A stretch of 64,000 bases of DNA from Pantoea sp. Lij88. Lineage in GTDB: Bacteria > Pseudomonadota > Gammaproteobacteria > Enterobacterales > Enterobacteriaceae. The notes under the pieces are model-generated. The model saw only the letters and a program-made list of their open reading frames with translations, was not told the DNA's origin and searched no databases. Shown piece after piece: positions 1 through 64,000 of the stretch. The stretch covers positions 620,001-684,000 of the forward strand of contig NZ_CP118269.1 in the NCBI RefSeq assembly GCF_030062155.1, written 5' to 3'. The position numbers and the translations under genes are program-made. The stretch's first letter is position 1; each line of letters begins with the position of its first letter.

Positions 1-349
1 GTAAAAATTCTGATTTTATCTCATCAGGCAAATCATCAAAGTAGAACGAAGAAAACTCTCTGTTATGAGCTCGAGAAACTTTAAAGTCTCCATTAATATA
101 GCTCAGTATGGCTCTAAGTCTTTGTTGGCCATCAACAACTGTTCTAACGTTTCTTCCAACATTCAACGTTTGAGTTATAAGAATTTTAGGTATTGGCTTT
201 CCTCTTAATATAGTATCGACTAGATAAGATTTAGCTTTCTCCGTCCAAACTGATCTTCTTTGAAACTTTGGTGAGAGTTCCAGTAGGCCTGTCTGGCTCC
301 ATTCCAAAAAATCTGAAATATTGTAAGCGCGAGTATCAAAATTCTTCAT
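1..349 (-). CDS. DUF262 domain protein, N-terminal part (runs off window)
   Basis: The first 116 codons of a minus-strand gene are visible; the 3' end lies outside the window. The translation starts MKNFDTRAYNISDFLEW and carries the DUF262 (GmrSD N-terminal, ParB/Srx-like fold) signature: PKFQRRSVW, then a KSYLVDTILRG helix, KPIPKI, and VVDGQQRLRAIL at about residue 70. In this family the DGQQR segment is the NTP-binding/hydrolysis core. Relatives include the nucleotide-sensing half of GmrSD type IV restriction enzymes and other defence-associated proteins. The ATG at 349 is chosen because an upstream ATG at 360 opens a 4-codon frame that stops and overlaps it. The gene is AT-rich, unlike the host core. 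Whether a C-terminal nuclease (DUF1524) follows cannot be seen. Confidence 0.8.
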   Translation of the reverse strand, partial: MKNFDTRAYNISDFLEWSQTGLLELSPKFQRRSVWTEKAKSYLVDTILRGKPIPKILITQTLNVGRNVRTVVDGQQRLRAILSYINGDFKVSRAHNREFSSFYFDDLPDEIKSEFL

Positions 350-547
350 AATATTCTCATTTATATTTAATAAGGTTTTGCATGATTTAAGATGCGAGAC
401 CTATGGATGATGCTTTCATTTATATAAACTATAACATTTTTTCTTGAATGATTTATTATTGATAAATAGATAGTTAGGTTTCGGGCCATTGTATTGGCCA
501 GCAAGTTGTTGAACGGCTTGGCTTCCTCAAAGTTGAGTATTCCACTT
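350..547. other. AT-rich intergenic stretch, no gene seen
   Basis: This lies between the start of the DUF262 gene and the end of the integrase remnant. It is strongly AT-rich and must hold the DUF262 promoter. I see a TATAGT-like -10 on the minus strand around 430 but no convincing -35. No copy of the tRNA-Ile 3' end (a possible second att site) is visible here. Confidence 0.4.
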
Positions 548-1567
548 TCAACATACCGCTATCTGACTCAGCAGGTTGAACAACTTTGCTTCTGAAAAAT
601 GATCTGGTCCAAAGTGCGCATACCGCATCGTTACCTTGATATCGGTGTGCCCCAATATTCTTTGTAGCACTAGAATGTTACCGCCATTCATCATGAAATG
701 AGAAGCGAAAGTGTGGCGTAAAACATGTGTAAGCTGCCCTGCAGGTGTCTCAATGCCAGCACGTTGCATGGCCTTCCTGAAAGCTGAATAGCATGGTTTA
801 AAGAGCAATTGTGCTTTCCTGCTCGATGGAAGTTCAGCCTGTAATTTTTCACTTATCGGCACAGCTCGGTTTTTCTTCCCTTTAGTTTTCACTTAGATGA
901 TCTGACCAGCGCGGATCTGATTACCCTTCAAGCCTTCTGCCTCACTCCATCGTGCGCCGGTTGCTAAGCAGATTTTTACAATGGTAGTCAGATCTTTTGA
1001 ACGGCTATTGTCACACTTGGCAATAAGAGTTCTGATTTCTTCAATGGTGAGATACGCCATCTCAGATTCACTAATCTTAAACTCGCGCATGTTTTCTAAT
1101 GGGTTTGGCGCGGTCCATTCATCCAATCGGCGTAGCTCATTAAACATCGCCCTGAAATACGCCAACTCTAAATTCACCGTACGCAGCGTAACCATCTTCA
1201 CTCGGCTGGAGCGGGTGATCTTCCCACTTAACCGCTGCTCGCGATAAGACGCAAAAATTTTTGCGTTAAACTCGGTTGCGAGTGGGTTTCCCATAGCCTC
1301 GCAGGCGAACGCCATTGTGGTTCGCCTCTTCGCACCATCCGCCAACGTAATGCCATGCGTGTTGAACCATAATTCAACCAGCTCAATTACCCGCCGCTTA
1401 TCTGCCTTCTCTCCCAGCCAGGGCTTATCTTGAACCTGCTCTTTTACGAACTTCTCATAGGATTGTGCTTCGCCCTTAGTCGCAAACTGGCGGCGTATCC
1501 TTTTGCCGTCACGGCCATCGGGGAAAACTTGTGCCTATAACATCACGCTGGGTAATTTGTTAATCGC
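548..1567 (-). pseudogene. int: P2-type tyrosine recombinase/integrase, two in-frame stops
   Basis: Minus-strand remnant of a phage integrase. The order is an N-terminal arm-binding region (INKLPSVML, stop, AQVFPDGRDGKRIRRQF), a core-binding domain, then the catalytic domain with ATGARWSEAEGL (first Arg), HVLRHTFASHFM (HxxR), LGHTDIKVTMRYAHF (His and Tyr nucleophile). All catalytic residues remain readable. A TAG at 1535-1537 interrupts the N terminus, and a TAA at 893-895 separates GQII from VKTKGKKNRAVPIS in the same frame, where homologs usually have an uninterrupted strand. There is no frameshift at either point, so these are simple nonsense changes. The product is almost certainly non-functional unless readthrough occurs. 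It resembles P2/Fels-2-type integrases, in agreement with the P2-like tail scraps beside it. It is not adjacent to the tRNA. Confidence 0.85.
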
Positions 1568-1618
1568 TTTGCTAAGTTTTTAGTGATATTTAGTACGTGC
1601 ATAGCCATCATTTTTCAC

Positions 1619-1690
1619 ATGCCGCCTTCGGTTATCGAGTCCATGACTCTGACCGAGATTCTGGAGTGGCTGCACAAAGCAATCCTGTAA
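1619..1690 (+). pseudogene. GpE-family phage tail protein, C-terminal scrap
   Basis: A 23-codon piece, MPPSVIESMTLTEILEWL followed by HKAIL and a stop, resembles the C-terminal half of P2 GpE-type small tail proteins (typical form WPPxxxxxMxLxELxEWRxxA). It is followed 13 bases later by the tape-measure start, which is the P2 gene order E-T. The normal N terminus is missing; the sequence upstream is the dead integrase on the other strand, so a deletion junction lies just before 1619. Identification rests on a short match plus the order of genes. Confidence 0.55.
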
Positions 1691-1703
1691 AGCAGAGCCA
1701 GCG

Positions 1704-1917
1704 ATGAGCGATAAAAATCTACGTTCGCAGGTCGTGTTGGGCGCAGTCTATCAGCTAACGAGCTCCTTTCACAACGTCCGCTAAAGCTGGCTGGCACACT
1801 GCGCGAGACGCTCAACATCTTAATGTGCTGGGCACACAGGCCGGGCGCAATGACGGCTTCCGTAAAACCAGCTCAGGGCTTGCCGTCACCGCTAAAAGCC
1901 TTAAATCCGCCCGTTAA
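1704..1917 (+). pseudogene. P2-like tail tape measure (GpT) 5' remnant, frameshifted
   Basis: Opens with MSDKNLRSQVVLGAVYQLTS, typical of the N terminus of P2-like tape-measure proteins, then stops after FHNVR. The family sequence continues in a second frame (KLAGTLRETLN) and a third (NVLGTQAGRNDGFRKTSSG, then LAVTAKSLKSAR), so two frameshifts have accumulated. It ends at a TAA at 1915-1917, only three bases before the baseplate fragment and in the same frame as it. An intact GpT is around 800 residues or more, so over 90 percent of the gene has been deleted. Confidence 0.75.
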
Positions 1918-1920
1918 TAC

Positions 1921-2685
1921 GTGGCGTGGCTACCCGTACCGATGGCCGGTAATGATTCCGGTATGTTCCAGTTCCCGCCAGAGGGTACGCTGATTGAGGT
2001 CGGTTTTACCGGCCGACGCCCGGACAAACCGTTTGTGCGCCAGACGATGCCGGAAGGGACCAGCCTGCCGGACGTTAAGCCGGGCGAACAGCTGCAGCAG
2101 CAGCGCGCGGAAGTATCACAGCGGGTAACACAGGCGGGAGACTGGGAGCGCCAGACCGATCAGGCCATCCGTGAAACGTCCATGAACCGGGAGGTTAAAG
2201 CCGATACTGAAAAGCGTGAGCTGATCAGCAGGGAAACGACTGTGAAGGCAACGGAAAGGACCACGGTGATCGGAACGGCGTCACTGATGGCCGGAGCCAT
2301 TCAGCATGTCACTACCGGCAGTTACAGCGTGGCCGCGCAGCAGAGCCAGCTGATTACAGTGGGCGGTAATGCGGAAACAGACGTCACCGGCAGCGCGGCG
2401 ATAAAAGTCGGTCAGGCGCTGACTGAAAAAATTGGGCAGCTGCGACAGAGCATTGCCAGGACGCGTCAGGAGATTATCGCGCCGGTGGTGTGGATTGGTT
2501 CAGAGAAGATTAACGTGGCCCAGCTGATGCTCGATACCGTGGCACTCGTGCAGCAGCTGGCTGAACAGCTGGCCAGCCATACGCACCCGTCAACCGGTCA
2601 GCCCACGAACAGCAGCGCCATCGCACAGAGTGGCCAGCAGACCGCCGCACTCAGTACGAAATATTCCCCCGTCATCGGCAAATAA
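1921..2685 (+). pseudogene. Phage baseplate hub/spike protein, 5'-truncated
   Basis: A 254-codon open frame resembles gpV/gp45-type baseplate hub proteins. The start (WLPVPMAGNDSGMFQFPP, then GTLIEVGF and RPDKPFVRQTMPEG) reads as the second half of an OB-fold. A long repetitive beta-helix-like middle follows (TTVIGTASLMAGAIQHVTTG, SQLITVGGNAETDVTGSAAI), and the C terminus contains SHTHPSTGQP. A His-x-His pair binds iron at the spike tip of P2 GpV-type proteins. There is no credible start codon or ribosome site: the GTG at 1921 directly follows a stop ending the tape-measure scrap, so the N-terminal half is lost. In an intact phage the gene would not sit immediately behind the tape measure, so this is a deletion fusion. 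Exact family uncertain. Confidence 0.6.
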
Positions 2686-3237
2686 GCCAGCACACTGACC
2701 CGCTATCGCAGCGTGTTTATTATTACCCGTCACCAGAACGCCTCAGACTCACGCTGCGCCACGCGTAGGCGCGACCATCACGCACGATTACTCCTGACAG
2801 ATCATCCGCAGAGCGTGGCACTGGCTGCGCGTCAGCCACGGCAAAATAATCGCTGCGCAGACAAAATCGGCGCTACACCGCACCCGCCTGCAGGTTTTAC
2901 ATCATAAAAATTTTTCAGTTTTATTTTTTTACAAAGGGCATGGCCAGACCGCGCCAGTATGGGGTTCTGCTGGAGTTCGCCAACTGAAAAGAGCGAAAAG
3001 GATTTCAGTGCTTTTCAGTTTTAAGGATCTAAAATGGATCACGATAAAAGTTAGAAGACTGAAATTTAAGGGAATTATATGTTTTACGTTAGTAGGCAGA
3101 TGATAAGTGGATCTCTGGTGGTGATGCTTTAAACGATGAAATCCAGCTGCGGTAGGGTTTGAGCGGGGTTTGATGTATAGAGGAGAATGAAAAATATGAC
3201 AATGCTATTAGCATATTGAGAACAATGTGTATGTGAA
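2686..3237. other. Non-coding interval between prophage scraps and ATPase/STAS/PIN operon
   Basis: About 550 bases without a gene I can support. To roughly 2910 the composition is phage-like and probably decayed coding sequence. A 64-codon frame at 2713-2907 has no recognisable motif and no ribosome site. From 2910 on it becomes AT-rich. A tiny frame, MKNMTMLLAY at 3187-3219, has a good ribosome-binding sequence (aggag) but is too short to call. Confidence 0.45.
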
Positions 3238-3292
3238 GAAAAAAATGAAGGGGCATCCACAATTCCAAACAGTATGGATAATAAAATCCCCA
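3238..3292 (-). terminator. Probable terminator of the ATPase/STAS/PIN operon
   Basis: Read on the minus strand just after the PIN gene, GGGG and ATCCA pair with TGGAT and CCCC on either side of a long loop, followed by TTCATTTTTTT. The stem is interrupted and AT-rich, so strength is uncertain, but the position and the T-run fit an intrinsic terminator. Confidence 0.4.
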
Positions 3293-3297
3293 TAATA

Positions 3298-3909
3298 CTA
3301 GTTAGCTAGCTTATTTTGACTCGCTGCAGCAGATAAAACATTTGCATTAGAAGTGTAAACATTAAGGCCATCAGCTGTAGTATAGTCACCATCATCAGTA
3401 ATGATATTTAGAACTCCAGAAGACTTCATGCTTTCATGAATCATCAGGTCATAGCCATCTAATGTATTATTAGGCATTAGACTAACACATTCATTAGTCA
3501 GTTCCTCACAAACATTAATTTTTATCTGTGTGGCTAAAGACTCAACTTGCAACCAAGATGTTTTGATTTCATTTATAGCTGCATTTCTTTCATTGCTATA
3601 AATATGGCGAAAATCTTTAGTGCTAATCTTTTTACTGACAACTTTTTCGTGTATTTCTCTTTCAGACTTTTCAATAATATGAGCAAGCTCAGCCAATGAA
3701 AGTCCTGAGTGAAAAAGAGTGGCGTTTTTACCCAAGACTGAATTAATAAATTGGTTATAGCTTTGAAGGTATTGCCTATTTGAAGGTATGCCTTTGGAAT
3801 AAGTGAGCCAAAACCATACATTAGTATCTACAAAGAAACTGTCAGAACCTTTTGGTGTATATTTGTTAATATTGTAAACATTCGATAAAATTTTACCATT
3901 GAAAGCCAT
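3298..3909 (-). CDS. PIN-domain protein (predicted RNase), third gene of operon
   Basis: 203 residues. The PIN-domain acidic set is visible: FFVDTNVW (Asp28), SLAELAH (Glu74), LDGYDLMIHESM (Asp151/Asp154) and IITDDGDY (Asp172/173/175), the expected order for a metal-dependent single-strand ribonuclease fold such as VapC or FitB. It is longer than a usual VapC toxin (about 130-150 residues) because of a basic helical insert around residues 85-130. There is no small VapB-like antitoxin gene next to it. Its ATG overlaps the stop of the preceding gene by one base (TAATG), so translation is coupled to the DUF4325 protein. By inference it is the effector of the three-gene module, held in check or triggered by the ATPase and STAS-like partners. 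AT-rich, suggesting transfer. Confidence 0.8.
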   Translation of the reverse strand: MAFNGKILSNVYNINKYTPKGSDSFFVDTNVWFWLTYSKGIPSNRQYLQSYNQFINSVLGKNATLFHSGLSLAELAHIIEKSEREIHEKVVSKKISTKDFRHIYSNERNAAINEIKTSWLQVESLATQIKINVCEELTNECVSLMPNNTLDGYDLMIHESMKSSGVLNIITDDGDYTTADGLNVYTSNANVLSAAASQNKLAN

Positions 3910-4259
3910 TAGTCTGCCTCCTTGGCTTGCTGCTCAAGTATTTCATCTACAATTCGCTTGTAATCCACATTTGAATTGAAACGGCTTACATTCTCCACTA
4001 CACGATCAACAATTGAATGCCCAACAGGGTCTAGGTTTTCGAGATGCAATAAACCAGATAAATCGCTTTGTGGAAATGCATTGAGCAACTGCCCGATGCT
4101 AAAATTAAAAAAAGGTGAAGCAAACATCTTCACATTCGAGAAGTCTAACGTTACTTTCTCTCTATGGTTAATATGTGGTGCAACCATATCAAATAATTTC
4201 TGCCCGTCATCTTTTAAAATGCATCGAGGACCGATAAATTCTTTGATGGAAATATTCAT
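3909..4259 (-). CDS. STAS-like DUF4325 protein
   Basis: 116 residues from the ATG at 4259, which follows the upstream stop by one base and has a GGGAG ribosome site; a longer frame from 4304 lies inside the upstream gene and lacks one. The segment VTLDFSNVKMFASPFF with FNFSIGQLL (about residues 36-59) matches the STAS-like DUF4325 family, which has the fold of anti-sigma-factor antagonists (SpoIIAA type) and is commonly encoded beside GHKL ATPases. Ser48 sits where such proteins can be phosphorylated, but that is only positional reasoning. The C-terminal 35 residues are a charged helix (VDRVVENVSRF, IVDEILEQQAKEAD). Sandwiched between a GHKL ATPase and a PIN nuclease, it probably transmits the ATPase's state. 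Confidence 0.75.
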   Translation of the reverse strand: MNISIKEFIGPRCILKDDGQKLFDMVAPHINHREKVTLDFSNVKMFASPFFNFSIGQLLNAFPQSDLSGLLHLENLDPVGHSIVDRVVENVSRFNSNVDYKRIVDEILEQQAKEAD

Positions 4260-4260
4260 A

Positions 4261-5157
4261 TTAACTCCCTGGTTCTGATGTGAGGCGATAATACTTTTCA
4301 TCACACACTAAAGTAATGCTAAGTATAGTTCCTTTGAAGTAAAATGGTAATGTTTTATATTCTTCACCATTTGCATCCATTTTTACATAAGCATTATGAC
4401 TATATAACTCTAACTTCCCATTATTTACGCTGACCAAATCCTTAAGCAAATTAAGGCCTAAGCCCCTTGGAACCCCATTTACTGCAGCAGTTGTGTTTCC
4501 ACTAATACATGCCCACCTTAAGCATGACTCAGCAGTAATTGATTCTGCCCTAGTATCAGCGGAGAGATAACCTCTAACTTTATTCGGTATTCCCACACCA
4601 AAATCAACAACGCACAAAACTAATTCATTTCTTTGATGAAAATGTTGACCACAAGAATAGACCCCAACGGGCGAATTAGCATGCTCGAAAGAATTTGTAT
4701 ATATCTCCCAAACTTTACCAACGATAGCATCGCGCAAAGGTTCACTAACTCGGACCCAGCCTTTACCAATCCAATTCTGGGTTAAATAATCTAAAATAGA
4801 ATTAAAATCTTCATATCGATCTTCACGATACGGTATTGCATGGCCTGTATAACCACGGCCACCGTGGCCAAGCGCATTGCAAAATCCATTCTGAACCAAT
4901 GACGCTTTCACTTTGGGTGATAGCGATTCCCAGAAGAAAAAGATTGTTTTACCTTGATTTTGAAGAGAACGTACCGTTCCTCCTAAGAAAGCAACTGCAT
5001 TCGGTCTCAGAAAGTTGCAATAAGTAAAAACAAAACGAACTTGTGTTGTTCCTGAAGTCGTAGCTTGCTCAAAAATCATGAACAATCTGCAAAAGTCGCT
5101 TTCCGTGCCATTCAAGGTTGGCACCATAATGGTTAAACCTGTTTTCTCATCGAACAT
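4261..5157 (-). CDS. STAS-like/GHKL (HATPase) fusion protein, first gene of operon
   Basis: 298 residues if translation starts at the ATG at 5157 (GGGACGAAGT before it); an ATG at 5172 and a TTG at 5187 are also possible. Numbering from 5187, the N-terminal part (about 18-105) reads like a STAS-like domain: VRFVFTYCNFLRPNAVAFLGG, KTIFFFWESL, NGF. The C-terminal part is a GHKL ATPase: N box EIYTNSFEHA (161-170), G1 VVDFGVGIP (193-201), G2 PRGLGLNLLKDLV (240-252), G3 FKGTILSITL (284-293). There is no His-phosphotransfer or membrane segment, so it is cytoplasmic and more like an anti-sigma kinase or sensor ATPase than a two-component kinase. Two junctions of one base each tie it to the next two genes. 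The biological role is unknown to me. Confidence 0.75.
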   Translation of the reverse strand: MFDEKTGLTIMVPTLNGTESDFCRLFMIFEQATTSGTTQVRFVFTYCNFLRPNAVAFLGGTVRSLQNQGKTIFFFWESLSPKVKASLVQNGFCNALGHGGRGYTGHAIPYREDRYEDFNSILDYLTQNWIGKGWVRVSEPLRDAIVGKVWEIYTNSFEHANSPVGVYSCGQHFHQRNELVLCVVDFGVGIPNKVRGYLSADTRAESITAESCLRWACISGNTTAAVNGVPRGLGLNLLKDLVSVNNGKLELYSHNAYVKMDANGEEYKTLPFYFKGTILSITLVCDEKYYRLTSEPGS

Positions 5158-5320
5158 ACTTCGTCCCAGCATGTACTTTCGTTCCAATATCGCATAGTTC
5201 GTTTTGATTTTGAACCGGCAGTTGTCTGCTTAATCTGTGGAACAGAGCGATAAAAATAATGCTGAAAGACTCAAAGAAATTTCTTGGGGGACAAAAAGGG
5301 GGCAAAAGAAAATTTAATAA

Positions 5321-5365
5321 CATAAAATTCAGTCTGAACCTAAGTTTAACTTTATGAATTTTATG
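5321..5365. repeat. Inverted repeat at the tRNA-element junction
   Basis: CATAAAATTCA (5321-5331) and TGAATTTTATG (5355-5365) form a perfect 11-base inverted repeat separated by 23 bases, nine bases beyond the tRNA CCA end. Nearby, 5285-5305 holds two near-identical tracts (TTTTTGTCCCCC and TTTTGCCCCC on the minus strand). Such symmetrical AT-rich sequence beside a tRNA end may be integrase core or arm sites, or the tRNA transcription terminator; the sequence alone does not decide. Confidence 0.45.
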
Positions 5366-5373
5366 GAGAAATT

Positions 5374-5449
5374 TGGTGGCCCCTGCTGGGCTTGAACCAG
5401 CGACCAAGCGATTATGAGTCGCCTGCTCTAACCACTGAGCTAAGGGGCC
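5374..5449 (-). tRNA. ileX: tRNA-Ile (CAU anticodon, ileX type)
   Basis: A 76-nt cloverleaf including encoded CCA. The acceptor GGCCCCT pairs with AGGGGCC, the D arm is TAGCTCAGTGGTTAGAGCA, the anticodon loop is CTCATAA with CAU, and the T loop is GGTTCAAGCC. The sequence is essentially that of the minor tRNA-Ile2, whose C34 is converted to lysidine so that it reads AUA; it is not an elongator tRNA-Met. E. coli ileX lies beside mug and rpoD, as here, which supports the call. Its 3' end faces the accessory block, so it is the likely integration target. Confidence 0.93.
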
Positions 5450-5461
5450 AGCGGAGCGGGG

Positions 5462-5490
5462 ATTATAAAGTATCTCTTCAGGGCGATCCA
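5462..5490 (-). promoter_or_regulatory. Promoter of tRNA-Ile
   Basis: On the minus strand a perfect -10 TATAAT (5467-5462) lies 13 bases before the tRNA and is followed by the GC-rich discriminator CCCCGCTCCGC, typical of stringently controlled stable-RNA promoters. The -35 is weak (TGGATC at 17-base spacing). Confidence 0.6.
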
Positions 5491-5651
5491 GCACTCAGCC
5501 ACTGGTTGCTGAAATAAGCAGCAGCGATTTACCTGCTGATTTCTATAACAAATCTGCCTGGTTGTGAAGTCGAAGTCGCAAATCGGCACGGAAAATGCTT
5601 CTCCATGCCGTTAACGAAACTGGACGTAAGGCGCAATGGGTTAACGCTGAC

Positions 5652-6443
5652 TCAGTTCTGACGATAGCGGGATGCGGATTTATCCCGTGAAAGGTGAGGG
5701 ACCATCGCGCCACGTGCCCGATCATAGTCGTGCCACATCTGCAGATCCTCCAGCGGCGGAATGGTTACCGCCTCTTTGCTGTCGAGACCGGCAAGCGCAG
5801 CATCTACCATCTCATCAACGTCCATCACCATCTCAGCCGGGAACTCATTGATCGACTGGCCTGCACGTTCGAAAATTTCAGTGCGGGTCGCGCCGGGTAA
5901 GACGGCCTGCACCTGCACGCCGCTCTCTGCGAGTTCACGCTGCATGGCGCGCGTCAGGGTCAGCACGTATGATTTGGTGGCGTTATAGGCACCGTTAAAC
6001 ATCTCATGCACCAGCGACAGCACTGAGGCGATATTGATAATAACGCCATGACCGCGTGCTTTAAACGCCCGGCCAGCTGCCTGTGCCAGACGGGTTGGCG
6101 CCAGAATATTTAACGCCAGCATGCTGTTAATGCGCGTAATGTCCGCCTCCAGAAACTCGCCTTCCACGCTCATGCCCGCGTTGTTCAGCAGCAGCGTAAT
6201 CTGAGCGTTGTTGGCCAGTTCTGACTCTACGCGCTGCAGGTCCTGTTCATGCGTTAAGTCAGCCTTCATCACGGTCACCTTAACAGCGTGCTGCTGCGCC
6301 AGGGTGTCAGCCAGCGTGGTGAGCCGAGCCTGATCCCTCGCCACCAGGATCAAATCATAACCGCGTGCTGCCAGTCGTTTTGCATAGGTCGCGCCGATAC
6401 CGCTGGATGCGCCGGTGATTAAAGCTGTGCCTGATTGTGACAT
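5652..6443 (-). CDS. SDR-family oxidoreductase
   Basis: 263 residues of the classical short-chain dehydrogenase/reductase family. The NAD(P)-binding motif TGASSGIGATYA is at the N terminus, NNAG lies near residue 90, the catalytic Ser is in NIASVLSLVHE, and the Tyr/Lys pair is in AYNATK. Substrate is unknown. Divergent from a TetR gene, with duplicated palindromes in the 138-base gap, so it is very probably that regulator's target, as with many TetR/SDR pairs responding to small electrophiles or quinones. Confidence 0.85.
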   Translation of the reverse strand: MSQSGTALITGASSGIGATYAKRLAARGYDLILVARDQARLTTLADTLAQQHAVKVTVMKADLTHEQDLQRVESELANNAQITLLLNNAGMSVEGEFLEADITRINSMLALNILAPTRLAQAAGRAFKARGHGVIINIASVLSLVHEMFNGAYNATKSYVLTLTRAMQRELAESGVQVQAVLPGATRTEIFERAGQSINEFPAEMVMDVDEMVDAALAGLDSKEAVTIPPLEDLQMWHDYDRARGAMVPHLSRDKSASRYRQN

Positions 6444-6456
6444 TTTTGCTTCCTCG

Positions 6457-6499
6457 TATGATGGTCGTCATAATGGTTATCAATATGACGATCATCATA
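6457..6499. promoter_or_regulatory. Paired TetR-type operators between SDR and TetR genes
   Basis: TATGATGGTCGTCATA (6457-6472) and TATGACGATCATCATA (6484-6499) are inverted copies of the same 16-base imperfect palindrome (consensus TATGATGRTCGTCATA), with centres 27 bases apart. A weaker third copy (TATGATGACCGTAATA) starts near 6517. They fill the divergent promoter region, so the neighbouring TetR protein would control both its own gene and the SDR gene. Confidence 0.7.
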
Positions 6500-6581
6500 T
6501 AAACCGTCAAGCTGGAATATGATGACCGTAATAATTACTATAATAGCCAGAAGCTATGCAGCAGACAGTGCAGGAGACGAG

Positions 6582-7166
6582 ATGGAAAAGCAGGGCAGCA
6601 AAGCACAAACGCGGCAGCGTATCCTTGATGAAGCGGCGCGTGTGATGCGTGAAACCGGCACCGAAGGGATTGGTGTGGCGGCGCTGATGAAGCGGGTCGG
6701 CCTGACACACGGCGGTTTTTATGCGCATTTTGCATCGCGCGAGGAGCTGGTTGAGGAGGTGCTGAAGCATATGTTCGCTGAAGCCGATACCTTTAAGCCC
6801 ACGGCGTCCGTGACCCGGCCCGCGCAGCGGCTGGCTGATTTTATTGATAGTTATCTTTCCGAGGCGCATCGCAATGCACCGGCTCAGGGCTGCCCGCTGG
6901 CGGCGCTGGTAAGTGAAGTGGCTCATCTGCCACAGCCGACGCGGCAGATCTTCGCCCAGGGCTTTAATGCGATGCAGGCCAGTCTGACGCAGATACTGGG
7001 TGAGCTGATGCTGCCGGATGCGGAAGCGCTGGCTTCCAGTGTGATGGCAGAGATGATTGGCGCGCTGGCGCTGGCCCGAGCCTGTCCGGATGCGGAGCAG
7101 GCCAGCCTGATGCTGCAACGCAGTCGTGCTGCGCTGAAGCAGCGCACGCTGGAGGTGGCAGCATGA
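6582..7166 (+). CDS. TetR/AcrR-family transcriptional repressor
   Basis: 194 residues from the ATG at 6582 (GGAGACGAG before it); a longer frame from 6519 runs through the operator region and is rejected. The N-terminal helix-turn-helix is clear: [45 protein letters not shown]. The C terminus has the ligand-binding helices ([16 protein letters not shown] and [13 protein letters not shown]) seen in TetR_C regulators of SDR or quinone genes. The stop overlaps the mug start (ATGA), so mug may be co-transcribed here, unlike the single-gene arrangement in E. coli. Confidence 0.85.
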
Positions 7167-7681
7167 GTGAGCACGCTATCCGCGACATCATCAGCTCCGG
7201 TCTGGATGTGCTGTTCTGCGGCATCAACCCAGGCCAGTCAACTGCCCATCAGGGATTTCACTTTGCGCATCCCGGCAACCGGTTCTGGAAGGTGATCCAT
7301 CTGGCGGGATTCACCCGGCAGCAGCTGAAACCGGAGGAAGAACAGCGTCTGACAGAAACCGGCTGCGGCATCACGATGCTGGTTGAGCGGCCCACGGTGC
7401 AGGCGAATGAGTTAGCGCCGGATGAGCTGCGGGATGGTGGCAAACGCCTGATGCAGAAGGTGCTGGATTATCAGCCCGCCGCGCTGGCGATTCTGGGTAA
7501 AGATGCGTTTCGTCGCGCCTTTAAGCAGAGCAAAGTCGAATGGGGCAAGCAGCCGATCTGTATGGGGAAAACGCAGGTATGGGTGTTGCCGAATCCGAGC
7601 GGACTGAATCGTGCTTCACTGGATGAGATGGTCGGGGCGTATCGTCAGCTCTGGCTGGAACTGCATCCGGAGAGCGACTGA
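7163..7681 (+). CDS. mug: G/U mismatch-specific uracil/thymine DNA glycosylase
   Basis: 172 residues, close to E. coli Mug (168). It removes uracil, ethenocytosine and related bases opposite guanine in double-stranded DNA. The active-site motif FCGINPGQS (catalytic Asn), the [17 protein letters not shown] strand-helix and the wedge motif LPNPSGLNR are all present. Its place between ileX and rpoD is conserved in enterobacteria. It overlaps the upstream TetR gene by four bases. Confidence 0.95.
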
Positions 7682-7721
7682 ATCTGCGCAGGGCAGGGGA
7701 GAGGCGGTAACAGGCAGGCAT

Positions 7722-7749
7722 AAAAAACCCCGGCGAACCGGGGTTTTTG
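7722..7749. terminator. Bidirectional terminator between mug and rpoD
   Basis: AAAAAACCCCGG, a short CGAA loop, and CCGGGGTTTTT form a GC-rich stem with T-runs on both strands, placed between two convergent genes. It serves as the end of the rpsU-dnaG-rpoD transcript and of mug. Confidence 0.9.
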
Positions 7750-7755
7750 TCGGAC

Positions 7756-9597
7756 TTAATCGTCGAGGAAGCTACGCAGCACTTCCGAACGGCTCGGATG
7801 GCGCAGTTTACGCAGAGCTTTCGCTTCAATCTGACGAATACGCTCACGCGTTACGTCGAACTGTTTGCCTACTTCTTCCAGCGTATGGTCCGTGTTCATA
7901 TCGATACCGAAACGCATGCGAAGCACTTTCGCTTCACGAGCGGTCAGGCCAGCCAGCACGTCATGGGTGGCAGAACGCAGGCTCTCTGAGGTAGCAGAAT
8001 CCAGCGGCAGCTCCAGCGTGGTGTCTTCGATGAAATCGCCCAGATGTGAATCTTCATCATCACCAATCGGCGTCTCCATAGAGATCGGCTCTTTAGCGAT
8101 TTTCAGCACTTTGCGAATTTTATCTTCCGGCATCAGCATACGCTCAGCCAGCTCTTCCGGCGTCGGTTCGCGGCCCATCTCCTGCAGCATCTGGCGCGAA
8201 ATACGGTTGAGCTTGTTGATGGTCTCAATCATATGCACCGGAATACGGATGGTACGCGCCTGGTCGGCGATAGAGCGGGTGATAGCCTGACGGATCCACC
8301 AGGTCGCATAAGTCGAGAACTTGTAACCACGGCGATATTCAAACTTATCTACCGCTTTCATCAGGCCGATATTACCTTCCTGAATCAGGTCGAGGAACTG
8401 CAGACCGCGGTTGGTATATTTCTTCGCAATCGAAATAACCAGACGCAGGTTAGCTTCCACCATCTCTTTCTTAGCGCGACGCGCTTTGGCTTCACCGATC
8501 GACATGCGACGGTTAATGTCTTTGACCTGTTCAATGGTCAGGCCGGTCTCTTCTTCGACCTGCGCCAGCTTCTGCAGGGAACGGGTCACGTCATCCTGCA
8601 CTTCCAGCAGCTTTTCAGACCACGGCTTGTTCATTGCCAGTGCGGCTTTGAACCAGGTTTCATTCGTTTCGTTGCCGGTAAACAGCGTGATGAAGTTTTT
8701 CTTCGGCATTTTGCACAGCTCAATACAGAGCTTCATGATCAGACGTTCCTGGGTACGGACACGTTCCATCATGATGCGCATGCTGCCGACCAGGTAATCG
8801 AACTGCTTCGGTACCAGGCGGAACTGCTTGAAGACGTCAGAAAGATTCTGGATTTCAGCAACGGCGGCAGCATGACTGCGACCTTTGCTTTTAATCACAG
8901 AGCGGGTCGTTTCATACTGCTTACGCAGGTCAGAAAACTTCTCGCGCGCCAGTTCCGGATCGATGGAGTTATCGTCGTCGGAGCTGTCGTCATCCTCTTC
9001 ATCTTCTTCTTCATCGTCTTTACGATCGGCTTCAGAAAGCTCAGAGCCCACGTGCGTTGCCGTTGGGGCGATATCGGCTTCTGCATTTGGATCGACAAAA
9101 CCGGTGATCAGATCGGAGAGGCGTGATTCGCCTGCTTCAACTTTGTCGTATTGATCCAGAAGATACGTAATCGCTTCAGGGTATTCGGCTACAGAACACT
9201 GAACCTGGTTGATACCGTCTTCAATACGCTTGGCGATGTCGATTTCGCCTTCGCGCGTCAGCAGTTCAACGGTACCCATTTCACGCATATACATGCGAAC
9301 CGGGTCAGTGGTGCGCCCGATTTCAGATTCAACGCTGGATAACACCTGAGCGGCAGCTTCCGCGGCATCTTCGTCAGTATCGGAGCTGTTTTCGTTCAGC
9401 ATCAGATCGTCGGCATCAGGGGCTTCTTCAACCACCTGAATACCCATGTCGTTAATCATCTGGATGATGTCTTCGATCTGATCTGAGTCGACGATATCTT
9501 CCGGCAGATGGTCATTGACCTCAGCATAGGTCAGATAGCCTTGCTCCTTACCACGGGTGACAAGAAGCTTGAGCTGTGACTGCGGGTTTTGCTCCAT
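7756..9597 (-). CDS. rpoD: RNA polymerase sigma-70 (housekeeping sigma factor)
   Basis: 613 residues, the same size as E. coli RpoD. Region 1.1 at the N terminus begins [20 protein letters not shown]. Region 1.2 contains [11 protein letters not shown]. The enterobacterial non-conserved insert has a strongly acidic run near residues 190-215. Regions 2.1-2.4 contain [20 protein letters not shown] and [12 protein letters not shown], region 3 contains [15 protein letters not shown], and region 4.2 contains [20 protein letters not shown]. It is the last gene of the macromolecular synthesis operon. The 463-base gap to dnaG is unusually long and filled with repeats. Confidence 0.98.
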
Positions 9598-9762
9598 AAG
9601 ACGGTATCCACACTTCTGTTAAATTAGATTGGTGTCGGTCGGCAGCGCGCCAACAATAGCAGTGAAGGCGTTTAATTCTTGCCGCTGCCTTCGTCGCGGC
9701 GTGGGCTTTGCCCATCAGTGTTCGGCACTTAAGCCGCTTGTGTTAACTCTGTGCTAAGGGCC

Positions 9763-9866
9763 TGGCTTACTTGCCATTCTGCTTCCCGGCAGTGCTCGCT
9801 CTCCTCACGTACTTGAGTACGCTCCGGAAGCTGTGCGCTGGCGGTAACCAGACTGGCATCGACGCC
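9763..9866. repeat. Intergenic repeat copy 1 (104 bp, hairpin-forming)
   Basis: Runs from TGGCTTACTTGCCATTCTGC to GACTGGCATCGACGCC. Near the centre is a perfect palindrome CGTACTTGAGTACG; the flanks GCCATTCTG and CAGACTGGC are roughly complementary, so the whole unit can fold as a long imperfect hairpin. It matches copy 2 at about 100 of 104 positions. Confidence 0.85.
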
Positions 9867-9894
9867 GACGGCCTTTAAAATCTTGCTCATGGCT

Positions 9895-9998
9895 TGGCTT
9901 ACTTGCCATTCTGCTTCCCGGCAGTGCTCGCTCTCCTCACGTACTTGAGTACGCTCCGGGAGCTGTGCGCTGGCGGTAACCAGACTGGCTTCGATGCC
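9895..9998. repeat. Intergenic repeat copy 2 (104 bp)
   Basis: Second copy in the same orientation, 132 bases from the first. It differs in GGGAGC for GGAAGC and in GCTTCGATGCC for GCATCGACGCC. The central CGTACTTGAGTACG palindrome is unchanged. The layout suggests a small non-autonomous intergenic repeat family like those known from other enterobacteria. Confidence 0.85.
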
Positions 9999-10060
9999 AA
10001 ACCGTTAAAATTTGTGCGGCTGCCCTTTCGTCGTTCGGAGCGGGCAGCGTGCTGAAATTC

Positions 10061-11806
10061 TTATTTCCTGGCAAACGCCTGACTGAGCGTCCAGAATTCA
10101 CGGCGCTCATCGGTGCTGAGTCCCTGGGTGCGCTCGCGCGCAATCAAAAACTCCAGGCGCTCTTCAAGAGCTGAATCATAGATGCTGGCCAGCGAGTCCT
10201 GAAACACCGCTTCGGCTTCTTCATCTACTATCATGTGGTTCCAGATCGCCAGCGTTTCAAGCGTCTGACTAAAATTTGTCCCGCGATATAACTCTAGTAG
10301 CTGTCCGGTGGTCAATCCAGGATTCTCAGTACACCGACCCACTAATTCAATAAATAGCGGTAATCCCGGCATTTTTGACTCAGACAGCCCATCAAGTGAA
10401 GGCACCAGGGTGGCCAGCTGCGGGTTCTGTATCAGCAACGCAATCAGCACACGCATAGTGGTCCGTTTCAGCGGTGGCGCAACCGGCGCCGTTCCGCTTG
10501 CGGCCAGCTTCGGCATCAACTTTTCGAGCTGATTGTCGTCAAGAATACCCAGCTTATTCCCCAGCTCCTGACGCATGTAAATACGTAAGGTCTCACCGGG
10601 GATCTGCGTAATCAGCGGTAAAGCCAGCGTGCTCAGGCGCGCTTTTCCGTCGCGTGAGCTCAGATCCACCTGCGGCAGCAGGCTATCAAATAAAAACGAA
10701 GAGAGCGGCATCGCCTGCTCCATCCTCGCTTCGAAGGCGGCTTTACCCTCTTTGCGTACCAGCGTATCCGGGTCTTCACCATCGGGTAAAAACATAAAGC
10801 GTAGCTGACGACCATCATTCATGTAAGGCAATGCGGTCTCCAGCGCACGCCATGCCGCTTCACGTCCCGCTCTGTCGCCGTCGTAACAGCAGATCACGGT
10901 ATCGGTGCTGCGAAACAGCAACTGAATGTGTTCAGCAGTGGTGGAGGTGCCTAATGACGCAACGGCATAATCGATGCCGTACTGCGCCAGCGCAACCACG
11001 TCCATGTATCCCTCGACCACTAACAGACGGGCGGGTTCAGGATGGTTTTTAACTGCTTCATACAGGCCATAGAGCTGGCGGCCTTTATGGAAAATAGGGG
11101 TTTCCGGCGAGTTCAGATACTTTGGCGTATCGTTACCCAGTACGCGTCCGCCAAAACCAATGACGCGTCCACGCTTATCGCGGATCGGAAACATGACGCG
11201 GTCGCGAAACCGGTCATAAGTACGGCCTTTGTCATTGCTGACCAGCATGCCCGCTTCCATCAATGACTCGCGGTCTTCCGATTGCTTACCAAAACGCTTG
11301 AGAACATTGTCCCAGCCGGATGGCGCGTAACCTATAGCGAAATGATTGATGATGTCGGCGCTCAGACCACGACGATCAAGATAGTCGCGTGCTGGCTGCG
11401 CACTGGATTGCTGCAGACCCTGCTGATAAAAACCGTTCAGGTTCTCCATCAGCTGATACAGGCTCTGGCGCTGATGGCGTTCCATCTGGCTGGGCCCGCT
11501 GCCTGCTTCGTAAGGCACGTCTAAACCGTGGGAAGTGGCTAACTCTTCAATACTTTCAACAAACTCCAGACGATCAAAGTTCATTAAAAAGTCGATAGCG
11601 TTGCCGTGAGCACCACAGCCGAAACAGTGATAGAACTGCTTTTCGCCGTTTACGGTGAAAGAGGGCGTTTTTTCATTATGGAAAGGACAGCACGCATGGA
11701 AATTCTTACCCTGCTTTTTCAGCTTAACGCGGGCATCGATAAGATCCACGATATCCGTGCGGGCAAGTAAATCGTTGATAAATACGCGTGGAATTCGTCC
11801 AGCCAT
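10061..11806 (-). CDS. dnaG: DNA primase
   Basis: 581 residues, as in E. coli. It makes RNA primers at the replication fork. The N-terminal zinc-binding domain shows CCPFHNEKTPSF and FYHCFGCGAHGNAIDF. The TOPRIM catalytic core has VVEGYMDVVAL (Glu) and CCYDGDRAGREAAW (DxD). The C-terminal DnaB-interaction helicase-binding domain ends in LSTDERREFWTLSQAFARK. It is the middle gene of rpsU-dnaG-rpoD, and the low-level expression typical of this gene fits the attenuator upstream. Confidence 0.97.
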   Translation of the reverse strand: MAGRIPRVFINDLLARTDIVDLIDARVKLKKQGKNFHACCPFHNEKTPSFTVNGEKQFYHCFGCGAHGNAIDFLMNFDRLEFVESIEELATSHGLDVPYEAGSGPSQMERHQRQSLYQLMENLNGFYQQGLQQSSAQPARDYLDRRGLSADIINHFAIGYAPSGWDNVLKRFGKQSEDRESLMEAGMLVSNDKGRTYDRFRDRVMFPIRDKRGRVIGFGGRVLGNDTPKYLNSPETPIFHKGRQLYGLYEAVKNHPEPARLLVVEGYMDVVALAQYGIDYAVASLGTSTTAEHIQLLFRSTDTVICCYDGDRAGREAAWRALETALPYMNDGRQLRFMFLPDGEDPDTLVRKEGKAAFEARMEQAMPLSSFLFDSLLPQVDLSSRDGKARLSTLALPLITQIPGETLRIYMRQELGNKLGILDDNQLEKLMPKLAASGTAPVAPPLKRTTMRVLIALLIQNPQLATLVPSLDGLSESKMPGLPLFIELVGRCTENPGLTTGQLLELYRGTNFSQTLETLAIWNHMIVDEEAEAVFQDSLASIYDSALEERLEFLIARERTQGLSTDERREFWTLSQAFARK

Positions 11807-11840
11807 ACGCCCCAGATTTTCAGCTCATAAACGGCAACAA

Positions 11841-11867
11841 GCCGCGCTTCCTTTCGGAAAGCACGGC
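11841..11867 (-). terminator. Attenuator between rpsU and dnaG
   Basis: On the minus strand GCCGTGCTTTCC, a GAAA loop and GGAAGCGCGGC form a strong stem just after rpsU, followed by only a weak T-rich tail. E. coli has a partial terminator at this exact place that makes rpsU message far more abundant than dnaG message; this looks like the equivalent. Confidence 0.7.
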
Positions 11868-11924
11868 CTTTTACTTGACTCTGTCTGCGTGAATCACGCG
11901 GTGGAGGCGGACCTCCGGAACGAC

Positions 11925-12240
<316 letters not shown>

Positions 12241-12417
12241 AGCACCATGGATAATTTGAAACCAACAGGAGCGTTTGCCTGTGCGGCTGCCGGTTTTTCC
12301 AGGGGCGGGAGTATAGCGCACTCTTTAGCCGACAGAAAATGACTTTTTACGCGGGATGCCTGCGCTGCACATCCAATTGCTGTGATAAACTGCGCGCCGC
12401 AAGAATGAGGTGATGCA

Positions 12418-13431
12418 ATGCGAATTCTGGGTATTGAAACGTCGTGCGATGAAACCGGCATCGCAATCTATGATGACGAGGCCGGATTACTGGCTAACCA
12501 ACTCTACAGCCAGGTAAAACTGCACGCCGATTATGGCGGTGTGGTGCCGGAACTGGCCTCACGTGATCACGTGCGTAAAACCGTGCCGCTGATTCAGGCG
12601 GCGCTGAAAGAGGCGGGGCTGGAGCCGCAGCAGATAGATGCCGTCGCCTACACCGCCGGTCCCGGACTGGTCGGTGCGCTGCTGGTCGGCGCCACCATTG
12701 GCCGCGCTCTGGCGTTTGCCTGGAAAGTGCCCGCCGTGCCGGTTCATCATATGGAAGGTCACCTGCTGGCGCCGATGCTGGAAGAGAATCCACCGGCGTT
12801 TCCGTTTGTGGCACTCCTGGTGTCGGGCGGACATACTCAGCTGATTAGCGTCACCGGCGTCGGTGAGTACGAATTGCTGGGTGAATCGATCGATGATGCC
12901 GCGGGCGAAGCCTTTGATAAGACGGCGAAGCTGCTCGGTCTGGATTATCCGGGTGGGCCCATGTTGTCGAAGATGGCGCAGCAGGGCACGGCGGGGCGTT
13001 TTACCTTCCCGCGTCCGATGACTGACCGCCCGGGCCTGGATTTCAGCTTCTCTGGCCTGAAAACCTTTGCCGCTAATACCATTCGCGCCAATCCTGACGA
13101 TGATCAGACCCGTGCTGACATCGCCCGTGCGTTTGAAGATGCGGTCGTGGATACGCTGTCGATCAAATGCAAGCGTGCGCTGGATCAGACCGGCTTTAAA
13201 CGTCTGGTGATTGCGGGCGGCGTCAGCGCTAACCGCACACTGCGCGAGCAGATGGCGATCATGATGCAAAAACGCGGCGGTGAAGTGTTCTACGCCCGCC
13301 CGGAGTTCTGTACCGATAACGGTGCGATGATCGCGTATGCGGGCATGGTGCGGTTAAAAGGCGGAACGCGAGGCGAGTTGAGCGTCAGTGTGCGACCGCG
13401 CTGGCCGCTGGCAGAACTGCCCGCCATCTGA
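12418..13431 (+). CDS. tsaD: tRNA N6-threonylcarbamoyladenosine synthase subunit TsaD
   Basis: 337 residues (E. coli 337). TsaD transfers threonylcarbamoyl from the AMP adduct to A37 of tRNAs reading ANN codons, in complex with TsaB and TsaE. The ASKHA-fold motifs are present: [17 protein letters not shown] at the N terminus, metal-binding HHMEGHL (His-x3-His), LVSGGHTQL, and late [10 protein letters not shown] and [13 protein letters not shown]. Divergent from rpsU, as in E. coli. A TGATAAACT element about 30 bases upstream may be its -10. Confidence 0.97.
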
Positions 13432-13434
13432 TGT

Positions 13435-13463
13435 AAAAAAAGCCGGCTTGCCGGCTTTTTTTA
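13435..13463. terminator. Bidirectional terminator tsaD/plsY
   Basis: AAAAAAAGCCGG, a CTTG loop region and CCGGCTTTTTTT form a short strong stem with T-runs on both strands between two convergent genes. It overlaps the plsY stop codon. Confidence 0.9.
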
Positions 13464-14066
13464 TGGCTCAGATTTCTTTTTACGCTTCCAGATCTTGCCT
13501 TCCTGACCCCGCCACAACCGCTGAATATTATCGTGATGACGCAGCAGAATAAGACAGGAGAGCATGGAAACCGGGAAGGTGAACTGCGGTTTGAACCACC
13601 AGACATAGAATGGCGCGATCAACGCGCTGACGATGGCACCCAGCGAGGAATAGCCGCTGAGTAAAACCGTTAACAGCCAGGTGCCAGTGACCAGCCCGGT
13701 TAAGTCCCAGCCAATCGGCGCGATGGCACCAAATGCCGTCGCCACGCCTTTGCCACCGCGAAAGTGAAAGAACACCGGGTAGATATGACCCAGACACGCA
13801 GCAATGGCGGTCAGGCCGAGGTAAAGCGGAGTCACGTGCATCAGATAAGCCAGCCAGACCGGCACCATCCCCTTCAGCACATCAAACACTAATACGGTTG
13901 CGGCGGCGGCTTTACCGCCCAGACGCAGTACGTTGGTGGCACCAGGATTGCCTGAACCGTGTGTGCGGGGATCGGGCAGGCCAGCGAGTTTGCAGACCAG
14001 AATCGCACTGGAAATGGAACCGCAAAGATACGCGAAAATAATCATACCAAGCGCGAAAGCACTCAT
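13461..14066 (-). CDS. plsY: Glycerol-3-phosphate acyltransferase PlsY (acyl-phosphate type)
   Basis: 201 residues, several membrane helices. PlsY transfers acyl groups from acyl-phosphate to glycerol-3-phosphate, the first step of phospholipid synthesis. The family motifs on the inner-membrane loops are present: GSISSAILV, the phosphate-binding [13 protein letters not shown], and [21 protein letters not shown]. The C terminus is basic (WKRKKKSEP). Divergent from folB, convergent with tsaD. Confidence 0.93.
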
Positions 14067-14174
14067 AACACCGTACCGTTCCCTTTAGGGTCGTTTTGAT
14101 CTCATCAACCGTGGATAATACGCATAATCCGCCGGAAGTGGTATCCGGCTTAGCCAAAAACAGAGACCCTCATC

Positions 14175-14534
14175 ATGGATATCGTATTTATAGAACAACT
14201 CACGGTGTTCACCACCATTGGCGTTTACGACTGGGAACAGGGCATACAGCAGAAGCTGGTGCTCGATGTCGAAATGGCCTGGGATAACCGCCTGGCGGCC
14301 AGCAGCGACGATGTGGAGGATTGCCTGAGCTATGCGGATGTCTCTTCTGCGATCCTGACGCATCTGAACGGTGGTCGTTTTGCCCTGGTTGAGCGGGTTG
14401 CTGAAGAAATCGCGGATCTGTTGATGAACCGTTTCAATTCGCCTGGCGTACGTATAAAGGTAAGCAAACCGGGCGCTGTAGCCCAGGCGGCGCAGGTTGG
14501 CGTGCGAATTGAGCGCGGGACTATTCCTAAATAA
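14175..14534 (+). CDS. folB: Dihydroneopterin aldolase
   Basis: 119 residues (E. coli 122). FolB converts 7,8-dihydroneopterin to 6-hydroxymethyl-dihydropterin and glycolaldehyde, and epimerises the substrate, in folate synthesis. It reads MDIVFIEQLTVFTTIGVYDW (conserved Glu and Tyr), SYADVSSAIL and FALVERVAEEIADLLMNRF, with the catalytic Lys in VRIKVSKPGAV. It stands alone between plsY and uppP. Confidence 0.95.
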   Translation: MDIVFIEQLTVFTTIGVYDWEQGIQQKLVLDVEMAWDNRLAASSDDVEDCLSYADVSSAILTHLNGGRFALVERVAEEIADLLMNRFNSPGVRIKVSKPGAVAQAAQVGVRIERGTIPK

Positions 14535-14540
14535 ATACGA

Positions 14541-14556
14541 TGTGATTGCCATCACA
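14541..14556. promoter_or_regulatory. CRP-type site upstream of uppP
   Basis: TGTGATTGCCATCACA has two perfect CRP half-sites (TGTGA and TCACA) at the canonical six-base spacing. It begins seven bases after the folB stop and lies about 170 bases before uppP. Two further dyads follow (CCGTTTCG/CGAAACGG at 14595-14620). The target promoter is not clear. Confidence 0.55.
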
Positions 14557-14724
14557 ATGAAACCAAACCAAATTACTGTCTGTCATAGCGTGTACCGTTT
14601 CGTTACAGCAGGCGAAACGGTGTAGACCTTAAGGTTTAACTCAGGCTAATAGCGGCATAATTTCAGGCGATAGCAGCGCGCTACCGCCTTTTTAATGGTT
14701 TGAAACGGATAGAGGAAACATTTG

Positions 14725-15543
14725 ATGGCAGATATTCATCAGCTTTGGGTAGCTGCAATCCTGGGCATTGTGGAAGGGCTGACCGAATTTTTACCGGTCT
14801 CTTCCACAGGGCACATGATTATAGTGGGCCACCTGCTGGGCTTTGAGGGTGAAAAAGCCGAGACCTTTGAAGTTGTGATCCAGTTAGGATCGATTCTGGC
14901 TGTGGTAGTAATGTTCTGGCGCCGTCTGTTTGGCCTGATCGGCATCCACTTTGGCCAGGTTAAACATGAAGGGATCGGCACCGGCCGTCTGTCGCTGATC
15001 CACATCCTGCTGGGTATGGTCCCTGCGGTAGTCGTGGGTCTGGTGCTGCACGATCAGATCAAAACGCTGTTTAATCCGATTAACGTGATGTACGCGCTGG
15101 TGGTGGGTGGTGTGCTGCTGCTGGTTGCGGAGTACCTCAAGCCAAAACAGCCGAAAGCTGTCGGCGTCGATGATATTACCTATCGTCAGGCGTTTATGAT
15201 TGGCTGCTTCCAGTGCTTAGCGCTGTGGCCGGGCTTCTCGCGTTCCGGTGCCACCATCTCTGGCGGCATGCTGATGGGCGTGAGCCGCTATGCAGCGTCA
15301 GAGTTCTCCTTCATCCTGGCGGTGCCAATGATGATGGGTGCAACCGTACTGGACATGTACAAGAGCATCGGCTTCCTGACAATGGCAGACTTCCCGATGT
15401 TCGCGGTGGGCTTTGTGACGGCGTTTATTGTGGCGCTGATTGCGATTAAAGCCTTCCTTGAGCTGATTAAACGCATCTCGTTTGTCTCGTTCGCGATTTA
15501 CCGCTTTATTGTGGCGGCAGCGGTTTACATGATCTTCATGTAA
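14725..15543 (+). CDS. uppP: Undecaprenyl-diphosphatase (bacitracin resistance)
   Basis: 272 residues from the ATG at 14725 (AGAGGAAAC before it; a TTG one codon earlier is not needed). An integral membrane enzyme that removes a phosphate from undecaprenyl diphosphate so that the lipid carrier is reused in cell-wall synthesis. The BacA-type motifs are intact: [15 protein letters not shown] with the catalytic Glu/His side, and [17 protein letters not shown]. About eight hydrophobic segments. Convergent with cca. Confidence 0.96.
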
Positions 15544-15548
15544 ACCCT

Positions 15549-15572
15549 GGGCAGCCTGCTAGTCAGGCTGCC
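15549..15572. terminator. Hairpin between uppP and cca
   Basis: GGCAGCCTG, a CTAGT loop and CAGGCTGCC pair perfectly; the cca stop codon is in the loop. There is no T-run on either strand, so it may be a Rho-assisted end or a 3' stabilising stem rather than a true intrinsic terminator. Confidence 0.45.
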
Positions 15573-16791
15573 TGAGCGCCAGACCCTGCGCGACGGCGGC
15601 AATCCGTCGTCGCGTCATCTCTTCCCGCACGTCCGCCCCTTTGAATCCCGCTTCGACGACCGCTTTGGTCGGCACCGCCTGCGCCAGCGCAAAAGCACGA
15701 CGCAGATAGTCGCCCTGCGGATAAGGCATGCTCTCCAGTCCGGCTCGCCCGCGCGCATCCGCTTCGCTGGTCAGCGCCATCTGTTCAACACGCTGCGGCT
15801 TACGCCAGGCATCGATCCGATCAAACAGCGCCACCAGCGATGCAGCAGATTGCCGTTCGATGGTGTGCACGATGTCGTGAAACTCGGTCACGATCAGCGC
15901 CAGATCGCGAATCGCGTTGGGGACGCGCAGTCGCTGACACAGCGCCTCGACCAGCGGAACGCCCGCCAGTCCATGACCGTGGTGGCTCGGCCACAGCTCA
16001 GGCGGCGTCAGCGCCTTGCCGACATCGTGGAACAGCGTAGCGAAGCGCACATCGATCTCGCTGGAGAGGGCAGCGGCCATCGCCAGCGTCATCAGCGTGT
16101 GAACGCCGGTGTCGATCTCCGGGTGCCACTTAATCGGCGCAGGAATACCAAACAGATTATCCAGCTCCGGAAACAGCACCTGCAACGCCCCGCAGTCGCG
16201 CAGCACCTGGAAATAGACCTGCGGATTACGGGAGATCAGCGCCTTTTCCGTCTCTTTCCACACCCGTTCAGCAGTGAGATTCGACAGCTCGCCGCTTTCG
16301 GCCATCTGCTGCATCAGCTGCTGGGTTTCAGGGGCAATACGAAAGTTGAGATGGGCAAAACGCGCAGCGAAGCGCGCAACGCGCAATACCCGCAGCGGAT
16401 CTTCACTGAAGGCTTCGGAGACGTGACGCAGCAGGCGTTGGGCAATATCACGCTGGCCGTTGTAGGGATCGACCAGCTCGCCGTTTTCATCCTGCGCGAT
16501 AGCATTGATGGTCAGATCGCGGCGCTGTAAGTCCTGCTCCAGCGTTACATCGGGCGCGGACCAGGTGACAAATCCGGTGTAGCCTTTCCCGTTTTTCCGC
16601 TCGGTCCGTGCCAGCGCATACTCTTCGCGACTGACGGGATGCAGGAAAACGGGAAAATCGCGACCGACCTGTTGATAGCCCTGCTCAAGCATGGCTTCGG
16701 GGGTGGAACCTGTCACTACCCAGTCTTTGTCTGTAACCGGCAGATTCAGCAGCGCATCACGCACCGCTCCGCCAACAAGAAACGTCTTCAC
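15559..16791 (-). CDS. cca: CCA-adding tRNA nucleotidyltransferase with HD domain
   Basis: 410 residues from the GTG at 16791 ([12 protein letters not shown]), which has a GGAG seven bases before it; a 14-codon upstream extension is rejected. It adds or repairs the 3' CCA of tRNAs; the enterobacterial form also has phosphohydrolase activity. Class II features visible: GGAVRDALL, the catalytic DKDWVVTG, the [10 protein letters not shown] strand, and the ERVWKE tRNA-binding region. The HD domain is [14 protein letters not shown] with HHGHGLAG. Confidence 0.95.
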
Positions 16792-16903
16792 GCAAAACTC
16801 CAGAGAAAAAGAAATGACCTGCACGCCGGGCACATCCCGCGCCTGAAATCAGCCGTGCATCTCATTTTATTGTTGCACAGATTCCCCGGATTGCAGACAT
16901 GCC

Positions 16904-16927
16904 AAAAAGGGGATCCGGCGATCCCCT
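16904..16927 (-). terminator. Terminator of the ygiM-like gene
   Basis: On the minus strand AGGGGATC, a GCCG loop and GATCCCCT are followed by TTTT. Clean intrinsic terminator 23 bases after the SH3-domain gene. Confidence 0.85.
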
Positions 16928-16949
16928 GCTTAAATCCGGCAGAAGGGTG

Positions 16950-17570
16950 TCAGTTCATCCAGCGATCGCTTTTCTTACGGCGCGGCAGCATGTGCGGCAG
17001 TAAGAGTCCCAGCAGCAGGCCGACGCCCAGCACGCCGCCGCCATACATAAACCACTGCATGATGATGGTGCGCTGCTTATCATCCAGCTGAACGTTGGCG
17101 GCGCTGACTTTCTTCTGCGCGACGATCAGCTCATTTTTCAGCTTCTGATTCTCGCCTTTCAGTCCGTTGATCACGCCGTCGCTGCTGGCGACTTTGTTCT
17201 GCATCTCAGCGGTGCGCTGATTCCAGCTGTTGTCGATGTTATCGAGTTTGGCTGTCAGATCTTTCACCTGCTGCTCAAGCTGCGGCACCCGGGTGCGCAG
17301 GCTTGGGTTCGCGCTAAGCTGCGACAGGGGGATCCAGGTGGTGCGGCCTTCCGAATCACGGATCTGGCCATAATGGGTGTCATTATTGGTCTGTAACAGC
17401 TGCACCTCTTCCCCGGCGTTCAGCTTACCGAGCAGGCGGAACTGATCGCCTGGCCCGCTACGTACCCAGGTCGAAAGCTCATCAGAAACATAGCGTTTTT
17501 CGTCGGCATGGGCAGGTGCAAGGGTGCTAAGGGCCAGCAAAGTGAGTCCAGCGAGTGTGATTTTTTTCAT
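16950..17570 (-). CDS. ygiM: SH3-domain membrane protein, YgiM/TIGR04211 family
   Basis: 206 residues, function unknown. It has a signal peptide (KKITLAGLTLLALSTLAPAHA), a bacterial SH3 domain (about 27-90: STWVRSGPGDQFRLLGKLNA, WIPLSQLS), a coiled coil (about 95-165: RVPQLEQQVKDLTAKLDNI, LKGENQKLKNELIVAQKKVS), then one membrane segment (GGGVLGVGLLLGLLLPHM) and a short basic cytoplasmic tail (RRKKSDRWMN). The layout means an inner-membrane anchor with the SH3 domain in the periplasm, where such domains usually bind wall peptides. Divergent from ygiF, as in E. coli. Confidence 0.88.
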   Translation of the reverse strand: MKKITLAGLTLLALSTLAPAHADEKRYVSDELSTWVRSGPGDQFRLLGKLNAGEEVQLLQTNNDTHYGQIRDSEGRTTWIPLSQLSANPSLRTRVPQLEQQVKDLTAKLDNIDNSWNQRTAEMQNKVASSDGVINGLKGENQKLKNELIVAQKKVSAANVQLDDKQRTIIMQWFMYGGGVLGVGLLLGLLLPHMLPRRKKSDRWMN

Positions 17571-17843
17571 TCGATTTCGTTTGGCTTAGTCTGACTTAAA
17601 ATTTACCGGCACAGTCTGGAGAGGCCTCGCATAAATCTGAATGAGAACTATCCTGGTCTCATGAGAGTGCGAAAAGGTCTGCGAAAGAGCAAAGAAAGCA
17701 GAGACAGCGCGGCTTCTGTGCATTAATCTTCGCCTCATAAACCCCTTGCCCTCCAGGCGGCAGCGTGAGTAACCTGCTGATAATCGCCTGAAATATGCAG
17801 GAAAAACCCTCTTAAGTGCCAGCGGCGTAGTGAATAAAAAATT

Positions 17844-19154
17844 ATGACCATCGAAATCGAACTAAAGTTCATTGCAACTCCACAGGCAGCCGGGAAACTG
17901 GCTGAACTGCTCTCCACTCTGCCGCATCAGCATCAGGCTGCTCGCGAGCTGACCAACATCTACTTCGAAACCGACGACAACCAGCTGCGACGCTGGGACA
18001 TGGGATTGCGTATCCGTGGCGTCGACCAGCGTTATGAAATGACGCTGAAAGCGGCCGGGCAGACGCTCGGCGGACTGCATCAGCGCCCGGAATATAACGT
18101 TGAGCTCAGTGAGCCGGAGCTGGACATTGCGCGCCTGCCCGCAGAGATCTGGCCTAAGGGCACCGATGTCGCGGCGCTGCAGTCGCGGTTACAGCCGCTG
18201 TTTACCACCCATTTCCAGCGCGAAGTCTGGCTAATCACTACAGGTAACAGTGAAATTGAAGTGGCGTTTGATCAGGGCGCGGTCACGGCGGGTGAGCTTA
18301 GCGAACCGCTGTGCGAGATCGAACTGGAGCTGAAACGTGGTGAACGCCAGGATCTGCTGGCCTTTGCACAGCAGCTGGTGGCGCTGGGCGGTCTGCGTAT
18401 GGGCAGCCTGAGCAAAGCGGCTCGCGGCTATCAGCTGGCGCAGGGGAATCCACCGCGCCAGATTGAGGCATTCCCGCTGCTGAAAGCCGGCCCTAAAGCG
18501 ACCGTAGAGCAGGGTATGGTCGCCGCCATGTCGGCTGGCCTGCGTCACTGGCAATATCATGAAGAAGTCTGGCTGCGCGGTAACGCGGCGGCCCAGGATG
18601 CGGTGCGTGAAGCGCTGGATCTGCTGCGTCAGGCGTTCAGCCTGTTTGGTGCGCTGGTGCCACGTAAAGCCAGCAGTTCCCTGCGTCAGCAACTGACTAC
18701 GCTGGAAGAGACGCTGGTGAATGAAGAGCAGGAGGCAGCCGCTTTCTGCCTCTCTTCTCTCTCTGTTGACACGCAGCTGGCGCTGACACACTGGCTGGCG
18801 GAATCTCAGTGGCGTCAATGGATCGATGCCAAAGGGGAAACCAAGCTGCAGGGTTCGTTTAAACGCTTCAGCGACATCATGCTGAGCCGCGTTAATGCCG
18901 ATCTGAGAGAAACCTTCATCACGGTAAAACAGCCCAACGAATATCAGGACAAAGCCACGCGTCTGGCGCGTCAGCTGCTGACGGTGCACCTGCTGGCAGG
19001 TTCCTATCCTGCTGAGACGGTGATGTCCTGGCTCGATCCCTGGCAGCAACTGCTGTCGGCGATCCATGAAAAGCAGACGTCCGGATTAGCCTGGCTGGCG
19101 ATGCAGGCGCTGAAACAGCAGCCGTTCTGGCTCACCAGCGGCGCTGCCCGCTAA
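17844..19154 (+). CDS. ygiF: Inorganic triphosphatase YgiF (CYTH-CHAD)
   Basis: 436 residues. The N-terminal CYTH domain opens with EIELKFIA (the ExExK signature) and hydrolyses inorganic tripolyphosphate; IYFETDDNQLRRWDMGLRIR is the conserved strand pair of the tunnel. The C-terminal helical CHAD domain (about 200-430) has spaced His and Arg residues thought to bind polyphosphate. glnE follows after 33 bases in the same direction, the arrangement seen in E. coli, so the two are probably co-transcribed. Confidence 0.93.
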   Translation: MTIEIELKFIATPQAAGKLAELLSTLPHQHQAARELTNIYFETDDNQLRRWDMGLRIRGVDQRYEMTLKAAGQTLGGLHQRPEYNVELSEPELDIARLPAEIWPKGTDVAALQSRLQPLFTTHFQREVWLITTGNSEIEVAFDQGAVTAGELSEPLCEIELELKRGERQDLLAFAQQLVALGGLRMGSLSKAARGYQLAQGNPPRQIEAFPLLKAGPKATVEQGMVAAMSAGLRHWQYHEEVWLRGNAAAQDAVREALDLLRQAFSLFGALVPRKASSSLRQQLTTLEETLVNEEQEAAAFCLSSLSVDTQLALTHWLAESQWRQWIDAKGETKLQGSFKRFSDIMLSRVNADLRETFITVKQPNEYQDKATRLARQLLTVHLLAGSYPAETVMSWLDPWQQLLSAIHEKQTSGLAWLAMQALKQQPFWLTSGAAR

Positions 19155-19187
19155 CGGGTATTCCGTCACGCCATCAAGGAGGGAGTT

Positions 19188-22040
19188 ATGTTGTCAGCAC
19201 TTCCCGCGTTGCTACGCGCTCAGGCCGAAGAGGCCGCCCGACAGCTTGGGGTTCCGCTGGCTTCGCTTAGCCCGGAGCAGACCGCCGGGCTGGCTTTCAG
19301 CGATTTTGTGCTGGAAAACCTGCAACAACATCCCGACTGGTGGCAGACAATGCTCGACCAGCCGCCTCAGCCTGATGAGTGGCAACACTACGCTGCGTGG
19401 CTCGATCTGGCGCTGAACGACATCGACAGTGAAGCGAGTCTGATGCGCGAACTGCGGCTGTTTCGCCGCCGTATGCTGGTGCGTATTGCCTGGATGCAGG
19501 CTCTGCAGCACGCGACGACCGAACAGAGCCTGCAGCAGCTCAGCATATTAGCCGAAGTGCTGATCAGCCGGGCGCGTGACTGGGTTTATCAGGATTGCTG
19601 TCGCGATTTTGGTACCCCCTGCAATGCCGATGGCGACGCGCAGCCGCTGCTGATCCTCGGCATGGGCAAGCTGGGCGGCGGCGAGCTCAATTTTTCCTCT
19701 GACATTGACCTGATTTTTGCCTGGCCTGAAAACGGCACCACGCGTGGCGGACGGCGTGAGCTCGACAACGCCCAGTTCTTTACCCGCATGGGGCAGCGGC
19801 TGATTAAGGTGCTGGATCAACCCACCATGGATGGCTTTGTCTATCGGGTGGATATGCGGCTGCGTCCGTTTGGCGACAGCGGCCCGCTGGTGATGAGCTT
19901 TGCTGCGCTGGAAGATTACTACCAGGAGCAGGGACGCGACTGGGAACGTTACGCGATGGTCAAGGCGCGACTAATGGGCGATGACCAGGATCGCTGGAGT
20001 CAGGAGCTGCAACAGATGCTGCGACCGTTCGTGTATCGCCGCTACATCGACTTCAGCGTGATCCAGTCGCTGCGCAACATGAAAGGGATGATCAGCCGTG
20101 AAGTCCGGCGACGCGGGCTGAAAAACAATATCAAACTGGGCGCGGGCGGCATCCGTGAAACCGAGTTTATCGTGCAGGTGTTCCAGCTGATTCGCGGCGG
20201 GCGTGAGCGCTCGCTTCAGCTGCGGGCGCTGCTGCCGACGCTGGAGGCGATCAAAAATCTTGCCCTGCTGCCTGCGGAACAGGTCGATGCGCTGCGTGAC
20301 GCCTACCTGTTCCTGCGGCGGCTGGAGAATCTGCTGCAAAGCCTGGGCGATGAGCAGACGCAGACGCTGCCCGAGGATGAACTGCATCGCGCCCGGCTGG
20401 CGTGGGCGATGGATTGTGCCGACTGGGCTGATCTGATGACACGGCTCGACAGCCAGATGGCGGCAGTGCGGGCCATCTTTGACGAACTGATTGGCGAAGA
20501 TACCCCTGAAATTGGCGATCAGCGTGAGCTGGCGGAGTTTCAGGTGCTGTGGCAGGACCAGCTGGAAGACAGCGAACTGGCGCCGCTGGTACCGCAGCTC
20601 AGCGACGATCAACGGCTTGCGCTGCACCAGACGCTGGAGGCGTTTCGTCAGGATATCAACCGGCGAACTATCGGCCCGCGTGGCCGTCAGGCGCTGGATC
20701 AGCTGATGCCGCGGCTGCTGAGCGAAGTCTGCCCGCGTGAAGATGCGGCGGTGACGCTCAGTCGCCTGACACCGCTGCTGATCGGCGTGCTGACACGCAG
20801 TACCTATCTGGAGCTGCTGACCGAATATCACGGTGCGCTGCGTCACCTGATTCGTCTGTGCGCGGCCTCACCAATGGTAGCCAGCCAGCTGGCGCGTCAC
20901 CCCTTATTGCTGGATGAACTGCTCGATCCCGCCACGCTCTATCAGCCGACCGCCACCGACGCTTATCGTGATGAGCTGCGACAGTATCTGCTGCGCATCC
21001 CCACAGAAGATGAAGAGCAGCAACTGGAAGCGGTGCGGCAGTTTAAGCAGGCACAGCATCTGCGTATTGCCGCCGCTGATATTGCTGGCACGCTGCCGGT
21101 GATGAAAGTCAGCGATCATCTGACCTGGCTGGCGGAGGCGATTATCGAATCTGTGGTGCGCCAGGCGTGGAATATGATGGTGCAGCGCTACGGTCGTCCT
21201 TCACATCTGAGTAATGAACATGAGCGCGGTTTTGCGGTGCTGGGCTACGGCAAGCTGGGTGGCTGGGAGCTGGGTTACAGTTCCGACCTCGATTTAGTCT
21301 TCCTGCATGACTGTCCGGCTGACGCGGTGACAGAAGGCGAGCGCAGCATCGATGGCCGTCAGTTCTATCTGCGTCTTGCCCAGCGCATCATGCATCTCTT
21401 CAGCACCCGCACTTCCTCCGGCATTCTTTACGAAGTCGATGCACGGCTGCGTCCTTCCGGCGCGGCAGGCATGCTGGTCAGTACCTTTGAGGCCTTTGAA
21501 GAGTATCAGCGCAGTGAAGCCTGGACCTGGGAGCATCAGGCGCTGGTCCGGGCGCGCGTGGTGTTTGGCGAGGCAGCGCTGGGCGAACGTTTTAACGTGA
21601 TTCGTCAGGCGATCCTGTCGCTGCCACGTGCCGCGGACGCGCTGCAAACTGAAGTGCGCGAGATGCGCGAAAAGATGCGTGCTCACCTCAGCAACAAGCA
21701 TAAAGGTCGCTGGGATATCAAAGCCGATGCGGGTGGTATCACCGATATTGAATTCATCGCCCAATATCTTGTCTTACGCTACGCCGCTGAGCAGCCTGAA
21801 CTGACGCGCTGGTCTGATAATGTGCGCATTTTCGAGCTGATGGCCAAGTACCATAAAATGCCCGCTGATGAAGCGCAGGCGCTGACGCAGGCTTATGTGA
21901 CGCTGCGCGACGCATTGCATCATCGCGCCCTGCAGGAGCTGCCTGGTCACGTTGAACCAGAGGCGTATGCAGCGGAGCGGCAGACGGTTCTGAACAGCTG
22001 GCAGCGCTGGCTGATAACGCCTGCGTCTATCCTGGCGTGA
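19188..22040 (+). CDS. glnE: Glutamine synthetase adenylyltransferase/deadenylase
   Basis: 950 residues (E. coli 946). Bifunctional: the N-terminal half removes AMP from, and the C-terminal half adds AMP to, glutamine synthetase, in response to PII and glutamine. Both nucleotidyltransferase cores are clear: [20 protein letters not shown] near residue 155 and [20 protein letters not shown] near 686. An AGGAGGGAG ribosome site precedes the ATG. Downstream there is only a short gap before the hldE promoter. Confidence 0.97.
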
Positions 22041-22044
22041 TGCT

Positions 22045-22073
22045 GATAGCACAAATCGCAACTGTGCTATCAT
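22045..22073 (+). promoter_or_regulatory. hldE promoter embedded in a perfect inverted repeat
   Basis: GATAGCACA (22045-22053) and TGTGCTATC (22063-22071) are perfect 9-base arms. The right arm overlaps an extended -10 element, TGCTATCAT (22065-22073), 38 bases before the hldE ATG. No T-run follows, so this looks like an operator-overlapped promoter rather than a glnE terminator. Confidence 0.45.
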
Positions 22074-22110
22074 CCGCGCACTATTTTTAATGCAGTCTGG
22101 AGTGTCTGGA

Positions 22111-23535
22111 ATGAAAGTGACTCTGCCCGCGTTCGGCCAAGCCTCAGTGCTGGTTGTTGGCGATGTAATGTTGGATCGTTACTGGTATGGCCCAACCAGC
22201 CGTATCTCCCCTGAAGCCCCGGTTCCGGTGGTGAAAGTGGACACGGTTGAAGAGCGCCCTGGCGGCGCGGCAAACGTGGCGATGAACATTGCAGCACTCG
22301 GTGCCGCGTCCCGCCTGATCGGCCTGACCGGTGAAGATGATGCGGCGCGCGTGTTGAGTAACACGCTGAAAGACGTCAACGTTCATTGTGACTTCGTGGC
22401 GGTAAAAAGCCATCCGACTATTACCAAACTGCGCGTGCTTTCCCGCAATCAGCAGCTGATCCGTCTTGATTTTGAAGAGGGCTTTGATCAGGTTGATCCG
22501 GAGCCGATTCACCAGAAAATGCGTGATTCGCTGGCTGCAGCGGGTGCGCTGGTGCTGTCTGATTACGCCAAAGGCGCGCTCTCCAGCGTGCAGACCATGA
22601 TTACCCTGGCGCGAGAAGCAGGCGTGCCGGTTCTAATCGATCCGAAAGGCACCGATTTTGAGCGCTATCGCGGCGCGACGCTGCTGACGCCAAACCTGTC
22701 GGAATTTGAAGCCGTGGTCGGCAAATGCAAAAACGAAGAGGAGATCGTGGCGCGCGGCACGCAGCTGATCGCTGATTTTGACCTCTCCGCGCTGCTGGTG
22801 ACCCGTTCCGAAAATGGCATGACGCTGCTCCAGCCGGGCAAAGCACCTCTGCATCTGCCGACCCAGGCGCAGGAAGTCTATGACGTGACCGGTGCAGGCG
22901 ATACGGTGATCGGTGTGCTGGCTGCGGCTCTGGCTGCTGGCGACTCGCTGGAAGAAGCCTGTTTCCTGGCGAACGCGGCGGCGGGTGTGGTGGTGGGTAA
23001 ACTCGGTACCTCGACCGTCAGCACCGTTGAGCTGGAAAATGCGATTCACGCCCGCCCTGAGCAGGGTTTTGGCATCATGACGGAAGCGCAGTTAAAAGCC
23101 GCCGTTGAGATGGCCCGCCGTCGTGGCGAAAAAGTGGTGATGACCAACGGCGTGTTCGACATTCTGCACGCCGGTCATGTCTCTTATCTGGCAAACGCCC
23201 GTAAGCTCGGCGATCGACTGATCGTCGCGGTGAACAGCGATGCGTCGACTAAACGTCTGAAAGGTGAAAGCCGTCCGGTGAATCCGCAGGAAAACCGGAT
23301 GATCGTGCTGGGCGCGCTGGAAGCGGTAGACTGGGTGGTGGTATTCGAAGAGGATACGCCGCAGCGTCTGATTGCCGGTATTCTGCCTGACCTGCTGGTC
23401 AAAGGTGGCGATTACAAGCCGGAAGATATCGCGGGCAGTAAAGAAGTGTGGGCAAATGGCGGCGACGTGCAGGTGCTGAACTTCGAAGACGGTATCTCTA
23501 CCACCAACATTATTAAAACCATTCGCGGCAGCTGA
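22111..23535 (+). CDS. hldE: Bifunctional heptose-7-phosphate kinase/heptose-1-phosphate adenylyltransferase
   Basis: 474 residues from [20 protein letters not shown] at 22111; an upstream in-frame ATG at 22090 is inside the leader. It supplies ADP-heptose for the LPS inner core. The N-terminal ribokinase-fold kinase has [16 protein letters not shown] and [14 protein letters not shown] (catalytic Asp). The C-terminal adenylyltransferase (about 340 on) has [18 protein letters not shown] (HxGH motif) and [12 protein letters not shown]. Follows glnE as in E. coli. Confidence 0.97.
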
Positions 23536-23546
23536 AGCAGAAAGTA

Positions 23547-23567
23547 AGCGGGAGCCTGGCTCCCGCT
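23547..23567. terminator. Hairpin between hldE and ubiK
   Basis: AGCGGGAGCC and GGCTCCCGCT form a 10-base perfect stem with a single-base loop between two convergent genes. T-runs on both sides are poor, so it is a weak bidirectional terminator. Confidence 0.6.
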
Positions 23568-23574
23568 CAGACGC

Positions 23575-23958
23575 TTATTCTGGCTTGTTGTCCACGACGG
23601 GTTTCACCGCAACCGGTGCCGGTGAGGCCGCAGGCGAACTCGCTACCGCTGCAGAGGGTGTCGCTGCTGCAACAGGCGTGGCCGGTGCCGTTGCGGTCGG
23701 TGGCGTACCGGCTGATGAACCGTGACTTTCCAACTGGGCCAGACGCTGCTCAAGCGCCGCCAGTTTCTCCCGCGTACGCAGTAACACCTGCGTCTGCACA
23801 TCAAACTCTTCACGGTTGACCAGATCCATACGGGTCAGCTGCGCCTGAAGAACCTGACGAATTTTCTTTTCGACATCATCACCAAACTCACGAACACCTT
23901 TAGGCATCGCTTCGTGAACCTGACGGGCAAGTTGTTCAATTTTTTTCGTGTCGATCAT
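23575..23958 (-). CDS. ubiK: Ubiquinone biosynthesis accessory factor UbiK (YqiC)
   Basis: 127 residues from [19 protein letters not shown] at 23958, the family start; a 31-codon upstream extension is rejected. UbiK helps the UbiJ-containing soluble complex make coenzyme Q aerobically. The conserved N-terminal amphipathic helix and the coiled coil ([20 protein letters not shown]) are present. The Ala/Pro/Thr-rich tail of about 45 residues is longer than in E. coli (about 96 residues total) and low-complexity. Confidence 0.9.
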
Positions 23959-24132
23959 GATGATTTCCTGGTTACGGGGAGCTGTGTCAGCGTGTTTACC
24001 AACGTAATAAGTGTTAAGTGTAATGCCAGAAATGAAAAGGTTAAACCTCAAATCGGTAACGCAGGAAATGCAAAAGCAATTGCGCTATTGATGATTGCCG
24101 CCTCAAACGATCGGCGTTATAGTTGAAAGGCT

Positions 24133-24287
24133 TATTCTCAGGGCGGGGCGCAATTCCCCACCGGCGGTAAATCAGCTTCGGCTGAAAGCCCGCGAGCGCT
24201 TTATCTTGATGAAAAGAGAGGTAAAGGTCAGCAGATCCGGTGTAATTCCGGGGCCGACGGTTACAGTCCGGATGGGAGAGGGTAACG
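24133..24287 (+). promoter_or_regulatory. FMN riboswitch (RFN element) of ribB
   Basis: The conserved blocks appear in order: GGGCGGGGCGCAATTCCCCACC, then GGCGGTAAATC, GAAAGCCCGCGAGCG, the variable arm, GGTCAGCAGATCCGGTG, then AATTCCGGGGCCGACGG and TTACAGTCCGGATGGGAGAG. It lies 110 bases before ribB; FMN binding would shut off ribB by termination or by blocking the ribosome site. Confidence 0.95.
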
Positions 24288-24397
24288 ACATCTATCGGAC
24301 AATTGTGTCTGCTTCACGTTATTGCCACGTCTTTTTGACGTCACTCCTAAGCACGCCCTGATTCTGGTAACCCATACATTTTAAGGTTTTTATTACC

Positions 24398-25054
24398 ATG
24401 AATCAGACGCTACTTTCTGAATTTGGCACGCCTGAACAGCGTGTAGAACGTGCTATCGCCGCCCTGCGTGAGGGACGCGGTGTGATGGTACTCGACGATG
24501 AAAATCGCGAAAACGAAGGCGATATGATCTTCGCCGCAGAAACCATGACCGTTGAACAGATGGCGCTGACTATTCGTCACGGTAGCGGCATTGTCTGCCT
24601 CTGCCTGACCGAAGAGCGTCGCCAGCAGCTCGACCTGCCCATGATGGTGGAAAACAACACCAGCTCCTTTGGCACCGGCTTCACCGTGACCATTGAGGCC
24701 GCAGAAGGCGTTACCACCGGCGTTTCCGCGCAGGATCGTATCACCACCATTCGCGCAGCCATTGCCGACAATGCTAAACCTGCCGATCTGCATCGCCCTG
24801 GCCATGTCTTCCCGTTGCGTGCCAGCGAAGGCGGCGTGTTAACCCGTGGCGGTCATACGGAAGCGACCATCGATTTAGTGACGCTGGCTGGCTTTAAGCC
24901 CGCAGGTGTCCTGTGCGAACTGACTAACGACGATGGCACCATGGCCCATGCGCCTGAAGCGATTACTTTTGCTCGCCAGCACAACATGCCAGTCGTGACC
25001 ATCGAAGATCTGATCGCCTGGCGTCGTACGCACGAAACGCGCCACGCCAGCTAA
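24398..25054 (+). CDS. ribB: 3,4-dihydroxy-2-butanone-4-phosphate synthase
   Basis: 218 residues (E. coli 217). It converts ribulose-5-phosphate to formate and DHBP, the four-carbon unit of riboflavin. Active-site motifs: [18 protein letters not shown] (acidic metal loop), [50 protein letters not shown] stand-alone RibB with no GTP cyclohydrolase II fusion. Controlled by the FMN riboswitch directly upstream. Confidence 0.98.
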
Positions 25055-25070
25055 TCTGTCGGGCGTTAAA

Positions 25071-25098
25071 CAGGCCCTGAACGGGGCCTGTTTTCTTT
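25071..25098 (+). terminator. ribB terminator
   Basis: CAGGCCC, a TGAACG loop and GGGCCTG are followed by TTTTCTTT. Intrinsic terminator 17 bases after the stop codon. Confidence 0.9.
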
Positions 25099-25287
25099 CT
25101 GCTGAAGCGGAACGAAACAGCCTGATTGGTGACTTATCCTCTCTCCGCACTGCTTAACATCCGTTAAACCCGCCACCTTAAATCTCATTCAAATTTCCTG
25201 ATAATCTCCATCACGCTTATCAGCGTGATAAAGCGCCGAATGCGCGTATCGTAGTGGCTATCAAATAAACGATCCCGGGGATCATGA

Positions 25288-26073
25288 ATGAGCCAGTTAC
25301 GAATGCCAGCGCTGTTTTTGGGTCATGGCAGCCCGATGAATGCCCTTGAAGAGAACCGCTATACCGCCGCATGGCGTCACGTGGGCGAGACTCTGCCACG
25401 TCCACGCGCGATTATTGCGGTTTCGGCGCACTGGTATACGCGCGGCACCGCCGTGACGGCAATGGCACATCCTAAGACCATTCATGATTTTGGTGGCTTT
25501 CCGCAGGCGCTGTTTGATACGCGCTATCCGGCACCGGGATCGCCTGAACTGGCTCAGCAACTGGTGGAGCAGTTAGCACCTGTCGAGGTGAAGCTGGATC
25601 AGGATTGGGGATTCGATCATGGTTCCTGGGGTGTCCTGATCAAGATGTACCCGGAGGCCGATATTCCGGTGGTGCAGCTCAGCATTGATGGCACCAGACC
25701 TGCGGCATGGCACTTTGAGATGGGCCAGAAACTGGCTGCGCTGCGCGATCAGGGTGTGATGATTGTCGCCAGCGGCAATGTGGTGCATAACCTGCGTAAA
25801 GTACGCTGGGATGGCAACAGCGAAGTCTATCCGTGGGCCAGCAGTTTTGAGCAGTATGTCCGCGATAACCTGGCGGTGCAGAGCGATGCTGCTTCTCATC
25901 CGCTGGTTAACTTTATGGACCATCCGGGTGCGCTGCTCTCTAACCCGACGCCTGAGCACTATCTGCCACTGCTCTACGTGCTTGGCGCACGTCAGCCGGA
26001 TGATGCCATCAGCATTCCGGTTGACGGGATGGAGATGGGTGCCATCAGCATGTTGTCGGTTCAGGTAGGTTAG
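25288..26073 (+). CDS. ygiD: 4,5-DOPA dioxygenase extradiol family protein YgiD
   Basis: 261 residues. A class III extradiol ring-cleavage dioxygenase fold that uses a His-bound metal. Key parts: ALFLGHGSPMNALEENRY (His), IAVSAHWYTRG (His), FDHGSWGVLIKMYPEADIPV, VIVASGNVVHNLR (His). The physiological substrate is uncertain; E. coli YgiD cleaves L-DOPA in vitro. It follows ribB after a 230-base gap that contains a stem-loop (CGCTTATCA near 25213 with TGATAAAGCG). Convergent with ygiC. Confidence 0.9.
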   Translation: MSQLRMPALFLGHGSPMNALEENRYTAAWRHVGETLPRPRAIIAVSAHWYTRGTAVTAMAHPKTIHDFGGFPQALFDTRYPAPGSPELAQQLVEQLAPVEVKLDQDWGFDHGSWGVLIKMYPEADIPVVQLSIDGTRPAAWHFEMGQKLAALRDQGVMIVASGNVVHNLRKVRWDGNSEVYPWASSFEQYVRDNLAVQSDAASHPLVNFMDHPGALLSNPTPEHYLPLLYVLGARQPDDAISIPVDGMEMGAISMLSVQVG

Positions 26074-26090
26074 GGCGAAGCTGAGAGAAA

Positions 26091-26111
26091 ACAGGCCAGA
26101 AGCTGGCCTGT
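26091..26111. terminator. Bidirectional terminator ygiD/ygiC
   Basis: ACAGGCCAG and CTGGCCTGT pair around a three-base loop between convergent genes, followed by TTATTAT on the plus strand and by TTTTCTC on the minus strand. Confidence 0.8.
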
Positions 26112-26126
26112 TATTATCGCGGTGCG

Positions 26127-27287
26127 TTAACCGATAAAGGCGTGCGGATAGAAACGGGATAGATCCTGAGTGATCAGGTCGCGATCTTCACGCAGGCCGA
26201 TTCCGGCCGGTTGATCGTCGATCAGCCAGCTGCCGATCAGCGTATAGCTGTCGCCAAATTTTGGCAGCGGATGGAACTGCTGGACGATCATGCCCTCTTC
26301 ACCGTAAGGCCCATCAACACGGGCAATCTCCTGACCATTTTCTACGATCCGGATATTAGCCCCTTCACGTGAAAACAGCGGCTTCACCACATATTTGTCC
26401 ATGTGCGGCACGTCATCTTCGGCAAACCAGGCTGGCAGCAGGTTAGGATGATTCGGGAACATCTCCCACAGCAGCGGCAGCAGCGCTTTGTTCGAGATGA
26501 TGCTTTTCCATGCCGGTTCCAGCCAGCGTACGCCAGCATCGCCCAGCTTGGTAGAGAACATCTCACGCAGCATAAACTCCCACGGATAGAGCTTGAACAG
26601 GTTGCTAATCACCTGATCCTGAGCGTCGGTAAATTCCCCTTTCTCGCCCAGACCAATCTCATCCATGTAGAGAAATTCACTCGGCAGACCGGCTTCGGTG
26701 GCGCAATCCTGAAGATACTGCACGGTGCCACGATCTTCGTCGGTGTCGCGGCAGCAGGCGAAGTGCAGCCAGTTAAAGCCATGCTGTTGATGTAATGCGG
26801 TAAAGCGTTCAATCAGCTTTTCCTGCAGGCTGTTAAACTGATCGCTGCCTGCGGGGAGCTGACCGGCGTTGAGCTGGTCTTCGAGCCATAGCCACTGGAA
26901 AAACGCCGCTTCATACAGTGAGGTCGGCGTATCGGCGTTGTTCTCCAGCAGTTTCACATCGCCTTTGCCATCCCAGGCAAGATCGAGACGTGAGTAAAGC
27001 GACGGCTGACGCTGATGCCATGAATCGCGCACGAAGTCCCAGGTGTGTTTCGGAATGCGGAATTTAGTCAGCAGCGCTTCGCTGTTGACCACTTTTTCCA
27101 CCACCTGCAGACACATCTGATGCAGCTCAGCCGTCACATCTTCCAGATGCTCGATTTGCGCCAGCGTGAACCGGTAATAAGCATCTTCACACCAGTAGGG
27201 TTCGCCATGCATGGTGTGAAAACGAAAACCGAACTCGGTGGCTTTTTCGCGCCAGCCCGGGCGCTCTGAAATGGCAATGCGTTCCAT
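26127..27287 (-). CDS. ygiC: Glutathionylspermidine synthase-family ATP-grasp protein YgiC
   Basis: 386 residues from [16 protein letters not shown] at 27287; a 31-codon upstream extension overlaps ygiB and is rejected. ATP-grasp ligase fold like the synthetase half of Gsp (YjfC/YgiC), but no amidase domain. Substrate-side motifs [20 protein letters not shown] and [13 protein letters not shown], and ATP-side [19 protein letters not shown], are conserved. E. coli YgiC is not known to make glutathionylspermidine, so the role is open. Eight bases separate it from ygiB; the tolC-ygiB-ygiC order is that of E. coli. Confidence 0.92.
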
Positions 27288-27294
27288 CGGGGCG

Positions 27295-27966
27295 TTAGCC
27301 TCCCATTGAGCGGCTGGAGGTGCCGCTGGCGCTGCTACGCTGCATGCTGTTCTGCTTAGCGACGGTTTCACCAAAGCCACCCCGGGTAATGGTCGAGGTG
27401 GTCGCCGGTTTTGGTGCCAGTGCGGTCTTCGGTACGGTCATGGTTTTGCCGGAGGTGGCGGCACCATAATTACGGCCGGACGCATCAACAAACTGGCCAT
27501 TGGCCGGGCTGCGGGCATTTTTCGGGGAGAACAGCGGTTGCTGCGCAAAGCCCGAACCACCGCCCATCATGCGGCCCATCATGTAACCCGCCATCAGTGG
27601 CATCCAGAAGCTGCCGCCGCTCTGCTGCGATTCGGCATTAGTGGTGCCCACGCCCGCCTGAGCCGGTGTCTGCTGACACTGGTTTTCACCAAACTCAGCG
27701 ACACAATCTTCACGCGTGGCATATTTTGGCGCGGTACGTTCCGCTTCTTTTTTGGCTTCATTGAATGCGGTAGTACATTGCGCACTCTGGCCCGGATTGG
27801 CTTTCGAACAGTCATCCGCGTTCTGGTACATCGAAACAGTTTCATCGTTCTGTTCGCAGCCAGCCAGCATAAATACCGCCGAAACGGCGATAGCAACGGG
27901 CGTTAAATGGCGTGCCTGCCAGCTCTTACGAAAAGCGGCATAGCGAATAGATTTTGTGCGTTTCAT
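27295..27966 (-). CDS. ygiB: DUF1190 lipoprotein-like protein YgiB
   Basis: 223 residues from [16 protein letters not shown] at 27966 (upstream extension rejected). It has an N-terminal basic stretch, then a hydrophobic segment ending in VFMLAGCEQ, which reads like a lipobox Cys. Next comes a region of paired cysteines ([27 protein letters not shown]), then Gly/Met-rich ([13 protein letters not shown]) and Ser/Thr/Gly-rich low-complexity tail typical of YgiB. Function unknown. In E. coli it is part of the tolC-ygiABC transcript controlled by MarA/SoxS/Rob/PhoP. Confidence 0.88.
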
Positions 27967-28108
27967 TATGATTATCCTGTGCCCAAAGGTAGCGCATAGA
28001 ATAGGGGAAGGGGGGGTAAAATTGAAGCTGGAGGCCTGATACAACAGGGATCTTTACTTAGTTATACGTTCAACAGAGAGGCGGGCCGCAAAGCAGCCCG
28101 TCCACTGA

Positions 28109-29575
28109 TTAATTACCGAAAGGATTACCGCTGCTGTGGCGAGCTGCAGGACGCGCTGCCTCAGAAGAGCTGGTTGCCACCGGACCGCTATCCACACGTG
28201 CGGTCTGTTGTGCATTTTCCGGTGCCACGGTTTCCGGTGACGTCGGGATCTCTTTACCCAGCTGGCTGTTCAGTTTCTGCAGGCTCTGCTCATTAAGCGT
28301 CCCCAGTGCATAGCTGATATTCAGCTGGTTAATCAGATAGCTATAACGCGCATCAGAAAGCTGCTGCTTAGCGTTATAGAGCACGGTCGTCGCATCCAGC
28401 ACATCGACGATGGTACGCGTACCCACCTGATAGCCTGCTTCTGACGCATCGAGAGAGCTTTGCGCAGAGACCACAGCCTGTTTGTAGGCGTTGATGCTGC
28501 TGATAGACGCATTCACGTTGTTAAACGATGAACGTACCGTCTGGACCGCTGAGCGGTGTGCGCTTTCCAGCGATTCGCTGGCGCTGACGAAGCTGTACTG
28601 CGCCTGTTTCACCTGAGAGGTGACGCTGCCGCCGCTGTAGAGTGGCAGTGAGAAGCTCAGGCCAACCTGGTTTGAACCGGTAATCGAGTCAGTAGAACCC
28701 TGGCTCTGGTTCGCACGGCTGCCGCCATATTTGCTGTTTGACAGGCCGGTAGAGGCAGTCAGACCCAGTGTTGGCATGTGGCCAGCTTCAGCGGAGCGGA
28801 TCTGCTCACGGGCTAAATCCTGGTTCAGACGCGCAGAGAGCAGCGACAGGTTACGGGCTTCCGCCTGCTTAAGCAGCGAACTCACCGCTTCGGGCTTATC
28901 GGTTCTGAAGCGATCGATGCTCAGCGAAGCCAGCGACATATAATCCATGCCGGTGATCTGACGCAGCGTTTCCACGTTATTATCGAGGTTGTTACGCGCG
29001 GTCACTTCGTTAGCCAGCACGCTGTCATACTGCGCACGGGCGTTCTGAACGTCAGTGATAGCCACCAGGCCTACGTTAAAGCGCTGAGTGGTCTGATCCA
29101 GTTCACGATAGATCGACTGTTTCTGCGCTTCGGTGTAAGAAAGCGTATCAATCGCTTTCAGCACGTTGAAGTAGGCGGTCGCGGTGTTCAGAATCAGATC
29201 CTGCTGTGCCACCTGATAGGTCACATCCTGGATACCGGCTGCTTTTTCCTGCAGGGTCAGCGCGCGCCATTTCGACATGTCGAAAATAGTCTGGGTTAAT
29301 TGCAGCGAGCCACTGGTCGTGTTGGAATGGAGACCACTACTGTCGCGATAGCCGTTGTTATAGGTGTAATCTGCACCCAGGCCGAGCTGGGGTAATAATG
29401 GGCTACGCGCTTCGTTGATTTTCTCAAAGGCAGAATCGCGATCGGCAGCGGCGCTGCGCAAATCCGGGTTGCTCAGACGTGCTTGCTGGTAAACCTGAAG
29501 CAGGTCTTCGGCCTGGCTGGCGAAGCTGAAACCGCCCAGGCTCAGCCCAATAAAAAATGGGAGCAGTTTTTTCAT
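28109..29575 (-). CDS. tolC: Outer-membrane efflux channel TolC
   Basis: 488 residues, close to E. coli TolC (493). Start MKKLLPFFIGLSLGGFSFA at 29575 with AAGGA six bases away; the frame reaches 29659 but lacks a start signal. Signal peptide cleaved after SQA-ED. The two internal repeats of an OMP beta-barrel plus alpha-barrel tunnel are visible (LLQVYQQARLSNPDLRSAAA and VSSLLKQAEARNLSLLSARL; ITDVQNARAQYDSV and RTIVDVLDATTVLYNAKQQL). It is the exit duct for AcrAB-type pumps and type I secretion. The Gln/Ala/Ser-rich C-terminal tail is variable, as usual. Confidence 0.97.
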   Translation of the reverse strand: MKKLLPFFIGLSLGGFSFASQAEDLLQVYQQARLSNPDLRSAAADRDSAFEKINEARSPLLPQLGLGADYTYNNGYRDSSGLHSNTTSGSLQLTQTIFDMSKWRALTLQEKAAGIQDVTYQVAQQDLILNTATAYFNVLKAIDTLSYTEAQKQSIYRELDQTTQRFNVGLVAITDVQNARAQYDSVLANEVTARNNLDNNVETLRQITGMDYMSLASLSIDRFRTDKPEAVSSLLKQAEARNLSLLSARLNQDLAREQIRSAEAGHMPTLGLTASTGLSNSKYGGSRANQSQGSTDSITGSNQVGLSFSLPLYSGGSVTSQVKQAQYSFVSASESLESAHRSAVQTVRSSFNNVNASISSINAYKQAVVSAQSSLDASEAGYQVGTRTIVDVLDATTVLYNAKQQLSDARYSYLINQLNISYALGTLNEQSLQKLNSQLGKEIPTSPETVAPENAQQTARVDSGPVATSSSEAARPAARHSSGNPFGN

Positions 29576-29785
29576 TTGCATTCCTTTTGTTGCAGCAAAT
29601 TGCAGTGGGTGCGCTGCCGGGTAAGCCAAAAAATTATCGCCGATTCTAGCAGAGGGCAACTGTGAGATAAGTTGGCTGAACGTGCCTTCTCCCCCTAATT
29701 TACGTAAATAATTCAGAAAGAACTACTTACATGGAGCACGGTTACAGGCTTTTTTCGCTCCACCCCAATCTGCACAAGGAACCTG

Positions 29786-30424
29786 ATGATGCCGGAAGAA
29801 AAAAAATCCCCTGTGACTTTCACAAAAAACGATGTAGAAATTATTGCACGCGAAACCGTCTACGATGGTTTTTTTTCCGTCGAACGTTATCGCTTCCGCC
29901 ACCGCCAGTTTAATGGCGAAATGAGTGGGGAAGTGCAGCGCGAAGTTTTTGAGCGCGGACATGCCGCCGTGCTGCTACCTTATGATCCCTTACGCGATGA
30001 AGTGGTGCTGATTGAACAGATCCGCATCCCGGCTTACGACAGCAGTGCTACACCCTGGCTGCTGGAGATGGTCGCCGGCATTATCGAGCCGGGCGAATCT
30101 GTCGAACAGGTTGTGCGCCGTGAAGCCGTTGAAGAAGCAGGATTAGACGTCGGCCGGGTTAAGCCTGTGCTTAGCTATCTGGCCAGCCCTGGCGGCACCA
30201 GCGAACGTCTGTCGGTGCTGATTGGGGAAGTGGATGCCAGCCAGGCAGAGGGATGCCACGGTCTGGAGGAAGAGAATGAGGATATTCTTGTCCATGTGGT
30301 GAGCCGTGAACAGGCTTACCGCTGGGTGGAAGAGGGGATAATCGATAATGCGGCGTCTGTCATCGCCCTGCAATGGCTGGCGTTGCACCATGAAAAACTA
30401 CGCGAAGAGTGGATACAAAAATGA
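29786..30424 (+). CDS. nudF: ADP-ribose diphosphatase (Nudix)
   Basis: 212 residues. It hydrolyses ADP-ribose to AMP and ribose-5-phosphate. The Nudix box is complete: [20 protein letters not shown] followed by [24 protein letters not shown] holds the ADPRase-type Pro region after the box. First gene of a compact block nudF-yqiB-cpdA-yqiA-parE, as in E. coli. Divergent from tolC. Start could also be the second Met, one codon on. Confidence 0.95.
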
Positions 30425-30846
30425 AACAGCGCTATACCCCTGACTTTCCCGAAATGATGCGGCTTTGCGAAACCAATTTCGCCCAGTTACGCCGCCTGCT
30501 GCCGCGTAACGATGAGGCGGGAGAATCGGTGATCTATCAGGTGAGTGGCGCCCGTTATCAGCTGACGATCCAGGAGTCGACACGCTACACCACGCTGGTG
30601 GAGATCCGCCAGGTCGCCCCTGCCGTGAGTTACTGGAGCCTGCCCTCGATGTCGGTCAGGCTCTATCACGATGCGATGGTCGCCGAAGTGTGTTCAACTC
30701 AACAGATCTATCGCTTCAAAGCGCGCTATGATTATCCTAATAAAAAATTGCATCAGCGCGATGAAAAACATCAGATAAACCAGTTTCTCGCAGACTGGCT
30801 GCGCTACTGCCTGGCTCATGGCGCGATGGCGGTTCCGGTCTGCTGA
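30421..30846 (+). CDS. yqiB: DUF1249 protein YqiB
   Basis: 141 residues (E. coli 140), function unknown. Start [20 protein letters not shown] at 30421 overlaps the nudF stop by four bases, so the two are translationally coupled. Conserved stretches include [19 protein letters not shown] and [20 protein letters not shown]. No catalytic motif can be recognised. Confidence 0.9.
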
Positions 30847-30888
30847 TGCGTATAATGCAGTAAATGGCGTGGAGATGAAGGAAACGCT

Positions 30889-31716
30889 TTGGATAGCCTG
30901 CTAACTCTTCCTGCAGCGAACGGTTCCGAAATCAGGATTTTGCAAATCACGGATACCCACCTGTTCGCGGGAAAACATGAATCGCTGCTTGGGGTGAATA
31001 CCTGGTCGAGCTATAAAGCGGTGCTGGATGCGATTATTGCGCAACATCGCGACTACGACCTGATTATCGCCACCGGCGATCTCGCCCAGGATCACTCTAT
31101 CGAAGCCTATCAGCATTTCGCTGAGGGTATCTCACGTTTGCCGCGGCCCTGTGTCTGGTTGCCGGGTAATCACGATTTTCAGCCCGCCATGGTCGATACT
31201 CTGGCCGCCGCCCACATCAATGCGCACAAGCAGGTGCTGGTGGGTGAGCAGTGGCAGATTGTGTTGCTCGACAGCCAGGTCTACGGTGTCCCGCATGGGA
31301 TGCTGAGTGACTATCAGCTGGAGTGGCTCGACAAGGCACTGGCCCGCTTTCCGCAACGGCATACGCTGGTTATGCTGCATCACCATCCGCTGGCCTCTGG
31401 CTGTACCTGGCTCGATCAGCACAGCCTGCGCAATTCGCATCAGCTTGATGCCGTGTTGCAGAACTACCCGTTAGCCCGGACGCTGGTCTGTGGCCATATT
31501 CACCAGGAGCTGGATATGGCGTGGCATGGCCGCCGGGTGCTGGCCACACCCTCCACCTGCGTCCAGTTCAAACCGCACTGCACCAGTTTCGCAATCGACA
31601 CTGTAGCCCCCGGCTGGCGCTGGTTTACGCTGCATCCGGATGGCGGCCTTGAGACCGAAGTCAACCGTCTCGACACCGACGCTTTTCGTCCCGATTTAGA
31701 CTCAGAAGGATACTGA
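30889..31716 (+). CDS. cpdA: 3',5'-cyclic-AMP phosphodiesterase
   Basis: 275 residues (E. coli 275), starting at a TTG (GGAAACGCT before it). Class III cAMP phosphodiesterase of the calcineurin-like metallophosphoesterase family; it lowers cAMP and so CRP activity. Metal motifs: QITDTHLF, ATGDLAQD, LPGNHDF, LHHHPL, CGHIHQE. The non-ATG start is consistent with low expression. Confidence 0.95.
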   Translation: MDSLLTLPAANGSEIRILQITDTHLFAGKHESLLGVNTWSSYKAVLDAIIAQHRDYDLIIATGDLAQDHSIEAYQHFAEGISRLPRPCVWLPGNHDFQPAMVDTLAAAHINAHKQVLVGEQWQIVLLDSQVYGVPHGMLSDYQLEWLDKALARFPQRHTLVMLHHHPLASGCTWLDQHSLRNSHQLDAVLQNYPLARTLVCGHIHQELDMAWHGRRVLATPSTCVQFKPHCTSFAIDTVAPGWRWFTLHPDGGLETEVNRLDTDAFRPDLDSEGY

Positions 31717-31719
31717 CGC

Positions 31720-32301
31720 GTGGCGGCATTGCTCTATCTGCACGGTTTTAACAGCTCGCCGCAGTCGGCGAAGGCGACTCAGTTCCGGCAATGGTTAGAG
31801 ACGCAGCATCCTGAGATCGAAATGATCGTACCCCAGCTGCCGACCTTTCCGGCCGATGCCGCCGCCATGCTGGAAGAGCTGGTCCTGAGCCGCAGTGGCG
31901 AAACGCTGGGGCTGGTGGGCTCTTCACTGGGCGGGTATTACGCCACCTGGCTGTCGCAATGCTTTATGCTGCCGGCCGTGGTTGTTAATCCCGCGGTGCG
32001 GCCTTTTGAGCTGCTGGCGGATTTCCTGGGCGAAAATCAGAATCCCTACACGGGCCAGCAATATGTGTTAGAGTCACGCCACATTTACGATCTCAAAGTA
32101 ATGCAGATTGAACCGCTGGAAGCGCCCGATTTACTCTGGCTGCTGCAACAGACCGGCGATGAAGTTCTCGATTACCGACAGGCGCTCGACTATTACAGCG
32201 CGTGCCGTCACACGGTAGAAGAGGGCGGCAATCATACATTTACTGGATTCGAGCGCCATTTCCCGCAGATTCTGGACTTTCTCGGTCTGAATCATTCCTG
32301 A
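31720..32301 (+). CDS. yqiA: Esterase YqiA (alpha/beta hydrolase)
   Basis: 193 residues, starting at a GTG three bases after cpdA. UPF0227 family: [20 protein letters not shown] at the N terminus, nucleophile Ser in [15 protein letters not shown], Asp near [12 protein letters not shown] and His in GGNHTFTGF. Weak esterase activity has been reported for E. coli YqiA. Lies immediately before parE. Confidence 0.93.
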
Positions 32302-32305
32302 GTAA

Positions 32306-34246
<1,941 letters not shown>

Positions 34247-34250
34247 AAAA

Positions 34251-34277
34251 CAGGACGCGAAAGCGTCCTGTTCTCTT
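34251..34277 (+). terminator. parE terminator
   Basis: CAGGACGC, a GAAA loop and GCGTCCTG are followed by TTCTCTTTG. Intrinsic terminator directly after the stop codon, ending the nudF-to-parE block. Confidence 0.85.
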
Positions 34278-34339
34278 TGTGCTTCAGCCAGCACATTCTC
34301 AGAGAACCCGGCAGATTCAGAGCAGAGACAGTAACCATT

Positions 34340-35239
34340 GTGAAAATTACCCTGGAAGAGCTACGCGCCTGGGTGGCGGTGGTGGACAGCGGTTCTATTA
34401 CGGCGGCGGCATCCCAGCTGGCGCAGACCAGTTCGGGCATCAGCCGGGCATTGTCGCGGCTGGAGAGTAAGCTGCAGACCACCCTGTTGCATCGCACCAC
34501 CCGACGGCTGGCGCTGACCGAAGAGGGACAGGTCTTTCTGGAGCATGCGCGCCAGATCCTGGCCTCGGTAGAGCAGGCCGAAGAGCAGATTGCCATGCGG
34601 CGCGAGATGCCGTCAGGACGGCTGCGGGTGAACGCTGCCACGCCTTTTATGCTGCATGTGATTGTGCCGCTGGTGGACGATTTCCGTGCCCGCTATCCCC
34701 TGATCCAGCTTGAACTGAATACCGACGACATCATGATCGATCTGCTGGAGCAGCAGACCGACATTGCCATTCGCATCGGCGAACTGCGCGACTCGACGTT
34801 ACATGCCCGGCTGCTCGGCAGCAGTGCGATCCGGCTGGTGGCCAGCCCGGCTTATCTGGCGAAAGCAGGCACGCCGCAGAGCGTTGCCGATCTCGCGCAG
34901 CATCAGAAAATCGGCTTCAGCTATCCTGAAACCCTCAATGTCTGGCCACTCCTGCAGCCTGATGGTGCTTTCATGCGGATTAAGCCGACAATCTCTGCCT
35001 CCAGCGGCGAAACCATCCGGCAGCTGGCGCTGGCGGGACAGGGGATTGCACGTATCTCCGACTTTTTCAGCCGAGCAGATTTTGCCGCTGGCCGGCTGGT
35101 GCCTGTCCTCCCCGCTGATACCCGCGAGTTGCGACTGCCGGTGCATGCGGTCTATTACCGTAACACCACGCTCTCTTCGCGCATCGGCTGCTTCCTGGAT
35201 TTTCTTCGCAATGAGATTGATCGGCGGCAGTTGCTCTGA
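34340..35239 (+). CDS. LysR-family transcriptional regulator
   Basis: 299 residues from the GTG at 34340 (VKITLEELRAWVAVVDSGSI); a longer frame from 34277 starts in the parE terminator. The winged-helix domain is standard (SITAAASQLAQTSSGISRAL, LLHRTTRRLALTEEG), followed by a LysR substrate domain of the CrgA/DsdC-like subgroup (ITDIAIRIGELRDSTLHA resembles the usual DLAIRIGxLxDS). Convergent with ygiN-mdaB; LysR proteins of this subgroup often control nearby quinone reductases, but the divergent partner usual for LysR is missing, so the target is not certain. Confidence 0.85.
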   Translation: MKITLEELRAWVAVVDSGSITAAASQLAQTSSGISRALSRLESKLQTTLLHRTTRRLALTEEGQVFLEHARQILASVEQAEEQIAMRREMPSGRLRVNAATPFMLHVIVPLVDDFRARYPLIQLELNTDDIMIDLLEQQTDIAIRIGELRDSTLHARLLGSSAIRLVASPAYLAKAGTPQSVADLAQHQKIGFSYPETLNVWPLLQPDGAFMRIKPTISASSGETIRQLALAGQGIARISDFFSRADFAAGRLVPVLPADTRELRLPVHAVYYRNTTLSSRIGCFLDFLRNEIDRRQLL

Positions 35240-35258
35240 ACCGGTCTGTCACAAACAA

Positions 35259-35286
35259 AAAACCTCTGTCGCAGGACAGAGGTTTG
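35259..35286. terminator. Hairpin after the LysR gene
   Basis: AAAACCTCTGTC, a GCAG loop and GACAGAGGTTT form a perfect stem about 20 bases after the stop. The T-tract on the plus strand is only three bases, while the minus strand has TTTTTT, so it is probably bidirectional and shared with mdaB-ygiN. Confidence 0.65.
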
Positions 35287-35328
35287 AGAAGGGTGACAAA
35301 GTCTGGACAGATTTGCTTTTAGAGCGAG

Positions 35329-35530
35329 CCTGCACAAGGAACACGGTCAGATCGGAAAGACGCTCAAGCCAGTCCCTGGTCGCTCTACCCGCGCGATTAC
35401 GCACCTCATCCATGAGGTGCGCCCGTCGCCGGGCCAACGCTTTGCGTTGTTCAAAAACGCTCCCGGCGTTTTTGTCCCTGGCGCGCGACGCTTTCCTCTT
35501 CTGACCATGCTCCCTGCGCGTTGAGCTAAT
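35329..35530. repeat. Dyad-rich intergenic block between LysR gene and ygiN
   Basis: About 200 bases with several nested dyads: GCACCTCATCCATGAGGTGC (35401-35420), a CGGCG/CGCCG cluster, and CAAAAACGC with GCGTTTTTG around a TCCCG centre (35452-35474). No coding potential and no tRNA. The GC-rich, multi-hairpin style suggests an intergenic repeat element. No second copy exists in this window. Confidence 0.5.
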
Positions 35531-35577
35531 TTATTGCTGCCAAAGGCATCCTGCTGAGATTTTATCACCAGCAATAA

Positions 35578-35886
35578 TCAGGCGCTGGGTTCCAGCACCA
35601 GAATCTTCACATCCACCACATCATCTTTAATGATGGCGCGATGCGCATCCATGTGCGGCATCTGCTGATGCTGCTCCAGATGGCGCAGCGTTTCCCACTG
35701 TTCCAGCATGAAAATGGAGTCCGGCGAGTTCTGCTTCCACGGCACCTGCGCCTGATGGTCCAGCAACGCGTCATACTGATGGCAGCCATCTTCTTCTAAG
35801 ACCAGCGGGATCAGCTTCTTCACCGCATCCAGCACGGCCTGACGGCGACCGGGTTTAACACAAATTTCAGCAACGACTGTTAACAT
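35578..35886 (-). CDS. ygiN: Quinol monooxygenase YgiN (ABM domain)
   Basis: 102 residues (E. coli 104). Antibiotic-biosynthesis-monooxygenase fold; E. coli YgiN works with MdaB in a proposed quinone redox cycle. Conserved reading: LTVVAEICVKPGRRQAVLDA, CHQYDALLDHQ, SIFMLEQWETLRHLEQHQQM and HMDAHRAIIKD. Downstream of mdaB on the same strand with a 48-base gap. Confidence 0.93.
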   Translation of the reverse strand: MLTVVAEICVKPGRRQAVLDAVKKLIPLVLEEDGCHQYDALLDHQAQVPWKQNSPDSIFMLEQWETLRHLEQHQQMPHMDAHRAIIKDDVVDVKILVLEPSA

Positions 35887-35934
35887 TCGCGAATTCCTCT
35901 TTCGTGGGAAAATAGGGGATAGCCCCTTACCATC

Positions 35935-36516
35935 TTACGCAAAAACGCGGCTAAGATGGGTCCGATAAGCGGCGATATCGCGTGGCACGTCCGGCGCTTT
36001 AATCACGTCGTTGCAGATAAAGGTCGGCAGCGCTTCCATTCCAAGGAACTGGTTGGCTTTGTGGAAGTGCAGATAGAGACCGTCAACGCCAACGCCTTCA
36101 AAGAACTGCTCCGGGTCGGTAAAGGCCTGCAACGGGGCATTCCAGGTCAGTGACAGCATATATTTTTTGCCCTGCAACAGACCGCCGGAACCGTACTTCT
36201 TCGCGGCATCAGAACGGGTACGGCCATCGCTGGCGTAGAGCGAGCCGTGACCTTCGGTAAAGACTTCATCGATATAACGCTTCACGGTCCAGGGCTCGCC
36301 CATCCACCAGCCGGGCATCTGATAAATCACCACATCGCTGTCGACATATTTCTGCACTTCATCGGCAACCACATAGTTGCTGTCAGCCACGGTCACTGAT
36401 ACCTCATGCCCCATGTCACGCAGCTGGCTGGCCGCAACGTCGGTCAGTGTGTGGTTCAATTCGCCTTTAGAGTGGGCAAAGGTTTTGCCGCCATCGATAA
36501 TTAAAATTCTGCTCAT
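35935..36516 (-). CDS. mdaB: NADPH-quinone reductase (modulator of drug activity B)
   Basis: 193 residues (E. coli 193). FAD-binding flavodoxin-like quinone reductase performing two-electron reduction. Visible: SRILIIDGGKTFAHSKGELN, QMPGWWMGEPWTVKRYIDEV, KKYMLSLTWNAPLQAF, LPTFICNDVIKAPDV. Probably co-transcribed with ygiN. Confidence 0.95.
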   Translation of the reverse strand: MSRILIIDGGKTFAHSKGELNHTLTDVAASQLRDMGHEVSVTVADSNYVVADEVQKYVDSDVVIYQMPGWWMGEPWTVKRYIDEVFTEGHGSLYASDGRTRSDAAKKYGSGGLLQGKKYMLSLTWNAPLQAFTDPEQFFEGVGVDGLYLHFHKANQFLGMEALPTFICNDVIKAPDVPRDIAAYRTHLSRVFA

Positions 36517-36684
36517 GAATTAGTTGCCTCGTTTCCTGAATATGGGGCCAGCTTACGCGTGCCGGGGCCGCAGAAAAATGGGAGGTTGATCACAAGACTT
36601 TTGCTGTGGCAGCAACAATACACCGGTTTATGGCACCATCGACGGGCAAACTCATCATCAAAACCATCAAAGAAAAAACGCAAA

Positions 36685-37449
36685 ATGAAAAAAATTGTCC
36701 TCTCTTTGCTGCTGGCCAGCGGTGCTGTCCAGGCTCAATCTCATCTCGACACCGTTCTCAGTTCTAAAACGCTTAAGGTCTGCACCACCGGGGATTACAA
36801 GCCTTACAGCTATCTGCGCCCCGATGGTCAGTATGAAGGGCTGGATATCAGCATGGCGAACGCGCTGGCGACGTCGCTGGGTGCGAAAGTGGAGTGGGTG
36901 CCGACCACCTGGAAAACCCTGATGCCTGACTTTCTGGCAAAACAGTGTGATATCGCCGTGGGCGGCGTCTCCGTCACGCTGAAACGTCAGCAGACCGCCT
37001 GGTTCGCCCGGCCGCTGGATGTGGATGGCAAAATTCCGCTGGTGCGCTGCAGCGATAAAGCACGCTTCCAGACCATCGAACAGCTCAACCGGCCTGAGGT
37101 GCGGCTGATTGAACCGGCAGGCGGCACCAACGAAGCCTTTGTTCACAGCCATCTGCCGAAAGCCTCACTGACGCTGTTTCACGATAACGTCACCATCTTC
37201 CAGCAGCTGGTGGATAACAAGGCGGATGTGATGATTACCGATGCCTCTGAAGCACGTTTTCAGCAGCAGCATTACCCGACGCTCTGTGCGATCAATCCGG
37301 ACAAACCGCTGCAGTATGGCGAAAAGGCTTACATGATTCCGCGTGATGACATCAGCTGGAAGCTCTATGTCGATCAGTGGGTGCATCTCAGCACGGCCAC
37401 CGGCGAATATGGTGACATTGCCCGCCAGTGGATGGGCGCAAAGCCCTGA
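36685..37449 (+). CDS. pheC: PheC-like periplasmic cyclohexadienyl (arogenate/prephenate) dehydratase
   Basis: 254 residues from MKKIVLSLLLASGAVQAQ at 36685; 42 upstream codons in the same frame lack a start signal. Solute-binding-protein fold (SBP_bac_3), but the sequence follows Pseudomonas PheC rather than amino-acid binders: LKVCTTGDYKPYSYL, WKTLMPDFLAKQCDIAVGGV, LVRCSDKARFQTIEQLN, PAGGTNEAFVHSHL, FHDNVTIFQQLVDNKADVMI, TDASEARFQQQHYPTLCAI, EKAYMIPRD and VDQWVHL. PheC turns arogenate or prephenate into phenylalanine or phenylpyruvate in the periplasm. The acidic residue in TDASEAR aligns with the conserved Glu of PheC. No ABC permease is nearby. A binding-only role remains possible. Confidence 0.75.
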   Translation: MKKIVLSLLLASGAVQAQSHLDTVLSSKTLKVCTTGDYKPYSYLRPDGQYEGLDISMANALATSLGAKVEWVPTTWKTLMPDFLAKQCDIAVGGVSVTLKRQQTAWFARPLDVDGKIPLVRCSDKARFQTIEQLNRPEVRLIEPAGGTNEAFVHSHLPKASLTLFHDNVTIFQQLVDNKADVMITDASEARFQQQHYPTLCAINPDKPLQYGEKAYMIPRDDISWKLYVDQWVHLSTATGEYGDIARQWMGAKP

Positions 37450-37641
37450 TTCACTTCCGCAGACAGGTCAGGCACTTGCCGGTCTGAATCCGGCATCCAT
37501 CCGGCACCGGAAATCGCGTGGCGGGACGCCTCATGTCCCGCGCTTCCCCTGTGACTAACACCAGGGAATAAGGTACTATCCTCGCCAAACCACCGCCGGG
37601 TGTCCCGCCGTTGTGGGCCACGATGTGAGGATGAGAAATTA

Positions 37642-39915
37642 ATGAGTGAACTGACTCAGGATGGTGCAGAGCGTCTTGCCCTGCACACATTCACCGAGAA
37701 TGCGTACTTAAACTACTCGATGTACGTCATCATGGACCGCGCCCTGCCTTACATTGGCGACGGATTAAAGCCGGTTCAGCGACGTATCGTCTACGCCATG
37801 TCTGAACTGGGACTGAGCGCCAGCGCAAAATTCAAAAAATCGGCGCGTACCGTGGGTGACGTGCTGGGTAAATACCATCCGCACGGCGACAGCGCCTGTT
37901 ATGAAGCGATGGTGCTGATGGCGCAGCCATTCTCCTACCGTTATCCGCTGGTCGATGGCCAGGGTAACTGGGGGGCGCCGGATGATCCCAAGTCGTTCGC
38001 GGCAATGCGTTACACCGAATCCCGTTTGTCTAAATATGCCGAGCTGCTGCTGGGTGAGCTGGGTCAGGGTACGGTCGATTATCAGCCGAACTTTGACGGC
38101 ACGCTGCAGGAGCCGAAGATGCTACCGGCGCGCCTGCCCAACATTCTGCTGAACGGCACCACCGGGATTGCCGTGGGCATGGCGACCGACATTCCGCCAC
38201 ACAACCTGCGCGAAGTCGCTCAGGCCGCCATCGCGCTGATCGACTCGCCGAAAACCACGCTGGAACAGCTGCTGGATATTGTCCAGGGGCCTGATTATCC
38301 TACCGAGGCGGAGATCATTACGCCGCGTGACGAAATCCGCAAAATCTATCAGACCGGTCGCGGCTCTATCCGTCAGCGTGCAGTCTGGAAGAAGGAAGAG
38401 GGCGAGGCGGTCATCACCGCGCTGCCGCATCAGGTATCGGGCGCGCGCGTGCTGGAGCAGATTGCTAACCAGATGCGCAATAAAAAGCTGCCGATGGTGG
38501 AAGATCTGCGTGATGAATCGGATCACGAGAACCCGACCCGTCTGGTGATCGTGCCGCGCTCTAACCGCGTCGATCTCGATCAGGTGATGAACCATCTGTT
38601 CGCCACCACCGATCTTGAGAAGAGCTACCGCGTTAACCTCAACATGATCGGGCTGGATAACCGTCCGGCGGTGAAAAACCTGCATGAGATCCTGACCGAA
38701 TGGCTGGTGTTCCGCCGCGATACGGTCAAACGTCGTCTTAACTACCGACTGGATCGTGTGCTGCGTCGCCTGCATATCCTGGAAGGTTTGCTGGTTGCGT
38801 TCCTGAACATCGATGAAGTCATCGAGATCATCCGTACTGAGGATGAGCCGAAGCCGGTCCTGATGTCCCGTTTTGGCATCAGCGAAACCCAGGCCGAATC
38901 GATCCTCGAACTGAAGTTGCGCCACCTGGCAAAACTGGAAGAGATGAAGATTCGTGGCGAGCAGGCGGATCTGGAAAAAGAGCGCGATCAGCTGCAGGCC
39001 ACGCTGGCCTCTGAACGCAAGATGAATACGCTGCTGAAAAAAGAGTTACAGGCTGACAGCGCCAGTTACGGCGACGATCGTCGTTCGCCACTGCGTGAGC
39101 GTGAAGAAGCCAAAGCCCTGAGCGAAACCGAACTGGTGCCGTCTGAACCGGTCACCATTGTGCTGTCGCAGATGGGCTGGGTGCGCAGCGCCAAAGGTCA
39201 CGATATCGATCCGGCCGGACTCAGCTACAAAGCGGGTGACAGCTATCTGGCTGCAGCACGCGGCAAGAGCAATCAGCCGGTGGCCTTTATCGACTCCACC
39301 GGCCGCAGCTACACGCTGGATCCGACGTCGCTGCCTTCCGCGCGCGGCCAGGGCGAACCGCTGACCGGTAAACTGACGCCACCGCCGGGTGCGGTGGTGG
39401 AACAGGTGCTGATGGAGCCGGATGACCAGCGTCTGCTGATGGCTTCTGATGCAGGCTACGGCTTTATCTGTACCTTCAGCGATCTGGTATCACGTAACCG
39501 CGCCGGTAAAGCGCTGCTGACGCTGCCGGAAAATGCCCGCGTAATGACGCCGATGGCAGTGCATCATGAAGATGACATGCTGCTGGCGATCACTCAGGCG
39601 GGACGGATGCTGATGTTCCCGGTCGGCGAGCTGCCGCAGATGTCGAAAGGCAAGGGCAACAAAATCATCTCGATTCCGTCAGCGGAAGCGGCTGCCGGTC
39701 AGGATAAACTGGCCTGGCTGATGATCCTGCCGCCGGGCAGTGCTATCACGCTGCACGTGGGCAAGCGTAAAATGCTGCTGCGCAGCGAAGAGCTACAGAA
39801 ATTCCGCGCCGATCGCGGACGTCGCGGCACGCTGTTACCGCGCGGCCTGCAAAAAATTGATCGTGTTGAACTGGATGCGCCTGCGCGTCCGGCGAGCCCG
39901 GATAGCGAAGCGTAA
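37642..39915 (+). CDS. parC: DNA topoisomerase IV subunit A
   Basis: 757 residues (E. coli 752) from [19 protein letters not shown] at 37642; a 14-codon extension upstream is rejected. Catalytic Tyr in [16 protein letters not shown]; quinolone-resistance region [20 protein letters not shown] is wild type (Ser80 and Glu84 positions read S and E). C-terminal DNA-wrapping blades include [15 protein letters not shown] and [14 protein letters not shown]. The short acidic/Pro tail ends RPASPDSEA. Confidence 0.98.
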
Positions 39916-39960
39916 ACTACCCGGCTGACCCTGCGTCAGCCGTGGCTCAATGAGGGAACT

Positions 39961-40698
39961 ATGTTACTGATTCTGCGTGCCATTATCGTCGTCATTTATT
40001 CGATCTTAGTCTGTATCTTTGGCTGTATCTGGTGTCTTTTTTCACCACGCGATCCGCGCCACGTTGCGACGTTTGGTCGTCTTTTCGGCAAATTGTCGAC
40101 AGTGTTTGGCCTTAAAGTAGAGCTGCGCAGACCGGAAGGCGCGGAAAATTATGGTAATGCGATTTACATTGCCAATCACCAGAACAACTACGACATGGTC
40201 ACTGCAGCCAAAATGGTTCAGCCCTATACGGTCACCGTGGGCAAGAAAAGCCTGTTGTGGGTGCCCTTTTTTGGCCTGCTCTACTGGCTGACCGGTAACC
40301 TGCTGATTGACCGCGATGACCGTGCTAAAGCGCGCGGCACTATCGGTGAGCTGGTGGATCAGTTCAACAGTAAGCGCATCTCGATCTGGATGTTCCCGGA
40401 AGGAACGCGCAGCCGTGGCCGTGGCCTGCTGCCGTTTAAAACCGGGGCTTTCCACGCCGCCGTGGCGGCGGGTGTGCCGATCATTCCGATTGTGGTCTCG
40501 AACACGCATGGCAAGATCAATCTCAACCGCTGGAACAACGGCCTGGTCATTGTTGAAATGCTGCCACCGGTGGATGTAAAAGCGTTTGAGTCCTCGTCGG
40601 TGCGTAAGCTGGCCACTCACTGTCGCGAACAGATGGCGGCAAAGCTGGAAGAGCTGAACGCCGAAGTGGCAGAACGCGAAAAAAACGGAAAAATCTGA
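39961..40698 (+). CDS. plsC: 1-acyl-sn-glycerol-3-phosphate acyltransferase
   Basis: 245 residues (E. coli 245). Makes phosphatidic acid from lysophosphatidic acid at the inner membrane. The N-terminal hydrophobic helix (LLILRAIIVVIYSILVCIF) is followed by the acyltransferase motifs: catalytic YIANHQNNYDM (NHQxxxD form), FPEGTRSRGRGLLPFKTGA (block III) and GVPIIPIVVS. Between parC and ftsP as in E. coli. Confidence 0.96.
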   Translation: MLLILRAIIVVIYSILVCIFGCIWCLFSPRDPRHVATFGRLFGKLSTVFGLKVELRRPEGAENYGNAIYIANHQNNYDMVTAAKMVQPYTVTVGKKSLLWVPFFGLLYWLTGNLLIDRDDRAKARGTIGELVDQFNSKRISIWMFPEGTRSRGRGLLPFKTGAFHAAVAAGVPIIPIVVSNTHGKINLNRWNNGLVIVEMLPPVDVKAFESSSVRKLATHCREQMAAKLEELNAEVAEREKNGKI

Positions 40699-40840
40699 CC
40701 GGCGGACCATTCGCCGAACTATCCTGCATGGATGCCGCACGGCGGGCCTTTTCCGGCTCGCCGTGAACGCAGCACAGCAAAATCAGAGCAATAAAAACAG
40801 GGTCGGCGCTTAGCGCCACGCGTAAAGGGTCAGAAGTTTT

Positions 40841-42271
40841 ATGTCTTTCAGCAGACGTCAGTTCATCCAGCTTTCTGCCGGAGCGGCGCTTAGCGCCAGT
40901 GTATTACCTCATGCGGCGCACGCCGCTTCTTCAGCTAATGGCGATACGCCACTTCCGATTCCGCCGTTGCTGGAATCCCGTCGCGGCCAGCCGCTGTTTC
41001 TGACGATGCAGCGCAGCCACTGGTCTTTTAATGGCGACAATAACAAAGTGCCGGTGTGGGGCATCAATGGCCTCTACCTTGGGCCGACCGTTCGGGTTTA
41101 CAGCGGTGACGACGTTAAGCTGATCTACAGCAACCGGCTGAATGAGCCGGTCTCAATGACCATCAGCGGCCTGCAGTTGCCGGGCGCACTGATGGGTGGC
41201 GCGCCGCGTATGATGTCGGCCGGTGTCGACTGGTCGCCGGTGCTGCCGATTCGCCAGGCGGCGGCAACCTGCTGGTATCACGCCAACACCCCAAACCGCA
41301 TGGCGCCGCACATCTACAACGGTCTGGCGGGCATGTGGCTGGTGGAAGATGATATCGGCCGTCAGCTGCCATTGCCGAAGCATTACGGCGTCGATGACTT
41401 CCCGATTATCATTCAGGACAAGCGTCTCGATAACTTTGCCACGCCGGTCTATGACCCGCCGCAGGATGGCGGCTTCCTGGGCGATACGCTGCTGGTGAAT
41501 GGCGTGCGCAATCCGTTTGTGGAGGTCTCACGCGGCTGGGTGCGTTTGCGTCTGCTGAATGCCTCGAATGCGCGCCGCTATGAGATGGTGCTCAGCGATA
41601 ACCGTCCGTTTATGGTCATCGCCAGCGATCAGGGCTATCTGCCTGCGCCGGTCGCGGTGCAGCGTCTGTCACTGGCACCGGGCGAACGCCGCGAAGTGCT
41701 GATAGATATGTCGCAGGGCGATGAAGTGTCGATTACCGCAGGCACGGCGGCGGGCATTATGGACCGGCTGCGCGGTTTCTTTGAGCCATCCTCAATTCTG
41801 ACCTCAACGTTGATCCTGACGCTGCGACCCACCGGCTTACTGCCGCTGGTGACGGATAATCTGCCGATGCGGCTGCTGGCCGATCAGATTCTGGATGGTG
41901 TCGCGGTTCGCACCCGCGAATTCCGTATCGGTGACAGCATGCCGGGCATTAACGGCGCGCTCTGGGATATGAACCGCATCGACACGACCGCGCAGCAGGG
42001 CACCTTTGAGCGCTGGATCCTGCACGCAGACCGGCCACAGTCCCTGCATATTCAGGGTGTGATGTTCCTGATTAAAAGTGTGAATGGCGCTCAGCCTATG
42101 GGCGAAGATCGTGGCTGGAAAGATACGGTATGGGTCGATGGCAGCGTGGAACTGATGGTCACCTTCCCGCAAAGTTCGTCCGATCACTTCCCGTTCGTCT
42201 ATTACAGTCAGACGCTGGAACTGGCCGATCGCGGCACGGCGGGTCAGCTGGTGGTTCAGCCCACCGCATAG
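40841..42271 (+). CDS. ftsP: Cell-division protein FtsP (SufI), multicopper-oxidase-like
   Basis: 476 residues (E. coli 470). A Tat signal peptide (MSFSRRQFIQLSAGAALS with cleavage after HAAHA) precedes three cupredoxin domains. The copper-ligand His clusters of true multicopper oxidases (HxH pairs) are missing, as in SufI: only WYHANTPNRMAPHIYNGLAG near residue 145 and LHADRPQSLHIQGVMF near 395 retain the fold. FtsP stabilises the divisome under stress. Confidence 0.94.
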   Translation: MSFSRRQFIQLSAGAALSASVLPHAAHAASSANGDTPLPIPPLLESRRGQPLFLTMQRSHWSFNGDNNKVPVWGINGLYLGPTVRVYSGDDVKLIYSNRLNEPVSMTISGLQLPGALMGGAPRMMSAGVDWSPVLPIRQAAATCWYHANTPNRMAPHIYNGLAGMWLVEDDIGRQLPLPKHYGVDDFPIIIQDKRLDNFATPVYDPPQDGGFLGDTLLVNGVRNPFVEVSRGWVRLRLLNASNARRYEMVLSDNRPFMVIASDQGYLPAPVAVQRLSLAPGERREVLIDMSQGDEVSITAGTAAGIMDRLRGFFEPSSILTSTLILTLRPTGLLPLVTDNLPMRLLADQILDGVAVRTREFRIGDSMPGINGALWDMNRIDTTAQQGTFERWILHADRPQSLHIQGVMFLIKSVNGAQPMGEDRGWKDTVWVDGSVELMVTFPQSSSDHFPFVYYSQTLELADRGTAGQLVVQPTA

Positions 42272-42341
42272 CAGCGCGGTCAGACAGGGAAAACCCGTCT
42301 GACCGCGTTAATCGCTCAGCCCGGCTGCAGGGCTGAGTGTT

Positions 42342-43166
42342 TTAGTTGAAGGTTTCCGGGTCCGGTCCCAGACGATTGCCGCTGTCCAGTTTCGCAATAT
42401 CACTCACTTCATGCTTATCCAGACGGAAGTCGAACACCTTAAAGTTCTCTTCGATACGCGCTGGCGTCACCGACTTCGGAATCACCACCAGGCCACTATC
42501 CAGATGCCAGCGGATCACGATCTGTGCCGGTGTCTTGCCATATTTCTTCGCCAGCGACTTGATGATTTCCTGATCGAAGACCCCTTTACCGCCCTGAGCC
42601 AGCGGACTCCAGGATTCGGTCTGAATCTGATGCAGTGCGTTCCAGGCATGCAGCGTGCGCTGCTGCAGCATCGGGTGCAGCTCAATCTGGTTCACGACTG
42701 GCGTCACACCGGTTTCATCCAGCAGGCGCTTCAGGTGCGCTTCATGGAAGTTACAGACACCGATGCTTTTGGTCAGACCCTGCTGCTGCAGTTCGATCAT
42801 CTTCTTCCAGGCATCGACATAGTTGTCTTTCTCCGGGCACGGCCAGTGCATCAGATAGAGATCCACCTGATCCAGCTTCAGTTTCTCCAGGCTGGTTTCC
42901 ATCGCCTGCTGAACGTTCTGCTGATCGTCGTTCCACAGTTTGGTGGTCACGAAAATCTCTTCACGCGGGACGTCGGTTTCCTGCAGTGCCTGACCAATCG
43001 CTTCTTCGTTCTTATAGGCGGCGGCGGTATCGATTGAGCGATAGCCGACCTCAAGCGCTTTCAGCACTGCATGACGCGCATCTTCAATGCTGGCCTGCCA
43101 TACACCGAGGCCGAGTTGCGGCATCATATTGCCATCGCGCAGTTTGATAATGGGTTGGTCTGCCAT
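42342..43166 (-). CDS. dkgA: 2,5-diketo-D-gluconate reductase A (aldo-keto reductase)
   Basis: 274 residues (E. coli 275). AKR fold: catalytic Asp/Tyr in GYRSIDTAAAYKNEEAIG, Lys in FVTTKLWND, His in LYLMHWPCPEKDN. NADPH site: VIPKSVTPARIEENFKVFDF. Reduces 2,5-diketo-D-gluconate and methylglyoxal-type carbonyls. The 204-base gap to divergent yqhC should hold the YqhC operator. The alcohol dehydrogenase yqhD, which in E. coli lies between them, is missing here. Confidence 0.95.
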   Translation of the reverse strand: MADQPIIKLRDGNMMPQLGLGVWQASIEDARHAVLKALEVGYRSIDTAAAYKNEEAIGQALQETDVPREEIFVTTKLWNDDQQNVQQAMETSLEKLKLDQVDLYLMHWPCPEKDNYVDAWKKMIELQQQGLTKSIGVCNFHEAHLKRLLDETGVTPVVNQIELHPMLQQRTLHAWNALHQIQTESWSPLAQGGKGVFDQEIIKSLAKKYGKTPAQIVIRWHLDSGLVVIPKSVTPARIEENFKVFDFRLDKHEVSDIAKLDSGNRLGPDPETFN

Positions 43167-43370
43167 AGTTGCTCCTTTCCGTTGCGGTTAATCCGTGAGA
43201 TTTCACTGAGCTTAAGTCTAGCCAACAATTTTCAGCCTGCTCACTTCAGGCAGCAACAGCGGTTCTGCTGGCATGCCCGATTCGGTAAATTTCTTGCCTG
43301 ATTCTCCAGGCTGCTGGCGATTCAGGCAGTCGCGCGGCACACTGGCTTTTTGCGCGGAAAAGGAGTCGCT

Positions 43371-44279
43371 ATGGCGCACGATGCACTGTGTCACCGGCTG
43401 GCACAGCAGGTCGTCAGGTTAATGACCCACAGTCACGACCGTCTCTGTCCAGTCGAAAATGTGTCGCTGATTTACGCGAACCAGTATCGCCCCCGTACGC
43501 CGATGATGTATCAGCCCGGCATTGTGATCCTGTTTCAGGGCAGCAAAACCGGCTATCTCGGCAGCACCGTGTTTCAGTATGACGCCAGCAAGTACCTGAT
43601 GCTGACCGTGCCGCTGCCGGCAGAGTGTGAAACCTGGGCCTCGCCGGAGGTTCCGATTGCCGGACTGTGCCTTAACGTTGATACCGCCAGCCTGCAGGAT
43701 TTGCTGATTGAAATCGGTGATGACGATCAATTCCAGCCGCAGCCGCAGACCTCGGGTATCCACTCGGCGTGGCTAACGGAACCGATGCTGTGTGCCGCTG
43801 AGCGACTGCTGGATGTGATGACCCAGCCACGCGATGCGCGGGTGCTGGGACCGCATATTGTGCGGGAGATTATCTACTACGTGCTGACCGGCCCGATTGG
43901 CGGCGCGCTGCTCTCACTGGTGAGCCGACAGACGCAGTTCAGCCTGATCGCGCGCGCCCTGCGACGGATTGAGAATCACTATGCGGAAAACCTCAGCGTC
44001 GATGCGCTGGCGGCGGAAGTGAACATGAGCGTCTCAGCCTTTCACCACAACTTCAAAGCGGTGACGCAGACTTCGCCGTTGCAGTATCTCAAGCGCTATC
44101 GCCTGCATCAGGCGCGATTGCTGATGCTGCACGATGGACTCAAAGCGAGTGCGGCGGCGGTGCGGGTGGGCTATGAAAGCCCCTCACAGTTTTCGCGGGA
44201 GTTTAAACGCTATTTTGGCGTGACGCCGGGGGAAGAGGTCAATCGTGTGCGGCAGACGGTAGCGGATCCGTCCGCCTGA
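43371..44279 (+). CDS. yqhC: AraC-family regulator YqhC
   Basis: 302 residues from the ATG at 43371, which has AAGGAG before it. N-terminal AraC_N ligand domain ([39 protein letters not shown]); the C-terminal domain has two helix-turn-helices ([40 protein letters not shown]). In E. coli YqhC activates yqhD-dkgA in response to aldehydes. Here it is divergent from dkgA, so that is the likely target. Confidence 0.92.
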
Positions 44280-44300
44280 GTGGCGGCGGATCCGGAGGCG

Positions 44301-44975
44301 TCAGGCGCGTTTCTGGCGACGCTGTTTCCAGATGACCAGGATACTGCCGAACAGGCCGAGCACCAGCAACACCATCGGCAGGATCATCAGAACCGCCATC
44401 ACCTGATCTTCATGGCGCTTGATGAACGGCACCTGGCTGATGCCATAGCCAAAGGTCACGACAATCCCGACCCACAGCACGCCGCTGAGCCAGTTAAACA
44501 GCTGGAAGCGACCATTCTGTAAACCCGCAATGCCTGCCATAGTCGGCAGGATAGTGCGGATAAAGGCGAGGAAACGGCCGACCAGCAGCGCCATCAGTCC
44601 GTGACGGTTAAACATGTTCCAGGCGCGCTGGTGATACTGCGCGGGCAGATGCATCAGCCAGCTCTTCACCAGCCGGGTATTGCCCAGCCAGCGGCCCTGC
44701 AGATAGCTCAGCCAGCAGCCGAGGCTGGCGGCCGTCGTCAGGATCACCATCGTTGGTACAAAATCCATCACCCCTTTTGCCACCATCGCGCCTGCCAGCA
44801 GCAGCAGGCTGTCGCCCGGCAGGAAAGAGGCGGGCAGCAGACCATTTTCCAGAAACAGCGTCAGGAACATCACGCCGTACACCACCCACACCACATCCGG
44901 ATTTGCCAGCGCGGCAAAATCCTGATGCCAGAGCGCCTGGACAATCTCGTGTAAAACACCCATTAGCGATTCCAT
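44301..44975 (-). CDS. yghB: DedA-family membrane protein YghB
   Basis: About 224 residues; start uncertain (ATG at 44975 or 44963, or a GTG at 44978). DedA/SNARE-associated family, probably a polyprenyl-phosphate or phospholipid flippase of the inner membrane. Typical motifs: [20 protein letters not shown], the charged loop [33 protein letters not shown] and [13 protein letters not shown]. coli YghB and YqjA together support cell division and proton-driven efflux. Convergent with yqhC. Confidence 0.93.
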
Positions 44976-45137
44976 CACGTCACAAGGAACAATCCGTCTG
45001 CGTTCAGACAGCGCAGTGATCTCACTGACAAGCTGAACGATGCGGGATAAATTTTAACAATAAATCAGCCATTGCCCGGCAAACTCTGCGAGCCGCCGCA
45101 ACCCGTTTATCTTCTGTTTACTTTCTGTTTAGCTGAG

Positions 45138-46328
45138 TTAACGCGTCAGGCGCGCAAAACCGGCCTCCAGGTCAGCCAGCAGGTCATCAACGTGCTCCAG
45201 GCCAATATGCAGCCGCACCAGCGTGCCGGTGAAATCCACGCCGCCTGCCGGACGAATCTCTGCCAGCTCTTCCGGCTGATTCGCCAGGATCAGCGATTCA
45301 TAGCCGCCCCAGGAGTAAGCCATGCTGAAATGATGGAAGTGATCGAGATATTCCGCCAGCTGAGGCGCGTCTAATTTTTCCTGCAGGATGAACGAGAACA
45401 GGCCGCTGCTGCCCTTAAAATCGCGCTGCCAGAATTCATGACCTTTGCTTTGCGCCAGCGCCGGGTGATTCACCCGCGCCACTTCGGGACGCGCCGCCAG
45501 CCACTCAGCCACCTGAATCGCGCTCTCTTCATGCTGACGCAGACGGGTGCCCAGCGTGCGCAGACCCCGGCTCGCCATGTAGGCGGAGTCGGCATCGACC
45601 ATCTGGCCCATCAGATAAGAGTTCTCGCGCAGCTGATCGATGCAGCGCGCATTGGCGACCGCGGTGCCAATCATCGCATCGCTGTGACCAATCAGATATT
45701 TGGTGCCAGCCTGAATCGAAATATCGATGCCGTGCGCCAGTGCGTTAAATAAGATACCGGCCGCCCAGGTGTTATCGATCATGATGATCGCTTCAGGCGC
45801 TTTAGCACGAACCGCCGCCACAATCGCCGGAATATCCTGAACTTCCATGGTGATAGAGGCGGGCGATTCGAGGAAGACAACGCGGGTATGGGGCTGGACC
45901 AGCTCGCCGATTTCACTGCCGATGCAGTGATCGAACCAGCCCGTTGTCACCTGCAACTTCGCCAGGATCTTCGTGCAGAAGTCCTGCGTCGGTTCATAGA
46001 CCGCGCCGCTCATCAGCACGTGGTCGCCCGCTTCGACAAACGCCAGAATCGCGTTCGCCACGGCCGCCGCGCCGCAGGGGTAAAGCACGCAGCCTGCGCC
46101 GCCTTCCAGCTCGGTCATGGCATCCTGCAACGCGAAGTGCGTCAGGGTGCCACGACGGCCATAAAAGAGTTCGCCTTTTGCCCGACCGGCGGTGGCGCGT
46201 TTTTTCTCCGCGACCGTATCAAAAACCAGCGAGGAGGCCCGTTGAATCACGCTGTTCACCGAGCCCTGGGTATAACGCTTGCTGCGTCCTGCACTGACGA
46301 GCGTGGTATCAATTTTTCTGGTGGTCAT
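45138..46328 (-). CDS. metC: Cystathionine beta-lyase
   Basis: 396 residues (E. coli 395). PLP enzyme cleaving cystathionine to homocysteine, pyruvate and ammonia. [20 protein letters not shown] at the start, [20 protein letters not shown], Lys-PLP in [20 protein letters not shown], and [15 protein letters not shown] near the end. Lacks a convincing array of MetJ boxes upstream. In E. coli it is beside exbB; here a TRAP transporter is between them. Confidence 0.95.
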
Positions 46329-46423
46329 GAGTCGCCTTTACCGCTTCAGACTAAGCCCTCACGTTACCACGAAACAGCCAGCAGGGTTGAGACTCAATGG
46401 TGATTATCAGAGTGCGTCGCAGG

Positions 46424-46450
46424 AAAAAAACAGGCCCGCAAGCGGGCCGG
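46424..46450 (-). terminator. Terminator of the TRAP operon
   Basis: On the minus strand CCGGCCCGC, TTGC and GGGCCTG are followed by TTTTTTT, twelve bases after the dctM stop. Separates the TRAP operon from metC. Confidence 0.9.
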
Positions 46451-46461
46451 TTTTCATTGCC

Positions 46462-47748
46462 TTACATCACGCCCATCAGGCGCGGCAACCAGAGCGAAAT
46501 GGCGGGAATATAGGTAATCAGCATCAGGACAATGAACAGCATGCCGTAGAACGGCAGCATCGCCCTGACCACCTGCTCAATCTTCTGCTTACTCACCGCG
46601 CTGGCCACAAACAGCACGGTGCCCACCGGCGGCGTAATCAGACCGATACCCAGGTTAGTCAGCATAATCATGCCGAAGTGAACCGGATCGACCCCCAGCG
46701 CGGTCGCCACCGGCAGCAGCACCGGCGTCAGGATCAGAATCAGCGGCGCCATATCCATCAGCGTGCCCACCACCAGCAGCAGGATGTTGATGCACATCAG
46801 AATCACATATTTGTTATCAGAGAGGCTGGTGAACGCCTCGGTAATAATGGTCGGCAGCTGCATAAAGGTCATCACCGCGCCGAACCCGGCCGCGAAGGCG
46901 ATCAGCACCATCACGATGGTGACGGTTTTAATGGTGCGGAACAGCAGGATATGCAGCTGGCTCCATTTAAAGTCGCGATAGATAAACATGGTGACGAAGA
47001 AGGCCCAGATACAGGCGATCGCCGCAGATTCCGACGCGGTAAAGATGCCGGAGAGGATCCCGCCCATGATGATCACGACGGTAAACAGACCCCAGAATGC
47101 GTCGAAGAAGATCTTCAGCGCCTGACGAAACGGAATACGTTCACCTTTGGGATAGCCACGTTTGTGGGCAAAGCCCAGGCACATCACCATCAGGCAACCG
47201 CCGAGCAGCAGTCCGGGGAAGATCCCGGCAACAAACAGCGAGGAGATGGTCACCATGCCGCCGGTCGCCAGCGAGTAGATCACCGAGTTGTGGCTGGGGG
47301 GCGTCAGCACCGCCTGCACCGAACCGCTGGCCGTCACCGCAGCAGCGAAATCACGCGGATAACCTTTCTCCTCCATCTGCGGGATCATCACTGAACCAAT
47401 CGAAGCCGTATCCGCCACCGACGACCCGGAGATGGCACCGAAGAAGGTCGACGCGACGATGTTAACCAGCGACAGCCCGCCGCGAATAAAACCGACAAAG
47501 ATATAGGCGAAATTGACCAGCCGCCGGGCAATGCCGCCTTCCGCCATGATCGCGCCCGCGAGGATAAAGAACGGAATGGTCAGCAACGAAAATTTGTTAA
47601 TTCCGTTGGTCACCTGAATCACCACCGCTTCCAGCGGCAGGTCGATCCACCAGGCCCCGATAAAGGCGCTCAGTCCCACCGCAAAGGCGACCGGAAAGCC
47701 CACCATCAGCAACACCAGCAAACTGCCTATCAAGATCAATGCATCCAT
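46462..47748 (-). CDS. dctM: TRAP transporter large membrane subunit DctM
   Basis: 428 residues, about 12 membrane helices, DctM family. It is the ion-coupled transport channel of a tripartite ATP-independent periplasmic system. Motifs: GFPVAFAVGLSAFIGAWW, FFGAISGSSVADTASIGSVM, TASGSVQAVLTPPSHNSVIY, TNLGIGLITPPVGTVLFVAS. Substrate not deducible from this subunit. Third gene of dctPQM. Confidence 0.93.
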   Translation of the reverse strand: MDALILIGSLLVLLMVGFPVAFAVGLSAFIGAWWIDLPLEAVVIQVTNGINKFSLLTIPFFILAGAIMAEGGIARRLVNFAYIFVGFIRGGLSLVNIVASTFFGAISGSSVADTASIGSVMIPQMEEKGYPRDFAAAVTASGSVQAVLTPPSHNSVIYSLATGGMVTISSLFVAGIFPGLLLGGCLMVMCLGFAHKRGYPKGERIPFRQALKIFFDAFWGLFTVVIIMGGILSGIFTASESAAIACIWAFFVTMFIYRDFKWSQLHILLFRTIKTVTIVMVLIAFAAGFGAVMTFMQLPTIITEAFTSLSDNKYVILMCINILLLVVGTLMDMAPLILILTPVLLPVATALGVDPVHFGMIMLTNLGIGLITPPVGTVLFVASAVSKQKIEQVVRAMLPFYGMLFIVLMLITYIPAISLWLPRLMGVM

Positions 47749-47762
47749 TTTTCTGCTCCGCG

Positions 47763-48269
47763 TTAGTGGGTGCCGCCCAGCGTGACAATCGGCCGCTGGC
47801 TCTGATCGCCGGTCAGCAGGCGCTCAACAACGAACAGCAGGGTGAAGATCGCGCCAATCGGGATCGGCAGATACATCTCGCCATAGGTCACCGCCGGCAG
47901 TGAGGCGAGGGTCTGCACCCACATCGCTTCGCACAGGCTGTAACTGGCCTGGAAGATCACCAGGCAGGTGAAGATCATCAGCAGATCGCTGACGCGCAGC
48001 ATCAGGCGCTGTCGGGCGGGCGACAGGCGATCGGTCACCATCGACACGCAGATGTGCGTCCCGGCGCGCAGGCCAACCGGTGCGCCGATAAAGGTAAAAA
48101 TAATCATGCAGATAATCGCGACCGGTTCCGGCCAGGAGAGCGCCCCGTTCATCACGTAACGGGCGAAGATCCCAATCGGGATCACCGTCACCATGATCAA
48201 CAGCGCCACGGCGGCCACCAGCATGCAGAGCAGATAAAGCCCATCCATCAGACGCGTGTAAGCAGACAT
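47763..48269 (-). CDS. dctQ: TRAP transporter small membrane subunit DctQ
   Basis: 168 residues from MSAYTRLMDGLYLL at 48269; the frame reaches 48290 but the true ribosome site lies before 48269. Four hydrophobic segments (LYLLCMLVAAVALLIMVTVI, then ICMIIFTFIGAPVGLRAGTH, and two more). It pairs with DctM. Fourteen bases separate it from dctM. Confidence 0.88.
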   Translation of the reverse strand: MSAYTRLMDGLYLLCMLVAAVALLIMVTVIPIGIFARYVMNGALSWPEPVAIICMIIFTFIGAPVGLRAGTHICVSMVTDRLSPARQRLMLRVSDLLMIFTCLVIFQASYSLCEAMWVQTLASLPAVTYGEMYLPIPIGAIFTLLFVVERLLTGDQSQRPIVTLGGTH

Positions 48270-48315
48270 AATTGATCCCTGATTAAGCACGCCACACGGG
48301 AGTGTGGCGCCTGGA

Positions 48316-49287
48316 TTATTTCACCTCAGCGATCCGGGTCATCAGATCCTGATATTTGCCGCCAAACTGATCGCGCACCGGCTGGGTCGCTTTGACGAAG
48401 TAATCGCGGTCGGTCTGCTGGAAGGTGACGCCACCGGCCTTCATTTTGGCGATCGACTGTTCGGTGTAGGTCGCCCAGAGCTGGCGTTCCTTATCCTGCG
48501 CCTCTTTGCCGAGTTTTTTCAGCAGTGCCTGATCGTCGGGTTTCAGGCGATCCCAGGCGCGTTTAGAAAACAGGATCATCTCGGGCTGGATAAAGTGGCC
48601 GCTGAGGGTGTAGTACTTCGCGACCGGCATGTAGTTGTGGGCGACAAACGTCGGTGGGTTGTTCTCGGTGCCATCGACCACGCCGGTCTGCATCGCACTG
48701 AACACTTCACTGACGCCCATTGCCACCGGATTCGCGCCCATCGCTTTCAGCGTCGCCAGTGAGATGGCGCTGTTCTGCACCCGGATCTTCATGCCTTTGA
48801 GATCTTCCGGTTTTGCCAGCGGCTTTTTGGTGATCATGTTGCGCTCACCGGCATCGGTCCAGCCCAGGAACACCATGCGGGCGTTGGGATCGTTGTCGAA
48901 CCTGTTGGCAATCTCGCGGCCTATTTCGCCATCCAGCACTTTGTGCATGTGGTCAACGTCACGGAAAACGTAGGGCAGGGTCAGCACGCTGGTTTCCGGG
49001 GCAATCGAGGTGACCGGCGCCAGCGAAACGCGGATCATATCGATAGCACCCAGCTGCACCTGTTGCAGCGTCTGATCTTCATCACCCAGCACGCCACCGG
49101 CGTAGAGCTTCATCTCCAGCCGTCCGTCGGTGGCCTGTTTCAGTTTGTCGCCCATGTGTTGCAGGGCGACCACGGTGGGATAACCGGCAGGCTGGACTTC
49201 AGCCACTTTAATCACCTGTGCCGTGGCGGTGGCGCTCATCATCACCGCCGCCAGGGCACTGGCCAGGCATGTTTTCGTCATTCTCAT
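48316..49287 (-). CDS. dctP: TRAP transporter substrate-binding protein DctP
   Basis: 323 residues from MRMTKTCLASALAAVMMSAT at 49287 (GGGAG upstream); a 42-codon extension is rejected. Signal peptide ends TATAQ. DctP family: QVIKVAEVQPAGYPTVVALQ, DADHMHK-type segment (RDVDHMHKVLDGEIGREIAN), the ligand Arg in GMKIRVQNSAISLATL, and GVVDGTENNPPTF. The Asn/Glu-rich contact loop resembles binders of sugar acids, so a uronate or other sugar-acid substrate is likely, which fits a KdgR-like operator 130 bases upstream. Confidence 0.9.
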   Translation of the reverse strand: MRMTKTCLASALAAVMMSATATAQVIKVAEVQPAGYPTVVALQHMGDKLKQATDGRLEMKLYAGGVLGDEDQTLQQVQLGAIDMIRVSLAPVTSIAPETSVLTLPYVFRDVDHMHKVLDGEIGREIANRFDNDPNARMVFLGWTDAGERNMITKKPLAKPEDLKGMKIRVQNSAISLATLKAMGANPVAMGVSEVFSAMQTGVVDGTENNPPTFVAHNYMPVAKYYTLSGHFIQPEMILFSKRAWDRLKPDDQALLKKLGKEAQDKERQLWATYTEQSIAKMKAGGVTFQQTDRDYFVKATQPVRDQFGGKYQDLMTRIAEVK

Positions 49288-49414
49288 TATGTTGTCTCCC
49301 GCAGAGGTAAAACGGCCTGGGATCTGGGTTAACCGCAGAGGGCCGTGTGCTGCAGCATAGTGAAAACGCGTCTGAGTAAAATGCGGCGATGCTGATTGAA
49401 TGAATGGCGTCACA

Positions 49415-49435
49415 TTTTGAAACGTTGTTTTAATA
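49415..49435. promoter_or_regulatory. KdgR-like operator upstream of dctP
   Basis: TTTTGAAACGTTGTTTTAATA resembles the KdgR consensus AATGAAACATTGTTTCATT: the GAAAC and GTTT half-sites with a three-base centre are intact and the flanks are AT-rich. KdgR represses pectin and uronate genes in Pectobacterium, Dickeya and relatives. Confidence 0.45.
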
Positions 49436-49490
49436 AATTTTCATGCAACTTCACATTTTCGAAACATCCCCGCAAATTGTGTTTAAACAA

Positions 49491-49518
49491 GGTCAATGGG
49501 AGGTCAAAAGGTGGTCAA
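49491..49518. promoter_or_regulatory. Three GGTCAA direct repeats at 11-base spacing
   Basis: GGTCAA occurs at 49491, 49502 and 49513, exactly 11 bases apart, so on one face of the helix. It lies between the KdgR-like dyad and the Fur box. Unknown regulator. Confidence 0.55.
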
Positions 49519-49541
49519 TGGCGTCGATCGGGTTTGTAAAT

Positions 49542-49560
49542 ACTAATGAGAACTACTATC
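49542..49560. promoter_or_regulatory. Fur box of exbBD
   Basis: ACTAATGAGAACTACTATC matches the Fur consensus GATAATGATAATCATTATC at 13 of 19 positions. It is 69 bases before the exbB start, where E. coli exbB is also Fur-repressed. Confidence 0.65.
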
Positions 49561-49628
49561 AATTCGACGCCATTTTGCTATTATTCGCGCTTGTTTTGCA
49601 TCCCTGAATCCTAAGTTGGAGAAGCAGC

Positions 49629-50369
49629 GTGGTAGCCAGTGATTTGATGCAAACGGACCTCTCCGTTTGGGGCATGTATCAACATGCCGATATCGTGGTA
49701 AAGGTGGTCATGATTGGCCTGTTGTTGGCCTCCGTGGTGACCTGGGCGATCTTCTTCGGCAAATATGCCGAACTCAGCGCCGCTAAACGCCGCCTGAAGC
49801 GTGAGCAACGGGCACTGGGCGAAGCCCGCAGTCTCAATGACGCCGCCCGCATTGCTCAGTCGTTTACCGGCCACAGCCATAGCGTCGTGCTGCTGAACGA
49901 TGCGCAGAATGAACTTGAACTCTCGGCAGGTGTGGAAGACACCAATGGAATTAAAGATCGCACCAGTTTCCGTCTTGAGCGCCGCGTTGCCGCGTTCAGC
50001 CGCCATGCAGGCCGGGGCAATGGTTTCCTGGCGACCATCGGTTCTGTCGCCCCGTTTATCGGCCTGTTCGGCACCGTCTGGGGCATCATGAACAGCTTTA
50101 TCGGCATCGCGAAAACTCAGACCACCAACCTGGCGGTCGTGGCTCCAGGTATCGCCGAAGCGCTGCTGGCAACGGCAGTGGGCCTGGTGGCGGCAATCCC
50201 GGCCGTGGTGATCTACAACGTTTTTGCCCGCATGATCGCCAACTACAAAGCTTCGCTGGGTGATGTCGCCGCGCAGGTGCTGCTGCTGCAGAGTCGTGAC
50301 ATCGACCTGGGCACCGTCGCCACCGACGTTCCGCGTCCGGCGACCGCTCAGAAACTGCGCTTAGGGTAA
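49629..50369 (+). CDS. exbB: TonB-system energiser ExbB
   Basis: 246 residues (E. coli 244), starting at GTG. Uses the proton gradient with ExbD to drive TonB-dependent uptake of siderophores and cobalamin. MQTDLSVWGMYQHADIVVKV, then three membrane helices; the conserved GLFGTVWGIMNSFIGIA and NLAVVAPGIAEALLATAVGL segments are present. Six bases separate it from exbD. Confidence 0.97.
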   Translation: MVASDLMQTDLSVWGMYQHADIVVKVVMIGLLLASVVTWAIFFGKYAELSAAKRRLKREQRALGEARSLNDAARIAQSFTGHSHSVVLLNDAQNELELSAGVEDTNGIKDRTSFRLERRVAAFSRHAGRGNGFLATIGSVAPFIGLFGTVWGIMNSFIGIAKTQTTNLAVVAPGIAEALLATAVGLVAAIPAVVIYNVFARMIANYKASLGDVAAQVLLLQSRDIDLGTVATDVPRPATAQKLRLG

Positions 50370-50375
50370 GTTCTT

Positions 50376-50798
50376 ATGGCAATGCGATTAAACGACGATC
50401 TGGAAACCGATGGTGAAATGCATGAGATCAACGTGACGCCGTTTATCGACGTCATGCTGGTTCTGCTGATCATCTTCATGGTGGCCGCGCCGCTGGCCAC
50501 GGTCGACGTGCGCGTCAATCTGCCCGCCTCAACCAGCGCGCTGCAGCCGCGTCCGGAGAAGCCGGTTTACCTGTCGATTAAAGCGGATAAGCAGCTTTAC
50601 GTCGGTAACGATCAGGTGACGCCGGATTCACTGGTGAACGTGCTGACCAGCCAGACCCAGGGCAACAAAGAAACCACCATTTTCTTCCAGGCCGATAAGT
50701 CGGTGGATTATGAGACGCTGATGAGCGTGATGGATAAGCTGCGCACGGCGGGCTATCTGAAAATTGGCCTGATGGGCATGGAAACCGTGAAGAAATAG
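50376..50798 (+). CDS. exbD: TonB-system protein ExbD
   Basis: 140 residues (E. coli 141). One N-terminal membrane helix with the proton-carrying Asp: HEINVTPFIDVMLVLLIIFM. Periplasmic domain: VNLPASTSALQPRPEKPVYL. Partner of ExbB and TonB. Followed by a strong terminator. Confidence 0.97.
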   Translation: MAMRLNDDLETDGEMHEINVTPFIDVMLVLLIIFMVAAPLATVDVRVNLPASTSALQPRPEKPVYLSIKADKQLYVGNDQVTPDSLVNVLTSQTQGNKETTIFFQADKSVDYETLMSVMDKLRTAGYLKIGLMGMETVKK

Positions 50799-50820
50799 CG
50801 GGTTATCCGGCACGCAGGAA

Positions 50821-50847
50821 AGGCGACTCATGAGGTCGCCTTTTTTT
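50821..50847 (+). terminator. exbD terminator
   Basis: AGGCGAC, a TCATGAG loop and GTCGCC are followed by TTTTTTT, 22 bases after the stop. Confidence 0.9.
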
Positions 50848-51034
50848 ATGGCGGCGCTTCAGCCAGATAAAATCAGGCAGATCGGCGGCCAGGCGGATCA
50901 TTTATGCTGCCTGATCTGAATTGTTAATTGGTTGTTACTTATGTACACAGATTTGTAAAGTGCAATGGTGACTCAGGTCACATTAATCCCGCCTCAGGCA
51001 GGCTAAAACGGCTAAAAAACAACAGGAAGCCGTT

Positions 51035-52360
51035 ATGAGTCACACCCCGTCTTTACAAAAGCCGCCGAAAAGTGCCGCCCGAACCATCTTCAACGTCACA
51101 AGTGGTAACTTCCTGGAGATGTACGATTTCATGGTCTTCGGCTACTACGCGACCGCCATTTCCAAAACCTTTTTCCCCGGTGATGACCCGTTTGCTTCCC
51201 TGATGCTGACCCTGATGACCTTTGGTGCCGGGTTCCTGATGCGCCCGCTGGGGGCGATCATCCTGGGTGCCTACATAGACCATCACGGTCGTCGTAAAGG
51301 ACTGTTGCTGACGCTGGGCCTGATGGCGATTGGTACCCTGACCATTGCGGTGGTGCCAGGTTATGCCACGCTGGGCGTGGCGGCCCCGATTCTGATCCTG
51401 CTGGGACGACTGTTGCAGGGCTTCTCGGCGGGCGTTGAGCTGGGGGGCGTGTCGGTCTATCTGGCTGAAGTCGCGCCGGAAGGACGCAAAGGCTTCTTCG
51501 TGAGCTGGCAGTCGGGCAGTCAGCAGATTGCCGTCATCTTTGCGGCTCTGCTGGGTCTGATGCTGAATCATCTGATGGCGAAAGAGGCGGTGACGGAGTG
51601 GGGCTGGCGTATCCCGTTTGTGGTCGGCTGTCTGATCGTGCCGTTCCTGTTCTACATTCGCCGGATGCTGGAAGAGACCGAAGCGTTCAGCAAACGTAAA
51701 CATCATCCGAGCATGACGGAAATCATGCGCTCGGTCGCCAGCAACTGGGCGCTGGTGCTGGCGGGGATGCTGATGGTGGTCACCACCACGGTGATGTTCT
51801 ACATGATCACCGCCTTTACCCCGACCTTTGGTAAAACCGTGTTGATGATGAGCGACAAGCAGGCGTTCCTGGTGACGCTCTGCGTCGGTGTGTCCAACCT
51901 CTTCTGGCTGCCGCTGATGGGCGCGCTATCGGACCGCGTCGGACGCCGTCCGCTGCTGATTGGCTTTACCCTGCTGATGATTGTCACCACCTGGCCGGTG
52001 CTGCACTGGATGGTGGGCTCGGCCAGCTTCGCCCACCTGCTGGAAGCGGAACTGTGGCTGTCGTTTCTTTATGCCAGCTATAACGGTGCGATGGTGGTTT
52101 ACCTGGCGGAGATCATGCCTGCTGAGGTGCGCGCGGCTGGCTTCTCCATGGCCTACAGCCTGGCGACGGCGCTGTTTGGCGGCTTCACGCCGGCTATCTC
52201 CAGCTACCTGATCCACGCCACCGGTGATAAAGCGATGCCGGGCGTCTGGCTGACCTTTGCTGCCGTCTGCGGGCTGATTGGTACGCTGCTGATTGGCCGG
52301 ATGGTGAAGCAATACCGGTTGCGTCACAACGGCACGACGACGGTCAGCGCCTCACTCTAA
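51035..52360 (+). CDS. MFS proton symporter, citrate/tricarballylate type (CitA/TcuC-like)
   Basis: 441 residues, 12 membrane helices, metabolite:H+ symporter family. The N terminus reads ARTIFNVTSGNFLEMYDFMV, close to the LRVTSGNFLEQFDFFLF of Klebsiella CitA. GAYIDHHGRRKGLLLTLGLM and LGRLLQGFSAGVELGGVSVY carry the MFS loop motif. PAEVRAAGFSMAYSLATALF is typical. Substrate likely citrate or tricarballylate; no tcuAB or citrate-lyase genes lie beside it, so the exact substrate is uncertain. The 3' end overlaps the convergent fimbrial gene by four bases. Confidence 0.85.
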   Translation: MSHTPSLQKPPKSAARTIFNVTSGNFLEMYDFMVFGYYATAISKTFFPGDDPFASLMLTLMTFGAGFLMRPLGAIILGAYIDHHGRRKGLLLTLGLMAIGTLTIAVVPGYATLGVAAPILILLGRLLQGFSAGVELGGVSVYLAEVAPEGRKGFFVSWQSGSQQIAVIFAALLGLMLNHLMAKEAVTEWGWRIPFVVGCLIVPFLFYIRRMLEETEAFSKRKHHPSMTEIMRSVASNWALVLAGMLMVVTTTVMFYMITAFTPTFGKTVLMMSDKQAFLVTLCVGVSNLFWLPLMGALSDRVGRRPLLIGFTLLMIVTTWPVLHWMVGSASFAHLLEAELWLSFLYASYNGAMVVYLAEIMPAEVRAAGFSMAYSLATALFGGFTPAISSYLIHATGDKAMPGVWLTFAAVCGLIGTLLIGRMVKQYRLRHNGTTTVSASL

Positions 52361-53334
52361 AACGACAAATCGACCACCACGCTGTCGCTGTAGTTTCCCG
52401 CAGGCGGCGTGTTCTGAGTGGTCAGGATGCGCGCGGTGTAGTTAAAGCCGCGCGTCAGTCCATCCGTGGATACCGCCGTCGAGGTGGTACTGCTCCAGCG
52501 TTCCGTACCTGCCGATCCCCAGCGATTGCTGGTGGTACTTTTATAAATCTCATAGCTCAGCCGATTCGCCCCGCTCGCCATATTCCTGACGCTGCCCACC
52601 GCATAACTGCCATTGCTCAGCCCGACGGTGTAAGTGCTGCCTTTGCTGCACAGCACGTTGATGGTCTGCGAGACGGCGGAGAAGCTGCCCACCAGCGGTG
52701 CGCTGCCAAAGCTGATATTGGGCGCGGTAATCGTGGTGCAATCGTTGGTGAGAATCACGGTGATATTAATCGGAATCACGCCGCTGCCGTTCTGCTCGCT
52801 TAAGCAGGCATTACCCACGCTGACGCTGGTGCAGACACGATAAGTCACCGCCATATTCAGCGTCACCTGATAGGTTCCGGCAGCCACCACCTGACCGGGC
52901 ACGGTGCGCAGATAGACCGGAATTGCGAAGTTGAGGCTGCCCAGCAATCCGGCCAGATTAGCCAGGGTCTGGGAGTTATAAACAAACGCCGTGCCGCCAA
53001 CGGTCAGTTCGCTGGCACAGGCGCTGTCGGTGCAGAGTCGCACCGGCACATTGTCGCTGCCGGTATCACCGCTGCGCTTCAGGATGCCACGCGTGCCGCT
53101 GACATTGGTCGCGCCGGTCAGCTGAAACGTAATCTGGTTATTGCCGAGCAGCGACAGCGCCGAGCCAGACCCACAGTTGACGTTGGCGTTGGTGGTGACC
53201 GAGCTGACGGTGGTATTCGCCACAAACGTTGTGACCGAACCAAAGCTGGCGGTGGAGGCGGGCAGGGTACAGGCGGCGTAGCCCAGTGGCGGGAGCAGCA
53301 GCAACAGGCCAGCCAGTATCAGCGATTTCATCAT
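52357..53334 (-). CDS. Csu-type fimbrial tip adhesin (two SCPU domains)
   Basis: 325 residues, last gene of the operon. Signal peptide KSLILAGLLLLLPPLGYAA. Two spore-coat-protein-U-like domains (about 20-185 and 190-325): the first opens ACTLPASTASFGSVTTFVAN, the second NDCTTITAPNISFGSAPLVG and ends NYSDSVVVDLSF. Two-domain SCPU proteins at the end of such operons are the tip adhesins (CsuE type). Four-base overlap with the usher (ATGA). Confidence 0.85.
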   Translation of the reverse strand: MMKSLILAGLLLLLPPLGYAACTLPASTASFGSVTTFVANTTVSSVTTNANVNCGSGSALSLLGNNQITFQLTGATNVSGTRGILKRSGDTGSDNVPVRLCTDSACASELTVGGTAFVYNSQTLANLAGLLGSLNFAIPVYLRTVPGQVVAAGTYQVTLNMAVTYRVCTSVSVGNACLSEQNGSGVIPINITVILTNDCTTITAPNISFGSAPLVGSFSAVSQTINVLCSKGSTYTVGLSNGSYAVGSVRNMASGANRLSYEIYKSTTSNRWGSAGTERWSSTTSTAVSTDGLTRGFNYTARILTTQNTPPAGNYSDSVVVDLSF

Positions 53335-55778
53335 GGTTGGTTTCCGGACGTAAAAGATTCGGCGGAGATGGCGGCGCTGCCTGCGGCGGGCGCGGGCAGC
53401 GCACAGGTCAGCGGGCCGTAAGTTTTCAGCGCCTGCGGCTGACCACTGGCGATGCGCAGTTCGGTTTCGCAGCGGCGACCATCGGGCGTCACCACCTCCA
53501 TCGGATTACGGGCGGTGAGATCTTCCATCCAGACGATGCCATCCCAGCCGACATACTCCGTGGCATGGTCAGGGCGCTGCACCAGGCTTGAGACCGGCAG
53601 CGGCTGGCCCTGCGCATCAACCAGAATCACGCTGGCTGAGCGCAGTTTCTCCACCGGGAAATTGAGCAGGTAGCCGCTCTGACGTTTCACCGCAAAGCGC
53701 TGCTCAACACGGGGCGTGGTCATATCTGCGGGCAGGTCGAGGGTGTCGATATCATATTTCGCCGGATAGTAGCTGCTGATGGCGGGCACCAGCAGATAGC
53801 CCTGCGGGTTGGTGCGTCCCATCGACTGGTTTTCATAGCGCACGTTCACATCGGGGTAGCCGGTTTTTACCAGCACAAAGGCGTCGTTGATGGCGTTGGC
53901 GGCAAAGACGCTGTTGTCCATTAACACCAGCGCGCCGGAGAGATCGGCCCACTGGGTCAGGTTGTCATCGTCGCCATAGAAACCGCCTGAAGTGTCGATC
54001 TGGTTGTTGCGATAGCGCAGACTGCCCTGACGGTAATCTCCGCTGTCGCCGCTCTGATTCGCCCAGGAGGCATCCCAGGCAAACCCGCCGTCGCTGGGCA
54101 TGGCGCTGGAGGCATAGATGCGCTGGCTGTCGCGGCCGCGCTGATCGCGTTCGGTGCTGATGGCCGCGCTGCCCTGTTCGCCAAACGGGATCACCAGCGA
54201 GATGGCACCGGTCCAGCTCTTCTCCTCCTGATCGCGACTGGCGGAGACATAGAGACTGCTGTTGCCCCACAGATTCTTACTCCACGAGAGGTTCCACAAA
54301 CGGGTGCGATCGCCCTGACCGTCGGTGATATCGATAAAGGCAGCCCCGACGCTGCCAAAGCGGTTCAGCGAGACGCTGGCGCTGTACTGGGCACTGCGGC
54401 GCGACAGCGCGTAGCGGCTATCCGCCTGGCTACCGGCGCGGCTGCCGACGAGGGCCAGATTGCCGAAGTCACTGCTGCGCTGGGTGTGCTGCGTGCCGAT
54501 ATTGAACCAGCGGTTGTTGTACTGATAGCCCCAGCTATATTGCCTGCCGCTTTTGCCATCGAGCTGACTTTGCGCCACCGCGCCGTTGACTACGCCCCAG
54601 CTGGCGACGCGCAGCTGAGCTCCCAGCCCGCCCATTGCCAGGGTTTCGCTGCCTTCGGCGTGACTCTCCAGCGTCAGCCAGTCGGTCATGCCGTAGCGAT
54701 ATGAGCCGCTGGCGGCAGCCTCCCCATAATCGAAGTTTTTAATGCCGTAATTTTCGCGGATCGCGCCAGCGGAGAAGGCGTAATCCGACAGCCCCGATTT
54801 CAGCAGATTACTGGAGACGTAAAACGGCATGGTGGTAGTGACGCGCCGGCCCACCGCATCGGTGGTGGTGATCACCGCGTCACCCGCGCCGTTAACGAAC
54901 GGCACATTGGTCATCGACCAGGGACCGGGCTGCACGTTTGCCTGGCTGGATCGATAGCCGTTGATAAAGAGATCGACGGTGGAGGGCACGGCAGCCTGGC
55001 CGGAAAAGGCGGGCAGTGGATAGGTCACCAGATCGGGACGAACGCTGAAGTCACGGCCGACGCGGATACCGCCAAGCCGCACGCTGCTGCTCCAGGCCAG
55101 CGAATCAGTCACCAGATCGCCGACCCGCCAGCTCACCGCTGTGTTCTCATCTTCGTTACTCCACCAGCTGTCGTAGCGGATATAGCCGTTATCCTGATAC
55201 GTCGTACTGCCTTCCAGCTGCTGCTGCCAGACGCCGTTGGTGGAGAAGTGCCCGGCATCACCAAACAGCCGCAGTTCGTTCCAGGCTGAAAGGCGGGTGC
55301 CGGTGGTATCGGTACGGCTGGCGTAGAGGTCGTAGTTGATCAGCGCACCGTTGCTGGTGCGCCCCGGATAGCGCGGTCCGTTTTTCGCCTCGCCAATCAC
55401 CTGACCGGGCAGCCACTCAGGCGGCACGGTGAGCAGCAGCCGCTGCCGCGCAGCGTCATACTCCACGCTGACGGGTTGCAGGCTGCTGATATCCACCTGC
55501 TCCTGCTGGCCCAGCTTATCCTGCGGCAGACCGGCCCGCTGCAGGTCGCCGCTGCGCAGCCAGAAATGACCGTCGCGCTGCTCCACCGGCACAATGGTGC
55601 CATTCTCCTGCTGGTTAATTACCAGCTCCAGCATATATTGCTGACCGCTGCTGCTGGTCTGCAGGCTGGGCGGCGGAGGCAGGGACGAGTAGGTCTCCGC
55701 CAGCACAGGATCCGGCGTTATGGCGTAAATGACGCTGGCCACCGCCAGCGCGCAGGGATGCAGGGAAAAAGGTCTCAT
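53331..55778 (-). CDS. Fimbrial outer-membrane usher (CsuD-like)
   Basis: 815 residues. Signal peptide, PapC_N-like domain (YMLELVINQQENGTIVPVEQ, QRDGHFWLRSGDLQRAGLPQ), beta-barrel (SGLSDYAFSAGAIRENYGIK, YRYGMTDWLTLESHAEG, WNLSWSKNLWGNSSLYVSAS), plug-like segment PVFVNGAGDAVITTTDAVGR-type region, and a short PapC_C-like end (VILVDAQGQPLPVSSLVQ). It exports and assembles the subunits. Archaic sigma class rather than classical FimD. Confidence 0.92.
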   Translation of the reverse strand: MRPFSLHPCALAVASVIYAITPDPVLAETYSSLPPPPSLQTSSSGQQYMLELVINQQENGTIVPVEQRDGHFWLRSGDLQRAGLPQDKLGQQEQVDISSLQPVSVEYDAARQRLLLTVPPEWLPGQVIGEAKNGPRYPGRTSNGALINYDLYASRTDTTGTRLSAWNELRLFGDAGHFSTNGVWQQQLEGSTTYQDNGYIRYDSWWSNEDENTAVSWRVGDLVTDSLAWSSSVRLGGIRVGRDFSVRPDLVTYPLPAFSGQAAVPSTVDLFINGYRSSQANVQPGPWSMTNVPFVNGAGDAVITTTDAVGRRVTTTMPFYVSSNLLKSGLSDYAFSAGAIRENYGIKNFDYGEAAASGSYRYGMTDWLTLESHAEGSETLAMGGLGAQLRVASWGVVNGAVAQSQLDGKSGRQYSWGYQYNNRWFNIGTQHTQRSSDFGNLALVGSRAGSQADSRYALSRRSAQYSASVSLNRFGSVGAAFIDITDGQGDRTRLWNLSWSKNLWGNSSLYVSASRDQEEKSWTGAISLVIPFGEQGSAAISTERDQRGRDSQRIYASSAMPSDGGFAWDASWANQSGDSGDYRQGSLRYRNNQIDTSGGFYGDDDNLTQWADLSGALVLMDNSVFAANAINDAFVLVKTGYPDVNVRYENQSMGRTNPQGYLLVPAISSYYPAKYDIDTLDLPADMTTPRVEQRFAVKRQSGYLLNFPVEKLRSASVILVDAQGQPLPVSSLVQRPDHATEYVGWDGIVWMEDLTARNPMEVVTPDGRRCETELRIASGQPQALKTYGPLTCALPAPAAGSAAISAESFTSGNQP

Positions 55779-55785
55779 TCAGCGC

Positions 55786-56484
55786 TTATTTCTGGGCAGC
55801 GCTGCGCCACTGGCTCTTGTTGACCTCTGCGGTGAGTTCGCCGCTGACCGGCGCGGTGAGTGGCCAGCGATAAGTGCTGTCCGCCAGCACATAACCGTAT
55901 AAGCCTTCGCCCATTTTGCGACCGCCAATCACCACATTGCTCAGCCGGGCATGACCGTTACCGCTGTTGGTCAGCTGCAGCCAGCGCTTGCCGCCCTCAC
56001 TGACCTGTTGCCAGCGCAGAGCCGGACGGGCGCTGTCAGTCGTCAGCCCGCTGCCATACACAAACAGCGGCACGGAATAGCGCATCTGGAAGGTCAGTCC
56101 GGCCTGATTCTCGCCGGGCGTGCGCGGCGTCGGGATCTCATCCAGCACCACCCGATAGGCCAGCTCTTTTCCGGCGGCGGGTGGCGTCTGTTTAATCAGC
56201 CTGACCAGCTGTTTCTGGCCCGGCTCCATCCGCACCATTGGCGGACTGGCGACCACCTGCTGCTGGGTCTGATACTGCTCCTGGCCGTTGATCTGCTGCC
56301 AGCTGAAAACACGGATCTGCATCATCGTGGTGGTACTGCCGCGATTCTCCAGCCAGAGTTCGCTGGCTTTCTCTTCAGGATTAATCGCGGGATCGATAGG
56401 CCAGATCATCACCGAATTAGCGGCAAAGGCCGGAGAGAGCAGGGTGGAACTCAGCAGCAGCAGCAGGGCGCGCAGTGGCTTCAT
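55786..56484 (-). CDS. Fimbrial periplasmic chaperone (CsuC-like)
   Basis: 232 residues from MKPLRALLLLLSSTLLSPAF at 56484, with AAGGA seven bases before; a TTG two codons earlier is not needed. PapD-like: signal peptide, then SVMIWPIDPAINPEEKASEL and WLENRGSTTTMMQIRVFSW strand pair, GQKQLVRLIKQTP (G1-strand basic anchor), AYRVVLDEIP. It delivers SCPU subunits to the usher. Confidence 0.92.
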   Translation of the reverse strand: MKPLRALLLLLSSTLLSPAFAANSVMIWPIDPAINPEEKASELWLENRGSTTTMMQIRVFSWQQINGQEQYQTQQQVVASPPMVRMEPGQKQLVRLIKQTPPAAGKELAYRVVLDEIPTPRTPGENQAGLTFQMRYSVPLFVYGSGLTTDSARPALRWQQVSEGGKRWLQLTNSGNGHARLSNVVIGGRKMGEGLYGYVLADSTYRWPLTAPVSGELTAEVNKSQWRSAAQK

Positions 56485-56509
56485 GATCAAATCCTTGTTT
56501 TCTATCGCC

Positions 56510-57025
56510 TCACCAGCTCAGGGTGACGGTCAGCGTATCGGTATAAACACCGGCGCGCGCAGTGCCGGGCAGTTGTAGCTGGCCATAGATCGGCAGCGTA
56601 ATGTTATTGGCATTGCTGTAGCTCAGCGGCACCGCCTGATTCACCGGAATCACCGTGGTGTGGCTGGCGTTACTAAAGAGCGTATAGGGAACGGTGTTAC
56701 TGAAATTGGGCAGCTTCAGGTTGCGGGTCGTGGTGAAGTTGGCCCCCTGATTAATGGTCATATTCAGCGTGGTGCCTGGCGTGCAGGCAAGATTAATGGA
56801 GGTGCTCTGCACGAAGCTGGCACTGGCGGTTGTCGCCGCCACGCCAGACTGCGTGCCGAAGTTAAGCGTGCCGAAAACGCCGGTATTGGTACCGGTTATC
56901 ACGCAGCCTGCCACCACAGAAGCGGTAACCTGGAATGTGCTGGTAGGCAGACTCCAGACGCTGACACTCCCTGTCAGCAGGGGCAGACCGCATGCGATCG
57001 TCAGGCAGGATCGCCAGAGAACCAC
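56510..57025 (-). CDS. Csu-type minor fimbrial subunit (SCPU domain)
   Basis: 171 residues from a GTG at 57025. Signal peptide ending VSVWS, then a spore-coat-U domain: TFQVTASVVAGCVITGTNTG, FGTLNFGTQSGVAATTASAS, LNMTINQGANFTTTRNLKLP, and C-terminal YTDTLTVTLSW donor strand. Start codon choice uncertain, as an ATG is absent. Between the major subunit and the chaperone, like CsuA or CsuB in Acinetobacter. Confidence 0.82.
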   Translation of the reverse strand: MVLWRSCLTIACGLPLLTGSVSVWSLPTSTFQVTASVVAGCVITGTNTGVFGTLNFGTQSGVAATTASASFVQSTSINLACTPGTTLNMTINQGANFTTTRNLKLPNFSNTVPYTLFSNASHTTVIPVNQAVPLSYSNANNITLPIYGQLQLPGTARAGVYTDTLTVTLSW

Positions 57026-57047
57026 CCTTATTTACCTGCGACAGCAG

Positions 57048-57617
57048 TTAATAGTTCACGGCAACGTTAATCGTATCGGTGTAGGTTCCAGCAGGGATCA
57101 GGGGGTTAAAGCCGCCGCCGACCACCCGGCCATAAATGGCGTAGTTGGTGCCCAGCGTCGGGTCAGTCGTTCCACTGGCCGCAATCGGTGTATTGTTGGC
57201 GATCGCCGTGGTGAAAGAGGCGTCACTGTAGAGGGTATAGGCGATGCCCTGCGCATTATTCGATCCCAGAATCAGATAACGCGGCGATGTCGAGGCGGTG
57301 CCATAGATAGTGGCTGGCGCAGCATTACTGCTGGTCACCACCACGTTGTAGTCCTGACCGGTGGTGCAGCGCACGAAAATACCGTTGCCCGCCGCACCGA
57401 CCAGTGTGGCATTCAGGGTATCAAAGGTGGCGGCACTGCTACCAAAGTTCAGGGTACCGAAGTTGACGCCCGCCGTGGCTGACTGACCGTTCACCAGGCA
57501 ACCGGTGGTCAGCGTTAACGTAGCATTGACGGTTCCCGAGGTCGTCGCCGCCTGGGTTAATGAAGGAATTGCGACAGTTAATCCTGCAGCGGCACACAGA
57601 AAAAGCTTGAGTTTCAT
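57048..57617 (-). CDS. Csu-type major fimbrial subunit (SCPU domain)
   Basis: 189 residues. Signal peptide KLKLFLCAAAGLTVAIPSLT cleaved after AATTA-like site. SCPU domain: SGTVNATLTLTTGCLVNGQS, NFGTLNFGSSAATFDTLNA, IFVRCTTGQDYNVVVTSSNA, and the final YTDTINVAVNY strand. First gene of the operon with AAGGAAATATT before the ATG; by position the CsuA/B-like main pilin. Confidence 0.85.
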   Translation of the reverse strand: MKLKLFLCAAAGLTVAIPSLTQAATTSGTVNATLTLTTGCLVNGQSATAGVNFGTLNFGSSAATFDTLNATLVGAAGNGIFVRCTTGQDYNVVVTSSNAAPATIYGTASTSPRYLILGSNNAQGIAYTLYSDASFTTAIANNTPIAASGTTDPTLGTNYAIYGRVVGGGFNPLIPAGTYTDTINVAVNY

Positions 57618-58161
57618 AATATTTCCTTACGGATTATCGAGAGTCAGTGCTTTTTCACCCGGTGTTTATTAACGATTCAACCCAAAGTAAGGAAATAAAA
57701 ATAACAAGGCGGGCAGTGCCGCTGTCTTAAGATAAATCTCAGACTTAAGAATGATGATTTATATCAGTTTTACTTACTATAGAACACTTAAAGCGTTACG
57801 CGAAGTCCTGCCCTTTATTTTTCATTAATCAAATGGCTTCTCTGGCCGATAACCCAGTTACAGCAAGGCATATAAGCGAGACGGGAAAGCAAAATCTTCT
57901 GTTTTTTCCGCATCTGGCACGCTTTCTGCTTCGGTGAACGGTATCCTTACCAATCAGACATAATAACGATTTGCCGGCTGGCACAGCAGACGGGGAATAA
58001 GATGCAGGACTTTAATGGCCTGCGTCTGCGGACACGTTTTGCCGGGTCTTCAGGTTTCCGATATACCGAAATGTAAACACTTTCACCCAATGGGTGTTTT
58101 TCAGATTATTTATCAGACTACACACAGCATCCGTTTTTGCGCGGGTGGTGAGGAGCTACAG
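57618..58161. other. Divergent control region between Csu operon and first MHYT gene
   Basis: 544 bases without a gene; AT-rich in the first 250. A long in-frame extension of the MHYT gene back to 58015 has no start signal and is not counted. A dyad with a possible RcsB box is at 57725-57750. An AGGAG ribosome site lies at 58151-58155 before the first MHYT gene. Confidence 0.6.
57725..57750. promoter_or_regulatory. Dyad with possible RcsB box
   Basis: TCTTAAG (57725-57731) and CTTAAGA (57744-57750) are perfect inverted arms. The inner TAAGATAAATCTCA (57728-57741) matches the RcsAB consensus TAAGAATATTCCTA at the TAAGA, TC and final A. It is about 110 bases before the major-pilin ATG. Confidence 0.4.
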
Positions 58162-60246
58162 ATGTTGCCTGTCACCTGGGATAGCGTTCTGATCTGCGTT
58201 TCGCTGATCGTGGCGTTTATTGCCTCTTTTACAGCCCTGGATACGGCCGGAAGGGTGGCAGTATCCCGTGGCTGGATCGCCCGCTTCTGGCTGCTGGTGG
58301 GCGGTACGGCGATGGGAATTGGCATCTGGGCAATGCACTTTATCGGCATGCTGGCGATGATGATGCCAATGACGATGCGTTATGACACGCGGCTGACGAT
58401 CCTCTCGCTGTTGGTGGCAATCCTGGCCTCCCTGTTCGCCTTTGGTCAGGCGGTGGGCGGCCTGCATCTCACCCGTCACCGGCTGCTACGCGGCACGCTG
58501 ATCCTCAGCGCGGGGGTGGTGGTCATGCACTATGTCGGCATGGTTGCCCTGCTGATTGACCCGCGACCGGAGTGGAATGCACTGCGGGTGGGGCTCTCTG
58601 TGCTGATTGCATTTGTCGCCTCGGGCGTGGCGCTGTGGCTGGCGTTCCATCTGCGTCAGGGCGACCACCATCTGCTGATGATGCGGGGGCTGGCCTCACT
58701 GGTGATGGGGATTGCTATCGCCGGTATGCACTATGTTGGCATGTCAGCCGCCCGCTTCAGCGAGAGCAGCACGATGCAGCCGGGCGGCGTCAGCAATCCG
58801 GGACTGGCGGTGTGGGTGACGCTGATAACGCTGATCATTCTGGGTATCACGCTGCTGAGCTCAATGCTGGATGCGCAGCTGCGCGCCGCACGGCTGGCGA
58901 CCCGGCTCCGGCGCGCTAATCAGGAGCTGCGCCAGCTGGCGATGCATGACAACCTGACCGCGCTGCCCAATCGGGTGATGCTGGAACAGCAGCTCGATCT
59001 GGCGATTAAACAGGCTATGCTCAATGAGAGCCGCTTTGCCGTGATCTACATGGATCTCGACGGCTTCAAAGCGGTCAACGACACCTGGGGACACCACGTC
59101 GGTGACCGGTTGCTGGTGGCGGTATCGGAACGGCTGCGCAGCCAGCTCAGTAACACCATGCTGCTGGTGCGTCTGGGAGGCGATGAATTTGTGCTGATGG
59201 CAGAGGCGTGTGACATCAGCCCGTCCCGTCAGCTGGCGCAAAAACTGGTTAAAGTCATCAGTACGCCGTTTGAATTGGATCGCTACGTGCTGCACGTTTC
59301 ACTCAGCGCGGGCATTGCGATATTTCCACTGCACGGCCGCAACCGGCAGGAGCTGCTGTTAAATGCCGATGCGGCGATGTACCACACCAAACATAGCGGA
59401 CGAAACGGCTGGTGTCTGTTTGAACCGGCGATGAGAGTTGCGACACAGCATCAGCTGGAGCTGGCAAACGATCTGTGGGAGGCGATCGATCGCCAGCAGA
59501 TGCGGCTGTTCTACCAGCCCAAATTCCGCTCCGGCGGCACCCGGCTCATGGGCTTCGAAGCGCTGCTGCGCTGGCAGCATCCGCAGCGCGGGTTGCTGAC
59601 GCCGGAACTGTTTCTGCCGCGCGCCGAAAAAACCGGCCAGATTGTCGCGCTCGGCAACTGGGTGATCGATGAGGCGTGCCGTCAGCTGAGGATCTGGCAC
59701 AGCCAGGGCCACAGCGACTGGACGGTCTCGGTGAACCTTTCCGCATTGCAGTTTCACCAGCGTGATCTGCTGAACACCCTGACGCAGACGCTGACACAAT
59801 ACCAGCTGCCAGGGCATGCGCTGATGCTGGAGATTACCGAAGCGATCGCCATGCGCGATCCCGTTTTCAGCCAGCAGCGTATTCGTGAACTGCAGCAGGC
59901 GGGCGTCAGCGTCGCCATTGATAATTTCGGCATCGGCTATGCCAACCTGTTGCATCTTAAGGATCTGGATGCCAGCGAACTCAAGATCGATCGCAGCTTT
60001 ATCAACTGCCTGCGACCGGGCAGTGAAGATGCCACCGTGGTCAGCGCCATGCTGACGCTGGCGCAGAGTCTTAATCTGCGTATGGTGGCGGAAGGCGTTG
60101 AGACGGAAGAGCAGCAGCACTTACTCACCAGCTTAGGCTTTGATGCGCTGCAGGGGTATCTGCTGGGCAAGCCGACACCAGCGGACCGGGTTGACGCGTT
60201 GAATTTTCCCCTGCTGCGACCGCCAGTGGCGTCACTGTCGGGCTGA
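58162..60246 (+). CDS. MHYT-GGDEF-EAL c-di-GMP protein with degenerate EAL
   Basis: 694 residues from MLPVTWDSVLICVSLIVAF at 58162. The N-terminal MHYT sensor has seven membrane helices with WAMHFIGM, VVMHYVGM and AGMHYVGM repeats, thought to bind copper or sense O2/CO/NO. GGDEF domain intact (VRLGGDEFVLM) but without the RxxD inhibitory I-site (SNTM there). EAL domain: GFEALLRWQHP, VNLSALQFHQ, LEITEAIAM are intact, but the DDFGTG loop reads IDNFGIGYANL: the second metal-binding Asp is Asn. So it is probably a cyclase with weak or no phosphodiesterase activity. Start chosen by AGGAG. Confidence 0.9.
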   Translation: MLPVTWDSVLICVSLIVAFIASFTALDTAGRVAVSRGWIARFWLLVGGTAMGIGIWAMHFIGMLAMMMPMTMRYDTRLTILSLLVAILASLFAFGQAVGGLHLTRHRLLRGTLILSAGVVVMHYVGMVALLIDPRPEWNALRVGLSVLIAFVASGVALWLAFHLRQGDHHLLMMRGLASLVMGIAIAGMHYVGMSAARFSESSTMQPGGVSNPGLAVWVTLITLIILGITLLSSMLDAQLRAARLATRLRRANQELRQLAMHDNLTALPNRVMLEQQLDLAIKQAMLNESRFAVIYMDLDGFKAVNDTWGHHVGDRLLVAVSERLRSQLSNTMLLVRLGGDEFVLMAEACDISPSRQLAQKLVKVISTPFELDRYVLHVSLSAGIAIFPLHGRNRQELLLNADAAMYHTKHSGRNGWCLFEPAMRVATQHQLELANDLWEAIDRQQMRLFYQPKFRSGGTRLMGFEALLRWQHPQRGLLTPELFLPRAEKTGQIVALGNWVIDEACRQLRIWHSQGHSDWTVSVNLSALQFHQRDLLNTLTQTLTQYQLPGHALMLEITEAIAMRDPVFSQQRIRELQQAGVSVAIDNFGIGYANLLHLKDLDASELKIDRSFINCLRPGSEDATVVSAMLTLAQSLNLRMVAEGVETEEQQHLLTSLGFDALQGYLLGKPTPADRVDALNFPLLRPPVASLSG

Positions 60247-60392
60247 CGCTGGCGATAGATTTCATCACTCAGAATGAGTGGAAAGGATGCAGGGTTCACG
60301 GCTGATTAACCGCCGGGCCGTGCCGATAACCAAGAGTATAAATTTAAAAAACCTCTGCCCAACCACCAGCACGGCTTTCGCGGGAATGCACT

Positions 60393-62540
60393 ATGTTAGC
60401 GACCTCATACGACTCTTTTATCGTCATCGTCTCCGTTCTTGTAGCGATGCTGGCTTCGTTTACTGCCTTAGATATGGCGGGCCGGGTGGTGCATTCCACT
60501 GGCAAAGTCGCGCTGGTCTGGCTGTTCGGCGGCGGTTTCTCCATGGGCATCGGCATCTGGGCGATGCACTTTATCGGCATGCTGTCGATGAACATGGAGA
60601 TGGTCATGAGTTACAACGCCGGACTGACGGCTTTCTCCGCGGCCATTGCGGTCTGTGCGTCGATATTTGCGCTGTGGCTAGTCTGTAACAGTGTCGATTT
60701 GCCCTTACCGCGCCTGGCGGGCGGTGCGCTGATCCTCGGCAGCGGCGTCGTGGCGATGCACTACACCGGCATGGCGGCGCTGATGTTCTCGCCGGGTATC
60801 ACCTGGCAATGGGGCTGGGTGGGGCTGTCGGTTGTGATCGCCCTGGCCGCCTCGGGCGCGGCGCTGTGGCTGGCGTTTAATCTGCGGGAAGGACAAACCG
60901 GCCGGGTCACCCTGCTGCGCATCGGTGCTTCGGTAGTGATGGGCTGTGCGATTGCGGGCATGCACTACACCGGCATGATGGCGGCAGAGTTTCCCGCTCA
61001 CAGCCATTCGGTGGGGCAGGGTGTTAACAGCAACTGGCTGGCGATTCTGGTCACGGTGGTCACCCTCTCGATTCTGGGCATAACGCTGCTGGTCTCCATG
61101 CTGGATGCGCGGATGCAGGCGCGTACCTCCATTCTCGCCAGCTCACTGGCTGAAGCGAATCGCGAGCTGGCACAGCTGGCGCTGCACGACAACCTGACGC
61201 GCCTGCCCAACCGCATTCTGCTGGAAGATCGCCTGGAGCAGGCGATCAACAAGGCGAACCGTGAGCAGACGCAGTTCGCGCTGATGTTTATGGATCTTGA
61301 TGGCTTTAAGGCGGTTAACGACGCGTTCGGACACCACATTGGTGACAGGCTGCTGGTCGGCGTGACCGAGCGGATGAGTGAGCAGATGAAGGGCTACTAC
61401 ACCCTGGCGCGGCTCGGCGGTGATGAGTTCGTGCTGCTGGCGGAGATCGACGATCCCAATGATGCGGCGGCTATCGCCGATAAGCTGGTCAAAGCAGTCG
61501 ATCGTCCGTTTGATATCTCACGCTATGAGCTGGTGGTCTCGTTGAGTATCGGCATCGCAGTTTATCCCGGCGATGGCGTGGATGAGCGCGAACTGATGTT
61601 CAACGCCGATGCGGCGATGTACCACACCAAAAACAATGGCCGTAACGGCTACACCTTCTTCCAGCCCTCAATGAATATTCAGGCGCAGAGCCAGCTTCAG
61701 CTGAACAACGATCTCTGGCATGCGCTGGATAACGATGAACTGCGCCTGTTCTACCAGCCAAAATATTGCGCGCCGCGCGGCCCGATACTCGGTTTCGAGG
61801 CGCTGCTGCGCTGGGAGCATCCGAAGCGCGGTCTGCTGTCGCCGGATAAATTCCTGCCGATGGCGGAAAAGACCGGCATGATTATTAACATCGGGAACTG
61901 GGTGATCCACGAAGCCTGTCGCCAGCTGCGCCAGTGGCATCTGCAGGGCCATGCGGACTGGTCGGTGGCGGTGAACCTGTCGGCGCTGCAGTTTGAGCAA
62001 TCGAATCTGGTGGAGACGGTGATGGGTGCGCTGGCAGAGCATCAGATTCCGGCCGAACTGCTGACGCTGGAAGTGACGGAAACCACCGCAATGCGCGATC
62101 CCGATGAGAGCGTGCGTATTCTCACCGAGCTGACCCGGCTGGGCGTGAAAGCCTCGATTGATGACTTCGGCACTGGCTACTCCAGCCTGCTCTATCTGAA
62201 ACGGTTACCGGCCAGCGAGCTTAAGATTGATCGCGCCTTTGTGAATGAACTGCAGCATCAGAAAGAAGATGCCACCATCGTCTCGGCGATAGTGGCGCTG
62301 GCGCAGTCGCTGCAGCTCAAAGTGGTGGCTGAGGGCGTTGAAACCGCCGAACAGCAGGCTTTCCTGACCAGTCTGGGTTGTAACACCCTTCAGGGCTATC
62401 TGCTGGGCAAGCCGGTTCCCCCGGATCGGGTGCCGGAGCTGGCGAACTTTGTGCTGGCGGAAACTGATGATGTGGTGGCAGAAGTGAGCCTGATCCCTGA
62501 AGTCGATCCTCTGCTGACGCCGCAGGTGGTGGCGATCTGA
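60393..62540 (+). CDS. MHYT-GGDEF-EAL c-di-GMP protein, intact EAL
   Basis: 715 residues. Same architecture as the preceding gene: MHYT membrane sensor (WAMHFIGM, VAMHYTGM, AGMHYTGM), GGDEF (ARLGGDEFVLL) without an RxxD I-site, and EAL with every motif intact: GFEALLRWEHP, VNLSALQFEQ, LEVTETTAM and IDDFGTGYSSL, plus VAEGVETAEQQ. It can be a phosphodiesterase, a cyclase or both; which dominates cannot be read from sequence. It is a tandem paralog in the same orientation, 146 bases from the first. Confidence 0.92.
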   Translation: MLATSYDSFIVIVSVLVAMLASFTALDMAGRVVHSTGKVALVWLFGGGFSMGIGIWAMHFIGMLSMNMEMVMSYNAGLTAFSAAIAVCASIFALWLVCNSVDLPLPRLAGGALILGSGVVAMHYTGMAALMFSPGITWQWGWVGLSVVIALAASGAALWLAFNLREGQTGRVTLLRIGASVVMGCAIAGMHYTGMMAAEFPAHSHSVGQGVNSNWLAILVTVVTLSILGITLLVSMLDARMQARTSILASSLAEANRELAQLALHDNLTRLPNRILLEDRLEQAINKANREQTQFALMFMDLDGFKAVNDAFGHHIGDRLLVGVTERMSEQMKGYYTLARLGGDEFVLLAEIDDPNDAAAIADKLVKAVDRPFDISRYELVVSLSIGIAVYPGDGVDERELMFNADAAMYHTKNNGRNGYTFFQPSMNIQAQSQLQLNNDLWHALDNDELRLFYQPKYCAPRGPILGFEALLRWEHPKRGLLSPDKFLPMAEKTGMIINIGNWVIHEACRQLRQWHLQGHADWSVAVNLSALQFEQSNLVETVMGALAEHQIPAELLTLEVTETTAMRDPDESVRILTELTRLGVKASIDDFGTGYSSLLYLKRLPASELKIDRAFVNELQHQKEDATIVSAIVALAQSLQLKVVAEGVETAEQQAFLTSLGCNTLQGYLLGKPVPPDRVPELANFVLAETDDVVAEVSLIPEVDPLLTPQVVAI

Positions 62541-62665
62541 CCCCCTGACGCCACTCAGAACTCGCGCGGTCGCATGCGATAAGCGAGAGCCGCCTGTCAT
62601 TGGTCGCCTGCCGTGGTAAAGTCTCGCCGTTAAACTATTCACGGCAAAACAGGGAGAGGCGACCC

Positions 62666-64000
62666 GTGGCGAAATACCAGCGATTGATGGATGAGATTCA
62701 GCAGCAGATCGAGGCCGGCATCTGGCTGCCGGGCACCCGTTTGCCGTCGCTGCGTCAGCAGGTGGCGCAGCAGGGTGTCAGCCTGATGACGGTGCTGCAT
62801 GCCTATGAATTGCTGGAGAGTCAGGGCTGGATCGTCTCCCGGCCACAGTCGGGCTACTACGTGGCGCCGCGAGCCTTAGCCCCCGCACCGCTGAGTGTGG
62901 CGATCAGCGAACAGGTCGATATCAACGATTTTGTGTTTGATGTGTTGCAGGCCACGCGCGATCCCGCCATCGTGCCGTTTGGCTCCGCGTTTCCCGATCC
63001 CGCGCTCTTTCCGCAGCGCCAGCTGATGCGCTCGCTGGCGAACGTCTCTCACCATCTGACTCCAACCGATGCGCTGCACAATCTGCCGCCCGGCAACGCC
63101 ACGCTGCGACAGCTGCTGGCGCAGCGCTATGCGCGTCAGGGCATTACCCTGTCTCCGGATGAAATTGTCATCACCAGCGGCGCGCTGGAGGCGCTGAACC
63201 TCAGTCTGCAATCCCTGACCGAACCCGGCGACTATGTGGTGATTGAGCAGCCGGGTTTTTATGGTGCGCTGCAGGCGATAGAGCGGCTCAGGCTCAAAGC
63301 TCTGGCGATTCCGGTCGATGCAAAGCAGGGCATCGACCTCGTCCAGCTGGAGGAGGCCCTGCAACGCTGGCCGGTGAAAGCCTGCTGGCTGATGACGACG
63401 CTGCAGAATCCGCTGAGCGTGACCTTAACCCCGGAACGCAAAGAGCAACTGGTGGCGCTGCTGGCGCGTTATCAGGTGCCGATGATTGAAGATGATGTCT
63501 ATGCCGAACTCTGGGCGGGTGATGTGGCACCACTGCCGGCAAAAGCCTGGGATCGCCAGGGGAACGTGCTGCATTGTGGCTCATTTTCAAAGTCGCTGGT
63601 GGCGGGGTTTCGCGTTGGCTGGGTCGCGGCAGGGCAACATGCGCAGCGTATTCAGCGGCTCCAGCTGATGAGTACGCTCTCGACCAGCGCGCCCATGCAG
63701 CTGGCGCTGGCCGATTTTCTGGCTACGCGGCGTTACGACACCCATCTGAAGCGGCTGCGACAGATTCTGGCAAAGCGACAGCAGATGGTGCGTCAGGCGT
63801 TGCTGAAGGTGCTGCCGCCGCAGGCCACGGTCAGCGACGCGCGCGGCGGCTATTTTCTCTGGGTGACGCTGCCGGACAGCATCAATACCACCCGGCTCTA
63901 TCAGCAGGCGCTGGCTAGGGGAATCAGTATTGCACCGGGGCAGTTATTTTCTGCAGGGGAGCAGTTCAGTCACTGTTTTCGGCTGAATACCGCCTGGCCG
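62666..64000 (+). CDS. ydcR: MocR-family GntR/aminotransferase regulator, YdcR-like (runs off window)
   Basis: 445 codons visible from the GTG at 62666 (GGGAGAGGCG before it); the last 20 or so codons are outside the window. The N-terminal winged helix (YQRLMDEIQQQIEAGIWLPG, RLPSLRQQVAQQG, LLESQGWIVSRPQSGYYV) is fused to a fold-type-I aminotransferase domain: NLPPGNATLRQLLAQRYARQ, MTTLQNPLSVTLTP, IEDDVYAEL and the PLP Lys in GSFSKSLVAGFRVGW. Strong resemblance to E. coli YdcR through the whole length. MocR proteins usually control a neighbouring vitamin B6, GABA or transport gene; the target is beyond the window. Confidence 0.9.
   Translation, partial: MAKYQRLMDEIQQQIEAGIWLPGTRLPSLRQQVAQQGVSLMTVLHAYELLESQGWIVSRPQSGYYVAPRALAPAPLSVAISEQVDINDFVFDVLQATRDPAIVPFGSAFPDPALFPQRQLMRSLANVSHHLTPTDALHNLPPGNATLRQLLAQRYARQGITLSPDEIVITSGALEALNLSLQSLTEPGDYVVIEQPGFYGALQAIERLRLKALAIPVDAKQGIDLVQLEEALQRWPVKACWLMTTLQNPLSVTLTPERKEQLVALLARYQVPMIEDDVYAELWAGDVAPLPAKAWDRQGNVLHCGSFSKSLVAGFRVGWVAAGQHAQRIQRLQLMSTLSTSAPMQLALADFLATRRYDTHLKRLRQILAKRQQMVRQALLKVLPPQATVSDARGGYFLWVTLPDSINTTRLYQQALARGISIAPGQLFSAGEQFSHCFRLNTAWP

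What the first reader, a model, noticed from the sequence alone, without database searches (positions are those of the whole stretch)
3298..5187. Candidate undescribed system: STAS-like/GHKL ATPase + DUF4325 + PIN nuclease operon in a tRNA-adjacent island
Three minus-strand genes are locked together by one-base junctions (TAATATG, TAATG) and nothing else interrupts them. Gene 1 fuses a STAS-like N-terminal part to a complete GHKL ATPase, gene 2 is a stand-alone DUF4325 STAS-like protein, and gene 3 is a PIN-domain nuclease with its full acidic set. The pair GHKL + STAS is the logic of anti-sigma switches (SpoIIAB/SpoIIAA), but no sigma factor is here; the third part is a nuclease. Inference: a partner-switching module that releases or activates an RNase, perhaps as abortive-infection defence. 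Support: AT-rich, intact amid dead phage genes, near a DUF262 gene and a tRNA-Ile. I do not know a named system with this composition.
Basis: partly seen in the sequence, partly recalled or inferred. Interest (0 to 1): 0.78.

Follow-up and report, generated by a model that had tools for sequence, protein, structure and literature searches.

The report
VapKSC toxin-antitoxin-kinase operon in prophage island
Three bacterial genes that together make a phage-triggered suicide switch (a kinase, an antitoxin and an RNA-cutting toxin) were found in a small mobile island; the same system was described from Escherichia in June 2026, so the window holds another copy of a known system.

Summary
Three intact, tightly coupled minus-strand genes encode a STAS+GHKL kinase, a DUF4325 STAS protein and a PIN nuclease. 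By sequence, the Escherichia VapS-VapC complex (PDB 9Z7O) is the only PDB match for genes 2 and 3. The three residues whose mutation abolished phage protection there (VapS S48, VapC D28 and, by alignment, VapK F54) are present here. VapK models as STAS + SpoIIAB-like kinase. Two same-genus copies show dN/dS 0.03-0.08.

New details:
(1) The operon sits in a 6,983-bp tRNA-bounded island with a DUF262 defence-type gene; a same-genus island has Septu there instead.
(2) It lies beside a baseplate gene at a prophage end, as in E. coli and Rahnella. Other E. coli prophages carry Shosta-like, AbiU-like and other cargo in that slot.
(3) VapS-VapC pairs without an adjacent kinase exist, mainly in cyanobacteria. 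The phosphosite is S/T in 72 of 72 pairs with a full kinase but in 9 of 19 without. This is suggestive, but not significant once ancestry is considered.

The parts
4261..5157 (-). vapK: N-terminal STAS domain (residues about 2-98) fused to a SpoIIAB-like GHKL serine kinase (about 104-287); putative ssDNA-activated kinase. Earlier in-frame starts exist at 5172 (ATG) and 5187 (TTG).
   Evidence: starts of relatives; E151, N155, H159, D185, G187, G232, G234 unchanged in 62 of 62 sequences, the window's included; aromatic residue F49 = index 54 of the E. coli ORF; fold
3909..4259 (-). vapS: DUF4325 STAS-like antitoxin, phosphosite Ser48, C-terminal tail to residue 116
   Evidence: PF14213 6.9e-16; PDB 9Z7O chain A, E 2.1e-48, aligned through residue 116; S/T at position 48 in 68 of 69 rows, 1 gap
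3298..3909 (-). vapC: PIN-domain ribonuclease toxin; conserved residues D28, N30, E74, D151, D154, D173, D175
   Evidence: PF01850; PDB 9Z7O chain C, E 6e-82
5372..5420 (.). 49-bp direct repeat (3' part of the tRNA gene); one border of the 6,983-bp island. The other copy is outside the window, at genome C3:618389-618437.
5374..5449 (-). tRNA gene, anticodon CAU, probable integration target
1921..2685 (+). C-terminal part of a phage baseplate protein, converging on vapC as in the E. coli prophage
   Evidence: 63% identity to residues 310-566 of the 567-aa E. coli protein
548..1345 (-). phage integrase, split in two ORFs
1..349 (-). start of a DUF262/GmrSD_N gene (352 aa; continues outside the window), second defence-type cargo of the island
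   Evidence: PADLOC NsnA 8.5e-29, PD-T4-2_A 3.5e-19

Best explanation
This is a vapKSC operon, a kinase-gated toxin-antitoxin anti-phage module, carried as cargo at the end of a decayed prophage or tRNA island. At rest VapS binds the VapC PIN RNase and blocks it (2:2 complex). Single-stranded DNA from phage infection or DNA damage is thought to bind VapK between its STAS and GHKL domains. VapK then phosphorylates VapS on Ser48. Phospho-VapS lets go of VapC, which cuts RNA (probably tRNA or rRNA) and stops growth of the infected cell. Shown for the Escherichia relative by others: VapC toxicity and its dependence on D28, neutralisation by VapS through its tail, loss of binding by the S48E mimic, phage protection, and loss of protection on mutation of any of the three genes. 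Inferred there and here: ssDNA as the trigger, direct phosphorylation of VapS by VapK, and the RNA target. Inferred here from relatedness alone: that this copy is active.
Against: No experiment on this copy. The island looks decayed (split integrase, truncated baseplate gene), so expression is unproven. Even in the paper VapK was insoluble and phosphorylation of VapS could not be followed, so VapK kinase activity and ssDNA activation were not shown directly. The ssDNA-site aromatic residue is not universal: 4 of 62 sequences have R, S, Y or I there (one each). That the published F54 is this residue rests on my alignment and the numbering of one E. coli ORF.
Confidence: 0.93

Rival explanations
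1. A CapK/CapS-type transcriptional switch: gene 1 and gene 2 regulate expression and the PIN gene is only the regulated cargo.
For: Same kinase and STAS families; CapKS sits upstream of immune operons (PMC13373217).
Against: Gene 2 is 116 aa with only a DUF4325 hit and no DNA-binding domain hit; gene 1 starts directly with the STAS domain and lacks CapK's N-terminal HTH. Genes 2 and 3 match VapS and VapC of the solved complex over nearly their whole lengths.
Confidence: 0.03
2. A plain addiction module (VapS-VapC toxin-antitoxin) that keeps the island in the genome; phage defence is a side effect and the kinase is incidental.
For: VapS-VapC pairs without an adjacent kinase persist in several cyanobacteria with the VapC active-site set kept (17 of 18); the operon lies on a mobile island.
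Against: In this copy VapK is intact and under purifying selection (dN/dS 0.068), with its catalytic motif unchanged in relatives from several phyla. In Escherichia a VapK mutation abolishes phage protection.
Confidence: 0.08
3. An inactive remnant: the operon is real but no longer expressed in this decayed island.
For: Split integrase and truncated phage gene in the same island.
Against: All three ORFs are open with every tested motif; the same-genus copy in G016 is 96, 98 and 95% identical in protein, with synonymous differences dominating.
Confidence: 0.1

Closest known systems
VapKSC (Escherichia sp. E4736; Chambers et al. 2026, PMC13373217; PDB 9Z7O)
   Same: Gene order, domain make-up, VapS S48 and VapC D28 at the same residue numbers, aromatic VapK residue at the aligned ssDNA site, VapS C-terminal tail.
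   Different: 57-70% protein identity to an E. coli copy; sits in a decayed tRNA island of the window's genome.
CapK-CapS regulators (same paper)
   Same: STAS+GHKL kinase and STAS substrate with a phosphorylated serine.
   Different: CapK has an N-terminal HTH and CapS a C-terminal wHTH; neither was found here. The target is a toxin, not a promoter.
SpoIIAB-SpoIIAA anti-sigma switch
   Different: No sigma factor in the operon; the released partner is a PIN nuclease; the kinase carries its own STAS domain.
VapBC type II toxin-antitoxin
   Same: PIN RNase toxin held by a small antitoxin.
   Different: The antitoxin is a STAS protein gated by a kinase. Per the paper it does not displace the active-site Mg.

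Membership tests
VapKSC | Three-gene operon in the order kinase, STAS protein, PIN nuclease | tested here: met
   same order in 57 of 65 other loci
VapKSC | VapK = STAS + GHKL kinase without N-terminal HTH | tested here: met
VapKSC | Intact GHKL active site | tested here: met
   E151, N155, H159, D185, G187, G232, G234: 62 of 62; G189: 60 of 62; T277: 60 of 62
VapKSC | Aromatic ssDNA-contact residue in VapK (published F54, CapK W68) | tested here: met
   window F49 aligns with residue 54 of the 302-aa E. coli ORF; F 54, W 4, others 4 of 62. That this ORF uses the published numbering is inferred.
VapKSC | VapS phosphosite Ser/Thr48 | tested here: met
   S48 in the window; S 63, T 5, gap 1 of 69
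VapKSC | VapS C-terminal inhibitory tail (residues 94-116) | tested here: met
   alignment with 9Z7O chain A runs through residue 116
VapKSC | VapC PIN acidic site including D28 | tested here: met
   D28 64 of 65 (1 gap), E74, D151 and D154 65 of 65; whole-length match to 9Z7O chain C
VapKSC | VapC toxicity, neutralisation by VapS, phosphorylation, phage protection | not testable with these tools
   wet-lab features, shown in part for the Escherichia copy only
CapKS | wHTH DNA-binding domain on the STAS protein | tested here: not met
   116-aa protein with DUF4325 only and a VapS match over residues 3-116
CapKS | N-terminal HTH on the kinase | tested here: not met
   STAS begins at residue 2 of 298
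SpoIIAB/SpoIIAA anti-sigma switch | Cognate sigma factor as the switched partner | tested here: inconclusive
   no sigma factor in the operon; an ORF that I read as rpoD (recalled, not scanned) lies at 7756-9597 outside the island; a distant partner was not sought
VapBC | VapB-type antitoxin upstream of the PIN toxin | tested here: not met
   the upstream gene is a DUF4325 STAS protein

The most novel reading that the evidence does not exclude
VapS-VapC is an independent toxin-antitoxin core to which the ssDNA-sensing kinase is an add-on. In some bacteria, mostly cyanobacteria, no kinase gene lies next to the pair, the RNase active site stays intact, and the VapS phosphosite is free to change (P, A, W), in some with a longer VapS frame. 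This would be an unphosphorylatable, ungated 'vapSC' class, some of it in tandem copies. The paper sections I read do not mention it, and the words 'without vapK' and 'cyanobacter' are absent from its main text.
Probability: 0.5. Interest if true: 0.5.

Novelty: already known. Interest (0 to 1): 0.36.

Why it matters
The finding is a clean independent instance of a newly described defence system. It indicates that vapKSC travels as swappable prophage-end cargo in Enterobacterales. The kinase-less pairs, if confirmed, make the published mechanism testable by evolution: when the kinase goes, the phosphosite should be free to change while the antitoxin contact and the toxin active site stay.

Tried and rejected
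PADLOC, NCBIfam and PHROG scans of the trio gave no system name (PADLOC's best was a DrmA hit at 1.6e-5 over the ATPase region; PHROG 3364, unknown function, 1.8e-35 for gene 1). PADLOC also gave nothing for the E. coli trio. Paper searches with DUF4325, with 'STAS-like domain-containing' plus PIN, and with partner-switching terms did not list the system. A search for anti-phage, STAS domain, PIN and GHKL terms did.

I looked for other effectors behind VapK-VapS and found none. The 8 of 65 loci without both partners were three cut at the contig end, three with room but only VapK fragments (L062, L068, L070), L052 (VapK whole, VapS missing, PIN fragment) and L009 (contig ends in VapS).

Phage Javan172 seemed to lack the PIN gene in its annotation, but an unannotated PIN ORF is there (E 3e-32 with the wider profile). 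MT837343 also has one.

Phosphosite against kinase state: my first count was 98 distinct pairs (71 full, 9 partial, 18 none). On checking I found that I had dropped one distinct locus, L095 (no adjacent VapK, S48 kept; its genome G166 has a VapK elsewhere, at L052). The recount with all loci is 100 pairs: 72 full, 9 partial, 19 none. Fisher p 1.4e-8 (72/0 against 9/10) treats related sequences as independent; among close relatives alone it is 64/0 against 6/3, p 0.0014. On the VapC tree of the 98 there are 8 changes of kinase state but only 4 independent pairs on well-supported branches. The site went the same way in 1.7 of 4 on average and the opposite way in 0, sign test median p 0.5, so the correlation is not established. 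Ten of the 19 belong to a distant PIN group in which kinase-bearing members also occur (9 of its 19 rows). Three (L116, L186, L197) had under 900 nt of upstream sequence, and G991 (L197) has a VapK fragment on another contig. 'Full' means at least 240 VapK model positions matched, summed over ORFs (more than one ORF in 3 of 72). Rows dropped: 2 without VapS (L052, L073), 47 repeats of the same VapC among 149, and PIN hits under 160 model positions.

The empty-site test was weak: of 40 same-genus genomes the left flank is found in full only in the window's own, and in fragments in 3 others.

Foldseek alone put CheA first; VIA-align put SpoIIAB first. Absence of other folds in that list means nothing.

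Full report
OBSERVATION. The three minus-strand genes are present as described and are tightly coupled: TAATATG between genes 1 and 2, and TAATG between genes 2 and 3. Gene 1 most likely starts at ATG 5157 (298 aa), since most aligned relatives begin there or later, not at the TTG at 5187. Genes 2 and 3 give Pfam DUF4325 (6.9e-16) and PIN (3.7e-6); gene 1 gives only a sub-threshold HATPase_c.

IDENTITY. A full-text search led to Chambers, Rani, Min, Villa and Corbett, EMBO J, 9 June 2026 (PMC13373217; I read the abstract, sections 11-14, 16 and 33, and passages found by term; the datasets were not seen). They describe vapKSC: VapK (CapK-like STAS+GHKL kinase), VapS (STAS antitoxin) and VapC (PIN). 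They report 289 instances, 103 of them within 10 kb of a PADLOC gene; a 3.4 A VapS2VapC2 structure; toxicity of VapC but not D28A; neutralisation by VapS but not by tail-deleted or S48E VapS; and about 2-log protection against phage Bas42, lost in VapC D28A, VapS S48A and VapK F54A. Sequence search of the PDB with window genes 2 and 3 returns one distinct sequence each at E up to 0.01: 9Z7O VapS (2.1e-48) and VapC (6e-82). 9Z7O is that paper's deposit. No PDB relative of VapK was found by sequence. A search for the names listed 8 papers, of which by title one concerns the system. Whether this locus is among their 289 could not be checked.

RESIDUES. Window VapS has S48 and window VapC has D28, at the published numbers. 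Across fetched sequences (window included) VapS position 48 is S in 63, T in 5 and a gap in 1 of 69. VapC D28 is kept in 64 of 65 (1 gap), and E74, D151 and D154 in 65 of 65. Seven VapK kinase positions are unchanged in 62 of 62, with G189 and T277 at 60 of 62. The ssDNA-site aromatic is F49 here and aligns with residue 54 of the E. coli ORF counted from its first start; it is F in 54, W in 4 and R, S, Y or I in one each of 62. W is what CapK has (W68 in the paper).

CONSERVATION OF THE TRIO. Of 65 loci fetched with the gene 1 profile from GTDB genomes, 57 have VapS and VapC next in order. One more has VapS at a contig end, one has a PIN fragment only, three stop at the contig end, and three with room hold only VapK fragments. 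In 51 each gene is hit by a single ORF, though in 6 of these the VapK ORF is under 280 aa; 41 of the 51 overlap by 1 or 4 bases between genes 2 and 3 (starts are mechanical). By record titles hosts include Proteobacteria, Nitrospirota, Chlorobi, Desulfobacterium, Planctomycetes, Cyanobacteria and an archaeon, Methanospirillum, whose VapK hit is a 198-aa ORF. In 147 near relatives 3 genomes carry VapK, the window's included, so the operon is sporadic. Going from the PIN side in 398 genomes of the window's phylum, 5 have a hit; 4 (the window's own included) have both partners and one (L115) has neither.

SELECTION. Against the copy in G016 (same genus), proteins are 96.3, 98.3 and 94.6% identical, with dN/dS 0.068, 0.030 and 0.084. 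E. coli JNE25-001 proteins are 70, 67 and 57% identical.

ISLAND. A 49-bp exact direct repeat of the tRNA 3' part lies at window 5372-5420 and at genome C3:618389-618437, 6,983 bp apart start to start. The island holds a 208-aa ORF with no Pfam or PADLOC match, a DUF262 gene (PADLOC NsnA 8.5e-29, PD-T4-2_A 3.5e-19), a split integrase, a truncated baseplate gene and vapKSC. In G016 a matching island has near-copies of the repeat (52 bp at 94% and 49 bp at 98%), an open 397-aa integrase frame, and PtuA/PtuB (Septu; 2.7e-146 and 2.8e-87) where the DUF262 pair is here. There the left flank matches the window's genome, but the right flank within the fetched stretch does not: its next ORF looks like another integrase (by eye, not scanned), and no tRNA was called in the stretch.

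PROPHAGE-END SLOT. The window's baseplate fragment is 63% identical to the E. coli protein that converges on vapC in strain JNE25-001. Of 75 loci searched (L003-L077), the same neighbour is found in that E. coli locus, in Rahnella bruchi (L007, part of the protein) and on an IMG/VR contig (L073, vapC cut by the contig end). In E. coli this baseplate gene occurs in 47 of 5,426 genomes and a vapKSC match in 2 of 5,426. I read the slot in 12 of the other 45 and scanned 10 cargo proteins from 9 of these with PADLOC. Five proteins from 4 loci match at 0.001 or better: AbiU-like, HEC-04-like ATPase, ShosT- and ShosA-like, and PDC-S64. Five proteins from 5 loci do not, among them a 470-aa PIN protein, an acetyltransferase and an acyltransferase. 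Three of the 12 loci, all with acetyltransferases, and several small ORFs were not scanned. So the slot often, not always, carries defence-type cargo.

KINASE-LESS PAIRS. From PIN-side searches of 292 cyanobacterial genomes, 214 genomes of one order in it and 218 of the phylum of G150, plus the loci above, 100 distinct VapS-VapC pairs were classified. Seventy-two have full VapK upstream (S/T at 48 in 72), 9 partial (S in 9), and 19 none (S/T in 9, P/A/W in 10). Of the 18 kinase-less pairs checked for it, 17 keep the whole VapC acidic set. A VapK search of 19 genomes that hold kinase-less or fragment-kinase pairs gave no match in 14; the others gave two fragments already seen, one fragment on another contig (G991), and two weak hits in long frames. 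The three close kinase-less members that lost the serine (L116, L124, L180) also have longer VapS frames (start codons uncertain, and the extensions were not compared). With ancestry considered the correlation is not significant. I report it as a lead.

VERDICT. The locus is real, correctly spotted and well interpreted, but it is a copy of a system published two months before the paper library's cut-off.

Noticed in passing
genome G000:C3:618389-625420 (window up to 5420): Island bounded by 49-bp exact repeats of the tRNA(CAU) 3' end, 6,983 bp apart, with DUF262 gene + 208-aa ORF as second cargo; a matching island in G016 has Septu (PtuA/PtuB) in that place.
   Followed up: yes
L095, L116, L124, L126, L133, L171, L175, L179, L180: VapS-VapC pairs without adjacent vapK in cyanobacteria; in three (L116, L124, L180) the phosphosite serine is P or A and the VapS frame is longer at the N-terminus.
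   Followed up: partly
L131, L185-L189, L191, L195, L197: A distant DUF4325 + PIN pair group without adjacent kinase, in tandem copies in L185 and probably L191; a possible separate toxin-antitoxin family.
   Followed up: partly
L006:9248-9778 (Streptococcus phage Javan172): Unannotated PIN ORF completes a vapKSC near the integrase of a Gram-positive prophage.
   Followed up: partly
L214:2752-4164 (E. coli mip270_05): 470-aa PIN-domain protein without PADLOC match in the same prophage-end cargo slot; candidate single-gene defence.
   Followed up: no
L215, L216, L222, L224 (E. coli prophage-end slot): Stand-alone 'serine acetyltransferase' genes recur as cargo in the slot; function unclear.
   Followed up: no
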